From Gammaproteobacteria bacterium (GTDB lineage: Bacteria; Pseudomonadota; Gammaproteobacteria; Steroidobacterales; Steroidobacteraceae): 64,000 nucleotides of DNA. Made by a program: the position numbers and the translations under genes. Location: contig JAQGOG010000016.1 in assembly GCA_028293765.1 (NCBI GenBank), positions 1 to 64,000 on the forward strand, in the 5' to 3' direction. Below the pieces are notes generated by a model. The model worked only from the letters and a program-made list of their open reading frames with translations, was not told the DNA's origin and did not search any database. This document shows, piece by piece, positions 1 to 64,000 of this stretch (position 1 is its first letter; each line of letters starts with the position of its first letter).

Positions 1-1
1 C

Positions 2-100
2 CAGTTCAGCGTGAATACGCCCCTGCCGCCCGACCTCGCCGCGGTGATAGACCGGTTGGACGACGCATCGCGGCGCCGTTCCAGCCGTTCCAAAAGATAG
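2..100 (+). CDS. C-terminal end of a probable RluC-type 23S rRNA pseudouridine synthase (partial)
   Basis: An open frame enters from the left edge and stops at a TAG at 98-100, giving the last 32 residues. The stretch FSVNTPLPPDLAAVIDRL resembles the usual RluC/RluD ending, where a Phe-Ser-x-x-x-Pro-Leu-Pro block precedes a short helix and a basic tail. In pseudomonads rluC lies near yceF-yceD-rpmF-plsX, which fits. The catalytic domain is outside the window, so the family call rests on this short tail and on context. Confidence 0.45.
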   Translation, partial: QFSVNTPLPPDLAAVIDRLDDASRRRSSRSKR

Positions 101-150
101 GAGGCTCCAGGCCACTGCGCCCACGAACGCCCTCATCGCCAACCGACATG

Positions 151-253
151 CTTTTCCGCGAAGGCCACGCCTTTTGCTCGCGAGCCTCACTTGCTCCGTA
201 GGCGCGCTCGCTGAAAGTGCTGGCCCATACCGGGCCGCAGGCGCTTTCAGCCA
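151..253. repeat. Dispersed double-hairpin repeat, copy A
   Basis: Intergenic element just downstream of the minus-strand yceF stop. It has a CTTTTGCTCGCG block (171-182) and, 45 bases further on, a nested hairpin: GCTGAAAG (210-217) pairs with CTTTCAGC (244-251), and inside it GGCCC (222-226) pairs with GGGCC (232-236). Related copies occur at about 12.9 kb and 16.8-17.1 kb. The design resembles REP/BIME elements placed 3' of genes, where they can stabilise mRNA or limit readthrough; that role is inferred. Confidence 0.75.
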
Positions 254-258
254 ATAAT

Positions 259-837
259 TTAAGGTAAGGCATAGCTCGCACGGCGCAAAGCGCAGGCGAG
301 CCAGATTAGGGGCAGCCCGATCAGGGCCGTCGGGTCCTGGCTCTCGATACTCTCGAACAGAGCGATCCCGAGCGCCTCCGCCTTGAAGCCGCCCGCGCAA
401 TCGAAAGGCTTCTCGCGTTCGACGTAGCGTTCGATCTCCGCCGGGGCCAGTGATCGGAAGAACACCGTCGTGGTGTCGAGATGTACGAGGCGGACGCCTC
501 CAGCCGGCCCGATCACTGCGCATGCCGTGTAGAACCTGGCGTCCCTGCCGCTGAGCGTGGCGAGTTGGGCCCGGCACGTCGCCGCGTCGCCAGGCTTGTC
601 GAGCACCTTATTGCCGGCAGCGGCGACTTGGTCGCTGCCGATCACTACCGCATCGGGACGCCGCACCGCGACCGCCTGAGCCTTGGCGACGGCGAGGCGC
701 ATGGCACGGTCCGCCGGGGTTTCGCCGGCAACATGCTCTTCGCCCACTTCCGGACGCGCTGTCTCGAATGGCAGCCCGAAACGCTCCAGCAGTGTGCGGC
801 GATAGGGTGAAGTCGAGGCGAGAATCAGGGGGTGCAT
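259..837 (-). CDS. yceF: Maf-family nucleotide pyrophosphatase, YceF type (7-methyl-GTP pyrophosphatase)
   Basis: 192 aa, the usual Maf length. Near the N-terminus it has the family signature ASTSPYRR, followed by the central IGSDQVA motif and the KPFDCAGGFK block, and it ends with the SQDPTALIGLPL segment. The SPYRR and SDQ variants are those of the YceF subgroup, which hydrolyses m7GTP to the monophosphate and pyrophosphate and is thought to clear modified nucleotides. It is transcribed divergently from yceD. The Maf family is certain; the substrate follows from the subgroup. Confidence 0.9.
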   Translation of the reverse strand: MHPLILASTSPYRRTLLERFGLPFETARPEVGEEHVAGETPADRAMRLAVAKAQAVAVRRPDAVVIGSDQVAAAGNKVLDKPGDAATCRAQLATLSGRDARFYTACAVIGPAGGVRLVHLDTTTVFFRSLAPAEIERYVEREKPFDCAGGFKAEALGIALFESIESQDPTALIGLPLIWLACALRRASYALP

Positions 838-913
838 GGCTACTTCCGGCGAACGGGAATAAGAGGCGGCCAGCTAGGCTTTTGGAAACAACGGCTTAGG
901 TGTCGACAGGATT

Positions 914-942
914 TTGACTTGAGAACACCCGATACCTATTAT
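914..942 (+). promoter_or_regulatory. Sigma-70 promoter for yceD-rpmF-plsX-fabH
   Basis: TTGACT (914-919) and TATTAT (937-942) are separated by exactly 17 bases, a near-consensus sigma-70 promoter. Transcription would be expected to start around 949-950, only two or three bases before the yceD ATG at 952. The yceD mRNA is therefore likely leaderless or nearly so. Confidence 0.7.
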
Positions 943-951
943 ACGCGCCCC

Positions 952-1464
952 ATGTCGCCGCCCTGGTTCAAGCCGCTCGATGTCGACCGGCTGTCCGAAG
1001 CCGAAGCCGACATCGCTTTTGCCGTTCCGCTCGCTGAGCTTCCTCGTTTGCGCTCGCAGCTTGCAAGCGTAGAGGGAGAGGTGCGCGGGCACGTGCGTTT
1101 TGCGCGTGCCGCGGGTATCGCGATCGCGGAAGTGGCGATGAGCGGTGTGGCGCGACTCGTTTGCCAGAGATGTCTGGAAGCGATGGAAATTCCGGTAGAG
1201 ACTGCGGCGCGGGTGGGACTGATTGCCGCGGAAGCCGACATGAGCCGCGTGCCCGAGGATCTCGAGCCGGTGCTCGCGCTGGAAGGCCGCATCAGCATCG
1301 GCGAGCTCGTGGAGGAAGAGTTGTTATTGACGCTGCCGATCGTGCCGCTGCATGCGGAAACCGAGGCCTGTGCCGTCGCTCCGGAGGCGCCGCTGGTCAC
1401 GGACGAGGCAGACGAGACACAGAGACCGTTTGAAGGGCTGGGCGAGCTGTTCAAGCGGAAGTAG
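952..1464 (+). CDS. yceD: YceD/DUF177 family protein
   Basis: 170 aa. It belongs to the YceD (DUF177) family, nearly always encoded just upstream of rpmF (L32) and linked in several bacteria to 23S rRNA accumulation. A Cys-x-x-Cys pair (VCQRCLEAM) lies in the middle, then an acidic second half (ISIGELVEEELLLTLPIVPLH) and the typical basic end ELFKRK. I chose the ATG at 952 because family alignments begin here; an in-frame ATG at 832 would place a strong promoter inside the gene. No Shine-Dalgarno site is possible if transcription starts at about 949. Confidence 0.88.
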   Translation: MSPPWFKPLDVDRLSEAEADIAFAVPLAELPRLRSQLASVEGEVRGHVRFARAAGIAIAEVAMSGVARLVCQRCLEAMEIPVETAARVGLIAAEADMSRVPEDLEPVLALEGRISIGELVEEELLLTLPIVPLHAETEACAVAPEAPLVTDEADETQRPFEGLGELFKRK

Positions 1465-1504
1465 GCGATTGTTTTTTGTAGTTCGGGACGGCGCGCCGCG
1501 CGCC

Positions 1505-1580
1505 GCTATTCCGTAAATATACGGGCTTCGCAGTTCGCGCTGCCCGGGGAAGTTTGCGCGCAGCGCATAGGTAAGCAGGA
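1505..1580. repeat. Short intergenic repeat, family 2, copy 1
   Basis: Between yceD and rpmF. A small hairpin, CCGTA (1511-1515) with TACGG (1520-1524), leads into TACGGGCTTCGC, then TGCCCGGGGAAGTT and the palindromic TGCGCGCAGCGCA. A second copy between imuB and dnaE2 (about 7780-7865) shares the same blocks in the same order. It forms part of the rpmF 5' leader, so it could affect L32 expression; function unknown. Confidence 0.55.
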
Positions 1581-1587
1581 GACGACA

Positions 1588-1782
1588 ATGCCCGTTCAGA
1601 AAAGCCGCAAAACGCCTTCGGCGCGCGGTATGCACCGTTCGCACGACGGGCTCACGAAGCCCGCGCTCTCGATCGATCCGCAGTCGGGCGAGACCCACCT
1701 GCGTCACCGCATCACGCCCGATGGTTTCTATCGCGGCAAGCGTGTGATCGAGAAGCCCGCCGAAGTCGAAGAGACCGAATAA
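1588..1782 (+). CDS. rpmF: 50S ribosomal protein L32
   Basis: 64 aa, the usual L32 size. It starts [21 protein letters not shown], the conserved bL32 N-terminus, and has the conserved [15 protein letters not shown] segment in the middle. The AAGCAGGAG ribosome site lies 6-7 bases before the ATG. It lies in the yceD-rpmF-plsX-fabH arrangement that couples ribosome and membrane-lipid synthesis. This L32 has no zinc-binding cysteines (C-minus form). Confidence 0.97.
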
Positions 1783-1828
1783 GCAAGCGCATAAGCCGAC
1801 ACTGCCTTCCGGAGCCGGAACGGGCCGC

Positions 1829-2830
1829 GTGCTGCCGATCGCCATCGATGTGATGAGCGGCGACCAACAGCCGCGTGAGTACGTTGCCGGCGCGTTGCAT
1901 GCGCTGCAGGACGACGTGGAACTGCGCGCGTTGTTGGTCGGCGACGCGGCGTTGATCGCCGCGCAACTGAAGTCGTCGCCGGATGCGATCCGGGCCCGCG
2001 TCGAAGTGGTATCGGCCTCGCAGGTAGTCGCCATGGGCGACACGCCGCGCGAGGCGATCCGCCGCAAAAAAGACTCCTCCATGCGTGTGGCGATCGACCT
2101 CATCAAGGACGGTCGCGCGTCGGCATGCGTGAGCGCCGGCAACACCGGGGCGCTCACGGCCATGGCGCATTTCGTTCTGAAGACGCTCCCTGGCGTCGAG
2201 CGCGCCGCCATCATTTCCGCTATTCCGGCCGCTCATGGCCACACCCACATGCTCGATCTCGGCGCGAACACCAAGGCGACACCGGAGCAGCTGGGCCAGT
2301 TCGCGGCCATGGGAGCCATCATCTCGCGCGACGTCCATGGTCGGGAAGCGCCGCGCATCGGCCTGCTCAACATCGGTGAGGAGGACATCAAAGGCCACGA
2401 AATCGTCCAGGCGGCGCACGCGCTTCTCGGCGCGAGCGGGCTCAACTACGTGGGCTTCGTGGAAGGCGACGACATCTTCTCCGGCGACGTCGATGTAGTG
2501 GTGACCGACGGGTTCACCGGCAACGTCGCGTTGAAGACCATGGAAGGTGCCGCCGGCCTGATTGCCTATCGAATGCGGCAGGAATTCAACGCCTCCTGGG
2601 TCGACCGGCTGGCGGGCCTCGTCGCGCGGCCCGTCCTGAGGCGGGTGGCGGCGCATATCGATCCAAGCCGTTATAACGGCGCGTACATGGTCGGACTCGC
2701 AGGTATCGTGGTAAAAAGCCATGGTCGAGCCGACGGGGCCGCATTCTCGCGAGCGATCGCAAACGCGGCGCTCGCCGCGCGCCGTGGACTGACGGCGCAC
2801 ATTGAACAGGCGCTGCAGGCACAGAAGTAG
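1829..2830 (+). CDS. plsX: Phosphate acyltransferase PlsX
   Basis: 333 aa. It converts acyl-ACP and phosphate to acyl-phosphate, the donor used by PlsY in phospholipid synthesis; a peripheral membrane enzyme. Family signatures are AIDVMSGD at the N-terminus, SAGNTGALTAMA near residue 100 and MLDLGANT near residue 143. The start is a GTG at 1829, with GGAG about 15-18 bases upstream, so translation may be partly coupled to rpmF 46 bases before. fabH follows with an 11-base gap. Confidence 0.95.
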   Translation: MLPIAIDVMSGDQQPREYVAGALHALQDDVELRALLVGDAALIAAQLKSSPDAIRARVEVVSASQVVAMGDTPREAIRRKKDSSMRVAIDLIKDGRASACVSAGNTGALTAMAHFVLKTLPGVERAAIISAIPAAHGHTHMLDLGANTKATPEQLGQFAAMGAIISRDVHGREAPRIGLLNIGEEDIKGHEIVQAAHALLGASGLNYVGFVEGDDIFSGDVDVVVTDGFTGNVALKTMEGAAGLIAYRMRQEFNASWVDRLAGLVARPVLRRVAAHIDPSRYNGAYMVGLAGIVVKSHGRADGAAFSRAIANAALAARRGLTAHIEQALQAQK

Positions 2831-2841
2831 GGGTCTCCAAC

Positions 2842-3807
2842 TTGATTCATTCGCGTATCGTCGGAACGGGGTCGCACCTTCCCGAGAAGATTCTGACGAA
2901 CTTCGATCTCGAGAAGATGGTGGATACCACCGACGAGTGGATCCGCACCCGCACCGGAATCGAGCGCCGACACATTGCCGCCGATGGCGAAACCACGGTG
3001 GATCTCGCGGAACACGCTGCTCGCCGGGCGTGCGAGGCCGCCGGCATAAAACCCACCGATGTCGATTTCATAGCCTTCGGCACCACGACGCCCGACCTGG
3101 TTTTCCCGAACTGCGGCACGCTGCTCCAGGAGCGCCTGGGTTGCCGTGGCGTACCGGCATTCAGCGTCGAAACCGCGTGCGCCGGTTTCATGTATGCGCT
3201 GTCGATTGCGGACAAGTACGTGCGGTGCGGAGACTCGAAACGTGCGTTGGTCGTCGGCGCGGAAACGCTGTCGCGCATTACCGATTGGAGCGACCGGTCG
3301 ACTGCGATTTTGTTCGCGGATGGCGCGGGCGCGGTAGTGCTGGCACCATCGGAAGAGGCCGGCATCGTGTCGACGCACCTGCACTCCGACGGCTTCTACA
3401 AGGACCTCCTGTATTGTGGCAGCGGGGTGTCGAAAGGGTTCGGCGAGGGTAAGCCGCTCCTGTCGATCTCGATGGCCGGCAGCGAGGTGTTCAAGGTGGC
3501 CGTCACCACTCTCGGCAAGGCAGTTGATGAGGCTCTCGGGGTAAACGGCCTGGGTCGCGGGGATATCGACTGGCTGGTTCCGCACCAGGCGAATATCCGG
3601 ATCATCCAGGCCATGGCGCGCAAGCTCGATCTCCCCCTGGAGCGAGTTGTCATCACCGTCCAGGATCATGGCAATACTTCCGCGGCCTCGGTCCCGATGG
3701 CATTGGATGTCGCCGTACGCGACGGCCGGATCAAGCGGGGGGATCTGCTGCTGCTGGAAGCGTTCGGCGGCGGGTTTACCTGGGGTTCAGCTTTGATCCG
3801 CTACTGA
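2842..3807 (+). CDS. fabH: 3-oxoacyl-ACP synthase III (KAS III)
   Basis: 321 aa. It condenses acetyl-CoA with malonyl-ACP to start fatty acid synthesis. The catalytic triad is visible: Cys113 in VETACAGFMYAL, His248 in VPHQANIRI and Asn278 in DHGNTSAASVP. The start is a TTG at 2842 giving MIHSRIVGTGSHLPE, the standard FabH beginning; no better start exists in frame. The usual downstream fabD-fabG-acpP-fabF genes are absent: a terminator-like hairpin and a lipoprotein gene on the other strand follow. Confidence 0.96.
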   Translation: MIHSRIVGTGSHLPEKILTNFDLEKMVDTTDEWIRTRTGIERRHIAADGETTVDLAEHAARRACEAAGIKPTDVDFIAFGTTTPDLVFPNCGTLLQERLGCRGVPAFSVETACAGFMYALSIADKYVRCGDSKRALVVGAETLSRITDWSDRSTAILFADGAGAVVLAPSEEAGIVSTHLHSDGFYKDLLYCGSGVSKGFGEGKPLLSISMAGSEVFKVAVTTLGKAVDEALGVNGLGRGDIDWLVPHQANIRIIQAMARKLDLPLERVVITVQDHGNTSAASVPMALDVAVRDGRIKRGDLLLLEAFGGGFTWGSALIRY

Positions 3808-3854
3808 GCGCGGCTCGCGCCGATGGCGCGGGCTTTCTTAACAAACTTTCACAA

Positions 3855-3890
3855 ACCAAAAAAAACGCCGCGCATGAGCGCGGCGTCTTC
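3855..3890. terminator. Bidirectional intrinsic terminator between fabH and the lipoprotein gene
   Basis: The hairpin CGCCGCGC-ATGA-GCGCGGCG (3866-3885) has eight A residues on its left side (3858-3865), which become a U-tract for minus-strand transcripts from the lipoprotein gene. On the plus strand it is followed by TCTTC, a weaker terminator for fabH. Confidence 0.85.
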
Positions 3891-3911
3891 AGCTTTGGAA
3901 CGAGTCCGCGC

Positions 3912-4226
3912 TTACTTGGAGATCGAACGCTTGAACATGCGGTCGATCTTCTCGTTGGTCGCGTCCACAGCCGACTGGGCGGCCTGAGCGGCAGCCAACG
4001 CCTGGTTGGCAGTGCTCTGCGCGCCGCTGGCCGCCTGGCTGGCGGACTGCGCCGTGCTGTTGGCCTGGTCAGCCGAGCTCTTTGCAGCCGCCGTATCGGA
4101 CTGCAGTTTCGCTACCTGCGACTTCAGGTCGTTGACATCGCTCTGGAGGGGCTTCAGATCCTGACAGCCTGCAAGCCCAGCCACGACTGCCACAGCAGCC
4201 ACCTTCAAAACGATCGCGTACTTCAT
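3912..4226 (-). CDS. Lpp/OprI-like alanine-zipper murein lipoprotein
   Basis: 104 aa from the ATG at 4226, which has an AAGGGG ribosome site. The signal peptide MKYAIVLKVAAVAVVAGLAG ends at a lipobox (LAG-Cys), so Cys21 would be lipidated. The mature part is a coiled coil very rich in Ala, Ser and Gln (roughly residues 29-90), as in OprI and Lpp, and the protein ends RMFKRSISK with a terminal Lys. In Lpp and OprI the terminal Lys can be cross-linked to peptidoglycan. It probably tethers the outer membrane to the wall. It has its own strong terminator. Confidence 0.85.
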   Translation of the reverse strand: MKYAIVLKVAAVAVVAGLAGCQDLKPLQSDVNDLKSQVAKLQSDTAAAKSSADQANSTAQSASQAASGAQSTANQALAAAQAAQSAVDATNEKIDRMFKRSISK

Positions 4227-4761
4227 AAACGTCCCCTTTGGGTTGTTGATTCGGGAGGTCCTGGAACGAATGCGAAACGGGCAAGCAAGTTTCACGCCGT
4301 CGTTCGCAGCGAGTAACTGCACCAAATTTACCACTGGAATGCAACTGTAGACAGATGGCCTGTCTTTCGGTCGCGACAGTTGTATGCGTGCCGCATTGGC
4401 CTATAAGAGCTTGTGAGTCTAAAAGCACAGTAATGAAGCATGCGTAGGACATTCCAGTCATGGGCATTTCGCGCGGGCGTATGGTACGTGATCCTGTCGA
4501 ACGCCGTTGTCTGAATCGCGTTTTTTCAGGCACAGGGACCGCGCGATACATGCGCTGACGCGGTGCATGTAGATGTGGTTTGCACGCGCAATGATGTAGG
4601 GCGTGCTCAACAAACGTTCAAATGGAGCATTACTTACAAGTCTGTGGCGCTTGCGTTGACGCACGCGTGGGCTTCCCCCGGCTTTTACCCCTGCATGGAC
4701 TTCCCATGAGCCTCGCGTGGCATGCCGGATGGCATGTTCCCCACCGCGTTTAACGTCCCGC
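4227..4761. other. Long intergenic region between the lipoprotein gene and lexA
   Basis: About 535 bases with no credible gene. It must hold the minus-strand lipoprotein promoter near 4230-4360, though I see no clear -35/-10 pair. A short hairpin CTGTC/GACAG lies near 4360-4380. The open frames crossing it are shadows without family resemblance. The lexA promoter lies just to the right. Confidence 0.6.
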
Positions 4762-4789
4762 TTGCCGTTCGCGACGATCTGGATATAAT
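4762..4789 (+). promoter_or_regulatory. lexA promoter
   Basis: TTGCCG (4762-4767) and a perfect TATAAT (4784-4789) with a 16-base spacer. The predicted transcript start near 4796 abuts the LexA box at 4798, so bound LexA would occlude RNA polymerase. Confidence 0.75.
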
Positions 4790-4797
4790 CACAGTAA

Positions 4798-4813
4798 CTG
4801 TACAGATGAACAG
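4798..4813. promoter_or_regulatory. LexA (SOS) box
   Basis: CTGT-ACAGATGA-ACAG is an exact match to the gammaproteobacterial LexA operator CTGT-N8-ACAG. It lies between the lexA -10 box and its ATG at 4824. I found no other such box upstream of imuA, imuB or dnaE2, so this one probably controls the whole cassette and lexA itself. Confidence 0.88.
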
Positions 4814-4823
4814 GTAGGCCGAA

Positions 4824-5447
4824 ATGTCCGATCTGACCCCCCGCCAGACGCAAATCCTGCGCCTCATCCAGCGTTTCATCTCGGATACCGGCATGCCGCC
4901 GACCCGCGCGGAGATCGCGCGCGAGCTCGGATTCAGGTCTGCCAACGCCGCCGAGGAGCACCTGCGCGCCTTGGCGAGAAAGGGAGTCATCGCGCTCGTG
5001 CCCGGCACTTCGCGCGGTATCCAGCTGAAAGACACCATGCGCGAGCAGATGGGCCTGCCGCTCATCGGCCGGGTCGCCGCCGGTAAGCCGATCTTCGCCG
5101 AAGAGAACTTCGAGTCGCGTCTGCAGATCGATCCGGGCCTGTTTCAGCCGCGGCCGCACTACCTCCTGAAGGTCACCGGCATGAGCATGAAGGACGCCGG
5201 CATCCTCGATGGCGACCTGGTCGCGGTCCACCGGACTTCCGAAGTACGAAGCCGCCAGATCGTGGTGGCGCGGCTCGAGAACGAAGTCACCGTGAAGCGT
5301 TACCGTCAGGAAGGCACCGTCGTGTGGCTGATGCCTGAGAACACCGACTTCGAGCCCATCAAGGTGGACTTGAAGGAGGAGCCGTTGCTCATCGAAGGCA
5401 TCGTCGTAGGCGTGCTGCGCCGGGGCAGAGCGCAGGGATTGATGTGA
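4824..5447 (+). CDS. lexA: LexA repressor / self-cleaving protease
   Basis: 207 aa. It represses SOS genes and cleaves itself when stimulated by RecA filaments. The N-terminal winged helix (residues 1-65) has the motif [23 protein letters not shown]. The cleavage site is Ala86-Gly87 (RVAAGKP) and the Ser/Lys dyad is Ser121 (GMSMKDAG) and Lys158 (VTVKRY). AGGTAGG precedes the ATG. It is the first gene of lexA-imuA-imuB-dnaE2. Whether this is the only LexA of the genome cannot be seen here. Confidence 0.97.
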
Positions 5448-5454
5448 GATGTCA

Positions 5455-5487
5455 GCGCGTGAGCACTTGATGTGAGCACTCACGCGC
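5455..5487. repeat. Inverted repeat between lexA and imuA
   Basis: GCGCGTGAG (5455-5463) pairs perfectly with CTCACGCGC (5479-5487) around a 15-base loop. There is no T-tract after it, so it looks more like an mRNA processing or attenuation structure than a terminator. It might set lexA above the mutasome genes in one transcript; that is inference. Confidence 0.55.
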
Positions 5488-5580
5488 TTGGCACGAGTCT
5501 GCATAGCGCTGGCGTGATGCGCACGCGCCCGCACTGGCGACGACGCCAGATCCACTCCCGATGGTGTCCATGAGCGCCCC

Positions 5581-6219
5581 ATGTCCACCATCACCCCCGA
5601 ACTCGCTCGCTTGCTCGAGCATCCGGCCATCTGGCGCGGCCGGAGCGCTGCGCGGACTGAAGTCCTGCCCACGGGCTTTGCCGCCCTCGATGAATGCCTG
5701 CCCGGCAAAGGCTGGCCGCGCACAGGGCTGATCGAGATCCTCGTCTCCCGATTCGGTATCGGTGAGTTGTATGTACTGCTCCCCGCGCTCGCTGCACTGA
5801 CACGTCGTTCGGCAGCCCGCTGGTGCGTATGGATAGCGCCTCCTTTGGAGCCTTTTGCGCCGACACTCGCAGCGCACGGGATGGCGTTAGAGCGTGTGCT
5901 CGTGGTGCGTGCCGACCGCCCGTTATGGTCTTTCGAGCAGACTCTCGGCTCGGGCGCCAGCGATGTCGCGATGGCTTGGGCGCGGAGTCCACGTGCTCGT
6001 GAGATTCGTCGCTTACAGCTCGCCGCCGAGCGAGGTAAGACGCTCGGAGTCTTGTTTCGCCCCCAACGCGCGGCTCGGGAATCCTCCCCCGCGGCTCTGC
6101 GCATAGCACTCGAACCGATGACACAGGGCGTACGCGTCACGTTCTTGAAGAGCCGCGGCGGCGGGCGTGGCTCGATCGAGCTCTCGTGGGCACCTGGATG
6201 GTCGATGGCCAGGGGTTGA
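5581..6219 (+). CDS. imuA: ImuA, mutasome accessory protein (RecA-like fold)
   Basis: 212 aa. ImuA is the SulA/RecA-like partner of ImuB and DnaE2 in damage-induced mutagenesis. Family features seen are the N-terminal WRGRSAARTEVLPTGFAALDECLPGKGWPRTGLIEIL, ending in the degenerate RecA-like loop, and the core IAPPLEPFAPTLAAHGM. No intact Walker A is visible, as is usual for ImuA. The ATG at 5581 lies 133 bases after lexA. Its stop (TGA 6217-6219) precedes the imuB ATG by four bases, implying coupling. Confidence 0.88.
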   Translation: MSTITPELARLLEHPAIWRGRSAARTEVLPTGFAALDECLPGKGWPRTGLIEILVSRFGIGELYVLLPALAALTRRSAARWCVWIAPPLEPFAPTLAAHGMALERVLVVRADRPLWSFEQTLGSGASDVAMAWARSPRAREIRRLQLAAERGKTLGVLFRPQRAARESSPAALRIALEPMTQGVRVTFLKSRGGGRGSIELSWAPGWSMARG

Positions 6220-6223
6220 ATGC

Positions 6224-7762
6224 ATGCGACCGCGTGTCATTCAGCAGGAAGGTGAGCGTCAGATCGACGAAAGGCCGAGTCGTACCGGGACTGACGGCCT
6301 CGCGGCCAGCATACCGGGGACAGTATCGGTGCCCGCACACGCACCGGTGCCTGCATCGGGACCTGCACGCGCACGTACGGGGCGGCTAACACCGCTAAAG
6401 CCCGGCGCACTGTGGCGCTTTCCCGGCGCGTCGTCCGTTGTCTCTACCGAGCTGTGGGTCGGTGTCCATCTGTGCGAATCGACCTCGGGCGGTGACGGGC
6501 TGGAGCGGCTCGCCGTTCGCGCGCAGCGCTTTACGCCGCGCATAAGCCTCGTCCCGCCGGATGGCCTGGTCCTGGAGGTCAAAGGGAGCCTGCATCTGTT
6601 CAAAGGCGTGGAGGGCCTCAGCCGCGCTTTGGCGAACGAATGCGTCTCTATGGGACTGAAGCCCCAGCTGGCCCTCGCACCTACGCCGCTCGCCGCGCTG
6701 GTGGCGGCGCGAGTGGGCAAGCCGTTCGTCGTAATGGACATGGCGCGGCTCGTAGGGCAATTGACGCCGTTGTCTCTCATGGCGCTCCGGTGGCCGCAAG
6801 AAACACTCGAGCGCCTCGCGCTCATGGGCGTACGGACCATTGGACAGGCCCTGCGCCTGCCGCGTGCTGGTTTCGCACGCCGCTTCGGCACCGAGCAGCT
6901 CGCGATACTCGACCGGCTGACTGGCCGGAATCCGGATCTTCGCGCTCGCTTTCACGACCGCGAACGTTTTCGCCGCCGTCGCGAGCTCACCTACGAGCTG
7001 GAAAATCACGATGCCATTCTCGCGGCGCTCGCGCCGCTACTGGCGGATCTCGGGAAGTTTCTGGAAGCACGCCAGTGCGGCGTCATGGAGCTCGAGTGTC
7101 TGCTGGGGCATCGGCATGCGCCGCCGACGAGTTGCGTGCTCCGGCTTGCCACGCCCCTGGCGGATGTTTGTCGTCTGACCGAGCTCCTCGGCGAGCGTCT
7201 CAACGTGCTCGCTCTGCCGGAGCCCGCGCGTACCTGCGAGCTGCGCTCCAGCTCTCTCGTGTCACGTGTACTGTCTTCCAACCACATCTGGCAACCCGGC
7301 GAGCACGGTGGTGGGGCCGGCGCCGAGGCTCCCGAGCTCATCGAACGCCTGCGCGCGCGCCTCGGACCCGAGGCGGTGTATGGCCTGCAGGTCCTGCCGG
7401 GGCATCGACCGGAGAATACCTGGGGCGCTACGGAGCCGGTCGAGGTGCGGCGGCAGCGAGGCGCGTCAGGCCAGAAGCGGGCTGCACATGAAGTTGCCGT
7501 GCATGCCCCATGGCCGGCTTTCCGCCGTCCCACGTGGCTCCTGCCGGCTCCAAAACTTCTGTCAGTGCGCGATGGCCTGCCGCGCCGTCGGGGCCCCTTG
7601 CGGCTGCTCGGCGAACCGGAACGCATCGAGACCGGTTGGTGGGATGGCGGCGACATCGCACGCGATTACTACACGGCCGTCGATATTCACGGCGTGCGGC
7701 TGTGGATTTTTCGCGAACGCAACCCACCCCATCGCTGGTACCTCCACGGGGTGTTCGGATGA
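6224..7762 (+). CDS. imuB: ImuB, catalytically inactive Y-family polymerase homologue, short N-lobe
   Basis: 512 aa from the ATG at 6224 (AGGGG eight bases upstream). ImuB bridges DnaE2, ImuA and the sliding clamp. The Y-family body is clear: RFTPRISLVPPDGLVLEVKGSLHLF, the thumb-like IGQALRLPRAGFARRFG and a C-terminal domain with WWDGGDIARDYYTAVDIHG. Residues 1-60 are low-complexity, Pro/Ala-rich. After LWVGVHL (about 78) the protein jumps almost directly to the LERLAVRAQRFTPR segment, lacking roughly 50 residues (the NAAARAxGxRPGM-type block) that other ImuB proteins carry. The polymerase catalytic acids are absent, as in all ImuB. Confidence 0.88.
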   Translation: MRPRVIQQEGERQIDERPSRTGTDGLAASIPGTVSVPAHAPVPASGPARARTGRLTPLKPGALWRFPGASSVVSTELWVGVHLCESTSGGDGLERLAVRAQRFTPRISLVPPDGLVLEVKGSLHLFKGVEGLSRALANECVSMGLKPQLALAPTPLAALVAARVGKPFVVMDMARLVGQLTPLSLMALRWPQETLERLALMGVRTIGQALRLPRAGFARRFGTEQLAILDRLTGRNPDLRARFHDRERFRRRRELTYELENHDAILAALAPLLADLGKFLEARQCGVMELECLLGHRHAPPTSCVLRLATPLADVCRLTELLGERLNVLALPEPARTCELRSSSLVSRVLSSNHIWQPGEHGGGAGAEAPELIERLRARLGPEAVYGLQVLPGHRPENTWGATEPVEVRRQRGASGQKRAAHEVAVHAPWPAFRRPTWLLPAPKLLSVRDGLPRRRGPLRLLGEPERIETGWWDGGDIARDYYTAVDIHGVRLWIFRERNPPHRWYLHGVFG

Positions 7763-7769
7763 AAAGGCC

Positions 7770-7870
7770 CGTATGTGCCTTCGTAGCTAAATCTACGGGC
7801 TTCGCGGCGCCATGCAACGGACTTGCGCGATGCCCGTAAGTTCTGCACGCAGTGCATGGATAACAGTGCA
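7770..7870. repeat. Short intergenic repeat, family 2, copy 2
   Basis: Between imuB and dnaE2. CGTAG (7782-7786) pairs with CTACG (7793-7797). Then come ACGGGCTTCGC, a GCGCGATGCCCGTAAGTT block and the palindrome TGCACGCAGTGCA followed by TGGATAACAG. The blocks align in order with the copy upstream of rpmF (about 1505-1580), with one extra insert of about 12 bases here. It lies in the dnaE2 leader. Confidence 0.55.
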
Positions 7871-7933
7871 CTGCCGGGGGCGTTGGAAAACACCCATGAC
7901 GCGGCGGGAATATCCATCGGGACAAGAGCCATC

Positions 7934-10900
7934 ATGAGCCGCGACCCCATGCAAAAGCCGTCTGCCGGCGCCTGCGCACGCGAAGCGTGCTCGTCGGCGG
8001 ACCCGGGCGCCTCCTCGCCGGGGCCGCCCGCGCGACGCAGGGTCGCGCCCTATGCGGAGCTGCACTGCATCACCAATTTTACTTTCCTTCGCGGCGCCTC
8101 GCATCCGTTAGAGCTCGTCGAGCAGGCCTGCGCGCTCGGCTATACGGCGCTGGCCATCACCGACGAGTGCTCCGTCGGGGGTGTGGTGCGGGCGCACATG
8201 GCGGCGAAGGGAAAGCCGCTGAAGCTCCTCATCGGAGCGGAATTTCGCCTCGAATGCGGGCTCCGGTTCGTGGCGCTCGCCATCGACCGGCGCGGTTATG
8301 GAAGGTTGTGCCGTCTAATCACACGCGGCCGCCGCTCGGCCACGAAAGGGGAGTACTCGCTCACGCGCACGGATCTGGAGGAGTGCGGTCTCGAGCAGTG
8401 TTTCATTCTATGGTTACCCGCCTCGCAGCCGCAGGCGGAACAGGGATTCTGGCTCGCCGAGCGTTTCTCCAGAGTCCGGATCGCCGTCGAGCTGTTCTGC
8501 GAGGGCACCGATCGCGAACGCCTCGCAGCACTCGAACGCATCGGCCACGAAGCGCGCGCGCGGGGTCTCGACTTACGCCTCGTCGCGAGCGGCGATGTCC
8601 ACATGCATTCACGCGCACGACGCAGATTGCAGGACACGGTGACCGCGATCCGCCTCGGTATGCCGGTCGCGGCAGCCGGCTGGCATCTCTACCCCAACGG
8701 TGAGCGCTATCTGCGCGAGCCCGAGCGCCTTGCAAAACTCTATCCGCCCGAGTTGCTCGCGGAGACGACGGCAATTGCGCAGGAGTGTCACTTCTCGCTC
8801 GATGAGCTGCGGTACGAATATCCGCATGAGCTGGTGCCGCCTGGCGAGACGCCCACCAGCTACTTACGCAAACTCACGGAAGAGGGCGCCCGCTGGCGCT
8901 GGCCGGGCGGGGTGCCCGAGAGCGAGCGTGTTGCCATCGAGAGCGAGCTGGCTCTGATCGCCGAGCTGCGTTACGAGCCTTACTTCCTGACTGTGCAGGA
9001 CATCGTCAAGTTTGCCCGGGGCGAGGGCATTCTGTGTCAGGGCAGGGGATCGGCTGCGAATTCCCGCGTCTGCTACTGCCTGGGAGTGACTGCTGTCGAT
9101 CCGAAGCGCGGCGCGGCTCTGCTGTTCGAGCGCTTCATTTCCCGCGAGCGTAACGAGCCTCCCGACATCGACATCGATTTCGAGCACGAGCGGCGCGAGG
9201 AGGTCATCCAGTACATCTACAAAAAATACAGCCGCGAGCGGGCGGCGATCGCCGCGACGGTGATCATGTACCGGCCGCGCAGCGCCCTGCGCGATGTGGG
9301 GAAGGCCTTCGGCCTCGATCCCGAGCAGAGCGGGCTCCTCGCCAAGGTCATGCAATGGTGGGATGGCGGCGATGTCATGCCGGAGCGCCTGCGGGAAGCG
9401 GGTTTCGATCCCGACAGCCCGGTGCTCGCACGGCTGCTGCCCATCGCGCACGAGCTCGTGGTTTTTCCGGGATTTCCGCGGCATCTGTCCCAGCACGTCG
9501 GCGGGTTCGTGATCTCGGAAGGGCTGCTCGAAGAGCTCGTGCCAGTCGAGAACGCGTCCATGGCCGATCGCACGGTGGTGCAGTGGGACAAGGACGATCT
9601 CAACGACCTCGGGCTGCTCAAAGTCGATGTGCTCGCGCTCGGGATGTTGACGGCGTTGCGCAAGGCGTTCGATCTCGCGAACGCGTATCGCGGCACGCAC
9701 TATTCTCTCGGCGGGTTGTCCGCCGAAGAGCCCGCGGTCTACGAGATGATCTCGCGCGCCGATACGGTAGGTGTGTTTCAGATCGAGTCGCGTGCGCAGA
9801 TGGCGATGCTGCCGCGCCTGCAACCGAGGTGTTATTACGACCTGGTGATCGAGGTCGCGATTGTGCGTCCCGGGCCGATCCAGGGCGACATGGTGCATCC
9901 TTATCTGCGGCGCCGGAGCAAACGGGAGGTCGTGGAGTATCCGAGCGAGGCAGTCAGGGAGGTGCTGCAGCGGACGCTCGGCGTGCCCATCTTCCAGGAG
10001 CAGGTGATGCAGATCGCCATCGTCGCCGCGGGCTTCTCACCGGGCGAGGCGGACGCTCTGCGGCGCGCGATGGGTGCGTGGAAGAGAAGCGGCGGCATCG
10101 ATCATTTCAAGGACAAGCTGCTCGACGGCATGCGTGCCAACAACTACTCGGACGATTTCGCCCAGCGCATCTACCAGCAGATGCTGGGCTTCGGTGAATA
10201 CGGGTTTCCCGAATCGCACGCGGCGAGCTTCGCCTTGCTCGTGTATGACTCGTCGTGGCTCAAACATTACGAGCCTGCGGCCTTCACCTGTGCGCTGCTC
10301 AACAGCCAGCCGATGGGATTCTATGCACCGGCGCAGCTCGTGCGTGATGCGCGAGCGCATGACGTCGAGGTACGGCCGGTAGATGTTTGCGTGAGCGTCT
10401 GGGATTGTACGCTCGAGCGTCGCGCCGACGACCAGCCCGCTCTGCGGTTGGGGTTGAGGCTGGTGAAGTCTTTGTCGAGCGCCGGGGTGGAGCGACTCGT
10501 CGAGGCGCGTAATGAACGGCCTTTTGCCAGCGTACAGGATCTGGCCGAACGCGCCACTGTCGATCGCGGCGACCTCGAGGCATTGGCCGCGGCGGGCGCG
10601 TTCAGCTCTTTGAGCGGTAATCGTCATCTTGCGTTCTGGGAGGTGGCGGGCACCGAGCGCTCGTTGCCGTTGACTCCCCGGGGCGGCCTGCCGCCCGGGG
10701 TACCTGTGCGGCACACTCTCGCGTTCGGCCCGAGGACCGGGAGCTTTGCTGAAGGGCGGCCCTTGCTCGCAGCGCCGACCGAGGGAGAGCGCATCGTTGC
10801 GGATTACGCCTCCATAGGGCTCACGCTGGGCCGTCATCCGCTGGCGTTGCTGCGCGAACGTCTGCGTAGCAAACAACTCCTCAGCGCGAGCGATCTCGGA

Positions 10901-11197
10901 TGCGTGGCGAACGGCCGGCAGGTGCGCACGGCCGGCATCGTCCTCATGCGCCAGCGCCCGCAAACCGCCAGCGGCGTCACTTTCCTTACGCTCGAAGACG
11001 AGAGCGGGCAGGTGAATGTCATCGTCTGGGAAAGTGTCGGCCGCGAGCAGAGGCGCGCGCTGGTTGAGTCGCGCCTGCTCGAAGTCCATGGAGAGTGGCA
11101 GCGACAGGAGGAGATCACGCATCTCATCGCGCGACGGCTCATCGATCGCTCGGCGCTCCTGGGTGAGCTGCTGACACGCTCACGCGACTTTCACTGA
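7934..11197 (+). CDS. dnaE2: Error-prone DNA polymerase DnaE2
   Basis: 1087 aa from the ATG at 7934, the length expected for DnaE2. It performs damage-tolerant synthesis with ImuA and ImuB. The N-terminal PHP domain begins YAELHCITNFTFLRGASHP. Polymerase acids are in PPDIDIDFEHERREEV (about residues 408-423). Family blocks SQHVGGFVIS, FQIESRAQMAMLPRLQPRCYYDL and GFPESHAASFALLVYDSSWLKHYEPAAF follow, and an OB-fold (VRTAGIVLMRQRP, VIVWESV) closes the protein. An earlier in-frame start at 7823 would run through the repeat, so I prefer 7934, although its ribosome site is weak. Confidence 0.94.
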   Translation: MSRDPMQKPSAGACAREACSSADPGASSPGPPARRRVAPYAELHCITNFTFLRGASHPLELVEQACALGYTALAITDECSVGGVVRAHMAAKGKPLKLLIGAEFRLECGLRFVALAIDRRGYGRLCRLITRGRRSATKGEYSLTRTDLEECGLEQCFILWLPASQPQAEQGFWLAERFSRVRIAVELFCEGTDRERLAALERIGHEARARGLDLRLVASGDVHMHSRARRRLQDTVTAIRLGMPVAAAGWHLYPNGERYLREPERLAKLYPPELLAETTAIAQECHFSLDELRYEYPHELVPPGETPTSYLRKLTEEGARWRWPGGVPESERVAIESELALIAELRYEPYFLTVQDIVKFARGEGILCQGRGSAANSRVCYCLGVTAVDPKRGAALLFERFISRERNEPPDIDIDFEHERREEVIQYIYKKYSRERAAIAATVIMYRPRSALRDVGKAFGLDPEQSGLLAKVMQWWDGGDVMPERLREAGFDPDSPVLARLLPIAHELVVFPGFPRHLSQHVGGFVISEGLLEELVPVENASMADRTVVQWDKDDLNDLGLLKVDVLALGMLTALRKAFDLANAYRGTHYSLGGLSAEEPAVYEMISRADTVGVFQIESRAQMAMLPRLQPRCYYDLVIEVAIVRPGPIQGDMVHPYLRRRSKREVVEYPSEAVREVLQRTLGVPIFQEQVMQIAIVAAGFSPGEADALRRAMGAWKRSGGIDHFKDKLLDGMRANNYSDDFAQRIYQQMLGFGEYGFPESHAASFALLVYDSSWLKHYEPAAFTCALLNSQPMGFYAPAQLVRDARAHDVEVRPVDVCVSVWDCTLERRADDQPALRLGLRLVKSLSSAGVERLVEARNERPFASVQDLAERATVDRGDLEALAAAGAFSSLSGNRHLAFWEVAGTERSLPLTPRGGLPPGVPVRHTLAFGPRTGSFAEGRPLLAAPTEGERIVADYASIGLTLGRHPLALLRERLRSKQLLSASDLGCVANGRQVRTAGIVLMRQRPQTASGVTFLTLEDESGQVNVIVWESVGREQRRALVESRLLEVHGEWQRQEEITHLIARRLIDRSALLGELLTRSRDFH

Positions 11198-11268
11198 GCT
11201 CGCTCAGCCCTACGTCGCCGGCGCGCCTGCGCCAGCGATCGTTGCGCTTAGCGCCACGAGGGCCGTGA

Positions 11269-11562
11269 TTACTCGTCGGTGGGCGGCAGCTTGCGGCGCC
11301 TTTTGACATCCTTGAGATCGTCAGCGTCGATGCCGATCTCATAGTCCTCGAAGTCGCTGGTGAGCTCGGCAGTGCGCTTCGCTTCCAGCAGCCGCTCGAG
11401 GCGGCGCCAGGCGGGATCACCCACCTTCTGGCCCCGCCGTTTGGCCATATCGAGGTCTTTGTTGACCTGATCCAGGTCAACGTCGCCTTCCTCGGCAACG
11501 GGCTCTTCGACCTCCTCGTCTTCGAATTCGTCCGATTCGGTTTTCTCACTCATGCCGGACAC
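11269..11562 (-). CDS. Small acidic conserved protein of unknown function
   Basis: 97 aa from a GTG at 11562 with GGGGAG eight bases upstream. The first 45 residues are strongly acidic (Glu/Asp runs such as EFEDEEVEEPVAEEGDVDLD). The rest holds KVGDPAWRRLERLLEAKRTAEL and a DFEDYEIGIDADDL stretch, then a basic tail. The GDPAWRRLE-type helix resembles small PA3496-like proteins of gammaproteobacteria, but I am not sure of the family. It lies between dnaE2 (convergent) and gspF (same strand, 61 bases upstream) and may be the last gene of the gsp operon. Confidence 0.7.
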   Translation of the reverse strand: MSGMSEKTESDEFEDEEVEEPVAEEGDVDLDQVNKDLDMAKRRGQKVGDPAWRRLERLLEAKRTAELTSDFEDYEIGIDADDLKDVKRRRKLPPTDE

Positions 11563-11623
11563 ACCAGGAACTCCCCGAGGCTTCGACGGCGCGAACTTAA
11601 ATCAGTTGCGGTGACATCTGCAA

Positions 11624-12838
11624 TCAGTGAATCAGCTGGTTCATCTCGAAGATCGGCAGGAGCATCGCAAAAACGATGCCCATGACGAACAGCCCCATCA
11701 TGACGATGAGCATGGGGCCCAGCAGGCCCACCATAGCATCGAGCAACCCGTCGAGCTCCCGTTCCTGGGCGATGGCGGCACGTTCAAGCATGTTTTCCAG
11801 CTGGCCGCTCGACTCGCCGCTCGAGATCAGGTGGATCGTCATCGGGGGGAACAGCTTGCTCACCGAGAGCGAGCGGCCGATCGCCGCGCCCTCGCGAACA
11901 CGGGTCGCCGCATCGGACACCGCGTCGCGCATCGGCAGGTTCGTCACGACCTCTCCCGAGATGCGCAGCGCTTCCAGGATCGGCACCGAGGCGGCCGAGA
12001 GAATGCTGAACGTGCGAGTGAAACGCGCTGTGTTGAAGCCGCGGGTGAGTCGCCCGATCATCGGCATCCGCAGTTGCAGGCGGTGCCACTTTGTCCGCGC
12101 GACCGGGTTGCGCAGCCAGCGATTGAACAAGATGAAGCCGACGACCCCCGCGATGAGCAGGTACAGGCCGTACGCCCGCAAAAAGTCGCTCGTGGCGATC
12201 AGGGCCTGCGTGATCCAGGGAAGCTTCCCCTTGCTCGCCTCGAACACGGCGACCACCTTCGGCACGACGAACACCATCAGTCCGGAGACGATCGCGAAGC
12301 ACATCACGCTCAGCACGATCGGGTAGAGCATGGCGGCCATGACTTTCTGCCGCATCTGCTCGCGGCTTTCGGTGTAATCGGCGAGCCGCTCGAGCACATT
12401 GTCGAGATGTCCCGCCTGCTCGCCCGCGGACACGGTGGCGCGGTAGATCTCGGGGAACACTTTCGGGAATTCGGTGAAACCGTCGGCGAGGGTGTGGCCC
12501 TCCATGACGCGTGCCCGTACGCCGAGGACGATGCTCTGCACGCGGGGCTTCTCAGTCTGTTGCGAGACCGCCAACAGAGATTCCTCGAGCGGTAGGCCGG
12601 CCTTTACCAGCGTCGCGAGCTGGCGGGTGAACAGCGACAAATCGCTGGCCGACACACGCCTGGCGAAGCTGAACGATTTCTGGCGCGTCGCTTCCTTCTG
12701 CGCCACCTCGTTGACGACGACGGGCAGCAGTTGTTTTTCACGCAACAGCTGCCGGATGTGGCGCGGGGTGTCGCCTTCCAGGATCCCAGTGCGTTCCTTG
12801 CCACCCGCGTCCAGTGCCGTGTATTCGAATGCGCCCAT
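11624..12838 (-). CDS. gspF: Type II secretion inner-membrane platform protein GspF
   Basis: 404 aa, standard length. The start is the ATG at 12838 giving MGAFEYTALDAGGKERTGILEGD, the usual GspF beginning. It has two T2SF domains (about residues 70-195 and 270-395), each with a GxPLEESL-type helix and TM segments (MLYPIVLSVMCFAIVSGLMVFVVP near 170-195; MLIVMMGLFVMGIVFAMLLPIF at the C-terminus). It anchors the assembly ATPase GspE. It is fourth in the gspC-D-E-F operon and separated from gspE by repeat copy B. Confidence 0.95.
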   Translation of the reverse strand: MGAFEYTALDAGGKERTGILEGDTPRHIRQLLREKQLLPVVVNEVAQKEATRQKSFSFARRVSASDLSLFTRQLATLVKAGLPLEESLLAVSQQTEKPRVQSIVLGVRARVMEGHTLADGFTEFPKVFPEIYRATVSAGEQAGHLDNVLERLADYTESREQMRQKVMAAMLYPIVLSVMCFAIVSGLMVFVVPKVVAVFEASKGKLPWITQALIATSDFLRAYGLYLLIAGVVGFILFNRWLRNPVARTKWHRLQLRMPMIGRLTRGFNTARFTRTFSILSAASVPILEALRISGEVVTNLPMRDAVSDAATRVREGAAIGRSLSVSKLFPPMTIHLISSGESSGQLENMLERAAIAQERELDGLLDAMVGLLGPMLIVMMGLFVMGIVFAMLLPIFEMNQLIH

Positions 12839-12867
12839 CGTAAAAACTCTCGCTCGCTCAAACGGCA

Positions 12868-13003
12868 TGCTTGTCGCGGGCTGCGCGCCCGGGCAAAAGT
12901 CACGCCTTTTGCCTCGCCCGGACAGGCCGCGTGCCTAAAACAGCCACCAGGTTGGCTGCTGCAAGGGCTGGCCCATTTCGGGCCACAGGCCTTTTTTAGC
13001 CAA
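12868..13003. repeat. Dispersed double-hairpin repeat, copy B (gspE-gspF spacer)
   Basis: Starts just after the gspE stop (minus strand). Hairpin one: GCAAAAG (12893-12899) with CTTTTGC (12906-12912). Hairpin two: GGCCC (12970-12974) with GGGCC (12980-12984), flanked by AAGGGCTG and CAGGCCTTTTTTAGCC. Same module order and orientation as copies A and D, with about 14 extra bases between modules. Confidence 0.75.
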
Positions 13004-13008
13004 TGAAC

Positions 13009-14526
13009 TCAGTCCTCGCGGGTGACTCGAAGGACTTCCTCGAGTGTCGACTCGCCGCGCAGGATCTTCGCCCGGCCGTCGTCACGGATCGACGGCGTCG
13101 TCTTACGCGCATGGCGTTCGAGCTCCTGCTCGCTGACTCCGTCATGGATCATCGTACGCATCGTGTCATCCACCACGATGAGCTCGTAGATACCGGAGCG
13201 TCCGCGATAGCCGCCGCCCGCGGAATCGCGACCGGGGCGGTAGAGCACCGGGGACGGCTCGTCGGGCTTCAGGTTCAGCAGGCGGCGTTCGTATTCGCCC
13301 GCCGTGAACGGCTGCTTGGACTCCGGGCTGAGCACGCGCACCAGGCGCTGTGCCACCACCCCGATGAGGCTCGAGGACAGCAGGAACGGCTCGATCCCCA
13401 TATCGCGCAAGCGCGTGATGGCGCCCGCGGCGGTGTTGGTGTGAAGGGTCGAGAGCACCAGGTGGCCGGTCAAGCTGGCCTGAACCGCGATCTGCGCGGT
13501 CTCGAGGTCGCGGATTTCGCCGATCATGACGACGTCCGGGTCCTGCCGCAGAATGGCGCGCAGGCCGCGCGCGAAGGTCATTTCGACCTTGGTGTTCACC
13601 TGCGTCTGCCCTATGCCGTCGATGTAATACTCGATCGGATCCTCGACGGTCATGATGTTGCGCGTGTTGTCGTTGAGACGCTCGAGACCGGCGTACAACG
13701 ACGTCGTCTTGCCGGAACCGGTCGGTCCCGTGACGAGCAGAATGCCGTGCGGCTTGTGGATGAGATCGTCGATGAGCGCCTCGGTCTTGGGATCCATGCC
13801 CAGCGCGCTCAAGTCCAGCTTGCCCGCCTGCTTGTCGAGGATACGCAGCACCACCCGTTCGCCGTGGCCCGAAGGTATCGTGGACACGCGGACGTCGACC
13901 GCGCGGCCGGCGATTCGCAGGCTGATGCGGCCGTCCTGAGGCAGCCGTTTCTCGGCGATGTCGAGTTTCGACATGACCTTGATGCGCGAGACGACGAGCG
14001 GCGCGACTGCGCGCTTGGATTGCAGAACCTCGCGCAACACGCCGTCGACGCGGAAGCGGACGACGAGCCGGTTCTCGAACGGCTCGACGTGAATGTCGGA
14101 CGCGTTTTCCTTTACCGCCTGCGTGAGCACGGCATTGATGAGGCGGATGATCGGCGCGTCGTCGTCGCTGTCGAGCAGGTCCGCCTGCTCGGGCAGATCC
14201 TGCGCGAGATGGGCCAGATCGGTGGTCTCGTCGAGCCCTTCGACGGCCTGCATCGTGTCCTGGCCACCCTCGTAGGCCTTGCGCAGCAGGAGGTCGAACT
14301 CCGCTTCCGAAACCCGCTCGAGCCGGATGGAGCGGCGCAGGTAGCGGCGGACTTCCGCGATCGCGAGCGGGGAAGCGTGATCGCGATACGCGCACTCCGC
14401 TACACCGTCGACAAATTGCTTCACTACGATGCCGTGACGCTTCGCGAATGCGAACGCCAGGCGGCGCTCCGGCGGCAGCGCAGTGACTGTCGCCGGCGCT
14501 TCGGTTGTTTCGGGTACCGCATTCAT
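13009..14526 (-). CDS. gspE: Type II secretion ATPase GspE, lacking the tetracysteine zinc motif
   Basis: 505 aa. Hexameric cytoplasmic ATPase that drives pseudopilus assembly. The N-domain (1-110) is followed by the core with Walker A GPTGSGKT (267-274), Asp box near 296, Walker [10 protein letters not shown] (332-340) and His box near 361. After [10 protein letters not shown] the zinc-binding CxxC...CxxC module of classical GspE is replaced by SPESK and [20 protein letters not shown]: all four Cys are gone, although the flanks align. Its ATG overlaps the gspD stop by four bases (ATGA). Confidence 0.95.
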
Positions 14527-16850
14527 CGCTTGCCTCCATCCAGTGGCTGCGGTGGCGTGCCGGAAGGCGTGGCAGTGCTGTCCGGTGCCGCAACTCCTGG
14601 TGCTACGGTCGGCGGCGCAGTGTTGGTTCCCTGCGGGCGCGTCGGCGGCGTGGCGCGGGTGTCCGCTCGCGGCGGCGCCGACTCCGATGTGGCGGGCGGG
14701 GGCTGGCGTCGATTCGTTGCGTCGTCGTCCCGGCCCGACTTCTCCGCGGCCCGCTGTTTCTCCTCGGGCGAGATCGGGGCCGACTGCGTGCCCACGGGCG
14801 GAGCGGGCGGGAGATTCGGCAGTAACTGCGGTTTGTCCGGCAGCAGCGGCAGCACTTCGCGCTTCTGCATGGTGCGCTGCTCATCCTGCATGTAATTGTA
14901 TTTCAGATCGGTCTCGTACGCCGCCTGCGACTGGTCGCGCAGGATCTTAGGGCGGATGAAGATCATGAGGTTCGATTTGTCGACGGTGTGGCTGCGCGTC
15001 TTGAAAGCGAGCCCGATGAGGGGAATGGCGCCGAGGTACGGGACACGCGATTCCTGCTTGTTGTTCGTGTTCGAGATCAGTCCGCCGAGCACCACGACGC
15101 CGCCGTCCTCGATGAGGACGTTGGTGGTGATAGTGCGCTTGTTGGTCACGAGATCGACGGCACCGGCAGGCCTCTGGCCGATGCTCGAGCTCTCGATCGA
15201 GAGCTTCATCATGACCGAGTTGCCCTCGGCGGAAATCGTGGGCGTCACTTTCAGGATCGTACCCACTTCCTCCCGCTGGATGGTCTGGAAGGGGTTGACC
15301 GAGCCGTTGTTGGTGCTGCCGGTGTTGCTGAACTGCCCGGTCACGAACGGGACTTCCGAAGCAACCTTCAGCTCCGCTTCCTGGTTGTCCATCGTCACGG
15401 CGGACGGTGTGGCGATGATGTTGGTGTGCGCGTCGTTTTGAATGGCCCGCAGCGTCGCGGCGAAGTTCACTCCGGTGCCGGCGATGCGGCCGATTCCGAG
15501 GGTCGTGCCCGTGAGGAGCGTGGTCGTTGCGTTGGCGGGATTCTGAATCGCACCGGCGAGATCGATGATGCTGGTGCCGCCGACCGGGCTGACGAAGCCG
15601 GCCGCGGGGACATTGGTGCCTTTCCCGAAGGCCGCCCAGTTCACCCCAAGCTCCGCGTTTTTCGTCACGTCGACGTCGGCGATGACCGCTTCCACCAGCA
15701 CCTGCGGCCGGCGGATGTCGAGCTTATCGACGATGCTCATGATTGATCGCATGATCTTTGGCGGCGCGGTAACGATCAGCGCGTTGTTCGCCGGGTCCGC
15801 CCAGATCAGCGAGTTCTTTTCCGCCTGTGCCTGCGGGGAGGCCTGGCCGCCGCCGCCGGTCGTGCCACCGGCCGCTTGCGCGATGCCCGTCATCTGTTCC
15901 TTGAGCTTGGGCGCGATCTTGTCCGCGTCGGCGTAGTGAAGGTAACGCACCCGCGTGTCGCCACCCGCCTCGAGGGGCGTATCGAGATGAGCGACCAGCG
16001 CACGGATGCGCAGACGCTGCGTCTGATCTCCGCTGATCAGCACGCTGTTGGAACGTTCATCCGCCACGACCTTCATGGCCATGCCGCCTTCGGCGGCAGC
16101 CTGGCCTCCCTGGTAGAGGGAGTTGATCACCCGCACGATCTCGGCCGACGAGGCGTTCTGCAGCGGCACGATCTCCACATCCTGGTCGCCGACCTGGTCG
16201 ATGCGCCGGATGATGCGGATCATGCGGTTCACGTTGCTGGCGCGGTCGGAGATGATGAGGATATTGCCGGCCGGGTAGGCGGCCAGATGACCGTACTGCG
16301 GGATCATGGGCCTGAGAATCGGCACGAGCTGCGCCGCGTTGACGTTCTTGACGTCGATGACCTGCGTGACGATCTCGTCAGAAGTCGCGCTTACGGAATT
16401 GGGGAGATCGATCGAAGGAATCTGGCGCGCGTTGGCATCGGGCAGAATCTTGATGACCGGGCCCGCCGGCACGGCGATGAAGCCATGCACCTGAAGAATC
16501 GCCAGGAAAGTCTCGTAGAAGGCTGCCGGGGTCATCGGCGTGGAGGACAGCATCGTGACCTGCGCGCGTACGCGCGGATCGATGATGAAGTTCTTGCCCG
16601 TGGCGGCGCTCACCGCCTCGGCGATCTGGGTGATGTCCGCGTCTTTGAAATTCGGCGTGATGCGCTGCACTTGCTGATTGGCCTGCGCGGGTTGCCCAGG
16701 TTGTGCGGGCTGTGCGGATGCCGGCGCCACCGCGGCGAGCACCGTTAACATGCCGCATGCGAACAGGAGCAGGCAAAAGCCGCGCCGCTTGCCCGCGGGC
16801 TGAAAGGACTCCAGGCGATTTTCAGCCAAACCAAGTCCCCCCGTACTCAC
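14523..16850 (-). CDS. gspD: Type II secretion outer-membrane secretin GspD
   Basis: 775 aa from a GTG at 16850; the frame stays open further upstream through repeat DNA, so the start is uncertain and 16748 (ATG, Met34) is an alternative. A hydrophobic signal segment (residues 24-46) ends in ASAQP. The N0 domain starts [20 protein letters not shown]1-N3 follow (about 130-370), then the secretin core ([42 protein letters not shown]). The last 110 residues are a Pro/Ala-rich tail. The hairpin repeat lies inside the first 25 codons. Confidence 0.93.
16780..16835. repeat. Dispersed hairpin repeat, copy C (inside gspD 5' codons)
   Basis: On the minus strand GGCTGAAA and TTTCAGCC form an eight-base perfect stem around a 14-base loop, followed by GCGGGCAAGCGGCGCGGCTTTTGC, a decayed form of the GCAAAAG/CTTTTGC hairpin. 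If GspD starts at 16850 this repeat is translated as the region before the signal peptide. Confidence 0.6.
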
Positions 16851-16854
16851 CGGC

Positions 16855-16945
16855 GCGCCTTTCGACAGCAAAAGCCATGCCCTTGGCTCGCAGGCGCGCG
16901 TCACCAGCCGGCTGGCCCAGCGCGGCAGGCGACTTTCAGCCCAAC
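16855..16945. repeat. Dispersed hairpin repeat, copy C2 (gspC-gspD spacer)
   Basis: Degenerate copy with AGCAAAAGCCATGCCCTTGGCTCGC and GGCTGGCCCAGCGCGGCAGGCGACTTTCAGCC in the same order as copies A and D; the inner GGGCC half-stem is damaged. It lies directly beside copy D, making a small tandem array. Confidence 0.6.
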
Positions 16946-16969
16946 CGCGGCTCGCCGCCTCAACCGGCC

Positions 16970-17090
16970 CACTTTTCGCGAGCAAAAGCCGCGCCTTTTG
17001 CTCGCGTGCGCGCACCGCAAGTCGGCGGGCCGGCTGAAGGCGCTGGCCCATGTCGGGCCGCAGGCGACTTTCAGCCGCAATAACGAATCG
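16970..17090. repeat. Dispersed double-hairpin repeat, copy D (gspC-gspD spacer)
   Basis: Best-preserved copy. Hairpin one is a 12-base perfect stem: CGCGAGCAAAAG (16977-16988) with CTTTTGCTCGCG (16995-17006). Hairpin two: GGCTGAA (17032-17038) with TTCAGCC (17070-17076), enclosing GGCCC (17045-17049) with GGGCC (17055-17059). It lies 47 bases past the gspC stop. Confidence 0.8.
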
Positions 17091-17136
17091 AAAACCTGTC
17101 ACTGATGATTCCCCCGAAAGGCCGGCGCGTGCCGGC

Positions 17137-18114
17137 CTACTGCATATTCTCAGGCGGGCTGGGCGGTTCCGCGGATGTCGGCGGCGGTCCGGGTTGCCCC
17201 TGATCGGCCGGTGCATTGCCCTGGCCGACGAGGGCTTCCGCCTCCTGCGCGACCTGGGCCATGTTCAAATTCAGATCCTGCTGCTGCCCGTTACGCATGA
17301 CCGTGACGCGTGCCTCACTGGACGAACCGAGCGTGCGGAAGATTTCCGGTCCGCGGTTGGGATCGTCGAGGGGCGTGCCGTTGATACCCGTAACCAGGTC
17401 GCCGGGGCGCAGGCCGAGGCGGATGAAAGCCTGGCGATTGCGGCCCGGGTAGACACGATAGCCGCGTTGCTTGCCATCCGCGAACACCGGCTGCGGCCGC
17501 ATGATGTCGGCCATGAGCCCCGGCTGGTCCGTCATGAGCTTGCGCATCCGGTCGATGACCGGGCTTTCCGTTTGCAATGCGGCGGAGGAGGGCGCCACCC
17601 CGCCCGGCGCCGTCTGCCGCGGCAGGGCCAAGGTCTCGAGATGTCCGCCCCGGTCGATCACCACGCGGTCGGAGAACACGGAATGCAGCTTCGCGCCTCC
17701 CGGAACGTTGTCTCCTACCGCATACACCTTGGCAGTCGGTGCCGTCTGTCCGAGGATGGCCAACCCGTTTTGCGGATCCTCGGCTGAAATGATTCCTGTC
17801 AGCACTAGCGGAATGCTCGTCTGCGGCGCGTTCGCGGCGTCCTGTTCAGTTGGCGCCGCGACCGGCGCGGTGCCATACAAATGGGCATTGATAATGGCCG
17901 CAACGTCCACATCGTGTCTGGGGACGGCGACGGCGGACGACGCTCCCGCGGAGGGCGCACGGCCGGCGCCGCCGAGACCCGTCAGGATGACAGCGGCTTG
18001 CACCGCGAGCGCCACCGCAAGCGTCCACGTGGCTATACGCGGCCCGTGCGCGAGCAGGAGCGTGCGCCACTTCTCGGGCGCCGGAATTCCTTCGAGCCAT
18101 GACGCGGCGTTCAT
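17137..18114 (-). CDS. gspC: Type II secretion protein GspC with PDZ-like C-terminus
   Basis: 325 aa from the ATG at 18114. Inner-membrane protein that links GspL/M to the secretin. One TM segment (about residues 28-48, [20 protein letters not shown]), then the HR domain ([22 protein letters not shown]...[10 protein letters not shown]), then a PDZ-like fold ([35 protein letters not shown]) and a Pro-rich tail. First gene of gspC-D-E-F; pseudopilin genes gspG-K and gspL-N are not adjacent. Divergent from clpS. Confidence 0.92.
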
Positions 18115-18282
18115 CGGTTCAACTGGGTCCTGTGACCGGTGGCGGACGGAACGGAAAATATGCGAGCCAGGACGCAATAGACAGCGGAGCGCCCGAACCG
18201 TGCGGGGCAATCATACGGGCCGGCTGCTCGCGCTCTCAAGCAATTGTTTCTACTGGAGTAAACTCGGAGCATCATCGCAGGC

Positions 18283-18311
18283 TTGTGTTGCTGTTTGGCG
18301 ACCCATATAAA
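18283..18311 (+). promoter_or_regulatory. clpS promoter with leaderless geometry
   Basis: TTGTGT (18283-18288), 17-base spacer, TATAAA (18306-18311). A start six or seven bases downstream falls on the clpS ATG at 18318, so the transcript would have no 5' leader. No Shine-Dalgarno sequence precedes the ATG. Confidence 0.6.
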
Positions 18312-18317
18312 GACCCC

Positions 18318-18638
18318 ATGCCCGATCAGCATCCCGCTCGCCCCGACACCGGCGTCGTCGTTGAAGAAGCACGGCCTCAGGTCAAACAGCCCCCCCTCTA
18401 CCAGGTGGTGCTGCTCAACGATGATTACACTCCCATGGAGTTTGTAGTCGACGTCCTTGAAAAGTTCTTCACCTTGGATCGTCCCACCGCGACGCGCATC
18501 ATGCTGGAGGTCCATACGAAGGGTAAGGGTGTGTGTGGGGTGTTTACGTTTGAGATCGCGGAAACTAAGGTGGCGCAGGTAACGACCTACGCGCGGGATC
18601 ACCAGCATCCGCTCATGTGCACATTGGAAGAGGCTTAG
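18318..18638 (+). CDS. clpS: ClpS, N-degron adaptor of ClpAP
   Basis: 106 aa. It delivers proteins bearing Leu, Phe, Trp or Tyr at the N-terminus to ClpAP. The binding-pocket residues of E. coli ClpS are in the same positions: Asn34 and Asp35 in [11 protein letters not shown], Met40 and His66 in EVHTKGKG. The first 20 residues are the flexible extension. clpA starts 23 bases after the stop. The aat gene that creates N-degrons lies 3 kb away. Confidence 0.95.
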
Positions 18639-18661
18639 ATTCCTCCAGAGGTTTCACGAAA

Positions 18662-20929
18662 GTGCTGTCCAACGAGCTTGAATACTGCCTGAACGATGCC
18701 TTTCACCAGGCACGCGAGGCACGTCACGAATATCTGACTGTCGAGCACCTGTTGCTCGCGATCCTCGATACACCGAAGGTGCGGGAAGTCCTGCGGGCCT
18801 GTGGCGCGGATCTCGGCAAGCTCAAGCAGGAGCTGAAGGAACACATCGATCAGTCGACGCCACGGCTGGAAGAAGGCGAGGAGCGCGAGGTGCAGCCGAC
18901 ACTGGGCTTCCAGCGGGTGCTGCAGAGAGCCGTTTTCCACGTGCAGTCGAGCGGCAAGAAAGAAGTCGGCGTCGCAAACGTGCTCGTCGCGATTTTCAGC
19001 GAAAAGCAGAGTCACGCCGTGTTCCTGCTCAACCGCCAACACGTGACGCGCCTGGATGTCGTGAACTACATCTCGCACGGTCTTTCGAAGATCGCCGAGG
19101 AGAAAACCGACAAGGAGGACACGCAGGCGGACCCCGAGCGCGATCCCGAGGGCGGCAGCGCGCTCGAGAAGTACACCTCGAACCTCAATCGCATGGCGCA
19201 GGACGGGCGCATCGATCCGCTGATCGGCCGCAAGCTCGAGGTCGAGCGCACGATCGAGATCCTGTGCCGGCGGCGCAAGAACAATCCTCTCTATGTCGGT
19301 GAGGCGGGCGTCGGCAAGACGGCCATCGCCGAAGGGCTGGCGCGGCTCATCGTCGAGGGCAAGGTGCCGGAGGTGCTCTCCGACTGCACGATCTACGCTC
19401 TCGACATGGGCGCGCTGATCGCCGGAACGAAATATCGCGGCGACTTCGAGAAGCGCCTGAAGGGTGTCATCACCGAGCTGAAGAAGCAGCCCGGGGCCAT
19501 CCTCTTCATCGACGAGATCCATACCGTCATCGGCGCGGGCGCGGCTTCGGGCGGCGTCATGGACGCCTCGAACCTCATCAAGCCGGTCCTCACCAACGGT
19601 GAGATCCGCTGCATCGGTTCGACCACGTACCAGGAATACCGCGGCATCTTCGAGAAAGACCACGCTCTCGCGCGGCGCTTCCAGAAGATCGACGTCGTGG
19701 AGCCTTCGGTCACCGAGACCATCGAGATCCTCATGGGTCTCAAGCCCCGCTTCGAGGAGCATCACGGCATCACTTACGCGAACGACGCCATCAAGGCTGC
19801 CGCGGAGCTTGCCGCTCGCCACATCAATGAGCGGCACATGCCGGACAAGGCGATCGACGTGGTCGATGAGGCGGGCGCTCGCCAGCGGCTGAAGCCCATC
19901 GGAGAACGTGAGCCTACCGTCGAAGTACGTCACATCGAGGACGTCGTGGCGCGCATGGCGCGAATTCCTCCGAAGAGCGTGTCGACTTCGGATCGGGAGG
20001 TGCTCAAGAACCTCGAACGCAATCTGAAGCTGGTGATCTTCGGGCAGGACAAGGCGATCGAGTCGCTCGCGGCCGCCATCAAGATGGCGCGCTCCGGCTT
20101 GGGCGATCAGCGCAAGCCGGTCGGCAGCTTCCTGTTTGCAGGTCCCACCGGGGTGGGTAAGACGGAGGTCACGCGGCAGCTCGCTACCACCATGGGTGTG
20201 GAGTTCCTGCGCTTCGACATGTCGGAGTACATGGAGCGGCATACGGTATCGCGGCTGATCGGCGCGCCTCCCGGCTATGTCGGCTTCGACCAGGGCGGCC
20301 TGTTGACGGAAGCGATCACGAAGCATCCGCACTGCGTGCTGCTGCTCGATGAGGTCGAGAAGGCGCACCCGGACGTGTTCAACTTGCTGCTGCAGGTGAT
20401 GGACCACGGCACGCTCACCGACAACAACGGGCGGAAGGCGGATTTCCGACACGTCATCATCGTCATGACCACCAACGCTGGAGCGCAGGAAATGTCGCGG
20501 CCGACCATCGGCTTCACGCACTCCGACAACGCGAGCGATGGCATGGAGGCGATCCGGCGGATCTTCACCCCGGAATTTCGCAACCGGCTGGATGCGGTGA
20601 TCCAGTTCTCGGGCCTCGACCTGGTGACCATCGAGCGCGTGGTGGACAAGCTCATCGTGGAAGTCGAGATGCAGCTCGAGCAGAAGGGCGTCACGATCAC
20701 TCTCGACGATGCGGCGCGGCGCTGGATCGCAGAGAAGGGCTACGACCCGAAGATGGGTGCGCGCCCGATGGCAAGGACGATCCAGGAGCACATCAAGCGG
20801 CCGCTGGCCGAAGAACTGCTCTTCGGACGGCTGGTGGGTGGCGGTTACGTGCGGGTATCGGTCGCGAAGGACGGGACGAAGCTCGAACTGGACTGCACTC
20901 CAACGCAGTTGCCGGAAGTCACGGCTTGA
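18662..20929 (+). CDS. clpA: ClpA, ATPase subunit of ClpAP protease
   Basis: 755 aa. AAA+ unfoldase working with ClpP. I take the GTG at 18662 because the protein then starts MLSNELEYCLNDAFHQAREARHEYLTVEHLL, the conserved ClpA N-domain; AGAGG lies about ten bases before. The first AAA domain has Walker A GEAGVGKT (213-220) and the second GPTGVGKTEV (about 500). The arrangement RRIFTPEFRNRLD and the C-terminal D2 small domain are standard. Confidence 0.96.
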   Translation: MLSNELEYCLNDAFHQAREARHEYLTVEHLLLAILDTPKVREVLRACGADLGKLKQELKEHIDQSTPRLEEGEEREVQPTLGFQRVLQRAVFHVQSSGKKEVGVANVLVAIFSEKQSHAVFLLNRQHVTRLDVVNYISHGLSKIAEEKTDKEDTQADPERDPEGGSALEKYTSNLNRMAQDGRIDPLIGRKLEVERTIEILCRRRKNNPLYVGEAGVGKTAIAEGLARLIVEGKVPEVLSDCTIYALDMGALIAGTKYRGDFEKRLKGVITELKKQPGAILFIDEIHTVIGAGAASGGVMDASNLIKPVLTNGEIRCIGSTTYQEYRGIFEKDHALARRFQKIDVVEPSVTETIEILMGLKPRFEEHHGITYANDAIKAAAELAARHINERHMPDKAIDVVDEAGARQRLKPIGEREPTVEVRHIEDVVARMARIPPKSVSTSDREVLKNLERNLKLVIFGQDKAIESLAAAIKMARSGLGDQRKPVGSFLFAGPTGVGKTEVTRQLATTMGVEFLRFDMSEYMERHTVSRLIGAPPGYVGFDQGGLLTEAITKHPHCVLLLDEVEKAHPDVFNLLLQVMDHGTLTDNNGRKADFRHVIIVMTTNAGAQEMSRPTIGFTHSDNASDGMEAIRRIFTPEFRNRLDAVIQFSGLDLVTIERVVDKLIVEVEMQLEQKGVTITLDDAARRWIAEKGYDPKMGARPMARTIQEHIKRPLAEELLFGRLVGGGYVRVSVAKDGTKLELDCTPTQLPEVTA

Positions 20930-21037
20930 GAACTGGCACGTTACTTATCGGCGCCTGAAGCCCGCCAGGCAGTAGAGGCTACGAGACTGGCCTGCGGAAA
21001 GCACCGAAGGCTACCCGCCCCGGGAGCTCAATTGACG

Positions 21038-21078
21038 AGCGGCGTCGACCCGGAGGAGGGCGACGCCGCTTTCGTTTT
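21038..21078 (+). terminator. Intrinsic terminator after clpA
   Basis: AGCGGCGTCG (21038-21047) pairs perfectly with CGACGCCGCT (21061-21070) around a 13-base loop and is followed by TTCGTTTT. In E. coli a tRNA-Ser gene lies between clpA and infA; I see none here. Confidence 0.8.
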
Positions 21079-21196
21079 CGGATGCGGTATTGGCTGGTGC
21101 TGCGGCGAGTTGCGCCGCGGAGCTGCGCCAGGAGAGAGATCTCATCTGGCGACCGGCGGGTGGCCGGATTGAGTAGGTTTTAGCGCTTGCGCGCCA

Positions 21197-21415
21197 TTAG
21201 CGGCCCCGATAGATGATACGACCCTTCGTCAGGTCGTACGGGGTCATCTCCACGGTGACAGCGTCGCCGGTGAGGATGCGAATGTAGTTTTTCCGCATCT
21301 TTCCCGAGATATGGGCCGTGACGACGTGGCCATTCTTGAGCTTCACGCGGAAAGTAGTGTTCGGCAGGGTCTCGACGACCTCGCCTTCCATCTGAATCGC
21401 ATCTTCTTTAGACAT
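21197..21415 (-). CDS. infA: Translation initiation factor IF-1
   Basis: 72 aa, exact family length. [19 protein letters not shown] starts a single S1/OB-fold with the conserved [30 protein letters not shown] and a KGRIIYR end. It binds the 30S A site during initiation. Convergent with clpA and downstream of aat, as in other gammaproteobacteria. Confidence 0.97.
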
Positions 21416-21535
21416 ACAGCCCTTATCGACTTGAGGGGCGCGAATTCTGCATAAAGCACGGCTCTATTGCAATTTGCGCGCGCACTGGCGCGTACGCGGG
21501 CCAGTCATGTGGTTTTGGCCTGATGCACCCTGTGC

Positions 21536-22228
21536 TCAGGCGAGGGTGAGCGGCAGGGGGTCGAGAGAGATGTGCTCGCGCAGCAAAGCCTGGAATTGCA
21601 CCCTCGGAATCGTCCTGGACCCCAGGCTCGCCAGGTGGGGGGAGGGGAGCTGGCAGTCGATCACCGTGATGCTGTTGCGCAGACACAGCGTAACGAGGTG
21701 AGCGAGCGCCACCTTCGACGCGTCGCGCTCGCGGCTGAACATCGACTCTCCGAAGAATACCCCGCCCAGGCGTACGCCGTAGAGGCCTCCGACGAGCTGG
21801 CCGTCGTACCACGTTTCGATACTGTGGGCCTGGCTCAGGCGATGCAGCCGCAGGTAGGCGTTGCGCATCTCTGTGGTGATCCAGGTACCGAGGGTATGCG
21901 GGCGAGGCGCCGCACACGCGTCGATGACAGCCGCGAAATCCTGATCCACCTCTACGCTGAACCCGCGGTTGCGAACCGTCTTCGCGAGGCTGCGCGTGCA
22001 GTTGAATTCCTCTGGGAATAACACCGCGCGCGGATCGGGTGACCACCACAAAACGGGTTGGCCCGGGGAGTACCAGGGAAAGATTCCCCGTTGATAGGCG
22101 GCTAACAGGCGAGCCGGTGACAGATCGCCGCCCGCGGCAAGCAGTCCCGCTGGCTCGTCCAGCGCCTGCTCGAGAGGCGGAAACCACTCCGGCGCATCCT
22201 GCGGTGAAAGCCACGTGACCGTTTTCAC
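21536..22228 (-). CDS. aat: Leucyl/phenylalanyl-tRNA-protein transferase
   Basis: 230 aa. It adds Leu or Phe from aminoacyl-tRNA to proteins with N-terminal Lys or Arg, making N-degrons read by ClpS. Signatures: FPPLEQALDEPAGLLAAGGDLSP, AYQRGIFPWYSPGQPVLWWSPDPRAVL, HSIETWYDGQLVGGLYGV and GGVFFGESMFS. Its ATG overlaps the stop of the upstream GNAT-like gene (22225-22228, ATGA), so the two are translationally coupled. Confidence 0.96.
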   Translation of the reverse strand: MKTVTWLSPQDAPEWFPPLEQALDEPAGLLAAGGDLSPARLLAAYQRGIFPWYSPGQPVLWWSPDPRAVLFPEEFNCTRSLAKTVRNRGFSVEVDQDFAAVIDACAAPRPHTLGTWITTEMRNAYLRLHRLSQAHSIETWYDGQLVGGLYGVRLGGVFFGESMFSRERDASKVALAHLVTLCLRNSITVIDCQLPSPHLASLGSRTIPRVQFQALLREHISLDPLPLTLA

Positions 22229-23385
22229 GTGGGCTCTTCGCCGGACGATGATCTCCTGCCACGATAGGGAACGTGGCCCTGAATTTCCTCCGCGTAGGCG
22301 TCTACCGATTCACCTTCGCGCTCGAGGTAGTCCGCGATAGCGTCGCGGAACTGACGGTTCGCGATGTAATGCGCGGACCAGGTGATGGCGGGCTCGAAGC
22401 CGCGGCTCACTTTATGCTCACCCTGGGTCCCCGGCTCGAAGCGGGCAATGCCGCGCTCGATGCAGAACTCGATGCCCTGGTGATAACACGTCTCGAAGTG
22501 CAGGCTGTTGTAATCGGCGGCGGCTCCCCAGTAGCGGCCGAACAGCGCATCCTGACACCAGAAAAAAATCGCCGCCGCCACCGGTCTGCCGGAGTGCACT
22601 GCCAGCTTCACCATCAACGCATCGCCGAGCGTACGCGCAGCTTCAGTAAAGAATGCGCGCGTCAGATACGGTTCATGCCCATGCCGTAGGAACGTGTCGC
22701 GGTGGAAGGCGTACACGGCATCGAGCGTCCGCTTGTCGAGTTCGCTGCCCACGCGGGTCTCGAAGTGGATGCCCGCTTCGGCAACCCGCCGGCGCTCGCG
22801 CTTGGCTTTCTTGCGCTTGTCCGCCGTGAAGGTCTCGAGATAGGCATCGAAACTGGAATAGCCACGGTTCGTCCAGTGAAATTGACAATCACGACGCATC
22901 AGCCACCCCGCCTCCTCACACGCGGCACGCGCCGGTTCATCCAAAAACAGCGCGTGTACGGAAGATGTTCCGCGGCGCGACGCGTGCGATTCGATTTCTT
23001 TCAGGAGGCGCGCGGCGGTGAGAGGCCGATCGAGATCGGCGCGGACGAGCACGCGCGGACCGGTCGCGGGTGTAAACGGGACCCCAACAGTCAACTTCGG
23101 GTAATAGCGGCGTCCGACGCGCGAGTACGCCTGCGCCCAGGCGAAGTCGAACACGAATTCGCCGTACGAGTGCGTCTTGATGAAGGCAGGCGCGGCTGCG
23201 GCCAGCCCGGCGTCATCCCAGAGCGTGACATAGGCGGGTTCCCAGCCCGTACCGGCGCCTATGCAGCCCGTATGCTCGAGAGCTGCCAGGAATTCGTGCC
23301 GTAGGAACGGGTTCCGATCACCGCCGAGCGCATTCCATTGCCGCGGATCGAGCTCGTCGATGCTGGTGTGGAGGCGGGATCGCAT
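22225..23385 (-). CDS. FemAB/GNAT-like protein (PF04339, former DUF482 family)
   Basis: 386 aa from the ATG at 23385. It matches the GNAT-fold family sometimes called peptidoglycan biosynthesis/recognition FemAB-like: N-terminal NPFLRHEFLAALEHTGC, middle FDFAWAQAYSRVGRRYYPKLTVGVPFTPATGPRVLV, FHWTNRGYSSFDAYLETFTADKRKKAKRERR, and C-terminal FETCYHQGIEFCIERGIARFEPGTQGEHK. The substrate is unknown. It lies between trxB (3 bases away) and aat (4-base overlap), where enterobacteria have cydDC. Confidence 0.85.
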   Translation of the reverse strand: MRSRLHTSIDELDPRQWNALGGDRNPFLRHEFLAALEHTGCIGAGTGWEPAYVTLWDDAGLAAAAPAFIKTHSYGEFVFDFAWAQAYSRVGRRYYPKLTVGVPFTPATGPRVLVRADLDRPLTAARLLKEIESHASRRGTSSVHALFLDEPARAACEEAGWLMRRDCQFHWTNRGYSSFDAYLETFTADKRKKAKRERRRVAEAGIHFETRVGSELDKRTLDAVYAFHRDTFLRHGHEPYLTRAFFTEAARTLGDALMVKLAVHSGRPVAAAIFFWCQDALFGRYWGAAADYNSLHFETCYHQGIEFCIERGIARFEPGTQGEHKVSRGFEPAITWSAHYIANRQFRDAIADYLEREGESVDAYAEEIQGHVPYRGRRSSSGEEPT

Positions 23386-23389
23386 TAAC

Positions 23390-24505
<1,116 letters not shown>

Positions 24506-24545
24506 TCAGTCCCCTACACCCCTTATTTAGACGGAGCCGGAGGAA

Positions 24546-26870
24546 TTGGCTGAGACCCAGGCGCAGGCGCGCAATTCGGTTCGCTTCACGTCCGCCGTAG
24601 CCCGCGGCCTGCGTGAGAGTGCCATCATCGCCGTGGGCGTCGTGGCGCTCGTGGTATTCGTCGCGCTCGCGACTTACAGCCCGGACGACCCGGGTTTTTC
24701 CTTCACGGGCAACTCTCCGGTCGTGCACAACCGGATTGGGCCAATCGGCGCCTGGCTTGCCGACATGCTCTTTTTTCTGTTCGGGCGGCCGGCTTTCCTG
24801 TTCCCGGTGATGCTCGGCGCGGCGTGCTGGATGCTGCTACGCCGGGGCAAGGGCGAGCAGGGCTCGCGCATGAATACCGCAGTGCGTATCTCCGGCTTCC
24901 TGCTAGTGCTCTTCGCGAGCTGCGGCCTTACCACGCTGCATTGGGATCCGGGTCCGCTGCGGCAGACGGCCGGAGGCGTCGTTGGGAGCCTGATTGGCAG
25001 AGGTCTCGCCACGGGCCTGGATTTTCTAGGCGCTACGCTTCTGATGATCGCAGCATGGATGGCTGGACTGGCGCTGGCTTTCCACGTGTCCTGGCTCACC
25101 ATCATCGACCGGCTCGGCGCGTGGGCGTGGGCGGGGGTCAGCTGGCTGCGCACGCGTCTTGCACGTGCCAAGGACGTCACCGAAGGACGTGAGCGGAAGC
25201 AGGCTCGCAAGGAAGCCGTGAAAACGGAGCAGAAGAAATCGGCAGCACGTGCCCCGACTCGCATCGAGCCGCCCGCACCGATCGTTGAGAAGAGCGAGCG
25301 CGTCGAAAAAGAACGTCAGGTACAGATGTTCGAGACCGCAAAGCCCGGCGAGCTGCCGCCGCTGAATCTGCTCGACGATCCGCCGCCGCGTGTACCGCTC
25401 TATTCGCCGGAAGCTTTGGATGCGCTGTCACGGTTGGTGGAGATGAAGCTCAAGGACTTCGGCATCGACTCCGAGGTCGTCGCGGTGCAGCCCGGCCCGG
25501 TCGTGACCCGATTCGAGCTCCGCCCGGCCCCCGGCGTGAAGGCCAGCCAGATCACGAGCCTCGCGAAGGATCTCGCCCGAGCCCTGTCGGTACTGAGCGT
25601 GCGCGTCGTCGAGGTGATTCCCGGAAAGAGCGTCATGGGCCTGGAGATCGCGAACGAGAAGCGGGAAACCGTCACGCTCGGCGAGATCGTCCGCTCCAAG
25701 GCCTATGACGAAATGCAGTCACCGATTGCGCTCGCGCTCGGGAAGGACATCGGGGGCCAGCCGGTCGTCGCCGATCTCGCGCGCATGCCGCACCTGCTCA
25801 TCGCCGGCACGACCGGTTCGGGTAAGTCGGTAGGCATCAATGCGATGGTGCTGTCGCTGCTCTACAAGTCGACTGCGGAACACGTGCGGCTGATCATGAT
25901 CGACCCGAAGATGCTGGAGCTCTCCGTCTACGAGGGCATTCCGCACCTGCTGGCGCCGGTCGTGACGGACATGAAGCAGGCGGCGAATGCCTTACGCTGG
26001 TGCGTAGCAGAGATGGAGCGCCGCTACCAGCTCATGGCGGCGCTAGGCGTCCGCAACATCACGGGTTTCAACAAAAAGGTGAAGGACGCGACCGACTCCG
26101 GCAAGCCGATCCGAGATCCGGTGATGACGCTGATGGCGTCGAACGACCCGACTTTCGATCAGTCGCAGATTCCGAATCTCACACCGCTGCCGTATATCGT
26201 CGTCGTCATCGACGAGCTCGCCGACCTCATGATGATCGTCGGCAAGAAAGTGGAAGAGCTCATCGCGCGCCTGGCGCAGAAGGCCCGCGCCTCCGGCATT
26301 CATCTCGTGCTCGCGACTCAGCGGCCATCGGTCGACGTGATCACGGGTCTCATCAAGGCCAACATTCCCTGCCGCATCGCCTTCCAGGTGTCGGCCAAGG
26401 TGGATTCGCGGACGATTCTCGACCAGATGGGTGCCGAGACACTGCTCGGTCATGGTGACATGTTGTACTTGCCCTCGGGGACCTCCATGCCGACACGTGT
26501 GCATGGCGCCTTCGTGTCGGATGCGGAAGTTCATCGTGTCGTGATGTCTTTGAAGTCCGTGACGCCGCCGGACTACGTCGAGGAAGTGCTGTCCGGACCG
26601 AAGACGCCGATTCCCGGATTGAAGGGTGAGGAAGGCGAGGACGGTTTCGTCAGCCCCGAAGGTCCCGAGCAGGACGACTTGTACGACGAGGCTGTGAAGA
26701 TCGTGACGACGGAACGCAAGCCGTCGATCTCATACGTACAGCGACGCCTGAAGATCGGCTACAACCGTGCGGCGCGGCTGCTCGAAGGAATGGAGGCGGC
26801 CGGAATCGTCGGCCAGCTGCAGGCGAACGGCTCGCGCGAAGTCCTCGTGCCGGCTCCGCCGCAGGGCTGA
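24546..26870 (+). CDS. ftsK: DNA translocase FtsK (short form)
   Basis: 774 aa. It couples septation to chromosome dimer resolution. Four TM segments in the first 190 residues, a short charged linker (about 200-270) far shorter than in E. coli FtsK, the motor with Walker A GTTGSGKS (about 421-428) and [20 protein letters not shown], and a C-terminal winged-helix gamma domain ([28 protein letters not shown]) that would read KOPS. The start is a TTG at 24546 with GGAG nine bases upstream. A TATAAT at 24457-24462 may be its -10 box. It heads ftsK-lolA-vanZ-like-rarA-serS. Confidence 0.95.
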
Positions 26871-26877
26871 GCCGGCG

Positions 26878-27810
26878 ATGACGAAATTGAATACGGCAAC
26901 GCCGGAGGATCTTGAGTTGGTGATGTTGAAAGAGTCCAGCAGCGCGCGCCTCGCGAACTCGAACCGCGCAGCCGCCCGTTGCCGGTCACCACAGCGACTA
27001 AGTGTGGCTGCCATGGTCATGGTGTTGGGCCTCGTAGCGGCCGGCCCGTTCGTGCCCGCTTGCGCCGCGCACAAGGCCCCAGTGGCGGCCGCGCCTGCGG
27101 CGAACAAGATCCCGTCGGCGGCTGCACCCGAGACGGCCGGTAGTTCCACGCCGCTCGACCGCTATCTCAACGATCTCAAGTCGTTGCGGGCAACGTTTTT
27201 GCAGACGCTTGCGGACTCGCAGGGGCGCGAGATCGATCGCTCGACGGGCACGCTGATCGTCGCTCGCCCGGGTAAATTCAGTTGGGAGATTCATCCGCAG
27301 GCGGTAAACACGGCCGCCGGCCCCGGCGCCGGAAATGCGGCTAGCGCCAGCAACGCCACGGGCACCGCTGCCGGCAAAGCCACCGCTGCGGCCGGCAGCA
27401 AGTCGGGCGCCGGCCAGCTCATGGTGTCCGACGGGCGCAATCTATGGTTTCTCGACCGCGATCTCGAGCAGGTGACGGTGAAGCCGGTCGACGCGGCCCT
27501 GTCCGCCACACCGGCAATGCTGCTGTCGGGAACCGTCGACGTCCGCAAGAACTTCAATCTGACGTCGGCCGGCACGCGTGACGGATTCGACTGGGTCCTG
27601 GTGGAGCCGCACGGTGCGGATGCGGACTTTCGCGATGCCCTGTTCGGCTTCGCGGGCGGCGAGCTGAAGCGGATGATTCTCGAGGACAAGCTCGGCCAGA
27701 CTGCGACGATCATTTTCGATCGGATCGAGCGCAACGGCCCCGTCACCCCGCAGGAGACGAGCTTTACCCCGCCGAAGGGGACGGACATCATCGGAACGCC
27801 TCGGAAATGA
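26878..27810 (+). CDS. lolA: Outer-membrane lipoprotein carrier LolA with Ala/Gly-rich insertions
   Basis: 310 aa, about 100 longer than typical LolA. The periplasmic chaperone moves lipoproteins from LolCDE to LolB. A signal segment is at about 42-63. The fold is recognisable: LDRYLNDLKSLRATFLQT (93-110), GTLIVARPGKFSWEIHP (124-140), LMVSDGRNLWFLDRDLEQVTVKP (181-203). Between the second and third blocks, where others have a few residues, lies a 37-residue Ala/Gly/Ser/Thr insertion (about 143-179). Another low-complexity stretch (64-90) precedes the mature fold. A later start at 26923 is possible. Confidence 0.88.
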   Translation: MTKLNTATPEDLELVMLKESSSARLANSNRAAARCRSPQRLSVAAMVMVLGLVAAGPFVPACAAHKAPVAAAPAANKIPSAAAPETAGSSTPLDRYLNDLKSLRATFLQTLADSQGREIDRSTGTLIVARPGKFSWEIHPQAVNTAAGPGAGNAASASNATGTAAGKATAAAGSKSGAGQLMVSDGRNLWFLDRDLEQVTVKPVDAALSATPAMLLSGTVDVRKNFNLTSAGTRDGFDWVLVEPHGADADFRDALFGFAGGELKRMILEDKLGQTATIIFDRIERNGPVTPQETSFTPPKGTDIIGTPRK

Positions 27811-28224
27811 GTGCGCCCGAAGTACGTATCCCGCTCGAAGCGGGCACGAAGCTGCGCCTCGCGCCGTTCTGGTGGACGATTGGCTGGGCCGTGGTGGCCT
27901 ACATAACGGTCTCCTGCCTGGAGCCCGCGCGCTATGTTCCCAATCTGCACCTCTGGGACAAGCTCGAGCATGCGACTGCCTTCTTCGGCATGACGTGCTG
28001 GTTTGGAGGTCTCGTGCGCCGCAGACGCTATCTGTGGATCGCGTTCTGGCTGCTGCTGTTCGGTGCTGGGATCGAAGTCGCGCAGGGTTTGATGAGGCTC
28101 GGTCGCACGGCCGACGTTCGGGACTTCGCCGCGGATTCAGTTGGAATTGCCGTGGCACTGATCCTGCTCTACTTCGGCCTGGGCTCATGGACGCGCTGGA
28201 TCGAGCAGCTCGTCGGGCTCTCTC

Positions 28225-28238
<14 letters not shown>
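27807..28238 (+). CDS. VanZ-like membrane protein
   Basis: 143 aa with four predicted TM helices and the family motif LHLWDKLEHATAFFGMT (about 47-63) followed by GAGIEVAQGLMRLGRTADVRDFAADSVG. VanZ-like proteins are of unknown function; some affect glycopeptide sensitivity. The ATG overlaps the lolA stop by four bases and its end overlaps rarA by 14, so it is in the operon. Confidence 0.82.
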
Positions 28239-30858
<2,620 letters not shown>

Positions 30859-30964
30859 GCAGCGCCCCGGGGCTGCTCGCGGTGGCCGGCCGGCATCCTG
30901 TCTGGCCGTACCTGTCCGGCTGAACCCACTCCGCGCACGCGTATATCGATACGAGGGCATAGCC

Positions 30965-30982
30965 TATCGATGGCTCTATACT
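30965..30982 (+). promoter_or_regulatory. TATCGAT-N5-TATACT promoter/operator motif of iclR copy 1
   Basis: TATCGAT (30965-30971), five bases, TATACT (30977-30982). The same arrangement occurs before the second iclR gene (41083-41100). TATACT looks like a -10 box and TATCGAT would lie in the promoter spacer, where a repressor could act. A further TATCGATA lies about 20 bases upstream. With this -10 the transcript would start at about the ATG at 30991. Confidence 0.55.
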
Positions 30983-30990
30983 GCCTCGGC

Positions 30991-31803
30991 ATGAAGCGTA
31001 CGCTGCGTAAACCTCGAGCGCCGGACACGCGCGACCCGCTCTTCAACCAGTCGGTGGAGAAGGCGTTCACCATCCTGGAAGCCTTCGGAGGCGAGCGGCG
31101 CGCGCTCAATCTGGGGGAGGTCGCCGCGGCCGTCGGTATGACGAAAAGTTCGGCGCAGCGTTGCACCCATACCCTGGAGCGTCTCGGCTATCTGAGGCGG
31201 GATGCACGGGTGAAACGCTGGGTGCTGACATCTCGGGCGCTGAGCATGGCTCACTCATATCTTTCCAGCCACCCGCTCATCGAGCAGGCGACCACTCATC
31301 TCATCGATCTGAACCAGGCAAGCGGCGAGTCGGTGAGTCTCTCGGAGCCGGATGAGACCGACATGGTCTTCATCGCGCGGTTTCCGAGCCACAAACGCTT
31401 CTTCATTCACATGCCGGTCGGCCGCCGCCTGCCGATGTTCTGCACGGCTTCCGGACGCGCCTACCTCTCGGCGCTGCCCATGGCGGAGGTGCAAAAGATT
31501 CTGCGCCGCTCCTGCCTACGCCAGTTCACGCCGCAGACGCTGACCGATCCCGCGGAAATTCTCGAGCACATCAAATCCGCCCGGGAAGCCGGCTACTCGT
31601 GGTCGGACCAGGAGTGTTACCGCGGCGATGTCACGATCGCCGCCCCGGTTTTCGGCGAGGAGGGCGTCCCGGTCGCGGCCGTCGACATTTCCGCGCCGAC
31701 GAGCCGTTGGTCGCTGGCGGAGTTGCGGGCGAAGTTGTCGTTGGTGTTGCTGGAGACTGCGCGCGCCGCTTCGAGCGGCACGGCGTCTCGAATGCGTGCT
31801 TGA
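30991..31803 (+). CDS. IclR-family transcriptional regulator, paralogue 1
   Basis: 270 aa from the ATG at 30991 (another at 30970 overlaps the TATCGAT motif). The winged helix begins DPLFNQSVEKAFTILEAFGG, with the recognition helix GMTKSSAQRCTHTLERLGYL. The ligand domain ends YSWSDQECYRGDVTIAAPVFGEEGVPVAAVDIS. IclR ligands are usually small organic acids or amines; the ligand here is unknown. It is very similar to the regulator at 41153-41989. An SpdH-like oxidase follows 52 bases later. Confidence 0.92.
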   Translation: MKRTLRKPRAPDTRDPLFNQSVEKAFTILEAFGGERRALNLGEVAAAVGMTKSSAQRCTHTLERLGYLRRDARVKRWVLTSRALSMAHSYLSSHPLIEQATTHLIDLNQASGESVSLSEPDETDMVFIARFPSHKRFFIHMPVGRRLPMFCTASGRAYLSALPMAEVQKILRRSCLRQFTPQTLTDPAEILEHIKSAREAGYSWSDQECYRGDVTIAAPVFGEEGVPVAAVDISAPTSRWSLAELRAKLSLVLLETARAASSGTASRMRA

Positions 31804-31855
31804 GGCAGACACCCTGGTTGTTGGGTAATCCTTTCTGACCTGGAGCGCGGGGCCT

Positions 31856-33814
31856 ATGACCGAAGAGAGCAGAGAGCAGAATATCGAGCGGAGTCTCGGG
31901 ATGCAGCGGGACCTCGGTGAGGATAGGCCCATACCGCGCCGTGATTTTCTGCAGGGGACGCTGGTTGCCGCCGCGGCCGCCCTGACGGGTCCGTTGCTCA
32001 AGGCCTATGCGGCCGACGCGCCAGAGGTTGGGGCAGGAGCGCAGGGACAACCCGGTTATTACCCGCCCTTGCTCAACGGGATGCGCGGCAGTCATCCCGG
32101 GTCGTTCGAGAGTGCGCATGCGCGGCGTGACGGGAGCGCGCCCGACGCTGGCGCGGACACTGGTGAAGTCTACGACCTGGTCGTCGTAGGGGCTGGCATC
32201 AGCGGCTTGTCCGCGGCGCACTTCTATCGCGCACAGACATCGAACCGCGCGCGCATTCTGATTCTCGACAATCATGATGATTTCGGTGGCCATGCCAAGC
32301 GCAACGAGTTTCAAATCGGCGGCCGGACGCTGCTCCTCAATGGCGGCACGCTGGAGATCGATAGCCCGCGGCCGTACGACGCTGCCGCCGCCGGACTCAT
32401 CAAGAACTTGGGCATCGACGTCGTCGCGTTGAGGAAGAAGGTCGAGCATCGGAACTTCTACAGCGGGCTCGGGCTGCAGCGGGGACTGTTCCTCGACAAA
32501 GAGACGTTTGGAGCCGACAAGCTCGTCGTCGGTGTGGGTGTCGTGCCGGCCGCGAAGCTGCTGGCGGATACGCCGCTCTCGGAGCGCGCGCGCCTCGACT
32601 ATGTGCGTCTGAACGAAGGCTCCGTCGACTACCTGCCGGGCCTGACGTCCGATGAAAAGAAGCTCCGGCTCTCGAAGCTCAGCTACCGGGACTTTCTGCG
32701 GGACCTCGTCAAGGTCGATGCGGCGGTGCTCGCCCTCTATCAACCCCGGTCGCATGGGGAGTGGGCTGTCGGCATCGACGCGGTGTCGGCGCTCGACGTC
32801 TGGGCATTTGACTTCCCCGGTTTCAACGGGATGAAGCTCGCCCCGGGGGCCATTTCCAGAATGGGATATACGCCGTCCGGCTACGCCGCGACGGGAGGTT
32901 CCGAGACTCTGCATTTTCCTGACGGCAACGCGACCATCGCGCGCCTTCTGGTTCGGAGCCTCCTGCCCGGCGCACTGCCGGGCAGGAGTGCCGAAGACAT
33001 CGTGACGGCGCGCGTGGACTACAGCCGGCTCGACCGGCCGGATTCGCCGGTCCGCCTACGTCTCAACAGCACAGCGGTTCGGGCCGTTAACATTGGAGAT
33101 CCGGCCACTGCACGCGAGGTCGCAGTCACCTACATACGCGACGGGAAAACCTTCAACGTTCGCGCACGCGGCTGCGTGTTGGCTGGCTATAACGCCATGA
33201 TTCCGTATCTGTGTCCGGAGCTGCCCGAGAAACAGCAGGCGGCGTTGCACGCAGCCGTGAAATCGCCGCTCGTCTATACGAGCGTGGCGCTGCGTAATTG
33301 GCAGGCATTCAAGCAGCTAGGCGTTGCCGATGTGTACGCCCCGGGGTCTTACCACTCGAGCTTTGGACTGAATTCCAACGTGGATATCGGCGGCTATCGC
33401 AGCCCATCGTCACCGGATGACCCGATCCTCATCCGCATGCTGCGGGTTCCGACGCAGCCCGGTCTGACCGAGCATGAACAGAACAAGGCGGGCCGGACGG
33501 AGTTGCTGGCAACGCCGTTCGCGACTTTCGAGCGGAACATCCGCGATCAGCTGGCGCGCACGCTCGGGGCGGGCGGGTTCGATCCCGCCAGAGACATCGC
33601 CGCGATTACAGTCAACCGCTGGCCGCACGGCTATGCCGCGGAGTTCAACCCGCTGTTCGAGCCAGAATTGCCGCAAGCCGAGCAACCACAGGTGGTGGGC
33701 CGGGCGAAGTTCGGGCGCATCACCATCGCCAACTCGGATGCGGGCGCCGCGGCTTACACTGACTCGGCCATCGACCAGGCGCACCGGGCCGTGGGCGAGT
33801 TGTTGCGCGGATAG
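31856..33814 (+). CDS. Tat-exported FAD-dependent amine oxidase, SpdH (spermidine dehydrogenase)-like, paralogue 1
   Basis: 652 aa. A twin-arginine signal (IPRRDFLQG, Arg28-Arg29, then a hydrophobic stretch ending AYAADA) sends it folded to the periplasm. The motif PLLNGMRGSHPGSFESAHA and the Rossmann VVVGAGISGL (109-118) with NHDDFGGHAKRNEF match the family of P. aeruginosa SpdH, which oxidises spermidine and spermine. The C-terminal GRITIANSDAGAAAYTDSAIDQA is the FAD-domain closing motif. Substrate is inferred only. Probably co-transcribed with the IclR gene; paralogue at 43462-45447. Confidence 0.88.
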   Translation: MTEESREQNIERSLGMQRDLGEDRPIPRRDFLQGTLVAAAAALTGPLLKAYAADAPEVGAGAQGQPGYYPPLLNGMRGSHPGSFESAHARRDGSAPDAGADTGEVYDLVVVGAGISGLSAAHFYRAQTSNRARILILDNHDDFGGHAKRNEFQIGGRTLLLNGGTLEIDSPRPYDAAAAGLIKNLGIDVVALRKKVEHRNFYSGLGLQRGLFLDKETFGADKLVVGVGVVPAAKLLADTPLSERARLDYVRLNEGSVDYLPGLTSDEKKLRLSKLSYRDFLRDLVKVDAAVLALYQPRSHGEWAVGIDAVSALDVWAFDFPGFNGMKLAPGAISRMGYTPSGYAATGGSETLHFPDGNATIARLLVRSLLPGALPGRSAEDIVTARVDYSRLDRPDSPVRLRLNSTAVRAVNIGDPATAREVAVTYIRDGKTFNVRARGCVLAGYNAMIPYLCPELPEKQQAALHAAVKSPLVYTSVALRNWQAFKQLGVADVYAPGSYHSSFGLNSNVDIGGYRSPSSPDDPILIRMLRVPTQPGLTEHEQNKAGRTELLATPFATFERNIRDQLARTLGAGGFDPARDIAAITVNRWPHGYAAEFNPLFEPELPQAEQPQVVGRAKFGRITIANSDAGAAAYTDSAIDQAHRAVGELLRG

Positions 33815-33851
33815 CGGGTAGCGATGACTTGCCGCTCTGTGCGTAAGCGCG

Positions 33852-33873
33852 GCCCCGATCAAAAAAGGGGCTT
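33852..33873. terminator. Terminator-like hairpin between SpdH-1 and the TonB receptor
   Basis: GCCCC (33852-33856) with GGGGC (33867-33871), loop containing six A, followed by TTT. It could end both convergent transcripts; the stem is short. Confidence 0.5.
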
Positions 33874-33896
33874 TCCGGGGACGCCGTGAATACGAC

Positions 33897-33956
33897 TGCG
33901 CGCAGGCTTACGCCGGGGCTCATGATTGCGCGCAGGCTGACGCCCGTGCTCATGTC
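33897..33956. repeat. Two-copy 30-bp direct repeat
   Basis: TGCGCGCAGGCTTACGCC plus GGGGCTCATGA is followed at once by TGCGCGCAGGCTGACGCC plus CGTGCTCATGT, a period of exactly 30 bases with a few mismatches. It lies at the 3' end of the TonB receptor gene; function unknown. Confidence 0.6.
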
Positions 33957-33973
33957 CCGAGCTGGCCTAGTTA

Positions 33974-36541
33974 TCAAAACCGATAGGTCGCCGTGACGCC
34001 AACAGTGCGCGGGCGGAACGTGAAGTTTCTATACAGCGGTGTGGCGGCGGGCTGCGGTCCGTAGCCGTCCACCCCGGTGTAGTTGAAATTCGTGGTCGGG
34101 TGGTTATCGAACAGGTTGTCGATGAATCCCGAGACGTTCCAGCCATTGAACTCCTGGCCGACACGCAGGGAGGCGAACGCGTTCGAGGAAGGCGTGTACT
34201 GGCAGGTCTGAACCGATCCCGTGGCTGTCGTGCACGTGCCGTATTGCACCGTCGTGGAGTCTTCGGCGGCGGTCAGCCGGTTGTTCTTCGTCTGCAGCTC
34301 GTAGTCCATGCGGGCGTATGACCTGCGACCGAAGGCCGTGAACCGGTATTCGGCGCCGAGGGTAATGGTCCAGGGCGCTCCGGGTGTGAGGCTTTGCCCG
34401 ACGATGGCGTCACCTTTGGAAACCAGCGGCGTGGTCGACGTGGGGCCCGGAAACGCACTGCTGGTGTAGTGCGAGTCGTTGTAGCCGATCGCCGATTCCA
34501 CCGTCAAAGCCTCGGTGAGAGCGATATCGGCCTGCAGATCGAAGCCCTCCGAGATGGCGGCGCCGAGATTCGTCGTGTAGTTGAGGGCGCAGGTCGGCAG
34601 CGTCACGGTCTGCTGGATGTTGGTCCACTTGATGTAGTACACGCTCGTGGCGAGCCGCAGGCGATTGCCGAAGTTGTTTTTCGCGCCGATCTCGTAGTTC
34701 TTGACCTTGTCGGACTTGTACGAGTCCGGCACGCCGGTAATGCCGAAGGCGTCGAAGTCGTTCGAGCAAAGATCGTGGGGTATGGGCGAGTTGGCGCCGC
34801 CGATGCGAAAGCCCGTCGAGTAGGTAGCATAGAAGAGGTTGTTCGGGTCAGCCTGGAAGGACAGGCCGACGCGCTCCGTGATGGGTTTCTCGTGCTGCGA
34901 GCCGCTCCCGCCGCCCAGGCCGCCGTTCTGCGGGCCGTCGTTGACGGCATCGAAGGTAAAGTCGGTCTTCGAGTAGCGCACGCCGGTCGTCAGTTTCAAC
35001 TGGTCGGTGATGCTCCAGACGGCCTCGCCGAAGGCGGCGAGCTGCCGGTCGTGGCCGACCAGCTGGTTGTAATAGGAGTCCCCGCGGGGCAACACGGAGC
35101 TGCCATCCGGGTTCATGTCCGTGCCGAATACATTGGCGATGGTCGTCCCGTACACGTAGTTGAAGAACTGGTCGGCCATCGGGTCGTGGATTTCCTCCAG
35201 ACTGAACGTGCGGTTGAGCGAGTAGAAGGCTCCCACTGTCCAGACGATCCGTGCCGCGGGATCGTTGGATTGCAGGCGGAATTCCTGCGTGATGTTGTCC
35301 TGATTGTTGGTCACGCTCGAGGGGGAACGATAGCCGGCCAGGGCCGCGGGCAGGTGCACGCCATTGCCATCGAGCAGGGGGTAGCAGCTGAACCCCTGGG
35401 GCGCGCAAGCGGCGGCGCCTGCATAGGGCGAGCTGCCGCCGGCGGCTCCGGTGCCGTCGGGAGCGCCGCCTTCGCCTCCGGCCCATCCAAGAGTCTGGTA
35501 GTAGCTGAGATTGTAGAGCGTACCCTCATAACCGCTGATGTCGCGACGCCGGTAGTAGGAACTGTTTGAGACGAATTCCACCGGACCGAAGTCCGCCGTG
35601 ACTTTCAATGCCGGCAGCAGGTATTTGTCCGGCTCGCTGCGGGCGCTCGGGTTGGCGCTGACGAAACTGTCGCTGGCGACATGGGAATACAGCGGCCAAT
35701 AGATCGACGTGTCGTTACGCTCCCGATCCTGATAGACGATGCTCGGTGTCACCGTGATGTTGGAGATGGGCGACCAGACTGCGGCGGCTCGCAGTACCGT
35801 CGTCTGGTCGTGATTCCCGTTCTTGTCGACCACGGCGAGCGTCGTCGGATCGATCCGGTCGACATAGCCGCCGTCGCGCCGATACCAGGCGCTCACGCGG
35901 AAGCCCAAGGTGCCGTCGACGATCGGTGCGCCATACGCGGCCCCCGCTTCGTAGGAAGGCGCTCCGCTCGTGGTGTACGCCGCCTCGGCACGCGCGTAGC
36001 CCGACGCCTTTGTCAGGCTCGGCTGCGTCATGAGGTAGCGGACGGTGCCGCCCTCGGATCCGGCGCCAAACAGCGTGCCCTGCGGACCGCGTAGCACTTC
36101 GACGCGTTCCATATCGAAAGTCTTTGGCAGCGTGTCGTCCGGATTGAAGCCCATGGCGCGCACCTGGATCGGCGTGTCGTCGATGTAGATGCCCGTGGTG
36201 CCGGCGCCGCCCGAGGAGCTGATGCCGCGGATCGAGATGCTGTTCGTCTGCCCGGAGTCGATGGTGACTCCGGGGGTGTAACGGGCAATGTCGTTGAAGT
36301 CCCGGATGCCCTTGCTGTCCATCGTCTCCTGCGTAAACGCACTGACGCTGATGGGAACCTTGCTGAGCGATTCCTCGTGGCGGGTCGCGGTGACGGTCAC
36401 TTCCTGCATCTGCGGCTCTTCGGCCGCGAGCGTGAGGCCGGGCACGAGCGCTGCCGAGAGCACGCAGCCGATCAGTCCGCGCGCGAGCAATGAGCGCAGC
36501 GGAATTCCGGATTCGTTGGCGCCGGCGACGAACGACTGCAT
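33974..36541 (-). CDS. TonB-dependent outer-membrane receptor
   Basis: 855 aa from the ATG at 36541, with GGGGAG seven bases upstream (an ATG at 36556 overlaps that site). Signal peptide of about 40 residues ending LTLAAEE, then the TonB-box-like EVTVTATRHEESLSKVPISVSAF. Plug domain: FNDIARYTPGVTIDSG, ISIRGISSSG, MERVEVLRGPQGTLFGAGSEGGTVRYL. The 22-strand barrel ends in ATYRF with terminal Phe. No secretin-and-TonB short N-domain is present. The ligand is unknown; neighbours suggest an amine, amino-acid or peptide compound. Confidence 0.92.
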   Translation of the reverse strand: MQSFVAGANESGIPLRSLLARGLIGCVLSAALVPGLTLAAEEPQMQEVTVTATRHEESLSKVPISVSAFTQETMDSKGIRDFNDIARYTPGVTIDSGQTNSISIRGISSSGGAGTTGIYIDDTPIQVRAMGFNPDDTLPKTFDMERVEVLRGPQGTLFGAGSEGGTVRYLMTQPSLTKASGYARAEAAYTTSGAPSYEAGAAYGAPIVDGTLGFRVSAWYRRDGGYVDRIDPTTLAVVDKNGNHDQTTVLRAAAVWSPISNITVTPSIVYQDRERNDTSIYWPLYSHVASDSFVSANPSARSEPDKYLLPALKVTADFGPVEFVSNSSYYRRRDISGYEGTLYNLSYYQTLGWAGGEGGAPDGTGAAGGSSPYAGAAACAPQGFSCYPLLDGNGVHLPAALAGYRSPSSVTNNQDNITQEFRLQSNDPAARIVWTVGAFYSLNRTFSLEEIHDPMADQFFNYVYGTTIANVFGTDMNPDGSSVLPRGDSYYNQLVGHDRQLAAFGEAVWSITDQLKLTTGVRYSKTDFTFDAVNDGPQNGGLGGGSGSQHEKPITERVGLSFQADPNNLFYATYSTGFRIGGANSPIPHDLCSNDFDAFGITGVPDSYKSDKVKNYEIGAKNNFGNRLRLATSVYYIKWTNIQQTVTLPTCALNYTTNLGAAISEGFDLQADIALTEALTVESAIGYNDSHYTSSAFPGPTSTTPLVSKGDAIVGQSLTPGAPWTITLGAEYRFTAFGRRSYARMDYELQTKNNRLTAAEDSTTVQYGTCTTATGSVQTCQYTPSSNAFASLRVGQEFNGWNVSGFIDNLFDNHPTTNFNYTGVDGYGPQPAATPLYRNFTFRPRTVGVTATYRF

Positions 36542-36850
36542 GGACGAACTCCCCATCGGCTTTCCGCCTTTAGATCGATAATCGATTGGCAGATATCGAC
36601 TTGTTGGAACGACTTTAAGACACGCGGCAGCCGCGCGTCAAACGCCTTTTGGAAGCCGCTGACGTGTGTGCGCAACATGCTCCGCGCGCTGCACTCCGGT
36701 GTGGCATCGATGGCACTAATAGCTCGTCGGCGGTGCAGTTCCGGTCGCGCCCAGCTCGCGCACCACCGCGCGTCGCGCCGCCAGCACTGAAGCGAGTGGC
36801 GAGTGCCGCAGACCGGCCCGTGCGATTCAATTGTTCATGGGCGGCAGGCC
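36542..36850. other. Intergenic region between the receptor and the permease remnant
   Basis: About 310 bases holding the receptor's minus-strand promoter region with the ATCGAT cluster. I see no gene or recognisable N-terminal half of the permease that follows. Confidence 0.55.
36574..36600. promoter_or_regulatory. ATCGAT cluster upstream of the TonB receptor (candidate IclR operator)
   Basis: ATCGATAATCGAT (36574-36586) is followed by ATATCGAC (36593-36600), 33-59 bases before the receptor ATG. Each resembles the TATCGAT element in front of both iclR genes. ATCGAT is a short palindrome, so chance is possible, but three hits in 27 bases in the right place is suggestive. Confidence 0.45.
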
Positions 36851-37255
36851 ATGGGACTCGAAGGATGGCGCTTTGGCTTGGCCGTAAGTGTCAACTTCAC
36901 GCTCGGCGCGCTGATGAGTGTCGGAATCGGCCCCTACGCCCCCAGCATGGTGCTGCTCGCGCTGTTGGGTCTGCACCCGCTCGGGGCTTTCCCCATCATG
37001 ATGGGGACCTGCGGCATCGTGCAGCCGGTCGCCAGCCTCCGGTTCCTCGAGTCGGGCCGCTTCGCGTTCGGTCCGGCGCTCGGGCTGACGATCGGCGGCT
37101 CAGTCCGCGTGCTCGCCATTTTTATAGTGAAACAACTTCCCCTGGTCGCGCTGCGCTGGCTGGTCATCGTCGTGGTGACGTATGCGGCGGTGTCGATGTC
37201 GCGCTCCGCGCGTACTCCAACGTCCGCCCCCGCTACCGCGGGGAACGGGATGTAG
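36851..37255 (+). pseudogene. 5'-truncated TauE/SafE-family permease
   Basis: 134 aa from a possible ATG at 36851. It matches only the C-terminal half of TauE/SafE anion exporters: FTLGALMSVGIGPYAPSMVLLALLGLHPLGAFPIMMG, then VASLRFLESG, LGLTIGG and FIVKQLPLVALRWLVIVVVTYAAVSM. Full proteins are about 250-300 aa with a repeated helical half that is missing here. It is probably a remnant; a functional half-size protein is unlikely but cannot be excluded. Confidence 0.65.
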
Positions 37256-37365
37256 TGCTCGCGAGTTCTTGTAGTCGGCCGATCAAAGTAGCAACATGGC
37301 CGCAATGCACGATGGTCATGACGATCATCGAGCTCACATAAAAGCAGTCAGGGGAGATTCCAGCG

Positions 37366-40300
37366 ATGAGAACTCAGCTGTCGCGCATGCGCGCGCGTGC
37401 TTCGTCGACGCCTCTTTTCACCACATTAAGTAAAAAGCTCGCGATAATGGGGCTGGCCGCGGCAGCGGTCGCTCCGATCGTAGCCGCCGCCCAGGACGCC
37501 GCCGCCGGCGCTGCGCGGTTCCACCGATACTCGGCCTCCGCCACACCATTCAAACCTGCGGTCGTGCCGCTCGGCGCACGCAAGTCAGAGCGAGTGACGG
37601 TCGTAGTGCAGATGTCCGACGAGCCCGTCGCGACGGCGCGAGCGCGCTCCCCGGATCATAAAATCAGCCAGGCGCTGCACGAAAGCATCGCCGCCGCGAT
37701 TGCCCAGCAGCATGCGTCCATCGAGCCCGAGATCGAAGGCCGGGGTGGCCGCGTACTGGCCCGCTTTCACGACGCCTTGAACGGCGTGAAGATCCAGATC
37801 GATGCGGATCAAGTGGAGTCGCTCAAGTCCGCTCCGGGCGTGGTCAATGTGTTGGGGGTGCGCAAGTACCAGCCCAATAACTCCGAGAGCGTGCCCTTCC
37901 TCGGCACCCCGCAGGTGTGGCAGGGAACCCCGGGTTTCCGCGGTGAAGGCATCAAGATCGCGGTGATCGATACGGGCATCGACTACACCCACGCGAACTT
38001 CGGCGGGCCGGGCACGGTCGCGGCGTTCAAGGCCGCAAAGGCGGCAAGCACGCTGCCAGCCGATCCGCAATACTTCGGGCCGAAGGCACCGAAGGTGAAG
38101 GGCGGGATCGATCTGGTCGGCGACGCTTACGATGCGAATGTTCCGACCTCCGTGCCGGCGCCGGATCCGAACCCGCTGGACTGCAACGGTCACGGGAGCC
38201 ACACTTCGGGCACCGCCGCGGGCTTTGGAGTTGGCGCCGACGGCACGACTTATAAGGGGCCGTACAACGCGGCCGCCTACTCGCAGAAGTTCAACATCGG
38301 TCCCGGCGTCGCCCCGAAGGCCGATTTGTATGCAGTGCGGGTCTTCGGCTGCACCGGGTCCACCAACGTGGTGGTCGATGCGATCGACTGGGCCATGCAT
38401 AACGACATGGACGTGATCAGCATGTCGCTCGGTTCCGACTTTGGAACCGCACAGGACTCCGATGCCATTGCTTCGTCGAACGCCACGAAGGCAGGCGTGA
38501 TCGTCGTTGCCGCCGCAGGTAACGCAGGTCCGGCGCCGTACATTGCGTCCACTCCCGGCGACTCGGCGGAAGCAATCTCGGTCGCCGCGATCGACTCGCA
38601 TACGAGCTTTCCCGGTGCGCTCGTCACCCTGAACGACGGCACCCTCGAGCTGCAAAACTCGAACGGCGCGTCGCCGCTTCCGGGAGCCGTCCCCGTTGCC
38701 GTGCTGCGCACGGCGACCGGCGCACTCTCGCTGGGCTGCAACGACTCGGAGTACGCCAACGTTGCGGGCAAACTCGTAGTGACCTTGCGCGGCAATTGCG
38801 CTCGCGTCGCTCGGGCCACCATGGGCCAGGCGCACGGTGCCGCGGGTGTCGTGATGGTCAACAGCAGCGGCGGCTATCCACCGTTCGAAGGGCCGATTCC
38901 CGGCGTAAGCATTCCGTTCTTCGGCGCTCTGGCGACGGATGCGGCCAAGCTCGGCGCCGCCACTCAGGCGACATCGTTCGCCGCGAACACCATAGCCAAT
39001 CCGACGTTCCGTACCGCTGCCAGTTTCAGCTCCGGCGGTCCGCGGTTCAACGACAGCATATTGAAGCCGAACGTGTCCGGGCCGGGCGTGTCGATCTTCT
39101 CGACCGCCTCGGGCACCGGTAACGGGGGTCTATACGAATCCGGCACGTCGATGGCGACACCGCACGTGGCGGGCGTGGCGGCGCTGGCTACCCAGGCGCA
39201 TCCGCACTGGAGCGAGGCTGAGTTGAGTGCCGCGGTCGTCGAAACCGCGGATCCCACGCAGTTGACCGACTACACGGTCAGCCTCGAAGGCTCCGGTCTG
39301 GTCCAGCCCCTGGGCGCGACTCGTACGCAGGCGGTGGTCCTTGCAGATACGCCCGGCGGCGAGCACGCGATTTCCTTCGGCTTCGAGGAGTCGCTGCAGA
39401 ACTACCACGCCGAACGCAATGTCGTCGTCCGTAATCTCGGCAATTCCACGATCGTGTTCAATGTTGCCACGACGCAGGACAGCGCCACTCCTCACACGAT
39501 TCACCTCAGCCAGACGAGCGTCACGGTGAGGCCGCACAGCGAGAGTGAATTGGAGGTCTCGCTGTCCGTACCCGCCGCGACGGTGGGGGCAACTCACGAT
39601 GCCAGCGGTAACGATCTGTTTGCCGAAGTCGCGGGTCACCTGACGTTCACCCCCACCAGTTCGGGAATGAACGGCGGCGTGACACTCAACGTGCCTTACT
39701 ACCAGGTGCCACGAGTCCGTTCCGACGTGTTCGCCACCCTGGCGGGGCACCTGAACGCCTCTCATCCAAAGGCAAAGGTCGCGCTCGCAAATGTCCTGGG
39801 AGCGATCACCGGCAACGGCGACTTCTACGCCTGGGGACTGAGCGGCACGCGGCAGGGCGTGACGAACTTCGACACGCGTGCGGTCGGAGTGCAGTCGATC
39901 GTCGCCGCCGATGGATCCGACAGTACCCTGGTGTTTGCGGTCAACACATTCGAGCGTTTCTCGGCGCCTTCGCCGGCGGAGTTCGACATCCTCGTCGACG
40001 TGAACGGTGACGGGGTGCCGGACTTCGATGTAGTCGGGATCGACTTTGGAATACTGTCAACAGGCCTCTTCAGCGGCCAGTACATCTCGGCGGTCGTGAA
40101 TCTGGCGACCGGCAAGGTGATACCGGAGTTCCTGGCCGATGCGCCGACTGACGGATCGACCGTACTGTTGCCGGTCAGCGCCTCCGACCTGGGCATCACC
40201 CCCAAGAACCCGCGGTTCGCCTATACGGCGCAGACCACCAATCTGCTCGACGGCACCACGGGGCATCTGCCGGGCGCGGCGAAGTTCAATGCCTTCACGC

Positions 40301-40473
40301 CGGCCATCTCGAACGCGATGTTCGTACCGGTCGCCCGCAACAAGGTGGCGCTCACCCCGGTGTCCATCGATCCGGCCGAGTTTGCCAAGACCCCGGCGCT
40401 GGGCTTGATGGTGATCGTGCAGGACAACCCGTCCGGCGAGCGGCAGGCGAGCCTGCTGCCGATCAAGGAGTAA
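37366..40473 (+). CDS. Secreted subtilisin-family (S8) protease with PA domain
   Basis: 1035 aa with AGGGGAG before the ATG. Signal segment about 23-42; I9-type propeptide about 75-165; S8 domain with Asp202 (AVIDTGIDY), His276 (CNGHGSHTSG), oxyanion Asn386 (AAAGNAGP) and Ser595 (ESGTSMATPH). A protease-associated domain is inserted at about 440-530. The C-terminal 400 residues are beta-rich fibronectin-like domains with no obvious anchor or PEP-CTERM signal. It is probably an exported peptidase feeding peptides or amino acids, and a possible type II secretion substrate. Confidence 0.93.
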   Translation: MRTQLSRMRARASSTPLFTTLSKKLAIMGLAAAAVAPIVAAAQDAAAGAARFHRYSASATPFKPAVVPLGARKSERVTVVVQMSDEPVATARARSPDHKISQALHESIAAAIAQQHASIEPEIEGRGGRVLARFHDALNGVKIQIDADQVESLKSAPGVVNVLGVRKYQPNNSESVPFLGTPQVWQGTPGFRGEGIKIAVIDTGIDYTHANFGGPGTVAAFKAAKAASTLPADPQYFGPKAPKVKGGIDLVGDAYDANVPTSVPAPDPNPLDCNGHGSHTSGTAAGFGVGADGTTYKGPYNAAAYSQKFNIGPGVAPKADLYAVRVFGCTGSTNVVVDAIDWAMHNDMDVISMSLGSDFGTAQDSDAIASSNATKAGVIVVAAAGNAGPAPYIASTPGDSAEAISVAAIDSHTSFPGALVTLNDGTLELQNSNGASPLPGAVPVAVLRTATGALSLGCNDSEYANVAGKLVVTLRGNCARVARATMGQAHGAAGVVMVNSSGGYPPFEGPIPGVSIPFFGALATDAAKLGAATQATSFAANTIANPTFRTAASFSSGGPRFNDSILKPNVSGPGVSIFSTASGTGNGGLYESGTSMATPHVAGVAALATQAHPHWSEAELSAAVVETADPTQLTDYTVSLEGSGLVQPLGATRTQAVVLADTPGGEHAISFGFEESLQNYHAERNVVVRNLGNSTIVFNVATTQDSATPHTIHLSQTSVTVRPHSESELEVSLSVPAATVGATHDASGNDLFAEVAGHLTFTPTSSGMNGGVTLNVPYYQVPRVRSDVFATLAGHLNASHPKAKVALANVLGAITGNGDFYAWGLSGTRQGVTNFDTRAVGVQSIVAADGSDSTLVFAVNTFERFSAPSPAEFDILVDVNGDGVPDFDVVGIDFGILSTGLFSGQYISAVVNLATGKVIPEFLADAPTDGSTVLLPVSASDLGITPKNPRFAYTAQTTNLLDGTTGHLPGAAKFNAFTPAISNAMFVPVARNKVALTPVSIDPAEFAKTPALGLMVIVQDNPSGERQASLLPIKE

Positions 40474-40486
40474 GCTGAGAGGTTCC

Positions 40487-40510
40487 GGGTCCGGCACGCG
40501 TGCCGGACCC
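40487..40510. terminator. 24-bp perfect palindrome after the S8 protease gene
   Basis: GGGTCCGGCACG followed directly by its complement CGTGCCGGACCC, 13 bases after the stop. It has no T-tract; probably a strong 3' hairpin limiting readthrough into the photolyase remnant. Confidence 0.6.
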
Positions 40511-40528
40511 GGCGGCCTCGCAGCCGAG

Positions 40529-40992
40529 TCAGCCTCTCTTCAGCGATTTCGAGCTGGCCAGCGCGGCGGCGGCGGGCCGTGTCGTGGTCGACGACCGGGC
40601 GAGGGTAGGTCTTGCCGAGGCGCACGCCGGCGGCGGCGAGTTGCTCCGCTTTCGCTTTCCAGGGCTTGTGGATGACCCCTGCCGGCATTCGAGCGAGCTC
40701 GGATACCCAGTGCCGCACGAATTCGCCGTCAGGATCGAATTTCTCCCCCTGCAGGGTGGGATTGAAGATCCGGTAATAGGGCGCGGCGTCGGCGCCCGTG
40801 CCCGCCACCCCCTGCCAATTCGCCGCGTTGTTTGCTGGGTCGGCGTCCACGAGCGTGTCCCAGAACCACTTTTCACCGGCGCGCCAGTCAATCAACAGGT
40901 TCTTGACGAGCGTGCAATGCGGGGTTATTGGCCAGCCGCAGATCATCGCGGAACCAGACGATCGCCGGCGCAGGGGAGACTGAGGGCGTCAT
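40529..40992 (-). pseudogene. phr: Deoxyribodipyrimidine photolyase remnant, middle deleted and frameshifted
   Basis: An ATG at 40992 starts MTPSVSPAPAIVWFRDDLRLANNPALHA, the photolyase N-terminus. Within about 70 bases the sequence jumps, in another frame, to the C-terminal FAD-domain region LVKNLLIDWRAGEKWFW, DADPANNAANWQGVAGTGADAAPYYRIFNP, QGEKFDPDGEFVRHWVSELA and HKPWKAKAEQLAAAGVRLGKTYPRPVVDHDTARRR. Then a one-base shift in a GCC-rich run leads to ALASSKSLKRG and stop (40529). Roughly 300 codons are missing. The gene cannot make an active enzyme. Confidence 0.88.
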
Positions 40993-41082
40993 TGTTTGGT
41001 GCGCGTCTCTATTGCATCGCGTAGCGTCCCTGTTCCAAACGGGTTGGGGCGGCGCCCGCAGGCCGGGCCGTGGACTGCCCAG

Positions 41083-41100
41083 TATCGATAGCCGTATACT
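41083..41100 (+). promoter_or_regulatory. TATCGAT-N5-TATACT promoter/operator motif of iclR copy 2
   Basis: TATCGAT (41083-41089) and TATACT (41095-41100), spacing identical to the first iclR copy. Here the start codon lies 52 bases further, behind a hairpin leader. Confidence 0.55.
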
Positions 41101-41102
41101 CC

Positions 41103-41123
41103 GACCAGGCGGGTTGCCTGGTC
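41103..41123. promoter_or_regulatory. Perfect hairpin in the iclR-2 leader
   Basis: GACCAGGC (41103-41110), loop GGGTT, GCCTGGTC (41116-41123). It lies between the TATACT box and the GTG start and could be an operator or an RNA structure. Confidence 0.5.
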
Positions 41124-41152
41124 CCTACTCGGTATCGTAGACCTACTTACGC

Positions 41153-41989
41153 GTGCGCCCACCACAAAAGAGCTCCAGCCAAGTCGCGAAGAAATCGCTC
41201 CGCAAGCAGCTTGATGGCGACGCTGCCGATCCGCTCTTCAACCAGACCGTTCAGAAAGCGCTCGCCATACTGGAAGTCTTCGGTGGCGAGAAGACCGCGT
41301 TGAACCTGAGCGAGATTGGCATAGCGGTTGGCATGACCAAAAGCTCGGCGCAGCGTTGTACACATACGTTGGAGCGCCTGGGCTATCTGAGGCGCAATCC
41401 CACCGTGAAGCGTTGGGTCCTCACACCTCGTGCACTGAGTATTGCCCACGCTTATCTGTCGGGCCATCTGCTCATCGAGCAGTCGACTACCCATCTCATC
41501 GACCTCAACCAGGCGAGCGGCGAATCCGTGAGTCTGTCCGAGCCGGATGATACCGACATGGTATTCATCGCCCGGTTTCCGAGTCACAAGCGTTTTTTCA
41601 TTCATATGCCGATCGGTCGCCGGCTGCCGATGTATTGCACGGCATCCGGGCGCGCCTATCTGTCGGTCTTGCCGCGCAAAGACGCGCAGCAGATACTGCG
41701 CCGCTCGACATTGCGCCAGTTCACGCCGCTGACGCTGACGGAGCCGAAACAAATTCTTCGGCAGATCGACGCGGCACGTGAAGTGGGTTACGCGTGGACG
41801 GGACAGGAGTGTTATCGCGGCGATCTCACTATTGCCGCCCCCGTCCTCGGTTCGGACGGCGGGCCCGTGGCGGCAATCAACATCTCCGCACCTACCAGCC
41901 GCTGGACGCTCGACGAGCTGCGCTCCAAGCTGTCGTCCTTACTTCTCGAGACCGCGCGCGCGGCCTCGAGCGGGATCGCTACCCGCTGA
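41153..41989 (+). CDS. IclR-family transcriptional regulator, paralogue 2
   Basis: 278 aa from a GTG at 41153. Same architecture as paralogue 1: DPLFNQTVQKALAILEVFGG, an identical recognition region GMTKSSAQRCTHTLERLGYL, and ligand-domain blocks NQASGESVSLSEPD, DMVFIARFPSHKRFFIHMP and CTASGRAYLS also shared. It differs mostly in the N-terminal tail and the last 70 residues. 22 bases before the permease gene, so probably co-transcribed. Confidence 0.92.
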   Translation: MRPPQKSSSQVAKKSLRKQLDGDAADPLFNQTVQKALAILEVFGGEKTALNLSEIGIAVGMTKSSAQRCTHTLERLGYLRRNPTVKRWVLTPRALSIAHAYLSGHLLIEQSTTHLIDLNQASGESVSLSEPDDTDMVFIARFPSHKRFFIHMPIGRRLPMYCTASGRAYLSVLPRKDAQQILRRSTLRQFTPLTLTEPKQILRQIDAAREVGYAWTGQECYRGDLTIAAPVLGSDGGPVAAINISAPTSRWTLDELRSKLSSLLLETARAASSGIATR

Positions 41990-42011
41990 GTGCTCGTAAA
42001 AGGGGTTCGTA

Positions 42012-43370
42012 ATGTCACAAGAGCTGAGCCGCTCACTGCAGCCGCGGCACGTCGCCATGATTTCCATCGGCGGCATCATCGGGGCGGGACTGTTCGTCGG
42101 CAGCAGTGCGGCCATCGCGGCCACTGGGCCCGCGATCGTGTTGAGTTACCTCATCACGGGCACGCTGGTGTTGCTCGTAATGCGCATGCTCGGGGAGATG
42201 GCGGTAGCATTGCCGCACATACGCTCTTTCACGGAATTCGCACGCGTCGGTCTCGGCTCGTGGGCGGGTTTCGTGGCCGGGTGGCTGTACTGGTACTTCT
42301 GGATCATCGTCGTGCCGATCGAAGCGATCGCCGGTGCGAACATCCTTCACCATTGGGTGCCGTTGCCGCCCTGGGAGCTCGGTATCGCGCTGATGGCCGT
42401 GATGACCGGCGTAAACCTGATGTCGGCGCGCTCTTTCGGTGAATTCGAGTTCTGGTTCTCCTCCATCAAGGTCGCCGCGATCATCGTCTTCATCGTGCTG
42501 GCGGCCGCTTACGCGTTCGGCTGGACCTCGCCTCAGGGCGAGACCTTCGGCAATCTGACCGGTCATGGCGGATTCATGCCAAAAGGTTTTGTCGCGGTTC
42601 TCGCTGGCGCCGTGACCGTATTCTTCGCACTCACGGGTGCCGAGATCACGACCGTTGCGGCCGCGGAGTCGAAGGAGCCCGCGCGGGCCGTGGCGCGTAT
42701 GTCGACCTCCGTGATCGTGCGCATCCTGACTTTTTACGTGGGGTCTATCCTTCTGATCGTCTGCGTCGTCCCGTGGGACGTAGTGAAGGTCGGGGAATCG
42801 CCGTTTGCTCTCGCACTGACGACCATGCAGTTCGGTTGGGCCAGCACGGCTATGTCCGCGATCATCCTGACGGCCGTTTTGTCCTGCCTCAATTCGGCTT
42901 TCTATGTTTGTTCGCGGGTTCTGTTCGTGATGGCTGAGCACGGTGACGCGCCCCAATGGCTCGTCCAGCTCAATGCCCGCCGCGTTCCGGCCAGATCGGT
43001 GTGGATTGGGTCCGTGGCTGGCGTGCTCGGCATCCTTGCCGAGACGCTGGCGCCCGATACCGTGTTTGCATTCCTCGTAAACGCTTCCGGCGCCCTCATG
43101 GTGTTCGTCTACATGATGGTGACGGTAGCGCAGATTCGCTTGCGGCGTGAGCGCGAGCGCACCGGTGCACCGGTTCCCGCGCTGCAGATGTGGCTGTTTC
43201 CCTGGGCCAGCTATGCGGCGATCGGCGGCATGCTCGCAATTCTGGTCGCCATGGCGTTTACCGGGCAGGCCAAGGATCTCTACGTGAGCCTCGTCACTCT
43301 CGTCGTGGCGGTCGCGGCGTATCTCGTTCGTGCCCGGCGTGCCCGCTCGACGGTCAGTGCGCCGGTCTGA
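42012..43370 (+). CDS. Amino-acid/GABA permease of the APC superfamily
   Basis: 452 aa with 12 predicted TM helices. The family signature is at the N-terminus (HVAMISIGGIIGAGLFVGSS), with the conserved RSFTEFARVGLGSWAGFVAGWLYWYFW and GAEITTVAAAESKEPARAV in the middle. It belongs to the AAT/GabP group that imports amino acids or GABA by proton symport. In an iclR-2/permease/SpdH-2 operon it probably imports an amine or its oxidation product; substrate not known. Confidence 0.9.
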   Translation: MSQELSRSLQPRHVAMISIGGIIGAGLFVGSSAAIAATGPAIVLSYLITGTLVLLVMRMLGEMAVALPHIRSFTEFARVGLGSWAGFVAGWLYWYFWIIVVPIEAIAGANILHHWVPLPPWELGIALMAVMTGVNLMSARSFGEFEFWFSSIKVAAIIVFIVLAAAYAFGWTSPQGETFGNLTGHGGFMPKGFVAVLAGAVTVFFALTGAEITTVAAAESKEPARAVARMSTSVIVRILTFYVGSILLIVCVVPWDVVKVGESPFALALTTMQFGWASTAMSAIILTAVLSCLNSAFYVCSRVLFVMAEHGDAPQWLVQLNARRVPARSVWIGSVAGVLGILAETLAPDTVFAFLVNASGALMVFVYMMVTVAQIRLRRERERTGAPVPALQMWLFPWASYAAIGGMLAILVAMAFTGQAKDLYVSLVTLVVAVAAYLVRARRARSTVSAPV

Positions 43371-43461
43371 ACGCAGACTTACCTGCACTCGAACCAGGGA
43401 CGGATTCGTTAGGGCACGCAGTTGACGGGTGCCCGATTCGAGTCAATATCGCGAGGGTTTT

Positions 43462-45447
43462 ATGTCCGAGAATGGCAAGCGGTGGTCCAACAGTCGCGAG
43501 CCCGGCAAGGAGCGCAAGAGTCGCACGTGCGGTGTGGAGCGTAAGGGCCGGGAGTTGGGCGAAGCGCGATCCATTCCGCGTCGCGATTTCCTGCAAGGCG
43601 CCCTGGTTGCAAGCGCCACCGCCTTATCGGGTACGCTGCTCAAAGCTTACGCGGCGGACGCGGCTAGCGGGTCGGTTGCCCCGCAGGACGTCCCCGGCTA
43701 TTACCCACCATTGCTCAACGGGATGCGTGGCAGTCATCCGGGCTCGTTCGAAAGCGCCCACGCGGCGCGCGCTGGTGTTGGCTCGTTGCGCGGTGTCGAC
43801 ACCGGCGAGACCTATGATCTGATCGTCGTGGGTGCCGGTATCAGCGGGTTGGCGGCGGCGCAATTCTTTCGTGCGCGCACGGCTGCCGGCGCCCGCATCC
43901 TGCTGCTCGACAATCACGATGATTTTGGCGGTCACGCCAAGCGCAACGAGTTTCAGCTCGGCGGCACGACGCAGCTGCTCAACGGCGGCACGTTGTCGAT
44001 CGAAAGTCCCCGTCCCTACAGCCCGGTGGCCGAGGGTCTCCTCAAGACAGTGGGGATCGACGTTGAGGCGCTGTCCCGGAAAGTCGAGCACCCACAGTTC
44101 TACAGCGAGATGGGCCTGCGCGAGGCCGTGTTCTTCGATCGTGAGACCTTCGGGGCGGACAAGCTCGTCGTCGGCAAGTCGACGGACGCCAGCGTCGTCG
44201 CCGGCTATCCGCTGCCTGAGCGGGCGAAGGAGGACATCCGGCGGATCGAGGCCGGCGCGGTGGACTTCATGCCCGGCCTGTCGTCGGCGGAAAAGAAGCT
44301 GCGCCTCTCGAAGCTCAGCTATCGGGATTTCCTGCGCGATGTGGTCAGGGTGGATCCGCTGACGATCGCGTTCTATCAGGCGCAGACTCACGGCCTGTGG
44401 GGTGTTGGAATCGATGCCGTGGCGGCGCTCGACTGCTGGGGTGTCGAGCTTCCCGGGTTCAAGGGCATGCAGCTCGCGCCGGGCTCGATACCGCGGATGG
44501 GCTTTACGCCGGCTGGTTTTGCCGACACTGGCGGTTCCAAGACCCTGCATTTTCCGGATGGCAACGCGACGATTGCGCGGCTTCTCGTGCGCAACCTGCT
44601 GCCCGATGCCGTTCCCGGCGGCACGGCCGAGGACGTGGTGACGGCTCGGGTAGCGTACGACGAGCTCGATCGCCCTGGGTCGCCCGTGCGGCTGCGACTC
44701 AGCAGTACGGTTGTACGAGCGGTCAATGTGGACAGGGGCGGCGCGGGCGCCGTGGAAGTGACGTACCTGAGGGCCGGCAAGGCCTACACGGCGCGCGCCC
44801 GCAACTGCGTCCTCGCGTGTTACAACATGATGATTCCATATCTGTGTCCGGAGTTGCCGGTGGCACAGAAAGAGGCCTTGCATAGCCTGGTCAAGACGCC
44901 CCTCGTCTATACGAGCGTCGCCCTGCGCAACTGGGAATCGTTCCGGAAACTGGGCATGCATCGGGTCTATGCGCCCGGTGGCTACCATTCGAGCTTCAAC
45001 CTCAACTGGAAGGTCGACATCGGCGAGTACCGCAGCTCTGCCGCGCCCGCCGCGCCGATTCTCCTGCACATGACGCGGACACCCTGCCAGCCGGGCCTGA
45101 CTGAATTCGAACAGCACCAGGCCGGCCGTGCCGAACTGCTGGCGACCCCCTTTGCGACCTTCGAACGCAACATCCGCGAGCAGCTCGCACGCACCCTGGG
45201 CTCCGGAGGCTTCGATCCGGCGCGCGACATCGAAGCAATCACGGTCAATCGCTGGCCTCACGGTTATGCGCCGGAATACAACCCGTTATATGATCCGGAC
45301 ATGCCCGCGTCCGAGCGGCCCAACGTACGGGGCAGAGCGCCCTTCGGGCGGATCGCCATCGCCAACTCGGATTCCGGTGGTGGGGCCTACACCGACCAGG
45401 CCATCGACCAGGCGAGTCGTGCTGTCAACGAGCTGTTGCACGGTTGA
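43462..45447 (+). CDS. Tat-exported FAD-dependent amine oxidase, SpdH-like, paralogue 2
   Basis: 661 aa from the ATG at 43462 (GAGGG upstream). Twin-arginine signal IPRRDFLQG at Arg40-Arg41, ending AYAADA. PPLLNGMRGSHPGSFESAHA, IVVGAGISGLAAAQFF and NHDDFGGHAKRNEF match paralogue 1 almost throughout, as do SKLSYRDFLRD, FPDGNATIARLLVR and the C-terminal FGRIAIANSDSGGGAYTDQAIDQA. SpdH-type enzymes oxidise polyamines in the periplasm; here the N-terminal tail is longer and the linker before the FAD domain differs. The two copies may have different substrates. Confidence 0.88.
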   Translation: MSENGKRWSNSREPGKERKSRTCGVERKGRELGEARSIPRRDFLQGALVASATALSGTLLKAYAADAASGSVAPQDVPGYYPPLLNGMRGSHPGSFESAHAARAGVGSLRGVDTGETYDLIVVGAGISGLAAAQFFRARTAAGARILLLDNHDDFGGHAKRNEFQLGGTTQLLNGGTLSIESPRPYSPVAEGLLKTVGIDVEALSRKVEHPQFYSEMGLREAVFFDRETFGADKLVVGKSTDASVVAGYPLPERAKEDIRRIEAGAVDFMPGLSSAEKKLRLSKLSYRDFLRDVVRVDPLTIAFYQAQTHGLWGVGIDAVAALDCWGVELPGFKGMQLAPGSIPRMGFTPAGFADTGGSKTLHFPDGNATIARLLVRNLLPDAVPGGTAEDVVTARVAYDELDRPGSPVRLRLSSTVVRAVNVDRGGAGAVEVTYLRAGKAYTARARNCVLACYNMMIPYLCPELPVAQKEALHSLVKTPLVYTSVALRNWESFRKLGMHRVYAPGGYHSSFNLNWKVDIGEYRSSAAPAAPILLHMTRTPCQPGLTEFEQHQAGRAELLATPFATFERNIREQLARTLGSGGFDPARDIEAITVNRWPHGYAPEYNPLYDPDMPASERPNVRGRAPFGRIAIANSDSGGGAYTDQAIDQASRAVNELLHG

Positions 45448-45468
45448 CGTGCCGCACGGGGGTGGGGG

Positions 45469-45766
45469 ATGACGGACAATACGCAGAACACGACGGATCG
45501 GGACCAGGAACAACTGCGCTCCGTCGGTTATGTTTCCCACTTCGACCGAAGCATGTCGATGTGGGAGAACTTCGCGCCGGGCTTCACCTATCTGTCTCCG
45601 GTCGTCGGCGTCTGCGCCATTTTCGCAACCGTGTTCGCGGTTGGCGGGCCGCCCATGTGGTGGACAGATCTACATGCTCCTGGCAAAGCCGTACGACCGC
45701 GGCAACGCGCCTGCTGGGGACGCGCATCGACTCGCGGAAGCCGTCGGTGTGCCGGTCAGTGACTAA
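45469..45766 (+). pseudogene. Truncated APC-type permease remnant
   Basis: MTDNTQNTTDRDQEQL is followed by GYVSHFDRSMSMWENFAPGFTYLSPVVGVCAIFATVFAVGGPPMWW, the N-terminal tail and first TM helix of an amino-acid permease. The frame then turns into junk after about 65 residues. In another frame the DNA continues as QIYMLLAKPYDRGNAPAGDAHRL to a stop at 45766, which may be the old C-terminus. If so, the central 400 residues are deleted, as in the photolyase remnant. Confidence 0.6.
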
Positions 45767-45778
45767 CGAGGACGGCGC

Positions 45779-46210
45779 ATGAAAAAATTGATTCCGATCG
45801 CGAGCTTGATGTTGTGTTTGGCGGCGATTCCCGCGACGGCGAACGAGCGCATCCAGCTGGTCGAACGGGCGTTGACCGATGCGACGCTCGATCTGGGTGA
45901 AAAAGGGGATTCGGTCGGGGATCTGCTGACCTTCGCCAACCCGGTGTTCGACGCCGCGAACAAGCTGCAACTCGGGACGGACCAGGGCTACTGCGTGCGC
46001 GTCGTGGTCGGCAAGAGCTGGGAGTGCTCCTGGACCCTGAGCCTGAAAGATGGCCAGATCACGGTCCAGGGCCCGTTCAACGACAGCGGCGACTCGCTGC
46101 TGGCCGTGACCGGGGGCACTCGCGGATACGCCGGAGCGAAAGGCGAGCTGAAGCTTCATGCGCGTGACGCGAAAGGGTCTGCTTACGACTTTAGCTACGA
46201 ACTGCTGTGA
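45779..46210 (+). CDS. Exported allene-oxide-cyclase/dirigent-like barrel protein
   Basis: 143 aa. Signal peptide MKKLIPIASLMLCLAAIPATA, cleaved before NERIQ. The mature part resembles the small allene-oxide-cyclase-like beta-barrel domain: GDSVGDLLTFANPVFDAANK, GTDQGYCVRVVVGKSWECSWTL, GQITVQGPFNDSGDSLLAVTGGTRGYAGAKGELKLH. Bacterial members have no known role; plant relatives guide small-molecule cyclisation or coupling. Two Cys could form a disulfide. It lies between a permease remnant and a molybdoenzyme. Confidence 0.75.
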   Translation: MKKLIPIASLMLCLAAIPATANERIQLVERALTDATLDLGEKGDSVGDLLTFANPVFDAANKLQLGTDQGYCVRVVVGKSWECSWTLSLKDGQITVQGPFNDSGDSLLAVTGGTRGYAGAKGELKLHARDAKGSAYDFSYELL

Positions 46211-46220
46211 GTCGCACTGG

Positions 46221-48362
46221 ATGGATAACAACGAACCCGGCCAGCAACTCAGTCGACGGCGCTTCATGCAGGTTTGCGCCACTGTCGGCGGCGGACTGCT
46301 ACTCAGAATCGCAGTCCCGAGATCGCGGCCGCCTTCGCTGTCCGAGGCGGCGTCGCTAAACGCTTACGTCCGGATCGATGCGAGCGGGCGCGTCACCGTC
46401 GTCATGCCAAAGGTGGAAATGGGGCAGGGCACCTACACCGCTTTGCCGATGCTGGTCGCGGAAGAGCTCGAAGTCGGCCTCAACAGCGTTTGCGTGGAGG
46501 CGGCGCCGCCGAATCCGGCTGTCTACGGTTTTGATGGGGACCAGTCCACGGGAGGCTCGACTACCATTCGCCTCTGCTGGCTGCCCCTGCGCAAGGCGGG
46601 TGCTGCCGCGCGAATGATGCTGATTGCCGCCGCGGCAAAGAAATGGGCGGTATCACCTTCCGCGTGTCGCGCCGAGCTCGGCGCGGTAATGCACGACCTC
46701 TCGGGACGGCGGCTGGATTACGGATCGTTGGTCTCCGCGGCGGCGGAGATGCCCGTTCCATCCGACCCGCCGCTCAAATCCCCCAAAGACTTCAAACTCA
46801 TCGGCCGCCCGACGGCGCGGCGCGACACGCCGGATAAGACGACGGGACGCGCGATCTTCGGCATCGACATTCAACTCAGCGGTCTGCGCGTGGCTGTGGT
46901 TGCGCTGTCCCCCGTCGAGGGCGGCACGGTTGCCGAACCGCTGCGCTCGGAAGCCGCACTCGCGATTGCCGGCGTCCGGCAAGTCGTGAACGAGCGCGAC
47001 GTCATCGCCGTCGTCGCCGATGACACCTGGTCCGCCCTTAAGGGTTTGAAGGCACTCGATCTACAGTGGCATGACGGGCCTAACGGTACCGTGCAACAGG
47101 CACGGCTCGTTGCCGATCTTGAAGCGGCTGCAAGGAAACCAGGCGCGATTGCGGGGCACGTCGGCGATGCCGCGACGGCGATGAGTGGCGCGGCCTCGCG
47201 TGTGGAGGCGGTTTATCACCAGCCGTTCCTGGCTCACGCGACTATGGAGCCGATGAATTGCACGGTGCACTGGCGTAAGGACGTGTGTGAGTTCTGGGTC
47301 GGCACGCAGGCGCCCGACCGGGCGGTCGCCAAACTTGCGGATCTCGGGCTCGCGCCAGGGCAGATCCAACTCCACAATCAGCTCATCGGCGGCGGTTTCG
47401 GGCGGCGCCTCGAAGTGGATGGCATCGTGGTGGCCGCCCGCATCGCCCGGCATGTGGAGGGGCCGATCAAGGTGCTCTGGCGCCGCGAGGCAGACATTCA
47501 ACACGACAAGTACCGGCCCTACTACGTGGACCGCATCGCGGCGGGACTCGATGGTCAGGGCCAGCCGGTCGCGTGGCAGCACACGATAGCCGGCTCCGCG
47601 GTGACGGCTTTGTATTCCGGCGAACCGCTCAAGAACGACGTGGATGATGATGCGGTCGATTCGGCGGCCGATCCGGTCTACGCGCTTGCGAATCTGGAAG
47701 TGCGCTTCGTTCGACAGGAGCCTACCGGGGTGCCGACGTCGTGGTGGCGAGGGGTGGGGCCGACGCGCAGCGTGTTTGTCGTCGAGAGTTTCATCGACGA
47801 GCTGGCCGCGGCTGCGCGGCAGGATCCGCTGCAATATCGACGGGCGCTGTTGAAATCCCCGCGTATGAAGGCGGCGCTGGATCTCGCCGCCGAGAAGGCG
47901 GGCTGGGGGAGCCCTTTGCCGGCAGGGCGCGGCAGGGGCGCGGCCGTGCAATTCGCTTTTGGGAGTTACCTGGCGCAGATCACCGAGGTCAGTGTCGGGG
48001 GCGAGGGGAGAGTGCGGGTGGATCGCGTCGTGTGTGCGCTCGATTGCGGTCAAATGGTCAACCCGGACACGATTCGCGCGCAGCTCGAGGGTGGGGTCAT
48101 GTTTGGCTTGAGCGCGGCGTTGTTCAACGAGATCACGTTTGCCGGTGGGCGGGTACAGCAGAGCAACTTCGATGATTTCCGGTCGCTGCGGATCACTGAG
48201 GCGCCCAAAGTAGAGACTTACCTCATCGAGAGTGGGGAAAGTCCGGGCGGTGTCGGTGAAGCGGGCACGGCCTGCGCGGCCGCAGCCCTTTGCAACGCTA
48301 TTTACGCTGCGACGGGGAAGCGAATCCGTACGCTGCCTGTGAGTCGCGCGATGCAGACCTGA
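46221..48362 (+). CDS. Tat-exported molybdenum hydroxylase large subunit (IorB / aldehyde dehydrogenase type)
   Basis: 713 aa from the ATG at 46221. Twin-arginine signal SRRRFMQVCATVGGG. Xanthine-oxidase-family motifs: VMPKVEMGQGTYTALPMLVAEEL, NQLIGGGFGRRLEVDG, WWRGVGPTRSVFVVESFIDELA, and the C-terminal catalytic Glu in SPGGVGEAGTACAAAALCNAI. This is the single-polypeptide molybdopterin-binding subunit of IorAB-like enzymes that hydroxylate N-heterocycles or oxidise aldehydes. No 2Fe-2S subunit or cytochrome gene is adjacent, so the partner must lie elsewhere or be lost. Oxidising amine-derived aldehydes would fit the neighbours. Confidence 0.88.
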   Translation: MDNNEPGQQLSRRRFMQVCATVGGGLLLRIAVPRSRPPSLSEAASLNAYVRIDASGRVTVVMPKVEMGQGTYTALPMLVAEELEVGLNSVCVEAAPPNPAVYGFDGDQSTGGSTTIRLCWLPLRKAGAAARMMLIAAAAKKWAVSPSACRAELGAVMHDLSGRRLDYGSLVSAAAEMPVPSDPPLKSPKDFKLIGRPTARRDTPDKTTGRAIFGIDIQLSGLRVAVVALSPVEGGTVAEPLRSEAALAIAGVRQVVNERDVIAVVADDTWSALKGLKALDLQWHDGPNGTVQQARLVADLEAAARKPGAIAGHVGDAATAMSGAASRVEAVYHQPFLAHATMEPMNCTVHWRKDVCEFWVGTQAPDRAVAKLADLGLAPGQIQLHNQLIGGGFGRRLEVDGIVVAARIARHVEGPIKVLWRREADIQHDKYRPYYVDRIAAGLDGQGQPVAWQHTIAGSAVTALYSGEPLKNDVDDDAVDSAADPVYALANLEVRFVRQEPTGVPTSWWRGVGPTRSVFVVESFIDELAAAARQDPLQYRRALLKSPRMKAALDLAAEKAGWGSPLPAGRGRGAAVQFAFGSYLAQITEVSVGGEGRVRVDRVVCALDCGQMVNPDTIRAQLEGGVMFGLSAALFNEITFAGGRVQQSNFDDFRSLRITEAPKVETYLIESGESPGGVGEAGTACAAAALCNAIYAATGKRIRTLPVSRAMQT

Positions 48363-48381
48363 TATGGGCCTCCTGACGTAA

Positions 48382-48594
48382 GCCGGGCTTTCGGCCGCGC
48401 TTCACCTGAGCGAGGCGGGCCGCGACGTCGTCGTTCTCGAAGGCGCGGGAGTACGGCGATCGCGCCTCCGGCCTCAATGGCGGCCAGGTCATCACGGGAG
48501 AAGCTGTCGCATTCCCGGAGTTCGGCATGAAGGTGTTGAGAACCAGGCCGGCTCGCGCCGCCTGGCAGGAGGCGTCGCCCGCGCGCGCTCACTG
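48382..48594 (+). pseudogene. PuuB/DAO-family FAD oxidoreductase remnant
   Basis: One frame reads AGLSAALHLSEAGRDVVVLEGA; a shift later another reads GDRASGLNGGQVITGEAVAFPEFGMK. Together these are the N-terminal Rossmann region of a glycine-oxidase/gamma-glutamylputrescine-oxidase-like protein (expected AGLSxALHLAERGxDVVVLE...SGxNGGQV). The rest of the gene is gone. PuuB acts in putrescine degradation, in line with the SpdH genes nearby. Confidence 0.65.
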
Positions 48595-48610
48595 AAGTCA
48601 TTGAGCTATC

Positions 48611-49162
48611 ATGACGCCTATGATGCTGGATCCCGCAATCGGCTTATGGGTGACTGCTTCCATCGCCCTGCTGTTTGCAAGCGCCGGAGTGCACAAGTTG
48701 CGCGATCTGAGGCGCTTCGAAGGGATTTTTGCGGCTTATGGCCTCGTGCCGGCGAGCGTGCGGCCGCGCTTGTCCTGGGCGGTGCCCGTCCTGGAAATGG
48801 GTGTCGCGGCCGGACTGCTTTCCGATGCCTGCCGTCCGTACGCTGGCGCGGTCGGTATCATTTTGTTGGCCGGGTATGCGGTCGCTATCGCGGTCAATCT
48901 GCGGCGCGGGCGTCGCGACCTCGCGTGTGGTTGCGGTGGGCGCGATGAGCGCCGGCCGATTGCGGCCTGGATGGTCTGGCGCAATATCCTGATCGCGCTG
49001 GCCCTGGCGGGTGTACTCGCGCCTTGGGCGGGTCGTCCACTAAGTCTTACGGACGCAGTCACGGTCGTGTTCGGCCTGCTCACGCTCGCGCTCGTCTATC
49101 TGTGCATTGACCAACTTCTCGGCTACACGCAACGTGCTGCGCAGCTACGAGGCCCGCGATGA
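48611..49162 (+). CDS. MauE/DoxX-like membrane protein
   Basis: 183 aa, four to five TM helices. It matches the MauE family: SAGVHKLRDLRRFEGIFAAYGLVP near the N-terminus and RRDLACGCGG, a Cys-Gly-Cys pair on the periplasmic side, then WRNILIALALAG. MauE helps mature methylamine dehydrogenase by supporting disulfide formation. Its last bases overlap the next ATG (ATGA, 49159-49162). Possible starts at 48620/48623 are close. Confidence 0.8.
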   Translation: MTPMMLDPAIGLWVTASIALLFASAGVHKLRDLRRFEGIFAAYGLVPASVRPRLSWAVPVLEMGVAAGLLSDACRPYAGAVGIILLAGYAVAIAVNLRRGRRDLACGCGGRDERRPIAAWMVWRNILIALALAGVLAPWAGRPLSLTDAVTVVFGLLTLALVYLCIDQLLGYTQRAAQLRGPR

Positions 49163-49752
49163 CCGCCCTGGCAATTTCGAACGTCGTACTGTGGATCGTC
49201 GTCCTATCCTTGCTGGTAGTGGTCCTGGCACTAACGAGACAACTGGGTGTACTGCACGAGCGCATCACGCCGGTGGGCGCGCTCATGTTGAATCGCGGCC
49301 TCACGGTCGGTGAGCAGGCGCCCGCGGTTGACGTCGTCGACCTGGTTGGCACCAGCATGCGTCTCGGAGAGCCGCGCGCCGACGGTAAGAGTACGCTGCT
49401 CCTGTTCGTTTCGCCGACGTGTCCAGTCTGCAAATCGCTGCTGCCGATCGTCAGATCCAGCGGCAAGGACGAGCGCGACTGGCTCGACATCATTCTCGCG
49501 AGCGACGGCAACCTGGACGAACATCGCGAGTACGTACGGACCAACGGGCTCGGCAACGTGCCTTACGTCATTTCCGCGCGGTTGGGGATGACCTACCAGG
49601 TGAGCCGCCTGCCGTTCGCCGCGCTTCTCGATGAGGCGGGTGTCCTGCGTGCCCGCGGCCTGGTCAATTCACGCGAGCACCTGGAAAGCCTGTTCGAAGC
49701 AAAACGCCTGGGCGTCGCCTCGCTGCAGGACTACTTCGCCAGCGCGAAGTAA
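49159..49752 (+). CDS. MauD-like membrane-anchored thioredoxin-fold protein
   Basis: 197 aa. One N-terminal TM helix (about 5-25), then a thioredoxin-like domain with redox motif Cys-Pro-Val-Cys in FVSPTCPVCKSLLPI (about 93-107) and cis-Pro in SRLPFAALLDEAGVLRARGLVNSREHLESLFEA. MauD provides disulfide exchange for the methylamine dehydrogenase small subunit. The dehydrogenase genes mauA and mauB are not in the window. Confidence 0.82.
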   Translation: MTALAISNVVLWIVVLSLLVVVLALTRQLGVLHERITPVGALMLNRGLTVGEQAPAVDVVDLVGTSMRLGEPRADGKSTLLLFVSPTCPVCKSLLPIVRSSGKDERDWLDIILASDGNLDEHREYVRTNGLGNVPYVISARLGMTYQVSRLPFAALLDEAGVLRARGLVNSREHLESLFEAKRLGVASLQDYFASAK

Positions 49753-49761
49753 TCCCGACTT

Positions 49762-49796
49762 CGGCACTCCCAAATCTCCCCCACGGGAGAGTGCCG
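49762..49796. terminator. Hairpin after the mauD-like gene
   Basis: CGGCACTC (49762-49769) pairs with GAGTGCCG (49789-49796), extended by CCC/GGG inside the loop. No T-tract, so either a weak terminator or a 3' stabiliser. Confidence 0.45.
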
Positions 49797-49910
49797 GGAT
49801 AGTACTTCGAGAGGGGCATGAGCAAGGATCGGAATGCGGGAGCCAAACAAGAGCCGCAGAATTGGGCTCATCTGCCGTGTGTGCGGCGTTGCCGAGCAGG
49901 AGCTGCAGCG

Positions 49911-50663
49911 ATGAGTGCCGAAATCAGAACATTGCCGAGGGGCCGCCGGGTCGCACCGCGCATCGCGGATCGCGTGAAGGCTCTTGATTGGGAGCGCCTG
50001 TCGCATGACCTCGATGCGCAGGGTAGCGCGGTGGCCGAGCACCTCCTCGCCGCCGACGAGTGTGAGGCGCTGGCCGCGCTCTATGCGGACGAGCGCCGGT
50101 TTCGCAGCAGGGTCGTCATGGGGCGGCATGGGTTCGGGCGGGGCGAGTACCAGTATTTTGCGTACCCGCTTCCCGAAATCGTTGCCGGGTTACGCACCGC
50201 GCTCTATCCGGGGCTGGCACCCATTGCCAATCGCTGGAATACGCAGATGCGAGTCGACACGCGGTATCCGCCAACACACCCCGAGTTTCTCGCTCGCTGC
50301 CGGGAGGCCGGACAGGATCGGCCCACGCCGCTGTTGTTGCAATATGGAGCGGGGGACTACAACTGCCTGCATCAGGATCTCTACGGGGAGCATGTCTTTC
50401 CGTTGCAGGTTGCGATTCTGTTGTCGCGGCCAGGGGCGGACTTCACCGGAGGCGAGTTCGTGATGACCGAGCAGCGGCCGCGTATGCAGTCGCGGCCGGA
50501 GGTGGTGCCGCTCAATCAGGGCGATGCGGCGATCTTCGCCGTACATCACCGTCCCGTGCAGGGCACGCGGGGCGTTTATCGAGTAAACCTCCGCCATGGC
50601 GTGAGTCGCGTGCGCAGCGGGCACCGTCATACGCTGGGAGTGATTTTCCACGACTCGAAGTGA
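49911..50663 (+). CDS. 2-oxoglutarate/Fe(II)-dependent oxygenase (PF09859 family)
   Basis: 250 aa from the ATG at 49911, preceded by AGGAG with eight-base spacing; an earlier in-frame ATG at 49818 gives an unrelated tail. The iron-binding His-x-Asp is in NCLHQDLYGEHVFPLQVAILLS, the second His in the GHRHTLGVIFHD end, and Arg in VYRVNLRHGVSR may bind 2-oxoglutarate. The family is annotated as related to AlkB/prolyl-hydroxylase folds and often linked to oxidative demethylation of damaged DNA; the actual substrate is uncertain. Confidence 0.82.
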   Translation: MSAEIRTLPRGRRVAPRIADRVKALDWERLSHDLDAQGSAVAEHLLAADECEALAALYADERRFRSRVVMGRHGFGRGEYQYFAYPLPEIVAGLRTALYPGLAPIANRWNTQMRVDTRYPPTHPEFLARCREAGQDRPTPLLLQYGAGDYNCLHQDLYGEHVFPLQVAILLSRPGADFTGGEFVMTEQRPRMQSRPEVVPLNQGDAAIFAVHHRPVQGTRGVYRVNLRHGVSRVRSGHRHTLGVIFHDSK

Positions 50664-50766
50664 CGTTCCCTGGGCGGGCGCTCGCGAATATGCGTGGCTC
50701 GTGCCATGATATCGGGACGCCTTTTACCCAATCGCCTGCGATGGCACTTCTACCGGTGGTAATCCA

Positions 50767-51369
50767 ATGAAACGTCTGGTGTTAGGAGCTCTACTCTCCG
50801 GCGCGCTCGCACTACCCGCCATTGCCGCCTTGAAAGAGGGCGACGTTGCTCCCGATTTCAAGACGCAGGCCTCGCTCGCCGGCAAGAGCTTCACCTTTTC
50901 CCTGCAGGATGCCCTGAAGAAGGGCCCGGTAGTGGTCTATTTCTACCCCTCGGCCTACACCGGTGGCTGCAACATCCAGGCGCATGCCTTCGCGGTCAAC
51001 AGCGATAAATTTGCAGCGGCCGGCGCGACGATCATCGGCGTGTCGCTCGACAGCATCGAGCGACTAAACGACTTCTCGGCCGACCCGCAATACTGCGCGG
51101 GCAAGTTTCCAACCGCCTCCGATGCGAATGGCACGATCGCAAAGTCGTACGACCTCATGGTGAGGGAGGGTAAGGCGGGCAGCAAGGACACTCGCGGCGT
51201 GGAGATCGGGCATGGTTTTACCGAGCGCACGACTTTTATCGTCACTCGGGATGGCAAGGTCGCCGCGACGGTGGGCGGCCTTGCGCCAGCGGATAACGTC
51301 GACAAGGCGCTCGCAGCGGTACAGCAGCTCGCGACCGCGCAGGGCGCCGCAAAGAAAGTGGGCGCTTGA
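50767..51369 (+). CDS. Exported peroxiredoxin (PrxQ/AhpC-TSA type)
   Basis: 200 aa. A signal peptide (MKRLVLGALLSGALALPAIAA) takes it to the periplasm. The peroxidatic motif is PSAYTGGCNIQAHAF, matching Pro-x-x-x-Thr-x-x-Cys, with a second Cys in DPQYCAGKFPTASD that could be resolving. Reduces H2O2 or organic peroxides. Amine oxidases in the periplasm make H2O2, so it may protect against their by-product (inference). Confidence 0.88.
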   Translation: MKRLVLGALLSGALALPAIAALKEGDVAPDFKTQASLAGKSFTFSLQDALKKGPVVVYFYPSAYTGGCNIQAHAFAVNSDKFAAAGATIIGVSLDSIERLNDFSADPQYCAGKFPTASDANGTIAKSYDLMVREGKAGSKDTRGVEIGHGFTERTTFIVTRDGKVAATVGGLAPADNVDKALAAVQQLATAQGAAKKVGA

Positions 51370-51409
51370 GGTAGAAAAGATGCCGGCAGCGAGCCGGCGG
51401 TCTTAGATC

Positions 51410-52063
51410 TCACAGCCGCAGATAGTCGTTCGCAATGGCGTAGGCGGCTACGGCCGTCGCGCTTCGCAGGCCCAGTTTGCGCATCAGGTTGCTGCGGTGC
51501 TTCTCGATCGTTTTGTGGCTCAGGGATAGTTGCTGCGCGATCTCGCGCGTGCGAAATCCCAGAGCGATCCGCTTCATGACCTCCCGCTCACGATCGCTCA
51601 AACCGTCGGCGTTGCGCTGTTTCGCGAGCGTGCGCTTTCTGACGAAGCCGCTGACGACCCGATCGAGGATCGAGGGGCTTACGTAGCGTCCGCCCTCCAT
51701 CAGGGTGCGGATTGCGGCGAAGAGCTCCTGGCGGGTATCTGTCTTGAGCAGATAGCCATCCACCCCCGCGCGCAACGCGGCCTCGATGACCGCGTCCTCC
51801 CTATGAAAGGACAACACGAGAATGCGTGCGCGCGGCCAACGACTCCTGACTGCCGCGATCGTCGCGGGGCCGCTTTGGTCGGACAACGAGAACTCCACGA
51901 TTACAACATCCGGGTCGGTGGGCAGCGAGAGTTTGGCTACGGCGACGCCACCCACGATGATGCCGAGGACTTCGACATCCTCCGCGAGATTCAGGAGCGC
52001 ACACAGGCCGTCGCGCAGGAGTCCTTCCTCGTCTATGACCAGGATCTGGATCTTGCAGTGCAT
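51410..52063 (-). CDS. NarL/LuxR-type response regulator with Glu in place of the phospho-acceptor Asp
   Basis: 217 aa from the ATG at 52063. Receiver domain: acidic pair at Asp11-Glu12 (LVIDEEG), Thr/Ser switch in LVLSFH, Lys in GYLLKTD. At the phosphorylation site the sequence is VVIVEFSLSDQSG, so Glu57 replaces Asp. The C-terminal LuxR domain is intact: LSDREREVMKRIALGFRTREIAQQL then SHKTIEKHRSNLMRKLGL. Glu often mimics the phosphorylated state, so it may be always active or controlled by level. It is next to a histidine kinase on the same strand. Confidence 0.9.
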   Translation of the reverse strand: MHCKIQILVIDEEGLLRDGLCALLNLAEDVEVLGIIVGGVAVAKLSLPTDPDVVIVEFSLSDQSGPATIAAVRSRWPRARILVLSFHREDAVIEAALRAGVDGYLLKTDTRQELFAAIRTLMEGGRYVSPSILDRVVSGFVRKRTLAKQRNADGLSDREREVMKRIALGFRTREIAQQLSLSHKTIEKHRSNLMRKLGLRSATAVAAYAIANDYLRL

Positions 52064-52136
52064 GAACCGCCTATGGCGACAGGGTGCGAGCGCACCTGTT
52101 TTCAACGAGCATAGGCGTAACCCCACGCGATTTCGC

Positions 52137-52150
52137 TAGGGGAAATCCCC
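52137..52150. promoter_or_regulatory. Candidate regulator-binding palindrome upstream of the Glu-type regulator
   Basis: TAGGGGAAATCCCC, a GGGG-AAAT-CCCC palindrome 74 bases upstream of the regulator start. A related GGGTACTTTCCCTA lies upstream of the second regulon side (55372-55385). They may be sites for one of the two NarL-type regulators. Confidence 0.35.
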
Positions 52151-52272
52151 CAGGCGACCCGCGGGTATCTCACCGCACGCGGATATCTCTTTCTCAGCAT
52201 AGGCCGGCGCAGCCTTTCGGCCTAAGCTCGCCACTCGCGGCCGTCGCACGATCCGCGCTTCGGGGTGAACTC

Positions 52273-52386
52273 GTGGTCTGGTTGAAAATACTCATCGTCT
52301 ATGGTCTGTTCGTCTTGGCTTGGTTGGGGCTCCTTTGGCGCGCAGGGCGCCACTGTCGCAACAGGGAACACCATCCTCCAAACTGA
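52273..52386 (+). CDS. Possible small single-TM protein
   Basis: 37 aa from a GTG at 52273 with GGGGTG upstream. It reads VVWLKILIVYGLFVLAWLGLL, a hydrophobic helix, then a basic tail WRAGRHCRNREHHPPN. Nothing identifies it. It lies between two minus-strand regulatory genes, on the opposite strand. It may be real, since membrane microproteins are common beside two-component genes, but the evidence is the reading frame alone. Confidence 0.35.
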   Translation: MVWLKILIVYGLFVLAWLGLLWRAGRHCRNREHHPPN

Positions 52387-52411
52387 GCATCGCGCGTCGC
52401 GGAGGTAGACG

Positions 52412-53716
52412 TCAGGGATCGTGTTCGTTCGACGTGAGGAGCCAGTCGAGCCGCGCGTGCGTGCCGCAGCCTTGATCGCCCGACAGCGTCAGTCTGCCGC
52501 CGGTCATCTGAGTGCGCTCACGCAGGTTGCGGATGCCATGTCCGAGTCCGAAGGAGCCGGACGAGTCGACGGAAGGTAGCCCCACTCCGTCATCGGAAAC
52601 AATCAAGGCCACCAGATTCGCATCCCTGACCAGCGCGACCGTTACCTGTTCCGCCTTGGCGTGCTTGGCGACGTTGTTCAGCAGCTCCTGCGCGCAGCGG
52701 AATATGGTGGTCACCAGGCGTTGCGGAATGTCCGCGTCGGACGCCGAGATGCGGCTGCATACCGCGATTTGGGTATAGGTTTCAGCGAACTCGCGACACA
52801 ACCATTCGAGCGCGGAAGCGACACCCAGGTCGTCCAGCACGGACGGCCTCAGGTCCATCGCGATGGAGCGGATCTCCTTGAGGGTGTCCCGGACCCGCTC
52901 GACCGTCCGGGTGAGCAGGGGTTGTGTATCGGCGTGCCGTCCCTGGCGGTGCAGCTCAACTGCCCGCTCGAGGGAATACTTAATGGCGCTCAATGACTGC
53001 CCGACCGAATCGTGCAGCTCCTGCGCGATGCGCCGCCGTTCCCGCTCCTGAGCCTGGATCAGCTGTTGCGACAGCAGCTCGAGCTCGTTACGCGATAGTC
53101 GTAGCGCATCTTCGGCCGATTCGCGCCGTGCAATTTCATTGTGCAGGTCGCGGATCGCGTTTTCGAGTTCCTGTGTACGCGCGTGAACGCGTGCCTCGAG
53201 ACTTTCATTCAGGGCCTCGAGCGCCGCGCGGGCTACACGCAGCGGTGTCACGTCCGTTACAACCATGACCGCGCGTGCGTGGCCCGCGGCGCGGCGCCCA
53301 CCCGCGTCTCCCGTTATGGGCCGCAGAGCTATGGATACCACCCGGTCGAGACGCGAGTCGAGCGTCTCAAATTCCACCGATGCGCCGCTCTGCATGCGGA
53401 TCCACGCATCTCCCAGGAGTGAGCCGAGAATGCAGTCTTGCTCGCAACCTCCCGGATGCAGAAGGTCATGCATGTCGCGACCGGTCACGTCGTTGACGCG
53501 ACCCAGGTGCCAGGCCTCGATCACCCGATTCACGCGCACGGCCTGCCGGCGCTCATCGAGGAGACAGACTATGTGCGGCAGGGTGTCAGCGGTGCTTTCC
53601 CAGTCCTGCTTGGCCCGGGCGATCGCCTGTTGGATGTCGTCCGGCAAGGTAGGGCCTGGGCTTGCCGCCGGCGGTGACGCGCTCTTTTCGCAACCCACGG
53701 GCATCGGGGCGTTCAT
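52412..53716 (-). CDS. Soluble PAS-domain histidine kinase (HisKA_3, NarX type)
   Basis: 434 aa, no TM helix. A PAS domain (about 40-160) contains HPGGCEQDCILG, a Cys pair that could sense redox or bind metal. A coiled coil (160-215) leads to HisKA_3 with phospho-acceptor His235 in RRRIAQELHDSVGQSLSAIKYSLE, and a HATPase domain with N-box CAQELLNNVAKHAK and G-box DDGVGLP / GLGHGIRNLRER. Its target could be either neighbouring NarL-type regulator; only the one at 54640 has a phosphorylatable Asp. Confidence 0.9.
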   Translation of the reverse strand: MNAPMPVGCEKSASPPAASPGPTLPDDIQQAIARAKQDWESTADTLPHIVCLLDERRQAVRVNRVIEAWHLGRVNDVTGRDMHDLLHPGGCEQDCILGSLLGDAWIRMQSGASVEFETLDSRLDRVVSIALRPITGDAGGRRAAGHARAVMVVTDVTPLRVARAALEALNESLEARVHARTQELENAIRDLHNEIARRESAEDALRLSRNELELLSQQLIQAQERERRRIAQELHDSVGQSLSAIKYSLERAVELHRQGRHADTQPLLTRTVERVRDTLKEIRSIAMDLRPSVLDDLGVASALEWLCREFAETYTQIAVCSRISASDADIPQRLVTTIFRCAQELLNNVAKHAKAEQVTVALVRDANLVALIVSDDGVGLPSVDSSGSFGLGHGIRNLRERTQMTGGRLTLSGDQGCGTHARLDWLLTSNEHDP

Positions 53717-53719
53717 GCG

Positions 53720-54334
53720 TCAGCGCGCTGACGCCAGTTCCAGAAGATGACGATAGATTCGCAGAACGCGTGGCACGTACTCGAGTGTTTCCTTCAGCGG
53801 AGGAATTGTCCCGCCGTGCTGGTCGACGGCTGACGGTCCGGCATTATAGGCCGCCAGGACGAGCTCCAGGTCGTTCTGATAACGATCTGTCAGGTCGCGC
53901 AGGTATTGGGCTCCCGCGCGGATGTTCTGTTCCGGATCGAAGGCGTTGCGCACCCCGTACTGTCGCGCCGTCGCGGGCATCAACTGCATCAGGCCGCGTG
54001 CGCCGCGCTTTGAAACGGCCTGCGGGTCGCAGCCGGATTCGGCCACGATCACGGCGCGCACCAGGGCAGGCTCGAGTCGGCTGGCGCGGGCGGCGACTTC
54101 GATCAGGGGCGCATAAGCCTGCGATCGCTGGAGCAACTGACGGACGCCGAGTGCTGGAGCCGCTTCATATTGCGGTGCAGCAAGAAGGGACTGGTAGCGC
54201 GCGTCGACCGGTACGTTGGAATAATGTGCGACGCCGTGCTCATCCGTGAAGACAAAGAGGCCCGCAGCCGCACTTCGAGTTGCAGGCAGTGCCGCGCAGG
54301 CGCATAACATCAACACTGGGGTGAGACGGTGCAT
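53720..54334 (-). CDS. Lytic transglycosylase with DUF4124-like N-terminus
   Basis: 204 aa from the ATG at 54334. Signal peptide about 1-24, short GLFVFTDEHGVAHYSNVP segment, then the SLT domain with catalytic Glu99 in VIVAESGCDPQAVS, GLMQLMPATARQYG and the C-terminal ELVLAAYNAGPSAVDQHGG. It cleaves peptidoglycan, probably opening the wall for the secretion system encoded next door. It ends three bases from the kinase start. Confidence 0.88.
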   Translation of the reverse strand: MHRLTPVLMLCACAALPATRSAAAGLFVFTDEHGVAHYSNVPVDARYQSLLAAPQYEAAPALGVRQLLQRSQAYAPLIEVAARASRLEPALVRAVIVAESGCDPQAVSKRGARGLMQLMPATARQYGVRNAFDPEQNIRAGAQYLRDLTDRYQNDLELVLAAYNAGPSAVDQHGGTIPPLKETLEYVPRVLRIYRHLLELASAR

Positions 54335-54639
54335 TGGGCCAGTATGCGCCGTGATTCGAGTCACGCAGGTAGGTGAACACCGTAGCTCCGGGGTTGGATG
54401 GAAAGGGCTCACCTGTGGGTGGGTTTCAGGGGGCGGCGGTGCGATAGTAAGAGCCCCCGGGGCTTACATTTTTCTTATAAATTAAGTAAAACATGGCTAA
54501 CGAGTTAACTGGGTGGGCGTACTCTCGCTGATAGCGAGCTTCCCAGAATAAAGAGCCACGCCGGGGCAATTGCTCGAACCGCCCGGCCGCGGCAGTCCAG
54601 GACGGATGCTCACAAAGAAGTTCGCGGAGTGACTGTTCA
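54335..54639. other. AT-rich spacer before the second regulator
   Basis: Contains a palindrome GTAAGAGCCCC/GGGGCTTAC (54447-54466) followed by ATTTTTC, and an AT-rich block TTATAAATTAAGTAAAAC that is unusual in this GC-rich sequence. It is likely the promoter region of the plus-strand operon and perhaps of the transglycosylase on the other strand. No gene seen. Confidence 0.5.
54447..54473. promoter_or_regulatory. Palindrome with T-run upstream of the secretion operon
   Basis: GTAAG-A-GCCCC-C-GGGGC-TTAC then ATTTTTC. It could be a terminator for a short plus-strand RNA or an operator. No plus-strand gene precedes it, so I favour an operator or a small-RNA terminator. Confidence 0.35.
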
Positions 54640-55359
54640 GTGTCGGCCGAACTACACCCTGAAATCGCACCAAGCGCGGCAGATCCACGCAGTCGCCTGG
54701 TCCTGGTCGAGGACCATGCCATCCTGCGTGAGGGCTTGCGCGCGCTGCTCGAACTGGAGGGCGATCTGCATGTCGCGGGCGAATGCGCCAATGCCAGCGA
54801 CGCCCTGACGGTCGTCGAGCTCCTCAGGCCCGCGCTCGTCATTACGGACATAGCGCTCCCCGGGCGCTCGGGAATCGAGCTCATCGGCGGTCTGCGGCAA
54901 CTGGGCCTCAGTCTGAAGATCCTGGTCCTGACCGCACACAACTCGGAAGAGTACATCCGTGCGGCCTTGAATGCGGGCGCCGACGGTTATGTATTGAAAG
55001 ACGCGAGCCGCGCCGATCTGCTGCAGGCGATTCGGGCCGTGCTGTCCGGACAGACTTATCTGTGCTCCTCGGTGACCGCCAAGGTCGTCTCGGGATATCT
55101 GCGCCCCAAGACCGTGGATGTGGGGGTTGCCGCGGCCGAGCATGTTACGGGGCGGGAGCGCGAGGTGCTGACCCGAGTCGCTCTTGGTCAGTCCAACAAG
55201 CTGATCGCCCGTGCGCTGGTCGTAAGCGTAAAGACCGTCGAGAAGCATCGAGCCAACCTGATGCGCAAGCTGACTCTGCATAATACGGCTGCCGTCACCC
55301 GCTTCGCCATTCGCAATGGCATGGTAACTGCCACCGACATGGAGTCGCCGACGGAGTAA
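54640..55359 (+). CDS. NarL/LuxR-type response regulator
   Basis: 239 aa from a GTG at 54640 (GGAG ten bases upstream). The receiver is complete: Glu24-Asp25 in LVLVEDHAILREGL, phospho-acceptor Asp70 in LVITDIALPGRSGIEL, Thr in VLTAHNSE and Lys in GYVLKDAS. The LuxR HTH reads VTGREREVLTRVALGQSNKLIARAL then SVKTVEKHRANLMRKLTLHNT. It directly precedes gspG, so it probably controls the second secretion operon, with the kinase at 52412 as partner. Confidence 0.92.
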   Translation: MSAELHPEIAPSAADPRSRLVLVEDHAILREGLRALLELEGDLHVAGECANASDALTVVELLRPALVITDIALPGRSGIELIGGLRQLGLSLKILVLTAHNSEEYIRAALNAGADGYVLKDASRADLLQAIRAVLSGQTYLCSSVTAKVVSGYLRPKTVDVGVAAAEHVTGREREVLTRVALGQSNKLIARALVVSVKTVEKHRANLMRKLTLHNTAAVTRFAIRNGMVTATDMESPTE

Positions 55360-55371
55360 CGGCCGGTCTGT

Positions 55372-55385
55372 GGGTACTTTCCCTA
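55372..55385. promoter_or_regulatory. Candidate regulator-binding site before the second gsp operon
   Basis: GGGTACTTTCCCTA; its reverse complement TAGGGAAAGTACCC resembles TAGGGGAAATCCCC at 52137-52150. A GCTACC...GGTAGC inverted pair (55392-55397 / 55426-55431) follows. These lie 130-140 bases before the gspG start. Confidence 0.35.
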
Positions 55386-55514
55386 CCGGGAGCTACCACG
55401 GCCTACCTAGTTGAGTCTACTCCACGGTAGCAACCTTCCCACTGGCGGCTGATGGCGCCGCGACCGGAACATGGGGTCGAAGTGGATGGCAATGCAACAC
55501 CGGGCGGGGTCGAA

Positions 55515-55955
55515 ATGCGCGGGCGCACTCACGAGGCGGCAAAGATCGCCAGGAGCGGCGGCTTCACCTTGCTGGAGCTCCTCGTCGTCATGGTGATCAT
55601 CGGACTGCTCGCGGGCTTCGTGGCGCCGCGCTACTTTTCGCAGGTCGGTAAATCCCGCGTCAAGGCTGCCAGTGCGCAGATCGATGCCCTCGACAAGGCG
55701 CTGGAGCAATTCCGCATCGACGCCGGCCGTCTGCCGACGACTGAAGAGGGGCTGGCAGCGCTGAACGCCGCACCGCCCGGCATGACTAACTGGGAGGGTC
55801 CGTACTTGAAGAAGAGCGTTCCCAGGGACCCGTGGGGACACCCGTATGTGTATGTGCAGCCCGGAACACACCAGAACGACTTCGATCTCATCTCGTATGG
55901 TCGGGACGGCCAGCCGGGGGGAACCGGAGAAGATGCGGATCTCGCTAACTGGTGA
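55515..55955 (+). CDS. gspG: Major pseudopilin GspG of the second secretion system
   Basis: 146 aa from the ATG at 55515 (GGGG five bases upstream; an ATG at 55452 would add 21 residues). A prepilin leader ends RSGG, cleaved before FTLLELLVVMVIIGLLAGFVAPRYF with Glu at +5. The C-terminal half has the GspG signature LPTTEEGLAALNAAPPG, WEGPYLKKSVPRDPWGHPYVY and SYGRDGQPGGTGEDADL, including the calcium-site region. First structural gene of the operon. Confidence 0.92.
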   Translation: MRGRTHEAAKIARSGGFTLLELLVVMVIIGLLAGFVAPRYFSQVGKSRVKAASAQIDALDKALEQFRIDAGRLPTTEEGLAALNAAPPGMTNWEGPYLKKSVPRDPWGHPYVYVQPGTHQNDFDLISYGRDGQPGGTGEDADLANW

Positions 55956-55961
55956 CGCGTA

Positions 55962-57146
55962 ATGGAATTTCGCATCAAAGCACTCGATGGCGCCCACAGT
56001 GTGGTCGGCTGTGTGCTGGATGCGGTGGATGAGGCCGACGCGCGCCGCCAGCTCGCCCTCAAAGACCTGAGAGTCATCTCGCTTGCACCGATCCGGCGCC
56101 TGCGGCTGATGGCGCGCGCTCCGCAATTACACCTGGCCGTGTTCAGCCAACAGCTGGTGTCGCTGCTCGAGGCGGGCCTGTCTCTGGTGGAGGCACTCGA
56201 GGCTCTGTCCGAGCGGGAGTCGAGCTCGGGCACGCAGAGAACCCTGGAAAGAGTTCTGGGGCGACTCTACGAAGGCCAGACATTCGGCGCCGCGCTCGCC
56301 GAGCACCCGGCGAGCTTCCCACCGCTCTATGTCGCCTCGGTGCGCGCGAGCGAGAAGACCGGCGCGCTAGGGGAGGCATTGACCCGATACATCGCCTACG
56401 AACGGCAGGCCGATTCGTTGCGCAAGACTCTCGTCAACGCCTGCATCTATCCAGCGGTGCTGCTTGGCGTGGGGCTGCTCGTCACCTTGTTCCTGATGGG
56501 CTATGTGGTGCCGCGATTCAGCGCCATCTATGAGGATGTCGGCAGCGACTTGCCGGCGGCGTCCCGTGTGCTGCTCCAATGGGGCCAGTTGATCGATGCG
56601 CACGCGGGCCTGATGGGGTTGCTCGCGGCCGGCACGCTGGGCGCGAGCGTCTACGGCCTGAGTCGCCCCGCGGCCCGGGCGAAGATAGGAGAGTGGCTTA
56701 CGCGAATTCCCGCGGTGGGACACCAACTTCACATCTATCAGCTGGCTCGACTGTATCGCATGACGGGCATGTTGCTACGCGGAGGCATGCCCGCGGTGGC
56801 TGCGCTGCAGATGTGCGGAGGATTACTGCGTGCCGGCTCGCAATCCGCGTTTTCCGCCGCCACTCAGGCGGTACGTGAAGGACAGTCGCTCGCGCAGGCG
56901 ATGGAGCGCAATGGACTGACTACCGCGGTTGCAGCTCGGATGCTGCGAGTCGGAGAGCGCAGCGGGAATATGGGCGAGATGATGGAGAGAATCGCCTCCT
57001 TCTGCGACGAGGAGCTCGCGCGGTGGGTCGCTGTCGTCACCCGGTTGATCGAGCCGGTGCTCATGACGGTCATCGGCCTCGTCATTGGCGTGATCGTGGT
57101 GCTGATGTATTTTCCGATCTTCCAGCTGGCCGGGAGCATCCGATGA
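55962..57146 (+). CDS. gspF: Secretion/pilus platform protein GspF, second copy
   Basis: 394 aa. Starts MEFRIKALDGAHSVVGCVLDA; two T2SF domains (LAVFSQQLVSLLEAGLSLVEALEAL near 55 and RLYRMTGMLLRGGMPAVAAL near 260) with TM segments and a C-terminal VLMTVIGLVIGVIVVLMYFPIFQLAG. It begins six bases after gspG and ends over the gspE ATG (ATGA). It differs in sequence from the copy at 11624. Confidence 0.92.
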   Translation: MEFRIKALDGAHSVVGCVLDAVDEADARRQLALKDLRVISLAPIRRLRLMARAPQLHLAVFSQQLVSLLEAGLSLVEALEALSERESSSGTQRTLERVLGRLYEGQTFGAALAEHPASFPPLYVASVRASEKTGALGEALTRYIAYERQADSLRKTLVNACIYPAVLLGVGLLVTLFLMGYVVPRFSAIYEDVGSDLPAASRVLLQWGQLIDAHAGLMGLLAAGTLGASVYGLSRPAARAKIGEWLTRIPAVGHQLHIYQLARLYRMTGMLLRGGMPAVAALQMCGGLLRAGSQSAFSAATQAVREGQSLAQAMERNGLTTAVAARMLRVGERSGNMGEMMERIASFCDEELARWVAVVTRLIEPVLMTVIGLVIGVIVVLMYFPIFQLAGSIR

Positions 57147-58897
57147 ATGCGGCGCTCGACGAGTTGAGACCGGTCGCCGCGGCGGACTGCGACGCTGAAA
57201 TCCAACCGCCGTTGGCCGCGATGTCGGCGCCAATCGTAGTGCTCGAGGAAGCGACCATCGCCCGGGCGATGACGGAAGCGGAAGTTTCGGGACAGCCCGC
57301 TCGCGACATCCTGTCACGCCTTTCCGGGCTCGCCGGCGCGCCTTACGCACGAGCGCTTGCTGCAGCGTTCGACTATCGCTTCGTCGCCGGGGACGAGCTC
57401 GCGCACCTGGAGCCCGATTTCGGCCTACTCGCGCCGGCGGAAGCCACTCGGCGGCACTGCCTGATTTTCCACGAGGGTCCGCGCCTCCTTGCCGTATTTG
57501 CGGACCCGTTCGACACCACTCTGCGAGCGTGGCTGGAGATTCGCGTCGCGGGCCCGATAGAGTGGGCACTGGCCTCGCGCGAGGAACTCGCGAATCTCAC
57601 ATCGCGGCGCGCCGAAGCGCTGCGTGCGATCGATGCCGTGCTGCCCGCCGCCCAGCGAGGCGCGCAAAGCGAGCAGGGGATCGACACCCTCTCGTATGTT
57701 TCGATCAGCGAGGACGCAAGCCCGGTCATCCGCCTGGTGCACTCCACCGTCTTCGACGCCTTGCGAGCCGGCGCCAGCGACATTCACCTCGAAACCACGG
57801 CCGGCGGATTGTTAGTCCGCTACCGCGTCGACGGGGTGCTCGCGAATATTGCCAACGCCTCCGGCACCGAGCTGTCCGAACAGGTCATCTCGCGCCTCAA
57901 GGTGATGTCGGAGCTCGACATTGCGGAACGGCGCGTACCGCAGGATGGCCGGTTCAAGATCGTCTTCGAAGGCCGTCCGATCGACTTTCGCGTCTCGATC
58001 ATTCCGAGCATCTTCGGCGAGGACGCGGTCCTGCGTGTGCTCGACAAGAAGGCCCTGACGCAGCAGATGAACGGCCTGCGGCTCGATGTGCTCGGGTTCG
58101 ATGCCGAGGTGGTCGCCGAGCTGCGCAGGCTGAGCTCGTTGCCTTACGGCATGCTGCTCGTCACGGGGCCGACCGGCAGCGGCAAGACGACGACGCTGTA
58201 TGGGGCCATTTCCGAGACCCAGACCGGCCGCGACAAGATCGTGACCATCGAGGATCCGGTCGAATACCAGCTCGCCGGGGTCCTGCAGATTCCGGTGAAC
58301 GAGAAGAAAGGACTGACCTTCGCGCGCGGCCTGCGATCGATTCTGCGGCACGACCCGGACAAGATCATGGTCGGCGAGATCCGCGATCCGGAGACCGCGC
58401 AGATTGCCATTCAGTCGGCCCTCACGGGACACCTGGTGTTCACCACCGTGCACGCCAACAACGTGTTCGACGTAGTCAGTCGTTTCGTGCACATGGGTGT
58501 GGATACCTACAGTTTCGTCTCAGCCCTGTCCGGTGTGCTGGCCCAGCGCCTCGTGCGGGTCAACTGCGCGCAATGCTGCCAGGCGAGCATGCCCTCCCGG
58601 CAGCTCATCGAGGCATCAGGGGTTTCGGTCGTGGCGACGGCGTCCTTCCGATTTCGCAAAGGCCAGGGCTGCAAGCACTGTCGCGGTACGGGCTATCGGG
58701 GACGCAAGGCCGTCGGGGAGCTGCTCGTCCTCAATGACGAGATGCGCGAAGCGATCATCAACCGAGCGCCGGTGCGGCAATTGAAGGAGCTGGCGGCGCA
58801 GGCAGGCGTGCGCCTGTTGCGGGCGTCCGCGCTCGATCTCGTGCGCCGCGGGCAAACCACGCTCGAGGAGGTCAATCGTGTCACCATTATGGCGTGA
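57143..58897 (+). CDS. gspE: Secretion/pilus assembly ATPase GspE, second copy, with intact zinc motif
   Basis: 584 aa from the ATG at 57143. A long N-terminal domain (about 30-165; MshEN/T2SSE-N-like), then the ATPase core: SDIHLETT (212-219), Walker A GPTGSGKT (342-349), Walker B KIMVGEIRD (about 407-415), His box VFTTVHANN. The zinc module is present: Cys475-x-x-Cys478 and Cys510-x-x-Cys513 (CKHCRGTGYRG), unlike the GspE at 13009. Overlaps gspF by four bases. Confidence 0.93.
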   Translation: MNAALDELRPVAAADCDAEIQPPLAAMSAPIVVLEEATIARAMTEAEVSGQPARDILSRLSGLAGAPYARALAAAFDYRFVAGDELAHLEPDFGLLAPAEATRRHCLIFHEGPRLLAVFADPFDTTLRAWLEIRVAGPIEWALASREELANLTSRRAEALRAIDAVLPAAQRGAQSEQGIDTLSYVSISEDASPVIRLVHSTVFDALRAGASDIHLETTAGGLLVRYRVDGVLANIANASGTELSEQVISRLKVMSELDIAERRVPQDGRFKIVFEGRPIDFRVSIIPSIFGEDAVLRVLDKKALTQQMNGLRLDVLGFDAEVVAELRRLSSLPYGMLLVTGPTGSGKTTTLYGAISETQTGRDKIVTIEDPVEYQLAGVLQIPVNEKKGLTFARGLRSILRHDPDKIMVGEIRDPETAQIAIQSALTGHLVFTTVHANNVFDVVSRFVHMGVDTYSFVSALSGVLAQRLVRVNCAQCCQASMPSRQLIEASGVSVVATASFRFRKGQGCKHCRGTGYRGRKAVGELLVLNDEMREAIINRAPVRQLKELAAQAGVRLLRASALDLVRRGQTTLEEVNRVTIMA

Positions 58898-59693
58898 CGA
58901 GATAGGCGTTCACCTGTCGCCGCACAGAGTGTGTTTGGTCCGCGTCGCACGCGGCATCAGGCCCGCGCTCGCCGCCCAACATGAGCAGGAGGTTGAATCC
59001 GAGACTGCCGGGCATTGGGCGGGTCCGCTGGCCGCGCTGGACGGCCTGTTGGCCGAATCGCAATGGCAGGGCGCCGCGCTTCGCGTAGTCCTCGCGGATT
59101 GCTGGGCTCGTTACGCCATCGTGCCCTGGGCAGCCGATCTGAGCTCGTCGCAGGAGCGGCTGGGCCACGCTCGCCAACTCCTCGCCAGTACGTATGGTGA
59201 CGCGGTCAGCGGCTGGGACGTGCGTCTGTCGGACGCTCCACCTCAGTCCTCGCGTATCGCCTGCACCTTGCCTCTTGAGTTGCTCGAGGGCGTGCGTGGA
59301 ATTTGCTCGAAACACGGCACAAAATTGGCAACCTTGCAGCCGCAGCTCGTGGCTGCGTACGAGAACTGGCGCCGTCATCTACCCGCGTCGGGCGGCTGGT
59401 TTGTTACGGTCGGCGCGGGCACCCTCGCAGCGGCTCGGGTAGCACGCCACTCGTGGGACCGCGTGCATAACGTGCGCATTGGCTCGGACTGGGCTCGGGA
59501 GCTGAAGCGTCTACAGACGTTCGGACGCCTGGCAAGCACCAGTCCCGATGAGGGCCAGGTATACGTCGACGCACCGCAGGCCTGGCGCGAAGTCGCCGGC
59601 ACCGCTGGACGCGACCTGCACTGGCTGGAGGACGATGCGGGGTCGCAGTCGACTCTACAGCGGCTCGGGCGCGTCCAGAGGCTCGCCGCATGA
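58878..59693 (+). CDS. PilM/MshI/GspL-like cytoplasmic actin-fold component
   Basis: 271 aa from a GTG at 58878, overlapping gspE by 20 bases. The N-terminal WRDEIGVHLSPHRVCLVRVARG, middle LRVVLADCWARYAIVPWAADL and later GWFVTVGAGTLAAARVARH fit the actin-like fold of PilM or the cytoplasmic part of GspL. There is no TM helix, so it is more PilM-like; the TM part is in the next gene. It probably connects the ATPase to the inner-membrane platform. Confidence 0.7.
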   Translation: MSPLWRDEIGVHLSPHRVCLVRVARGIRPALAAQHEQEVESETAGHWAGPLAALDGLLAESQWQGAALRVVLADCWARYAIVPWAADLSSSQERLGHARQLLASTYGDAVSGWDVRLSDAPPQSSRIACTLPLELLEGVRGICSKHGTKLATLQPQLVAAYENWRRHLPASGGWFVTVGAGTLAAARVARHSWDRVHNVRIGSDWARELKRLQTFGRLASTSPDEGQVYVDAPQAWREVAGTAGRDLHWLEDDAGSQSTLQRLGRVQRLAA

Positions 59694-60220
59694 CCGCCCC
59701 TGCGGTCATGCTCGATTTCGCCGGTCCCCGTGTGCGAACGACGCTCACGGGCGTCGTGTTGTTGATTTTCGGCCTGGCCGCGGTGACGGCCGCGTGTCTC
59801 GAATATCGAGCGGCGACGACCAAACGAGCGGGTCTGGAGCTCAGGCTCGCCGCGGTCCTGCGCCATTCGCCCCACGAATCCGTCAACACGCGAGCCAGCG
59901 CGCGTCTGGGCGAAGAAGCTGCCGGGATAGCCCGCCAGCTCGGGACGCCGTGGACGGCTATGCTGGCGGACCTCGAGGCCGCGAGCCGGGATACCGAGGG
60001 ACGGATCGCGGTGCTGTCCGTCGAGCCCGACTACGACAAGCATCTGGTCCGCATCAATGGGGAATCCCGGGATTTGTCGGTGGCGCTGGCGTATCTGCAG
60101 CGACTGCAGGAAAGCCGCTCCCTACGGTATCCGATGCTGGACAGCCACGACGTGGTTGCCGAAGACAAGGAGCACCCGGTGCGCTTCGCGATGACTGCGC
60201 AGTGGCGGGAATTGCCATGA
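59690..60220 (+). CDS. PilN-like bitopic membrane protein
   Basis: 176 aa, ATGA overlap with the gene before (59690-59693). One TM helix (about 17-37, TTLTGVVLLIFGLAAVTAACL), coiled coil (38-80), then a small ferredoxin-like domain ending IAVLSVEPDYDKHLVRINGESRDLSVALAYLQRLQ. This is the PilN layout; sequence similarity is weak. Confidence 0.65.
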   Translation: MTAPAVMLDFAGPRVRTTLTGVVLLIFGLAAVTAACLEYRAATTKRAGLELRLAAVLRHSPHESVNTRASARLGEEAAGIARQLGTPWTAMLADLEAASRDTEGRIAVLSVEPDYDKHLVRINGESRDLSVALAYLQRLQESRSLRYPMLDSHDVVAEDKEHPVRFAMTAQWRELP

Positions 60221-60924
60221 CTGCCCCGACGCCGATCACTGCGAAGGTGACACCGATTTCATCCGTGTCACCGCACTCGACCGCCATCGCCCCTGTGTCC
60301 TCCGCCCGCGCGGCGGCACGGTCCTCGACACCACCCCCCGTCGCGAAGACGACTCATAGCCGCAGCGTATCGTCGCGCCTTGGGGACGCAGTTGTCCGAG
60401 CAGTTCCCCTGGGCTATTACCACCTGGTTAGGGTGGGCCCCGCTGGAATCGCCGGCGTTGCCGCGACGCTCGCCGCAGTGGCGATCGGCGCGATCGCGCT
60501 CATCGCCGGCCGAAATGCTACCGACTCGCTGGCCGCACAGATCGCAAGCGCCCAGCATCGCCCGACCGCCGCCTCGAGCACGGCGGAGGGGATCGGTAAA
60601 GTAGTAGCGGCCCTTCCCACGCGCGACCAGATTCCGGCGGTGATGGGTGTGATGTTGCAGCAGGCGCAGAAGTCAGGAGTGGCGCTCGACACGGGCCACT
60701 ACTCGTACAGCCCACCCAAGGCAGGCGGCGTGGGCCGCTACGAGCTCGAATTTCCCGTGAAGGCGGAATACCCCAGCGTCCGCGACTTCATCAATCGGAC
60801 GCTGACGGCGGTGCCGTCCGCAGGTCTGGACAAGCTGCGTATCGAACGCAAGGTTGTCGGGGATACCGTAGTGAGCGCGGACGTCCGTTTCGTGGTCTTC
60901 GTGCGCAGCGGGTCGGAACCATGA
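60217..60924 (+). CDS. PilO/GspM-like membrane protein
   Basis: 235 aa from the ATG at 60217 (ATGA overlap). A low-complexity Ser/Thr/Pro N-terminus (1-55), one TM helix (about 76-98, VAATLAAVAIGAIALIAG), then a ferredoxin-like domain with VMGVMLQQAQKSGVALDTG and YELEFPVKAEYPSVRDFINRTL. The PilO/GspM arrangement is expected after PilN. Confidence 0.65.
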   Translation: MTAPTPITAKVTPISSVSPHSTAIAPVSSARAAARSSTPPPVAKTTHSRSVSSRLGDAVVRAVPLGYYHLVRVGPAGIAGVAATLAAVAIGAIALIAGRNATDSLAAQIASAQHRPTAASSTAEGIGKVVAALPTRDQIPAVMGVMLQQAQKSGVALDTGHYSYSPPKAGGVGRYELEFPVKAEYPSVRDFINRTLTAVPSAGLDKLRIERKVVGDTVVSADVRFVVFVRSGSEP

Positions 60925-61457
60925 AGATGACAATACGCAGCAAAGTTCTGGTCGGCATTGCCGGCTCGATCGCCGCGTACGTCCTTTTTGCGCCGACAGA
61001 TTCCCAGACCGTCGACCCCGCCAAGACCGGTGAAAGGGCGCCTGCCGTGCGTTCGCCGCGTCGTGCGGAAACACACGGCGAGCGCGCTCTGCACGCGCTT
61101 TACCTGCTCACGCATCGTGTGTCCGACGGCGCCTCGGCAAACGCGCTGTTTGCTGCGCATTCCTGGTACTCGCCGCCACCTCCGCCCCCGCCAGTGCCCT
61201 CGATGTCCGCAGCACAGGTCGTCGCGCTCCAGGTACCCACGGCGCCGCCGCTGCCATTTGCCTTCATGGGCAGCTATACCCCGGATGGCTCGACACCCGT
61301 ATTTTTTCTCACGCAGGGAGATCGTGTCTACAACGTTCGGATCGGCGACACGCTCGATACTACCTACAGCGTCGATTCGTTCGCAAACGGGCAGCTCGTG
61401 CTGACCTACAAGCCTTTAAAAATACAACAACAACTCTCTGTCGGAGGCGCACCATGA
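60921..61457 (+). CDS. PilP/GspC-like periplasmic linker protein
   Basis: 178 aa, ATGA overlap with the gene before. N-terminal TM segment (about 5-24, IRSKVLVGIAGSIAAYVLFA), a run of eight prolines (residues 85-91 region) and a C-terminal beta domain PFAFMGSYTPDGSTPVFFLTQGDRVYNVRIGDTLDTTYSVDSF, then LTYKPLKIQQQL. This matches the PilP / GspC-HR fold that contacts the secretin N0 domain. Confidence 0.65.
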   Translation: MKMTIRSKVLVGIAGSIAAYVLFAPTDSQTVDPAKTGERAPAVRSPRRAETHGERALHALYLLTHRVSDGASANALFAAHSWYSPPPPPPPVPSMSAAQVVALQVPTAPPLPFAFMGSYTPDGSTPVFFLTQGDRVYNVRIGDTLDTTYSVDSFANGQLVLTYKPLKIQQQLSVGGAP

Positions 61458-63973
61458 CGCTATTCTCGCGCCGGGTCGCCGGGTCTGTGGCGATTGTCAT
61501 TCTAGTCGCAGGCTGCGCGGCGGATCGGCTTCACCGTGCAGGGCTCGCCGCGATCGAGCGGGGCGACTACGAGGTCGGCGTCACCAAGCTGACTGAGGCG
61601 TCCAGCAAGGATCCCCACAACATGGAGTATCGGCTGGATCTGCAAGCCCGGCGCGAGGCGGCAGTGCAACATCTGGTCGCGGATGCCGACAATGCGCGGG
61701 CGGCCGGGCAACTCGACAGAGCCGACCAGATTTATCGGCGGGTGCTCGCCATAGATTCGAATAACGACAGAGCCACCGCGGGTCTTGCGGGTCTGGGGAG
61801 TGACGCGCGTCACGCCGCGACGGTGGCGGAGGCGCGCAAGGATTTAGAGCGCAGGGACTACGATTCCGCGGAGGCAAAAATGCGGGGGGTCCTCGCCGAG
61901 GATCCCAGCTACACACTCGCGCAGGATCTCGCTTCCGCAGTCACTCTGGCGCGGGGTCCCACGACAGTAGCGCCGCGTCTGAAGACGCGCGACAACCGCA
62001 AAGTCACCCTGCAGTTCCGGGATGCGCCCACCAAGATGGTCTTCGAAGTGCTGTCGCGCGAGACCGGCATCAACTTCATCCTCGACAAGGACATCAAGAG
62101 CGACGGCAAGACCACGATTTTCGTGCAGGACGTGCCGGTGGAACAGGCGATCGACCTGGTGCTGGCGCAGAACTCGCTGACTCGCCAGATCATGGCCTCC
62201 AACATGGTGCTGATCTATCCGAATAATCCCGCCAAGCAGAAGGAGTACCAGGAAGAGATCGTTCGGACCTTTTACGTCACGAACGCAGCTCCCAAGGATG
62301 TGGAGAGCATGTTGAAGACCGTGCTTGGCGCCAAGACGCTGTTCATCGACGAGCGGGCCAATGTCGTCGTGATGCGCGATACGCCCGATGCGGTGCGAAT
62401 GGCGGAAAAATTGGTCGCTTCCCTGGATATCGCGGAGCCGGAAGTCATGCTCGAGGTGGAGATCCTCGAGATCTCCCGCAGCCGGCTGACGGACCTGGGA
62501 ATCGCTTATCCGACGTCGGCAACGCTCACGCCGTCGTCGCTCGCAACGGGCGTTGGGGCCTCCTCCGGCCTGCGTCTGTCGGATCTCAGTCATCAGAATT
62601 CAAAGACCATCGGCATCTCGCAGCTCAGCGTGACGTTGAACGCGATGAAGCAGGTCGGATTGGCCAACACGCTGGCCAGCCCACGCATCAGGGCGCGCAA
62701 CAAGGAGAAGGCGAAAATCCTGATCGGGCAACGGGAGCCTGTCATTACGAACAGCGTGACGCCCACCGCCGCCGGCACTGCGGTGGTCACGGGCTCCGTG
62801 CAATACCTGGATGTGGGCCTCACGCTGGAAGTGCAGCCCACGATCTACCTGGACAGCGACGTCGCCATCAAGATCAACCTGGAGGTCAGCTCGATCCTGA
62901 AGCAGATCACGACCGCGTCCGGCACGATCGCGTACGAGATCGGCACACGCAACGCCAACACTCTGCTGCGCCTGAAGGATGGCGAAACACAGATCCTCGC
63001 CGGGCTCATCCAGGACTCGGATACTCGCAGCGCCAACAAAATCCCAGGGCTCGGCGATATTCCCATACTGGGGCGGCTGTTCGGCACAAACCACTCGGAC
63101 CGGGAGAAAAGCGAGGTCGTCCTGTCGATCACGCCACGCATCATCCGCATGCAATCGCGCCCGGCGAGCGACACGACGGAATTCTGGTACGGGACGGAGA
63201 GCCGGACGCACAGTGCCCCTCTGGCTTCAGGAGCGAGTGCCAGCGGTGGCGGCGGTTCCGCCGGACCGAGCGCGCCTGCCGTCGCCGCGCCGGGCTCCGT
63301 CTCCGGAAGTGCCGGATCGGCGGTGCAGATGCCGTCCCAGCCTCCCATGGCGCCGGCGCCTGCGTCGCCGCCACCGCAGACAGGCGCCGTAATCAAATCG
63401 GCGCCGGCCCCACAGCACGTGCCAATCGCGGAGCCCCCCGCGCCCGTTGTGGCGAGCGCTGTGCCTTCCCCGCCTCCGCCAGCCGAAGCGAGTGATACAC
63501 CGCTTGCCGGGAGCGCGGCTGCCGCACCCGCGCCGCCCAGCGTACCGGCGCCCGTAAGCGCACCTGCGTCGCGACCCGCGCTCACCCTTGAGGGACCGTC
63601 CAATGCGCGCGTAGGCGAGGAGTTCGACGTCGCCGTGCACCTCTCTACCGAGCAGGCGATTACGCGATTACGTTCGCAGGTTCGCTACGATTCGACGGTA
63701 CTGCAACTCGTGAGTGCGACGACGGGCGATGTGGTTCCGACCGCAGCGGGGAGCCCGACGGTCAATACACACCCGGGCGGCGCACAGCTAGAGATCATCA
63801 CGACGCCCGACGATCCTGTGCATGGCGATGGCGGTGTCATGACTTTGCATTTCAAGGTACTGAAGGCAAGGCCTACGACGAATGTCGCCGCCATGCTCTC
63901 CGTTCTCGGTGCGGCGGGCGCGGCACTCGGCAGCAGCGCCGCGCAACCGCTCGCGATCGCGATTCAGCCATGA
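61454..63973 (+). CDS. gspD: Lipoprotein secretin GspD with TPR N-terminus and C-terminal cohesin-like domain
   Basis: 839 aa, ATGA overlap with the gene before. A lipobox (LVAG-Cys21) anchors it to the outer membrane without a pilotin. TPR repeats (about 25-165) precede N-domains (KVTLQFRDAPTKMVFEVLSRETGINFILD...). The secretin core runs about 335-560 (LANTLASPRIRARNKEKAKILIG; VQYLDVGLTLEVQPTIYLD; ETQILAGLIQDSD; VVLSITPRII). A 125-residue Pro/Ala linker leads to a cohesin-like beta domain (708-839: PALTLEGPSNARVGEEFDVAV ... GGVMTLHFKVL). This domain may bind a partner or substrate outside the pore. Confidence 0.9.
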   Translation: MTLFSRRVAGSVAIVILVAGCAADRLHRAGLAAIERGDYEVGVTKLTEASSKDPHNMEYRLDLQARREAAVQHLVADADNARAAGQLDRADQIYRRVLAIDSNNDRATAGLAGLGSDARHAATVAEARKDLERRDYDSAEAKMRGVLAEDPSYTLAQDLASAVTLARGPTTVAPRLKTRDNRKVTLQFRDAPTKMVFEVLSRETGINFILDKDIKSDGKTTIFVQDVPVEQAIDLVLAQNSLTRQIMASNMVLIYPNNPAKQKEYQEEIVRTFYVTNAAPKDVESMLKTVLGAKTLFIDERANVVVMRDTPDAVRMAEKLVASLDIAEPEVMLEVEILEISRSRLTDLGIAYPTSATLTPSSLATGVGASSGLRLSDLSHQNSKTIGISQLSVTLNAMKQVGLANTLASPRIRARNKEKAKILIGQREPVITNSVTPTAAGTAVVTGSVQYLDVGLTLEVQPTIYLDSDVAIKINLEVSSILKQITTASGTIAYEIGTRNANTLLRLKDGETQILAGLIQDSDTRSANKIPGLGDIPILGRLFGTNHSDREKSEVVLSITPRIIRMQSRPASDTTEFWYGTESRTHSAPLASGASASGGGGSAGPSAPAVAAPGSVSGSAGSAVQMPSQPPMAPAPASPPPQTGAVIKSAPAPQHVPIAEPPAPVVASAVPSPPPPAEASDTPLAGSAAAAPAPPSVPAPVSAPASRPALTLEGPSNARVGEEFDVAVHLSTEQAITRLRSQVRYDSTVLQLVSATTGDVVPTAAGSPTVNTHPGGAQLEIITTPDDPVHGDGGVMTLHFKVLKARPTTNVAAMLSVLGAAGAALGSSAAQPLAIAIQP

Positions 63974-64000
63974 GCCGTGCGCGCAGCCGCGGCTTCACCC
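63970..64000 (+). CDS. Start of a further pseudopilin (partial)
   Basis: The ATG at 63970 overlaps the secretin stop (ATGA). The ten visible codons read MSRARSRGFT, a basic leader ending Gly-Phe-Thr as at a prepilin peptidase site (compare RSGG-FTLLEL of the GspG here). It is probably a minor pseudopilin (GspH/I-type); the rest is beyond the right edge. Confidence 0.6.
   Translation, partial: MSRARSRGFT

Follow-up and report, generated by a model that had tools for sequence, protein, structure and literature searches.

A predicted lipoprotein secretin with a C-terminal cohesin module, encoded in a type II secretion operon beside genes for cupredoxin proteins

As described in the excerpts cited here, the Slit_1812-1818 cluster of Sideroxydans lithotrophicus ES-1 encodes three cupredoxin proteins together with SCO1 and a cytochrome and is more highly expressed in late magnetite cultures than in Fe(II)-citrate cultures; proteins of the Slit_1816-1818 kind are more abundant on magnetite in Sideroxydans (PMC12016527). 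Similar clusters have been noted in Paraburkholderia, Ralstonia, Anaeromyxobacter and the Steroidobacteraceae (PMC12016527), and three tandem multicopper genes had been reported earlier from ES-1 (PMC5566968). In Geobacter, the Oxp/Pul type II system is needed for the export of OmpB (Mehta et al. 2006, via PMC3543383, PMC5566968), and the lipoprotein secretin HxcQ reaches the outer membrane without a pilotin (PMC3542185). In solved GspD structures, the rim of the barrel alone enters the membrane and the remainder is periplasmic, including the S-domain position that follows the secretin domain (PMC6532946).

The window, that is the whole stretch of 64,000 nucleotides analysed here from contig C17 of a Gammaproteobacteria bacterium, carries near its end an open reading frame (61454..63973, + strand) of 839 amino acids plus a stop. 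The product is a predicted outer-membrane lipoprotein secretin in which TPR, STN, Secretin_N and Secretin domains are followed by a Pro/Ala-rich linker and a C-terminal cohesin. The lipobox cysteine read at residue 21 (LVAG-C; codon 61514..61516, +) is invariant in the 31 aligned rows considered below and is the N-terminal feature of a liposecretin, such that the protein is predicted to be lipidated. Behind it lie a TPR region (61523..61948, +; residues ~24-165), with Pfam TPR_19 at 82-113 above the cut-off and TPR_2 at 24-56 below it, the N-domains (62069..62440, +; residues 206-329; STN 206-256 and Secretin_N 270-329) and the Secretin domain (62642..63148, +; residues 397-565; Pfam E 4.9e-42), which together place the protein in the secretin superfamily (PF00263). 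Both PilQ and GspD structures were matched in the sequence search, and the protein scored below the cut-offs of the GspD equivalog TIGR02517 (178.3 bits vs 351.35) and of the PilQ model (183 vs 284.35); it is referred to here as GspD/PilQ-like. The lipoprotein character and the N-terminal TPRs had been proposed in a preliminary description of this DNA and both hold, as does the Pro/Ala-rich linker (63203..63568, +; residues 584-705), measured here at 122 residues with 51% Pro+Ala and 75% Pro+Ala+Ser+Gly.

The final module (63569..63970, +; residues 706-839, Pfam core 710-811) had been called cohesin-like, with a comparison to the Pfam cohesin family proposed as the check. That comparison gave a match to PF00963 at residues 710-811 and profile positions 3-111 of 139 (E 9.4e-11; 42.5 bits vs a cut-off of 24.1), and the score rose to 46.5 bits when the query was restricted to the final 138 residues. 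Searched as a single sequence against solved structures, these 138 residues returned weak matches (best E 0.021), and a profile built from 28 tails (the window and 27 relatives) found the solved cohesins 2vn5 (E 1.9e-6) and 1g1k (2e-6), each over ~100 positions, and 2xdh (6e-5). The top row of the profile search, 3l8q (1.1e-9), sums partial matches. Down to E 0.0064, each of the nine rows is named as a scaffoldin, scaffolding, cohesin or anchoring protein, and the rows beyond include two named endoglucanase, further scaffoldins, the O-GlcNAcase NagJ and a few others. The homology is considered real because the Pfam match exceeds its cut-off and the profile recovers solved cohesins, and the tail, judged on its sequence, truly belongs to the cohesin family and is borne on a long and presumably flexible arm. 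A standard secretin C-domain was rejected as the identity of the tail on the same two matches.

The secretin belongs, from its gene neighborhood, to an eleven-gene type II secretion operon, with genes for GspE, GspF, GspG and further pseudopilins adjoining it. On the + strand the operon runs from the major pseudopilin GspG (55452..55955; TIGR01710 169.6 bits, above the cut-off, and PF08334), the true start of which is probably further in, through GspF (55962..57146; TIGR02120 E 1.8e-76, below the curated cut-off) and the ATPase GspE (57143..58897; PF00437 E 1.7e-123, TIGR02533 below the cut-off). Four small + strand genes, conserved in relatives, follow in the positions of GspL/PilM (58878..59693; no Pfam match), PilN/GspM (59690..60220; a weak PilN match, E 0.054, below the cut-off), PilO (60217..60924; no PilO match) and GspC/PilP (60921..61457; no Pfam match). 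For the names PilM, PilN, PilO and PilP, Pfam offered these genes no support beyond the one weak PilN match. Behind the secretin, the first of three further pseudopilin-like genes leaves the window (63970..64000, +; contig C17:63970-64449), and the second (C17:64424-64864) and third (C17:~64863-65360) lie beyond it; the N_methyl match is above the cut-off in the first two and below it in the third. The operon is conserved in the relatives among the loci compared. A lytic transglycosylase gene adjoins the operon within the window, and in some relatives open reading frames of like size and start recur ahead of the operon.

When genome contigs were scanned with the secretin alignment, 39 loci in 36 genomes were recovered, every title being that of a MAG; 29 of the 39 locus titles read Gammaproteobacteria or Proteobacteria bacterium and the others are differently or doubtfully labelled. 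The alignment of 31 rows comprises the window and the 30 loci with a complete secretin, excluding truncated copies (L033, L045, L052, L054, L056, L058 and L060), a fragment (L065) and a distant Omnitrophota sequence (L063). The cohesin is kept in every row. Mean majority identity is 54% in the cohesin vs 45% in the linker, a modest gap; identity exceeds 93% at just 9 of the 134 cohesin positions, and the linker ranges from 50 to 130 residues. So small a number of highly conserved positions would suit a passive beta-sandwich spacer that has no specific partner, as would the fact that no partner was found, but such a spacer is improbable given a cohesin present in 31 of 31 secretins while the adjoining linker varies so widely in length.

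At the genome level, 32 of the 36 relative genomes behind the secretin loci were searched, and 31 of these gave a PF00963 match above the cut-off, once per genome except in G172, which has two matches and two such secretins. All 30 of the matches checked, out of 32, fall inside the secretin open reading frame, the remaining two (G168 and G175) lie in contig-cut fragments, and in the sole genome without a match, G177, the secretin is cut by a contig end. A whole-protein Pfam scan can overlook the module, having missed the one in L023 that the genome search detected. G060 has a second, more distant secretin (L021), which gave no cohesin match in the Pfam scan. The source genome of the window has one cohesin. 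In a wider draw, PF00963 occurred in 3 of 349 genomes of the phylum, the source genome counted, with no secretin beside the cohesin in the two others. Any cohesin was found in 6 of 60 relatives (the source genome, G010, G016 and G028 in the genus; G039 and G054 in the order), and among the five other than the source genome it lies inside this secretin in G010 and G016 only, with no secretin in the stretches read around the cohesins of G028, G039 and G054. Since a separate draw also found the secretin in just 5 of 117 genomes of the order (E 1e-30, source genome counted, the match in G038 being distant), the system is patchy, even inside the genus.

Beyond the window and after the pseudopilin genes, three cupredoxin genes adjoin the secretion operon in the source genome. 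Alpha (C17:65580-67457) encodes 625 amino acids and beta (C17:67468-69075) encodes 535, and gamma is joined to a giant body in a product of 3250 residues (C17:69091-78843), in which Ig-like and HYDIN-like domains exceed the cut-off and a beta-helix match falls short of it. The preliminary description had guessed at an exported enzyme, and these oxidase genes just past the window edge would supply one. The alpha-beta-gamma order is invariant in 34 stretches, equal to 32 distinct loci (L045/L070 and L032/L081 overlap), with beta split into two open reading frames in L051 and gamma in L077, and with the third open reading frame in L107 matching beta best. The position of the body shuffles among the 34 stretches, being fused behind gamma in 21, fused ahead of alpha in four (L066-L069), encoded separately ahead of alpha in four (L108-L111) and obscured by contig or stretch ends in the others, which fits subunits of one complex. 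Another oxidase cluster of the source genome, on contig C82, shows no genes for secretion over the 29 kb that were read, and beta was found at E 1e-30 in 7 of 274 genomes of the class, the source genome counted.

The potential copper ligands are divided between the gene products. For alpha, 44 open reading frames matched best and 41 sequences were left after short or repeated ones were dropped; H290, H293 and H295 are kept in 40 of the 41, with one gap, and H335, C336, H337, H343, M346 and M348 in all 41. Beta keeps H328, H331, H333, H501 and H503 in 34 of 34 sequences (44 open reading frames matched), and the 32 gamma sequences (36 matched) have no conserved HxH, with a stray HxH in five. Alpha therefore conserves what we take to be the type 1 ligands and four histidines of the trinuclear site, namely H293, H295, H335 and H337, beta the other four, H331, H333, H501 and H503, and gamma none, the presumed role of each residue being assigned partly from alignments with two-domain laccases. 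Alpha matches domain 1 of these laccases, ligands included, and the second half of beta aligns weakly with domain 2. No neighboring gene encodes the full set of type 1 and trinuclear ligands within one polypeptide, and with the domain-1 set in alpha and the domain-2 set in beta, a complete trinuclear site would need both proteins. The products may thus form a heteromeric oxidase that has its copper site between subunits and is exported folded. A fuller version of this proposal, that the operon exports a pre-assembled, ceruloplasmin-like extracellular metal oxidase of six cupredoxin domains on three polypeptides, together with the giant body, with one alpha-beta trinuclear site, and that the cohesin arms dock this or a similar giant cargo on the periplasmic side of the gate, is put forward tentatively and is on balance doubtful.

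A search at E 1e-20, covering 37 of the 39 loci, recovered alpha from 25 of the 36 relative genomes; at the same threshold it is present in 22 of the 31 cohesin genomes, leaving nine in which it was not found. In 19 of these 22 the cohesin and alpha share a contig and lie within 31 kb, and in 13 within 5 kb (the chance expectation for such proximity is roughly estimated at ~0.5 genome); in three they are on different contigs. In Paraburkholderia caribensis MBA4 the oxidase is ~68 kb from the cohesin secretin operon. In Cupriavidus metallidurans CH34 the operon is complete and is accompanied by alpha, beta and gamma plus body, and there is a cohesin-free secretin of 734 residues with a Pro-rich tail, the stop of which is at L084 17181 with the next gene starting from 17185. 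The absence of the cohesin is supported by the Pfam scan, by a Pro-rich tail that can be read in the sequence and by alignments that show no match past window residue 704, and a tree with one outgroup hints at a loss in C. metallidurans. The complete CH34 operon and oxidase indicate that the arm is dispensable in this strain, and the nine cohesin genomes in which alpha was not found indicate that the oxidase cannot be the sole cargo. Together they show that the cohesin is not simply a receptor for the oxidase; the role of plain oxidase receptor was rejected, as the distributions of the two mismatch.

The preliminary description had further suggested that the module could retain secreted enzymes on the cell surface or serve as a dock for a partner outside the cell, and that dockerin-like partners be sought in the same genome. 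The Pfam search for Dockerin_1 found none there, and 34 of the 36 relative genomes have no dockerin above the cut-off, with two more genomes giving matches below it. The two genomes above the cut-off are G166, in which the cohesin secretin is present, and G184, an Omnitrophota genome with 69 dockerin matches, in which the similarity of the secretin is confined to residues 183-565, at 27% identity. The retrieval of these 69 matches demonstrates that the search works, and a Pfam search of this kind could miss a diverged dockerin; the absence of Pfam dockerins from the source genome and 34 of 36 relatives makes a general dockerin partner unlikely, and the dockerin-bearing partners of a cellulosome-type cohesin-dockerin system were not found in the source genome. 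Pilotins bind the S-domain in the periplasm. Because the S-domain is periplasmic in solved GspDs, the cohesin should, by analogy, be periplasmic as well; as a caveat on this topology, a linker of 50-130 residues could thread the module elsewhere. Such threading is what surface display would entail, with the linker carrying the cohesin outside to retain the secreted oxidase or the giant protein on the cell. The long, variable linker and the neighboring giant, with its Ig-like and HYDIN-like domains above the cut-off and beta-helix match below, lend themselves to this explanation, which is nonetheless unlikely in view of the periplasmic S-domain position (PMC6532946), the scarcity of dockerins and the CH34 oxidase encoded with a cohesin-free secretin, points that leave the earlier suggestion unsupported, and of the cohesin genomes that lack a detectable alpha (9 of 31) or have a cohesin beside other giants.

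We favor, with somewhat better than even confidence, the interpretation of the protein as a lipid-anchored, probably self-piloted type II secretin for very large or multi-subunit folded cargo, with the cohesin as a periplasmic docking arm; the periplasmic side is proposed by analogy with S-domain secretins, and self-piloting and docking are likewise presumed. The most probable cargo in the source genome is the neighboring alpha-beta-gamma copper oxidase. Alpha, beta, gamma and the body would pass the inner membrane, and in the periplasm the parts of the oxidase would fold, load copper and assemble before the assembled enzyme exits via the cohesin secretin. The cohesin arms, one per ring subunit, would sit in the periplasm and dock a partner near the gate (the cell wall, the inner-membrane platform or the cargo), and would not be surface receptors for dockerins. 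The arm is distributed more like the machine than like the oxidase, which makes a partner in the machine or envelope as likely as the cargo. Points that count against this interpretation are the cohesin-free CH34 secretin, the 9 of 31 cohesin genomes without alpha, the C82 cluster, the patchiness of the system and the modest identity gap.

An assembly role is a possibility of lesser weight; here the cohesin would take the place of the S-domain and staple adjacent subunits together, or would bind peptidoglycan or an assembly factor while the ring is inserted. This role and the docking arm are both periplasmic and overlap, thus the odds attached to them do not sum to one. The module occupies the S-domain position, tracks the machine more faithfully than the oxidase and belongs to an operon adjoined by a lytic transglycosylase gene, with similar-sized open reading frames recurring in some relatives, all of which agree with a part in assembly; the N-terminal lipid anchor, which should already pilot the secretin, and the C. 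metallidurans secretin without the module argue against it.

What surrounds the cohesin tail is of greater interest than the tail. The operon is a candidate export route for copper proteins of the apparent Slit_1816-1818 kind, which may play a part when cells grow on solid iron minerals, and the division of ligands predicts that two of these proteins form one enzyme; both the export route and the two-protein enzyme are testable in cultivable strains. The locus also suggests that a cohesin can be employed without dockerins, as part of a secretion gate.

The same secretin, with a C-terminal cohesin above the Pfam cut-off, is encoded in Janthinobacterium lividum (WP_070257939.1) and Eleftheria terrae (WP_301260250.1), where plasmid records annotate it as 'cohesin domain-containing protein' and where it belongs to a like operon with pseudopilins, GspF and GspE. 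The neighbors differ, being other giants (one with FG-GAP repeats, one hypothetical of >1250 aa), and no oxidase lies beside either cohesin secretin in the stretch read. The open-licence full-text literature gave no report joining a cohesin with a secretin and type II secretion or a dockerin, and the one paper it listed for heteromeric or split multicopper oxidases concerns fungal oligomeric laccase-like oxidases. HxcQ is likewise a liposecretin and, compared by description, its account in excerpt mentions no cohesin (PMC3542185). Alpha, beta and gamma are apparently of the Slit_1816-1818 kind, judged from gene content: the ES-1 cluster has two cupredoxins with multicopper-oxidase motifs and a larger third without, and its gene content is that of L108 (PMC12016527). 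SCO1 lies beside the oxidase genes in L108, L111 and L101, with a CxxCH protein also in L108 and L101 and a sub-threshold periplasmic-binding match in L108. Since clusters of the Slit_1812-1818 type have been reported, the oxidase family appears to be already in print; the word 'secretion' is absent from the main text of that report, and, in its excerpted description of the ES-1 cluster, so are a link to this secretion operon and a shared copper site (PMC12016527). The Geobacter Oxp/Pul system likewise offers type II export of a multicopper protein, from which the present case differs in that OmpB is one protein. The nearest structural counterparts are the two-domain laccases (2zwn and 3g5w), the first domain of which is matched by alpha and the domain 2 motifs of which, in 2zwn, are weakly resembled by the second half of beta. 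Here, unlike in these laccases, the ligand set is divided between two gene products, and the remaining cupredoxin domains have no conserved HxH.

Flanking the type II secretion operon are genes that encode a histidine kinase and response regulators of the NarL/LuxR type (51410-53716 on the reverse strand and 54640-55359 on the forward strand). The operons of relatives are adjoined by kinase- and regulator-like ORFs, with the sharing seen among the relatives' own ORFs. A gene for a lytic transglycosylase (SLT, DUF4124; 53720-54412, reverse strand) also adjoins the operon. Upstream of GspG, the loci L031, L040, L041, L043, and L046 have ORFs in common, whose likeness to this transglycosylase is one of size.

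At three loci (L045, L049, and L064), secretins of the kind described for the window adjoin genes of the inferred copper oxidase, and the sequence covered there contains few further secretion genes or none. The same genome as the window carries a second cluster of the three oxidase cupredoxin genes, alpha-beta-gamma, on another contig, C82 (L100 9116-15000 and L101 2-5596), and secretion genes were absent from the stretch read around it. Near this cluster are genes for a 570-aa CxxCH protein (L101 8716-10428) and SCO1 (L101 11058-11756).

Further neighbors include a subtilase whose match to a MopE-type copper-binding motif is sub-threshold, encoded after the gamma gene (L108 14418-16130), and a small LTXXQ-like protein, its LTXXQ match likewise sub-threshold, encoded after the giant gene (L002 18875-19384); ORFs related to the latter occur in L036 and L038 too.
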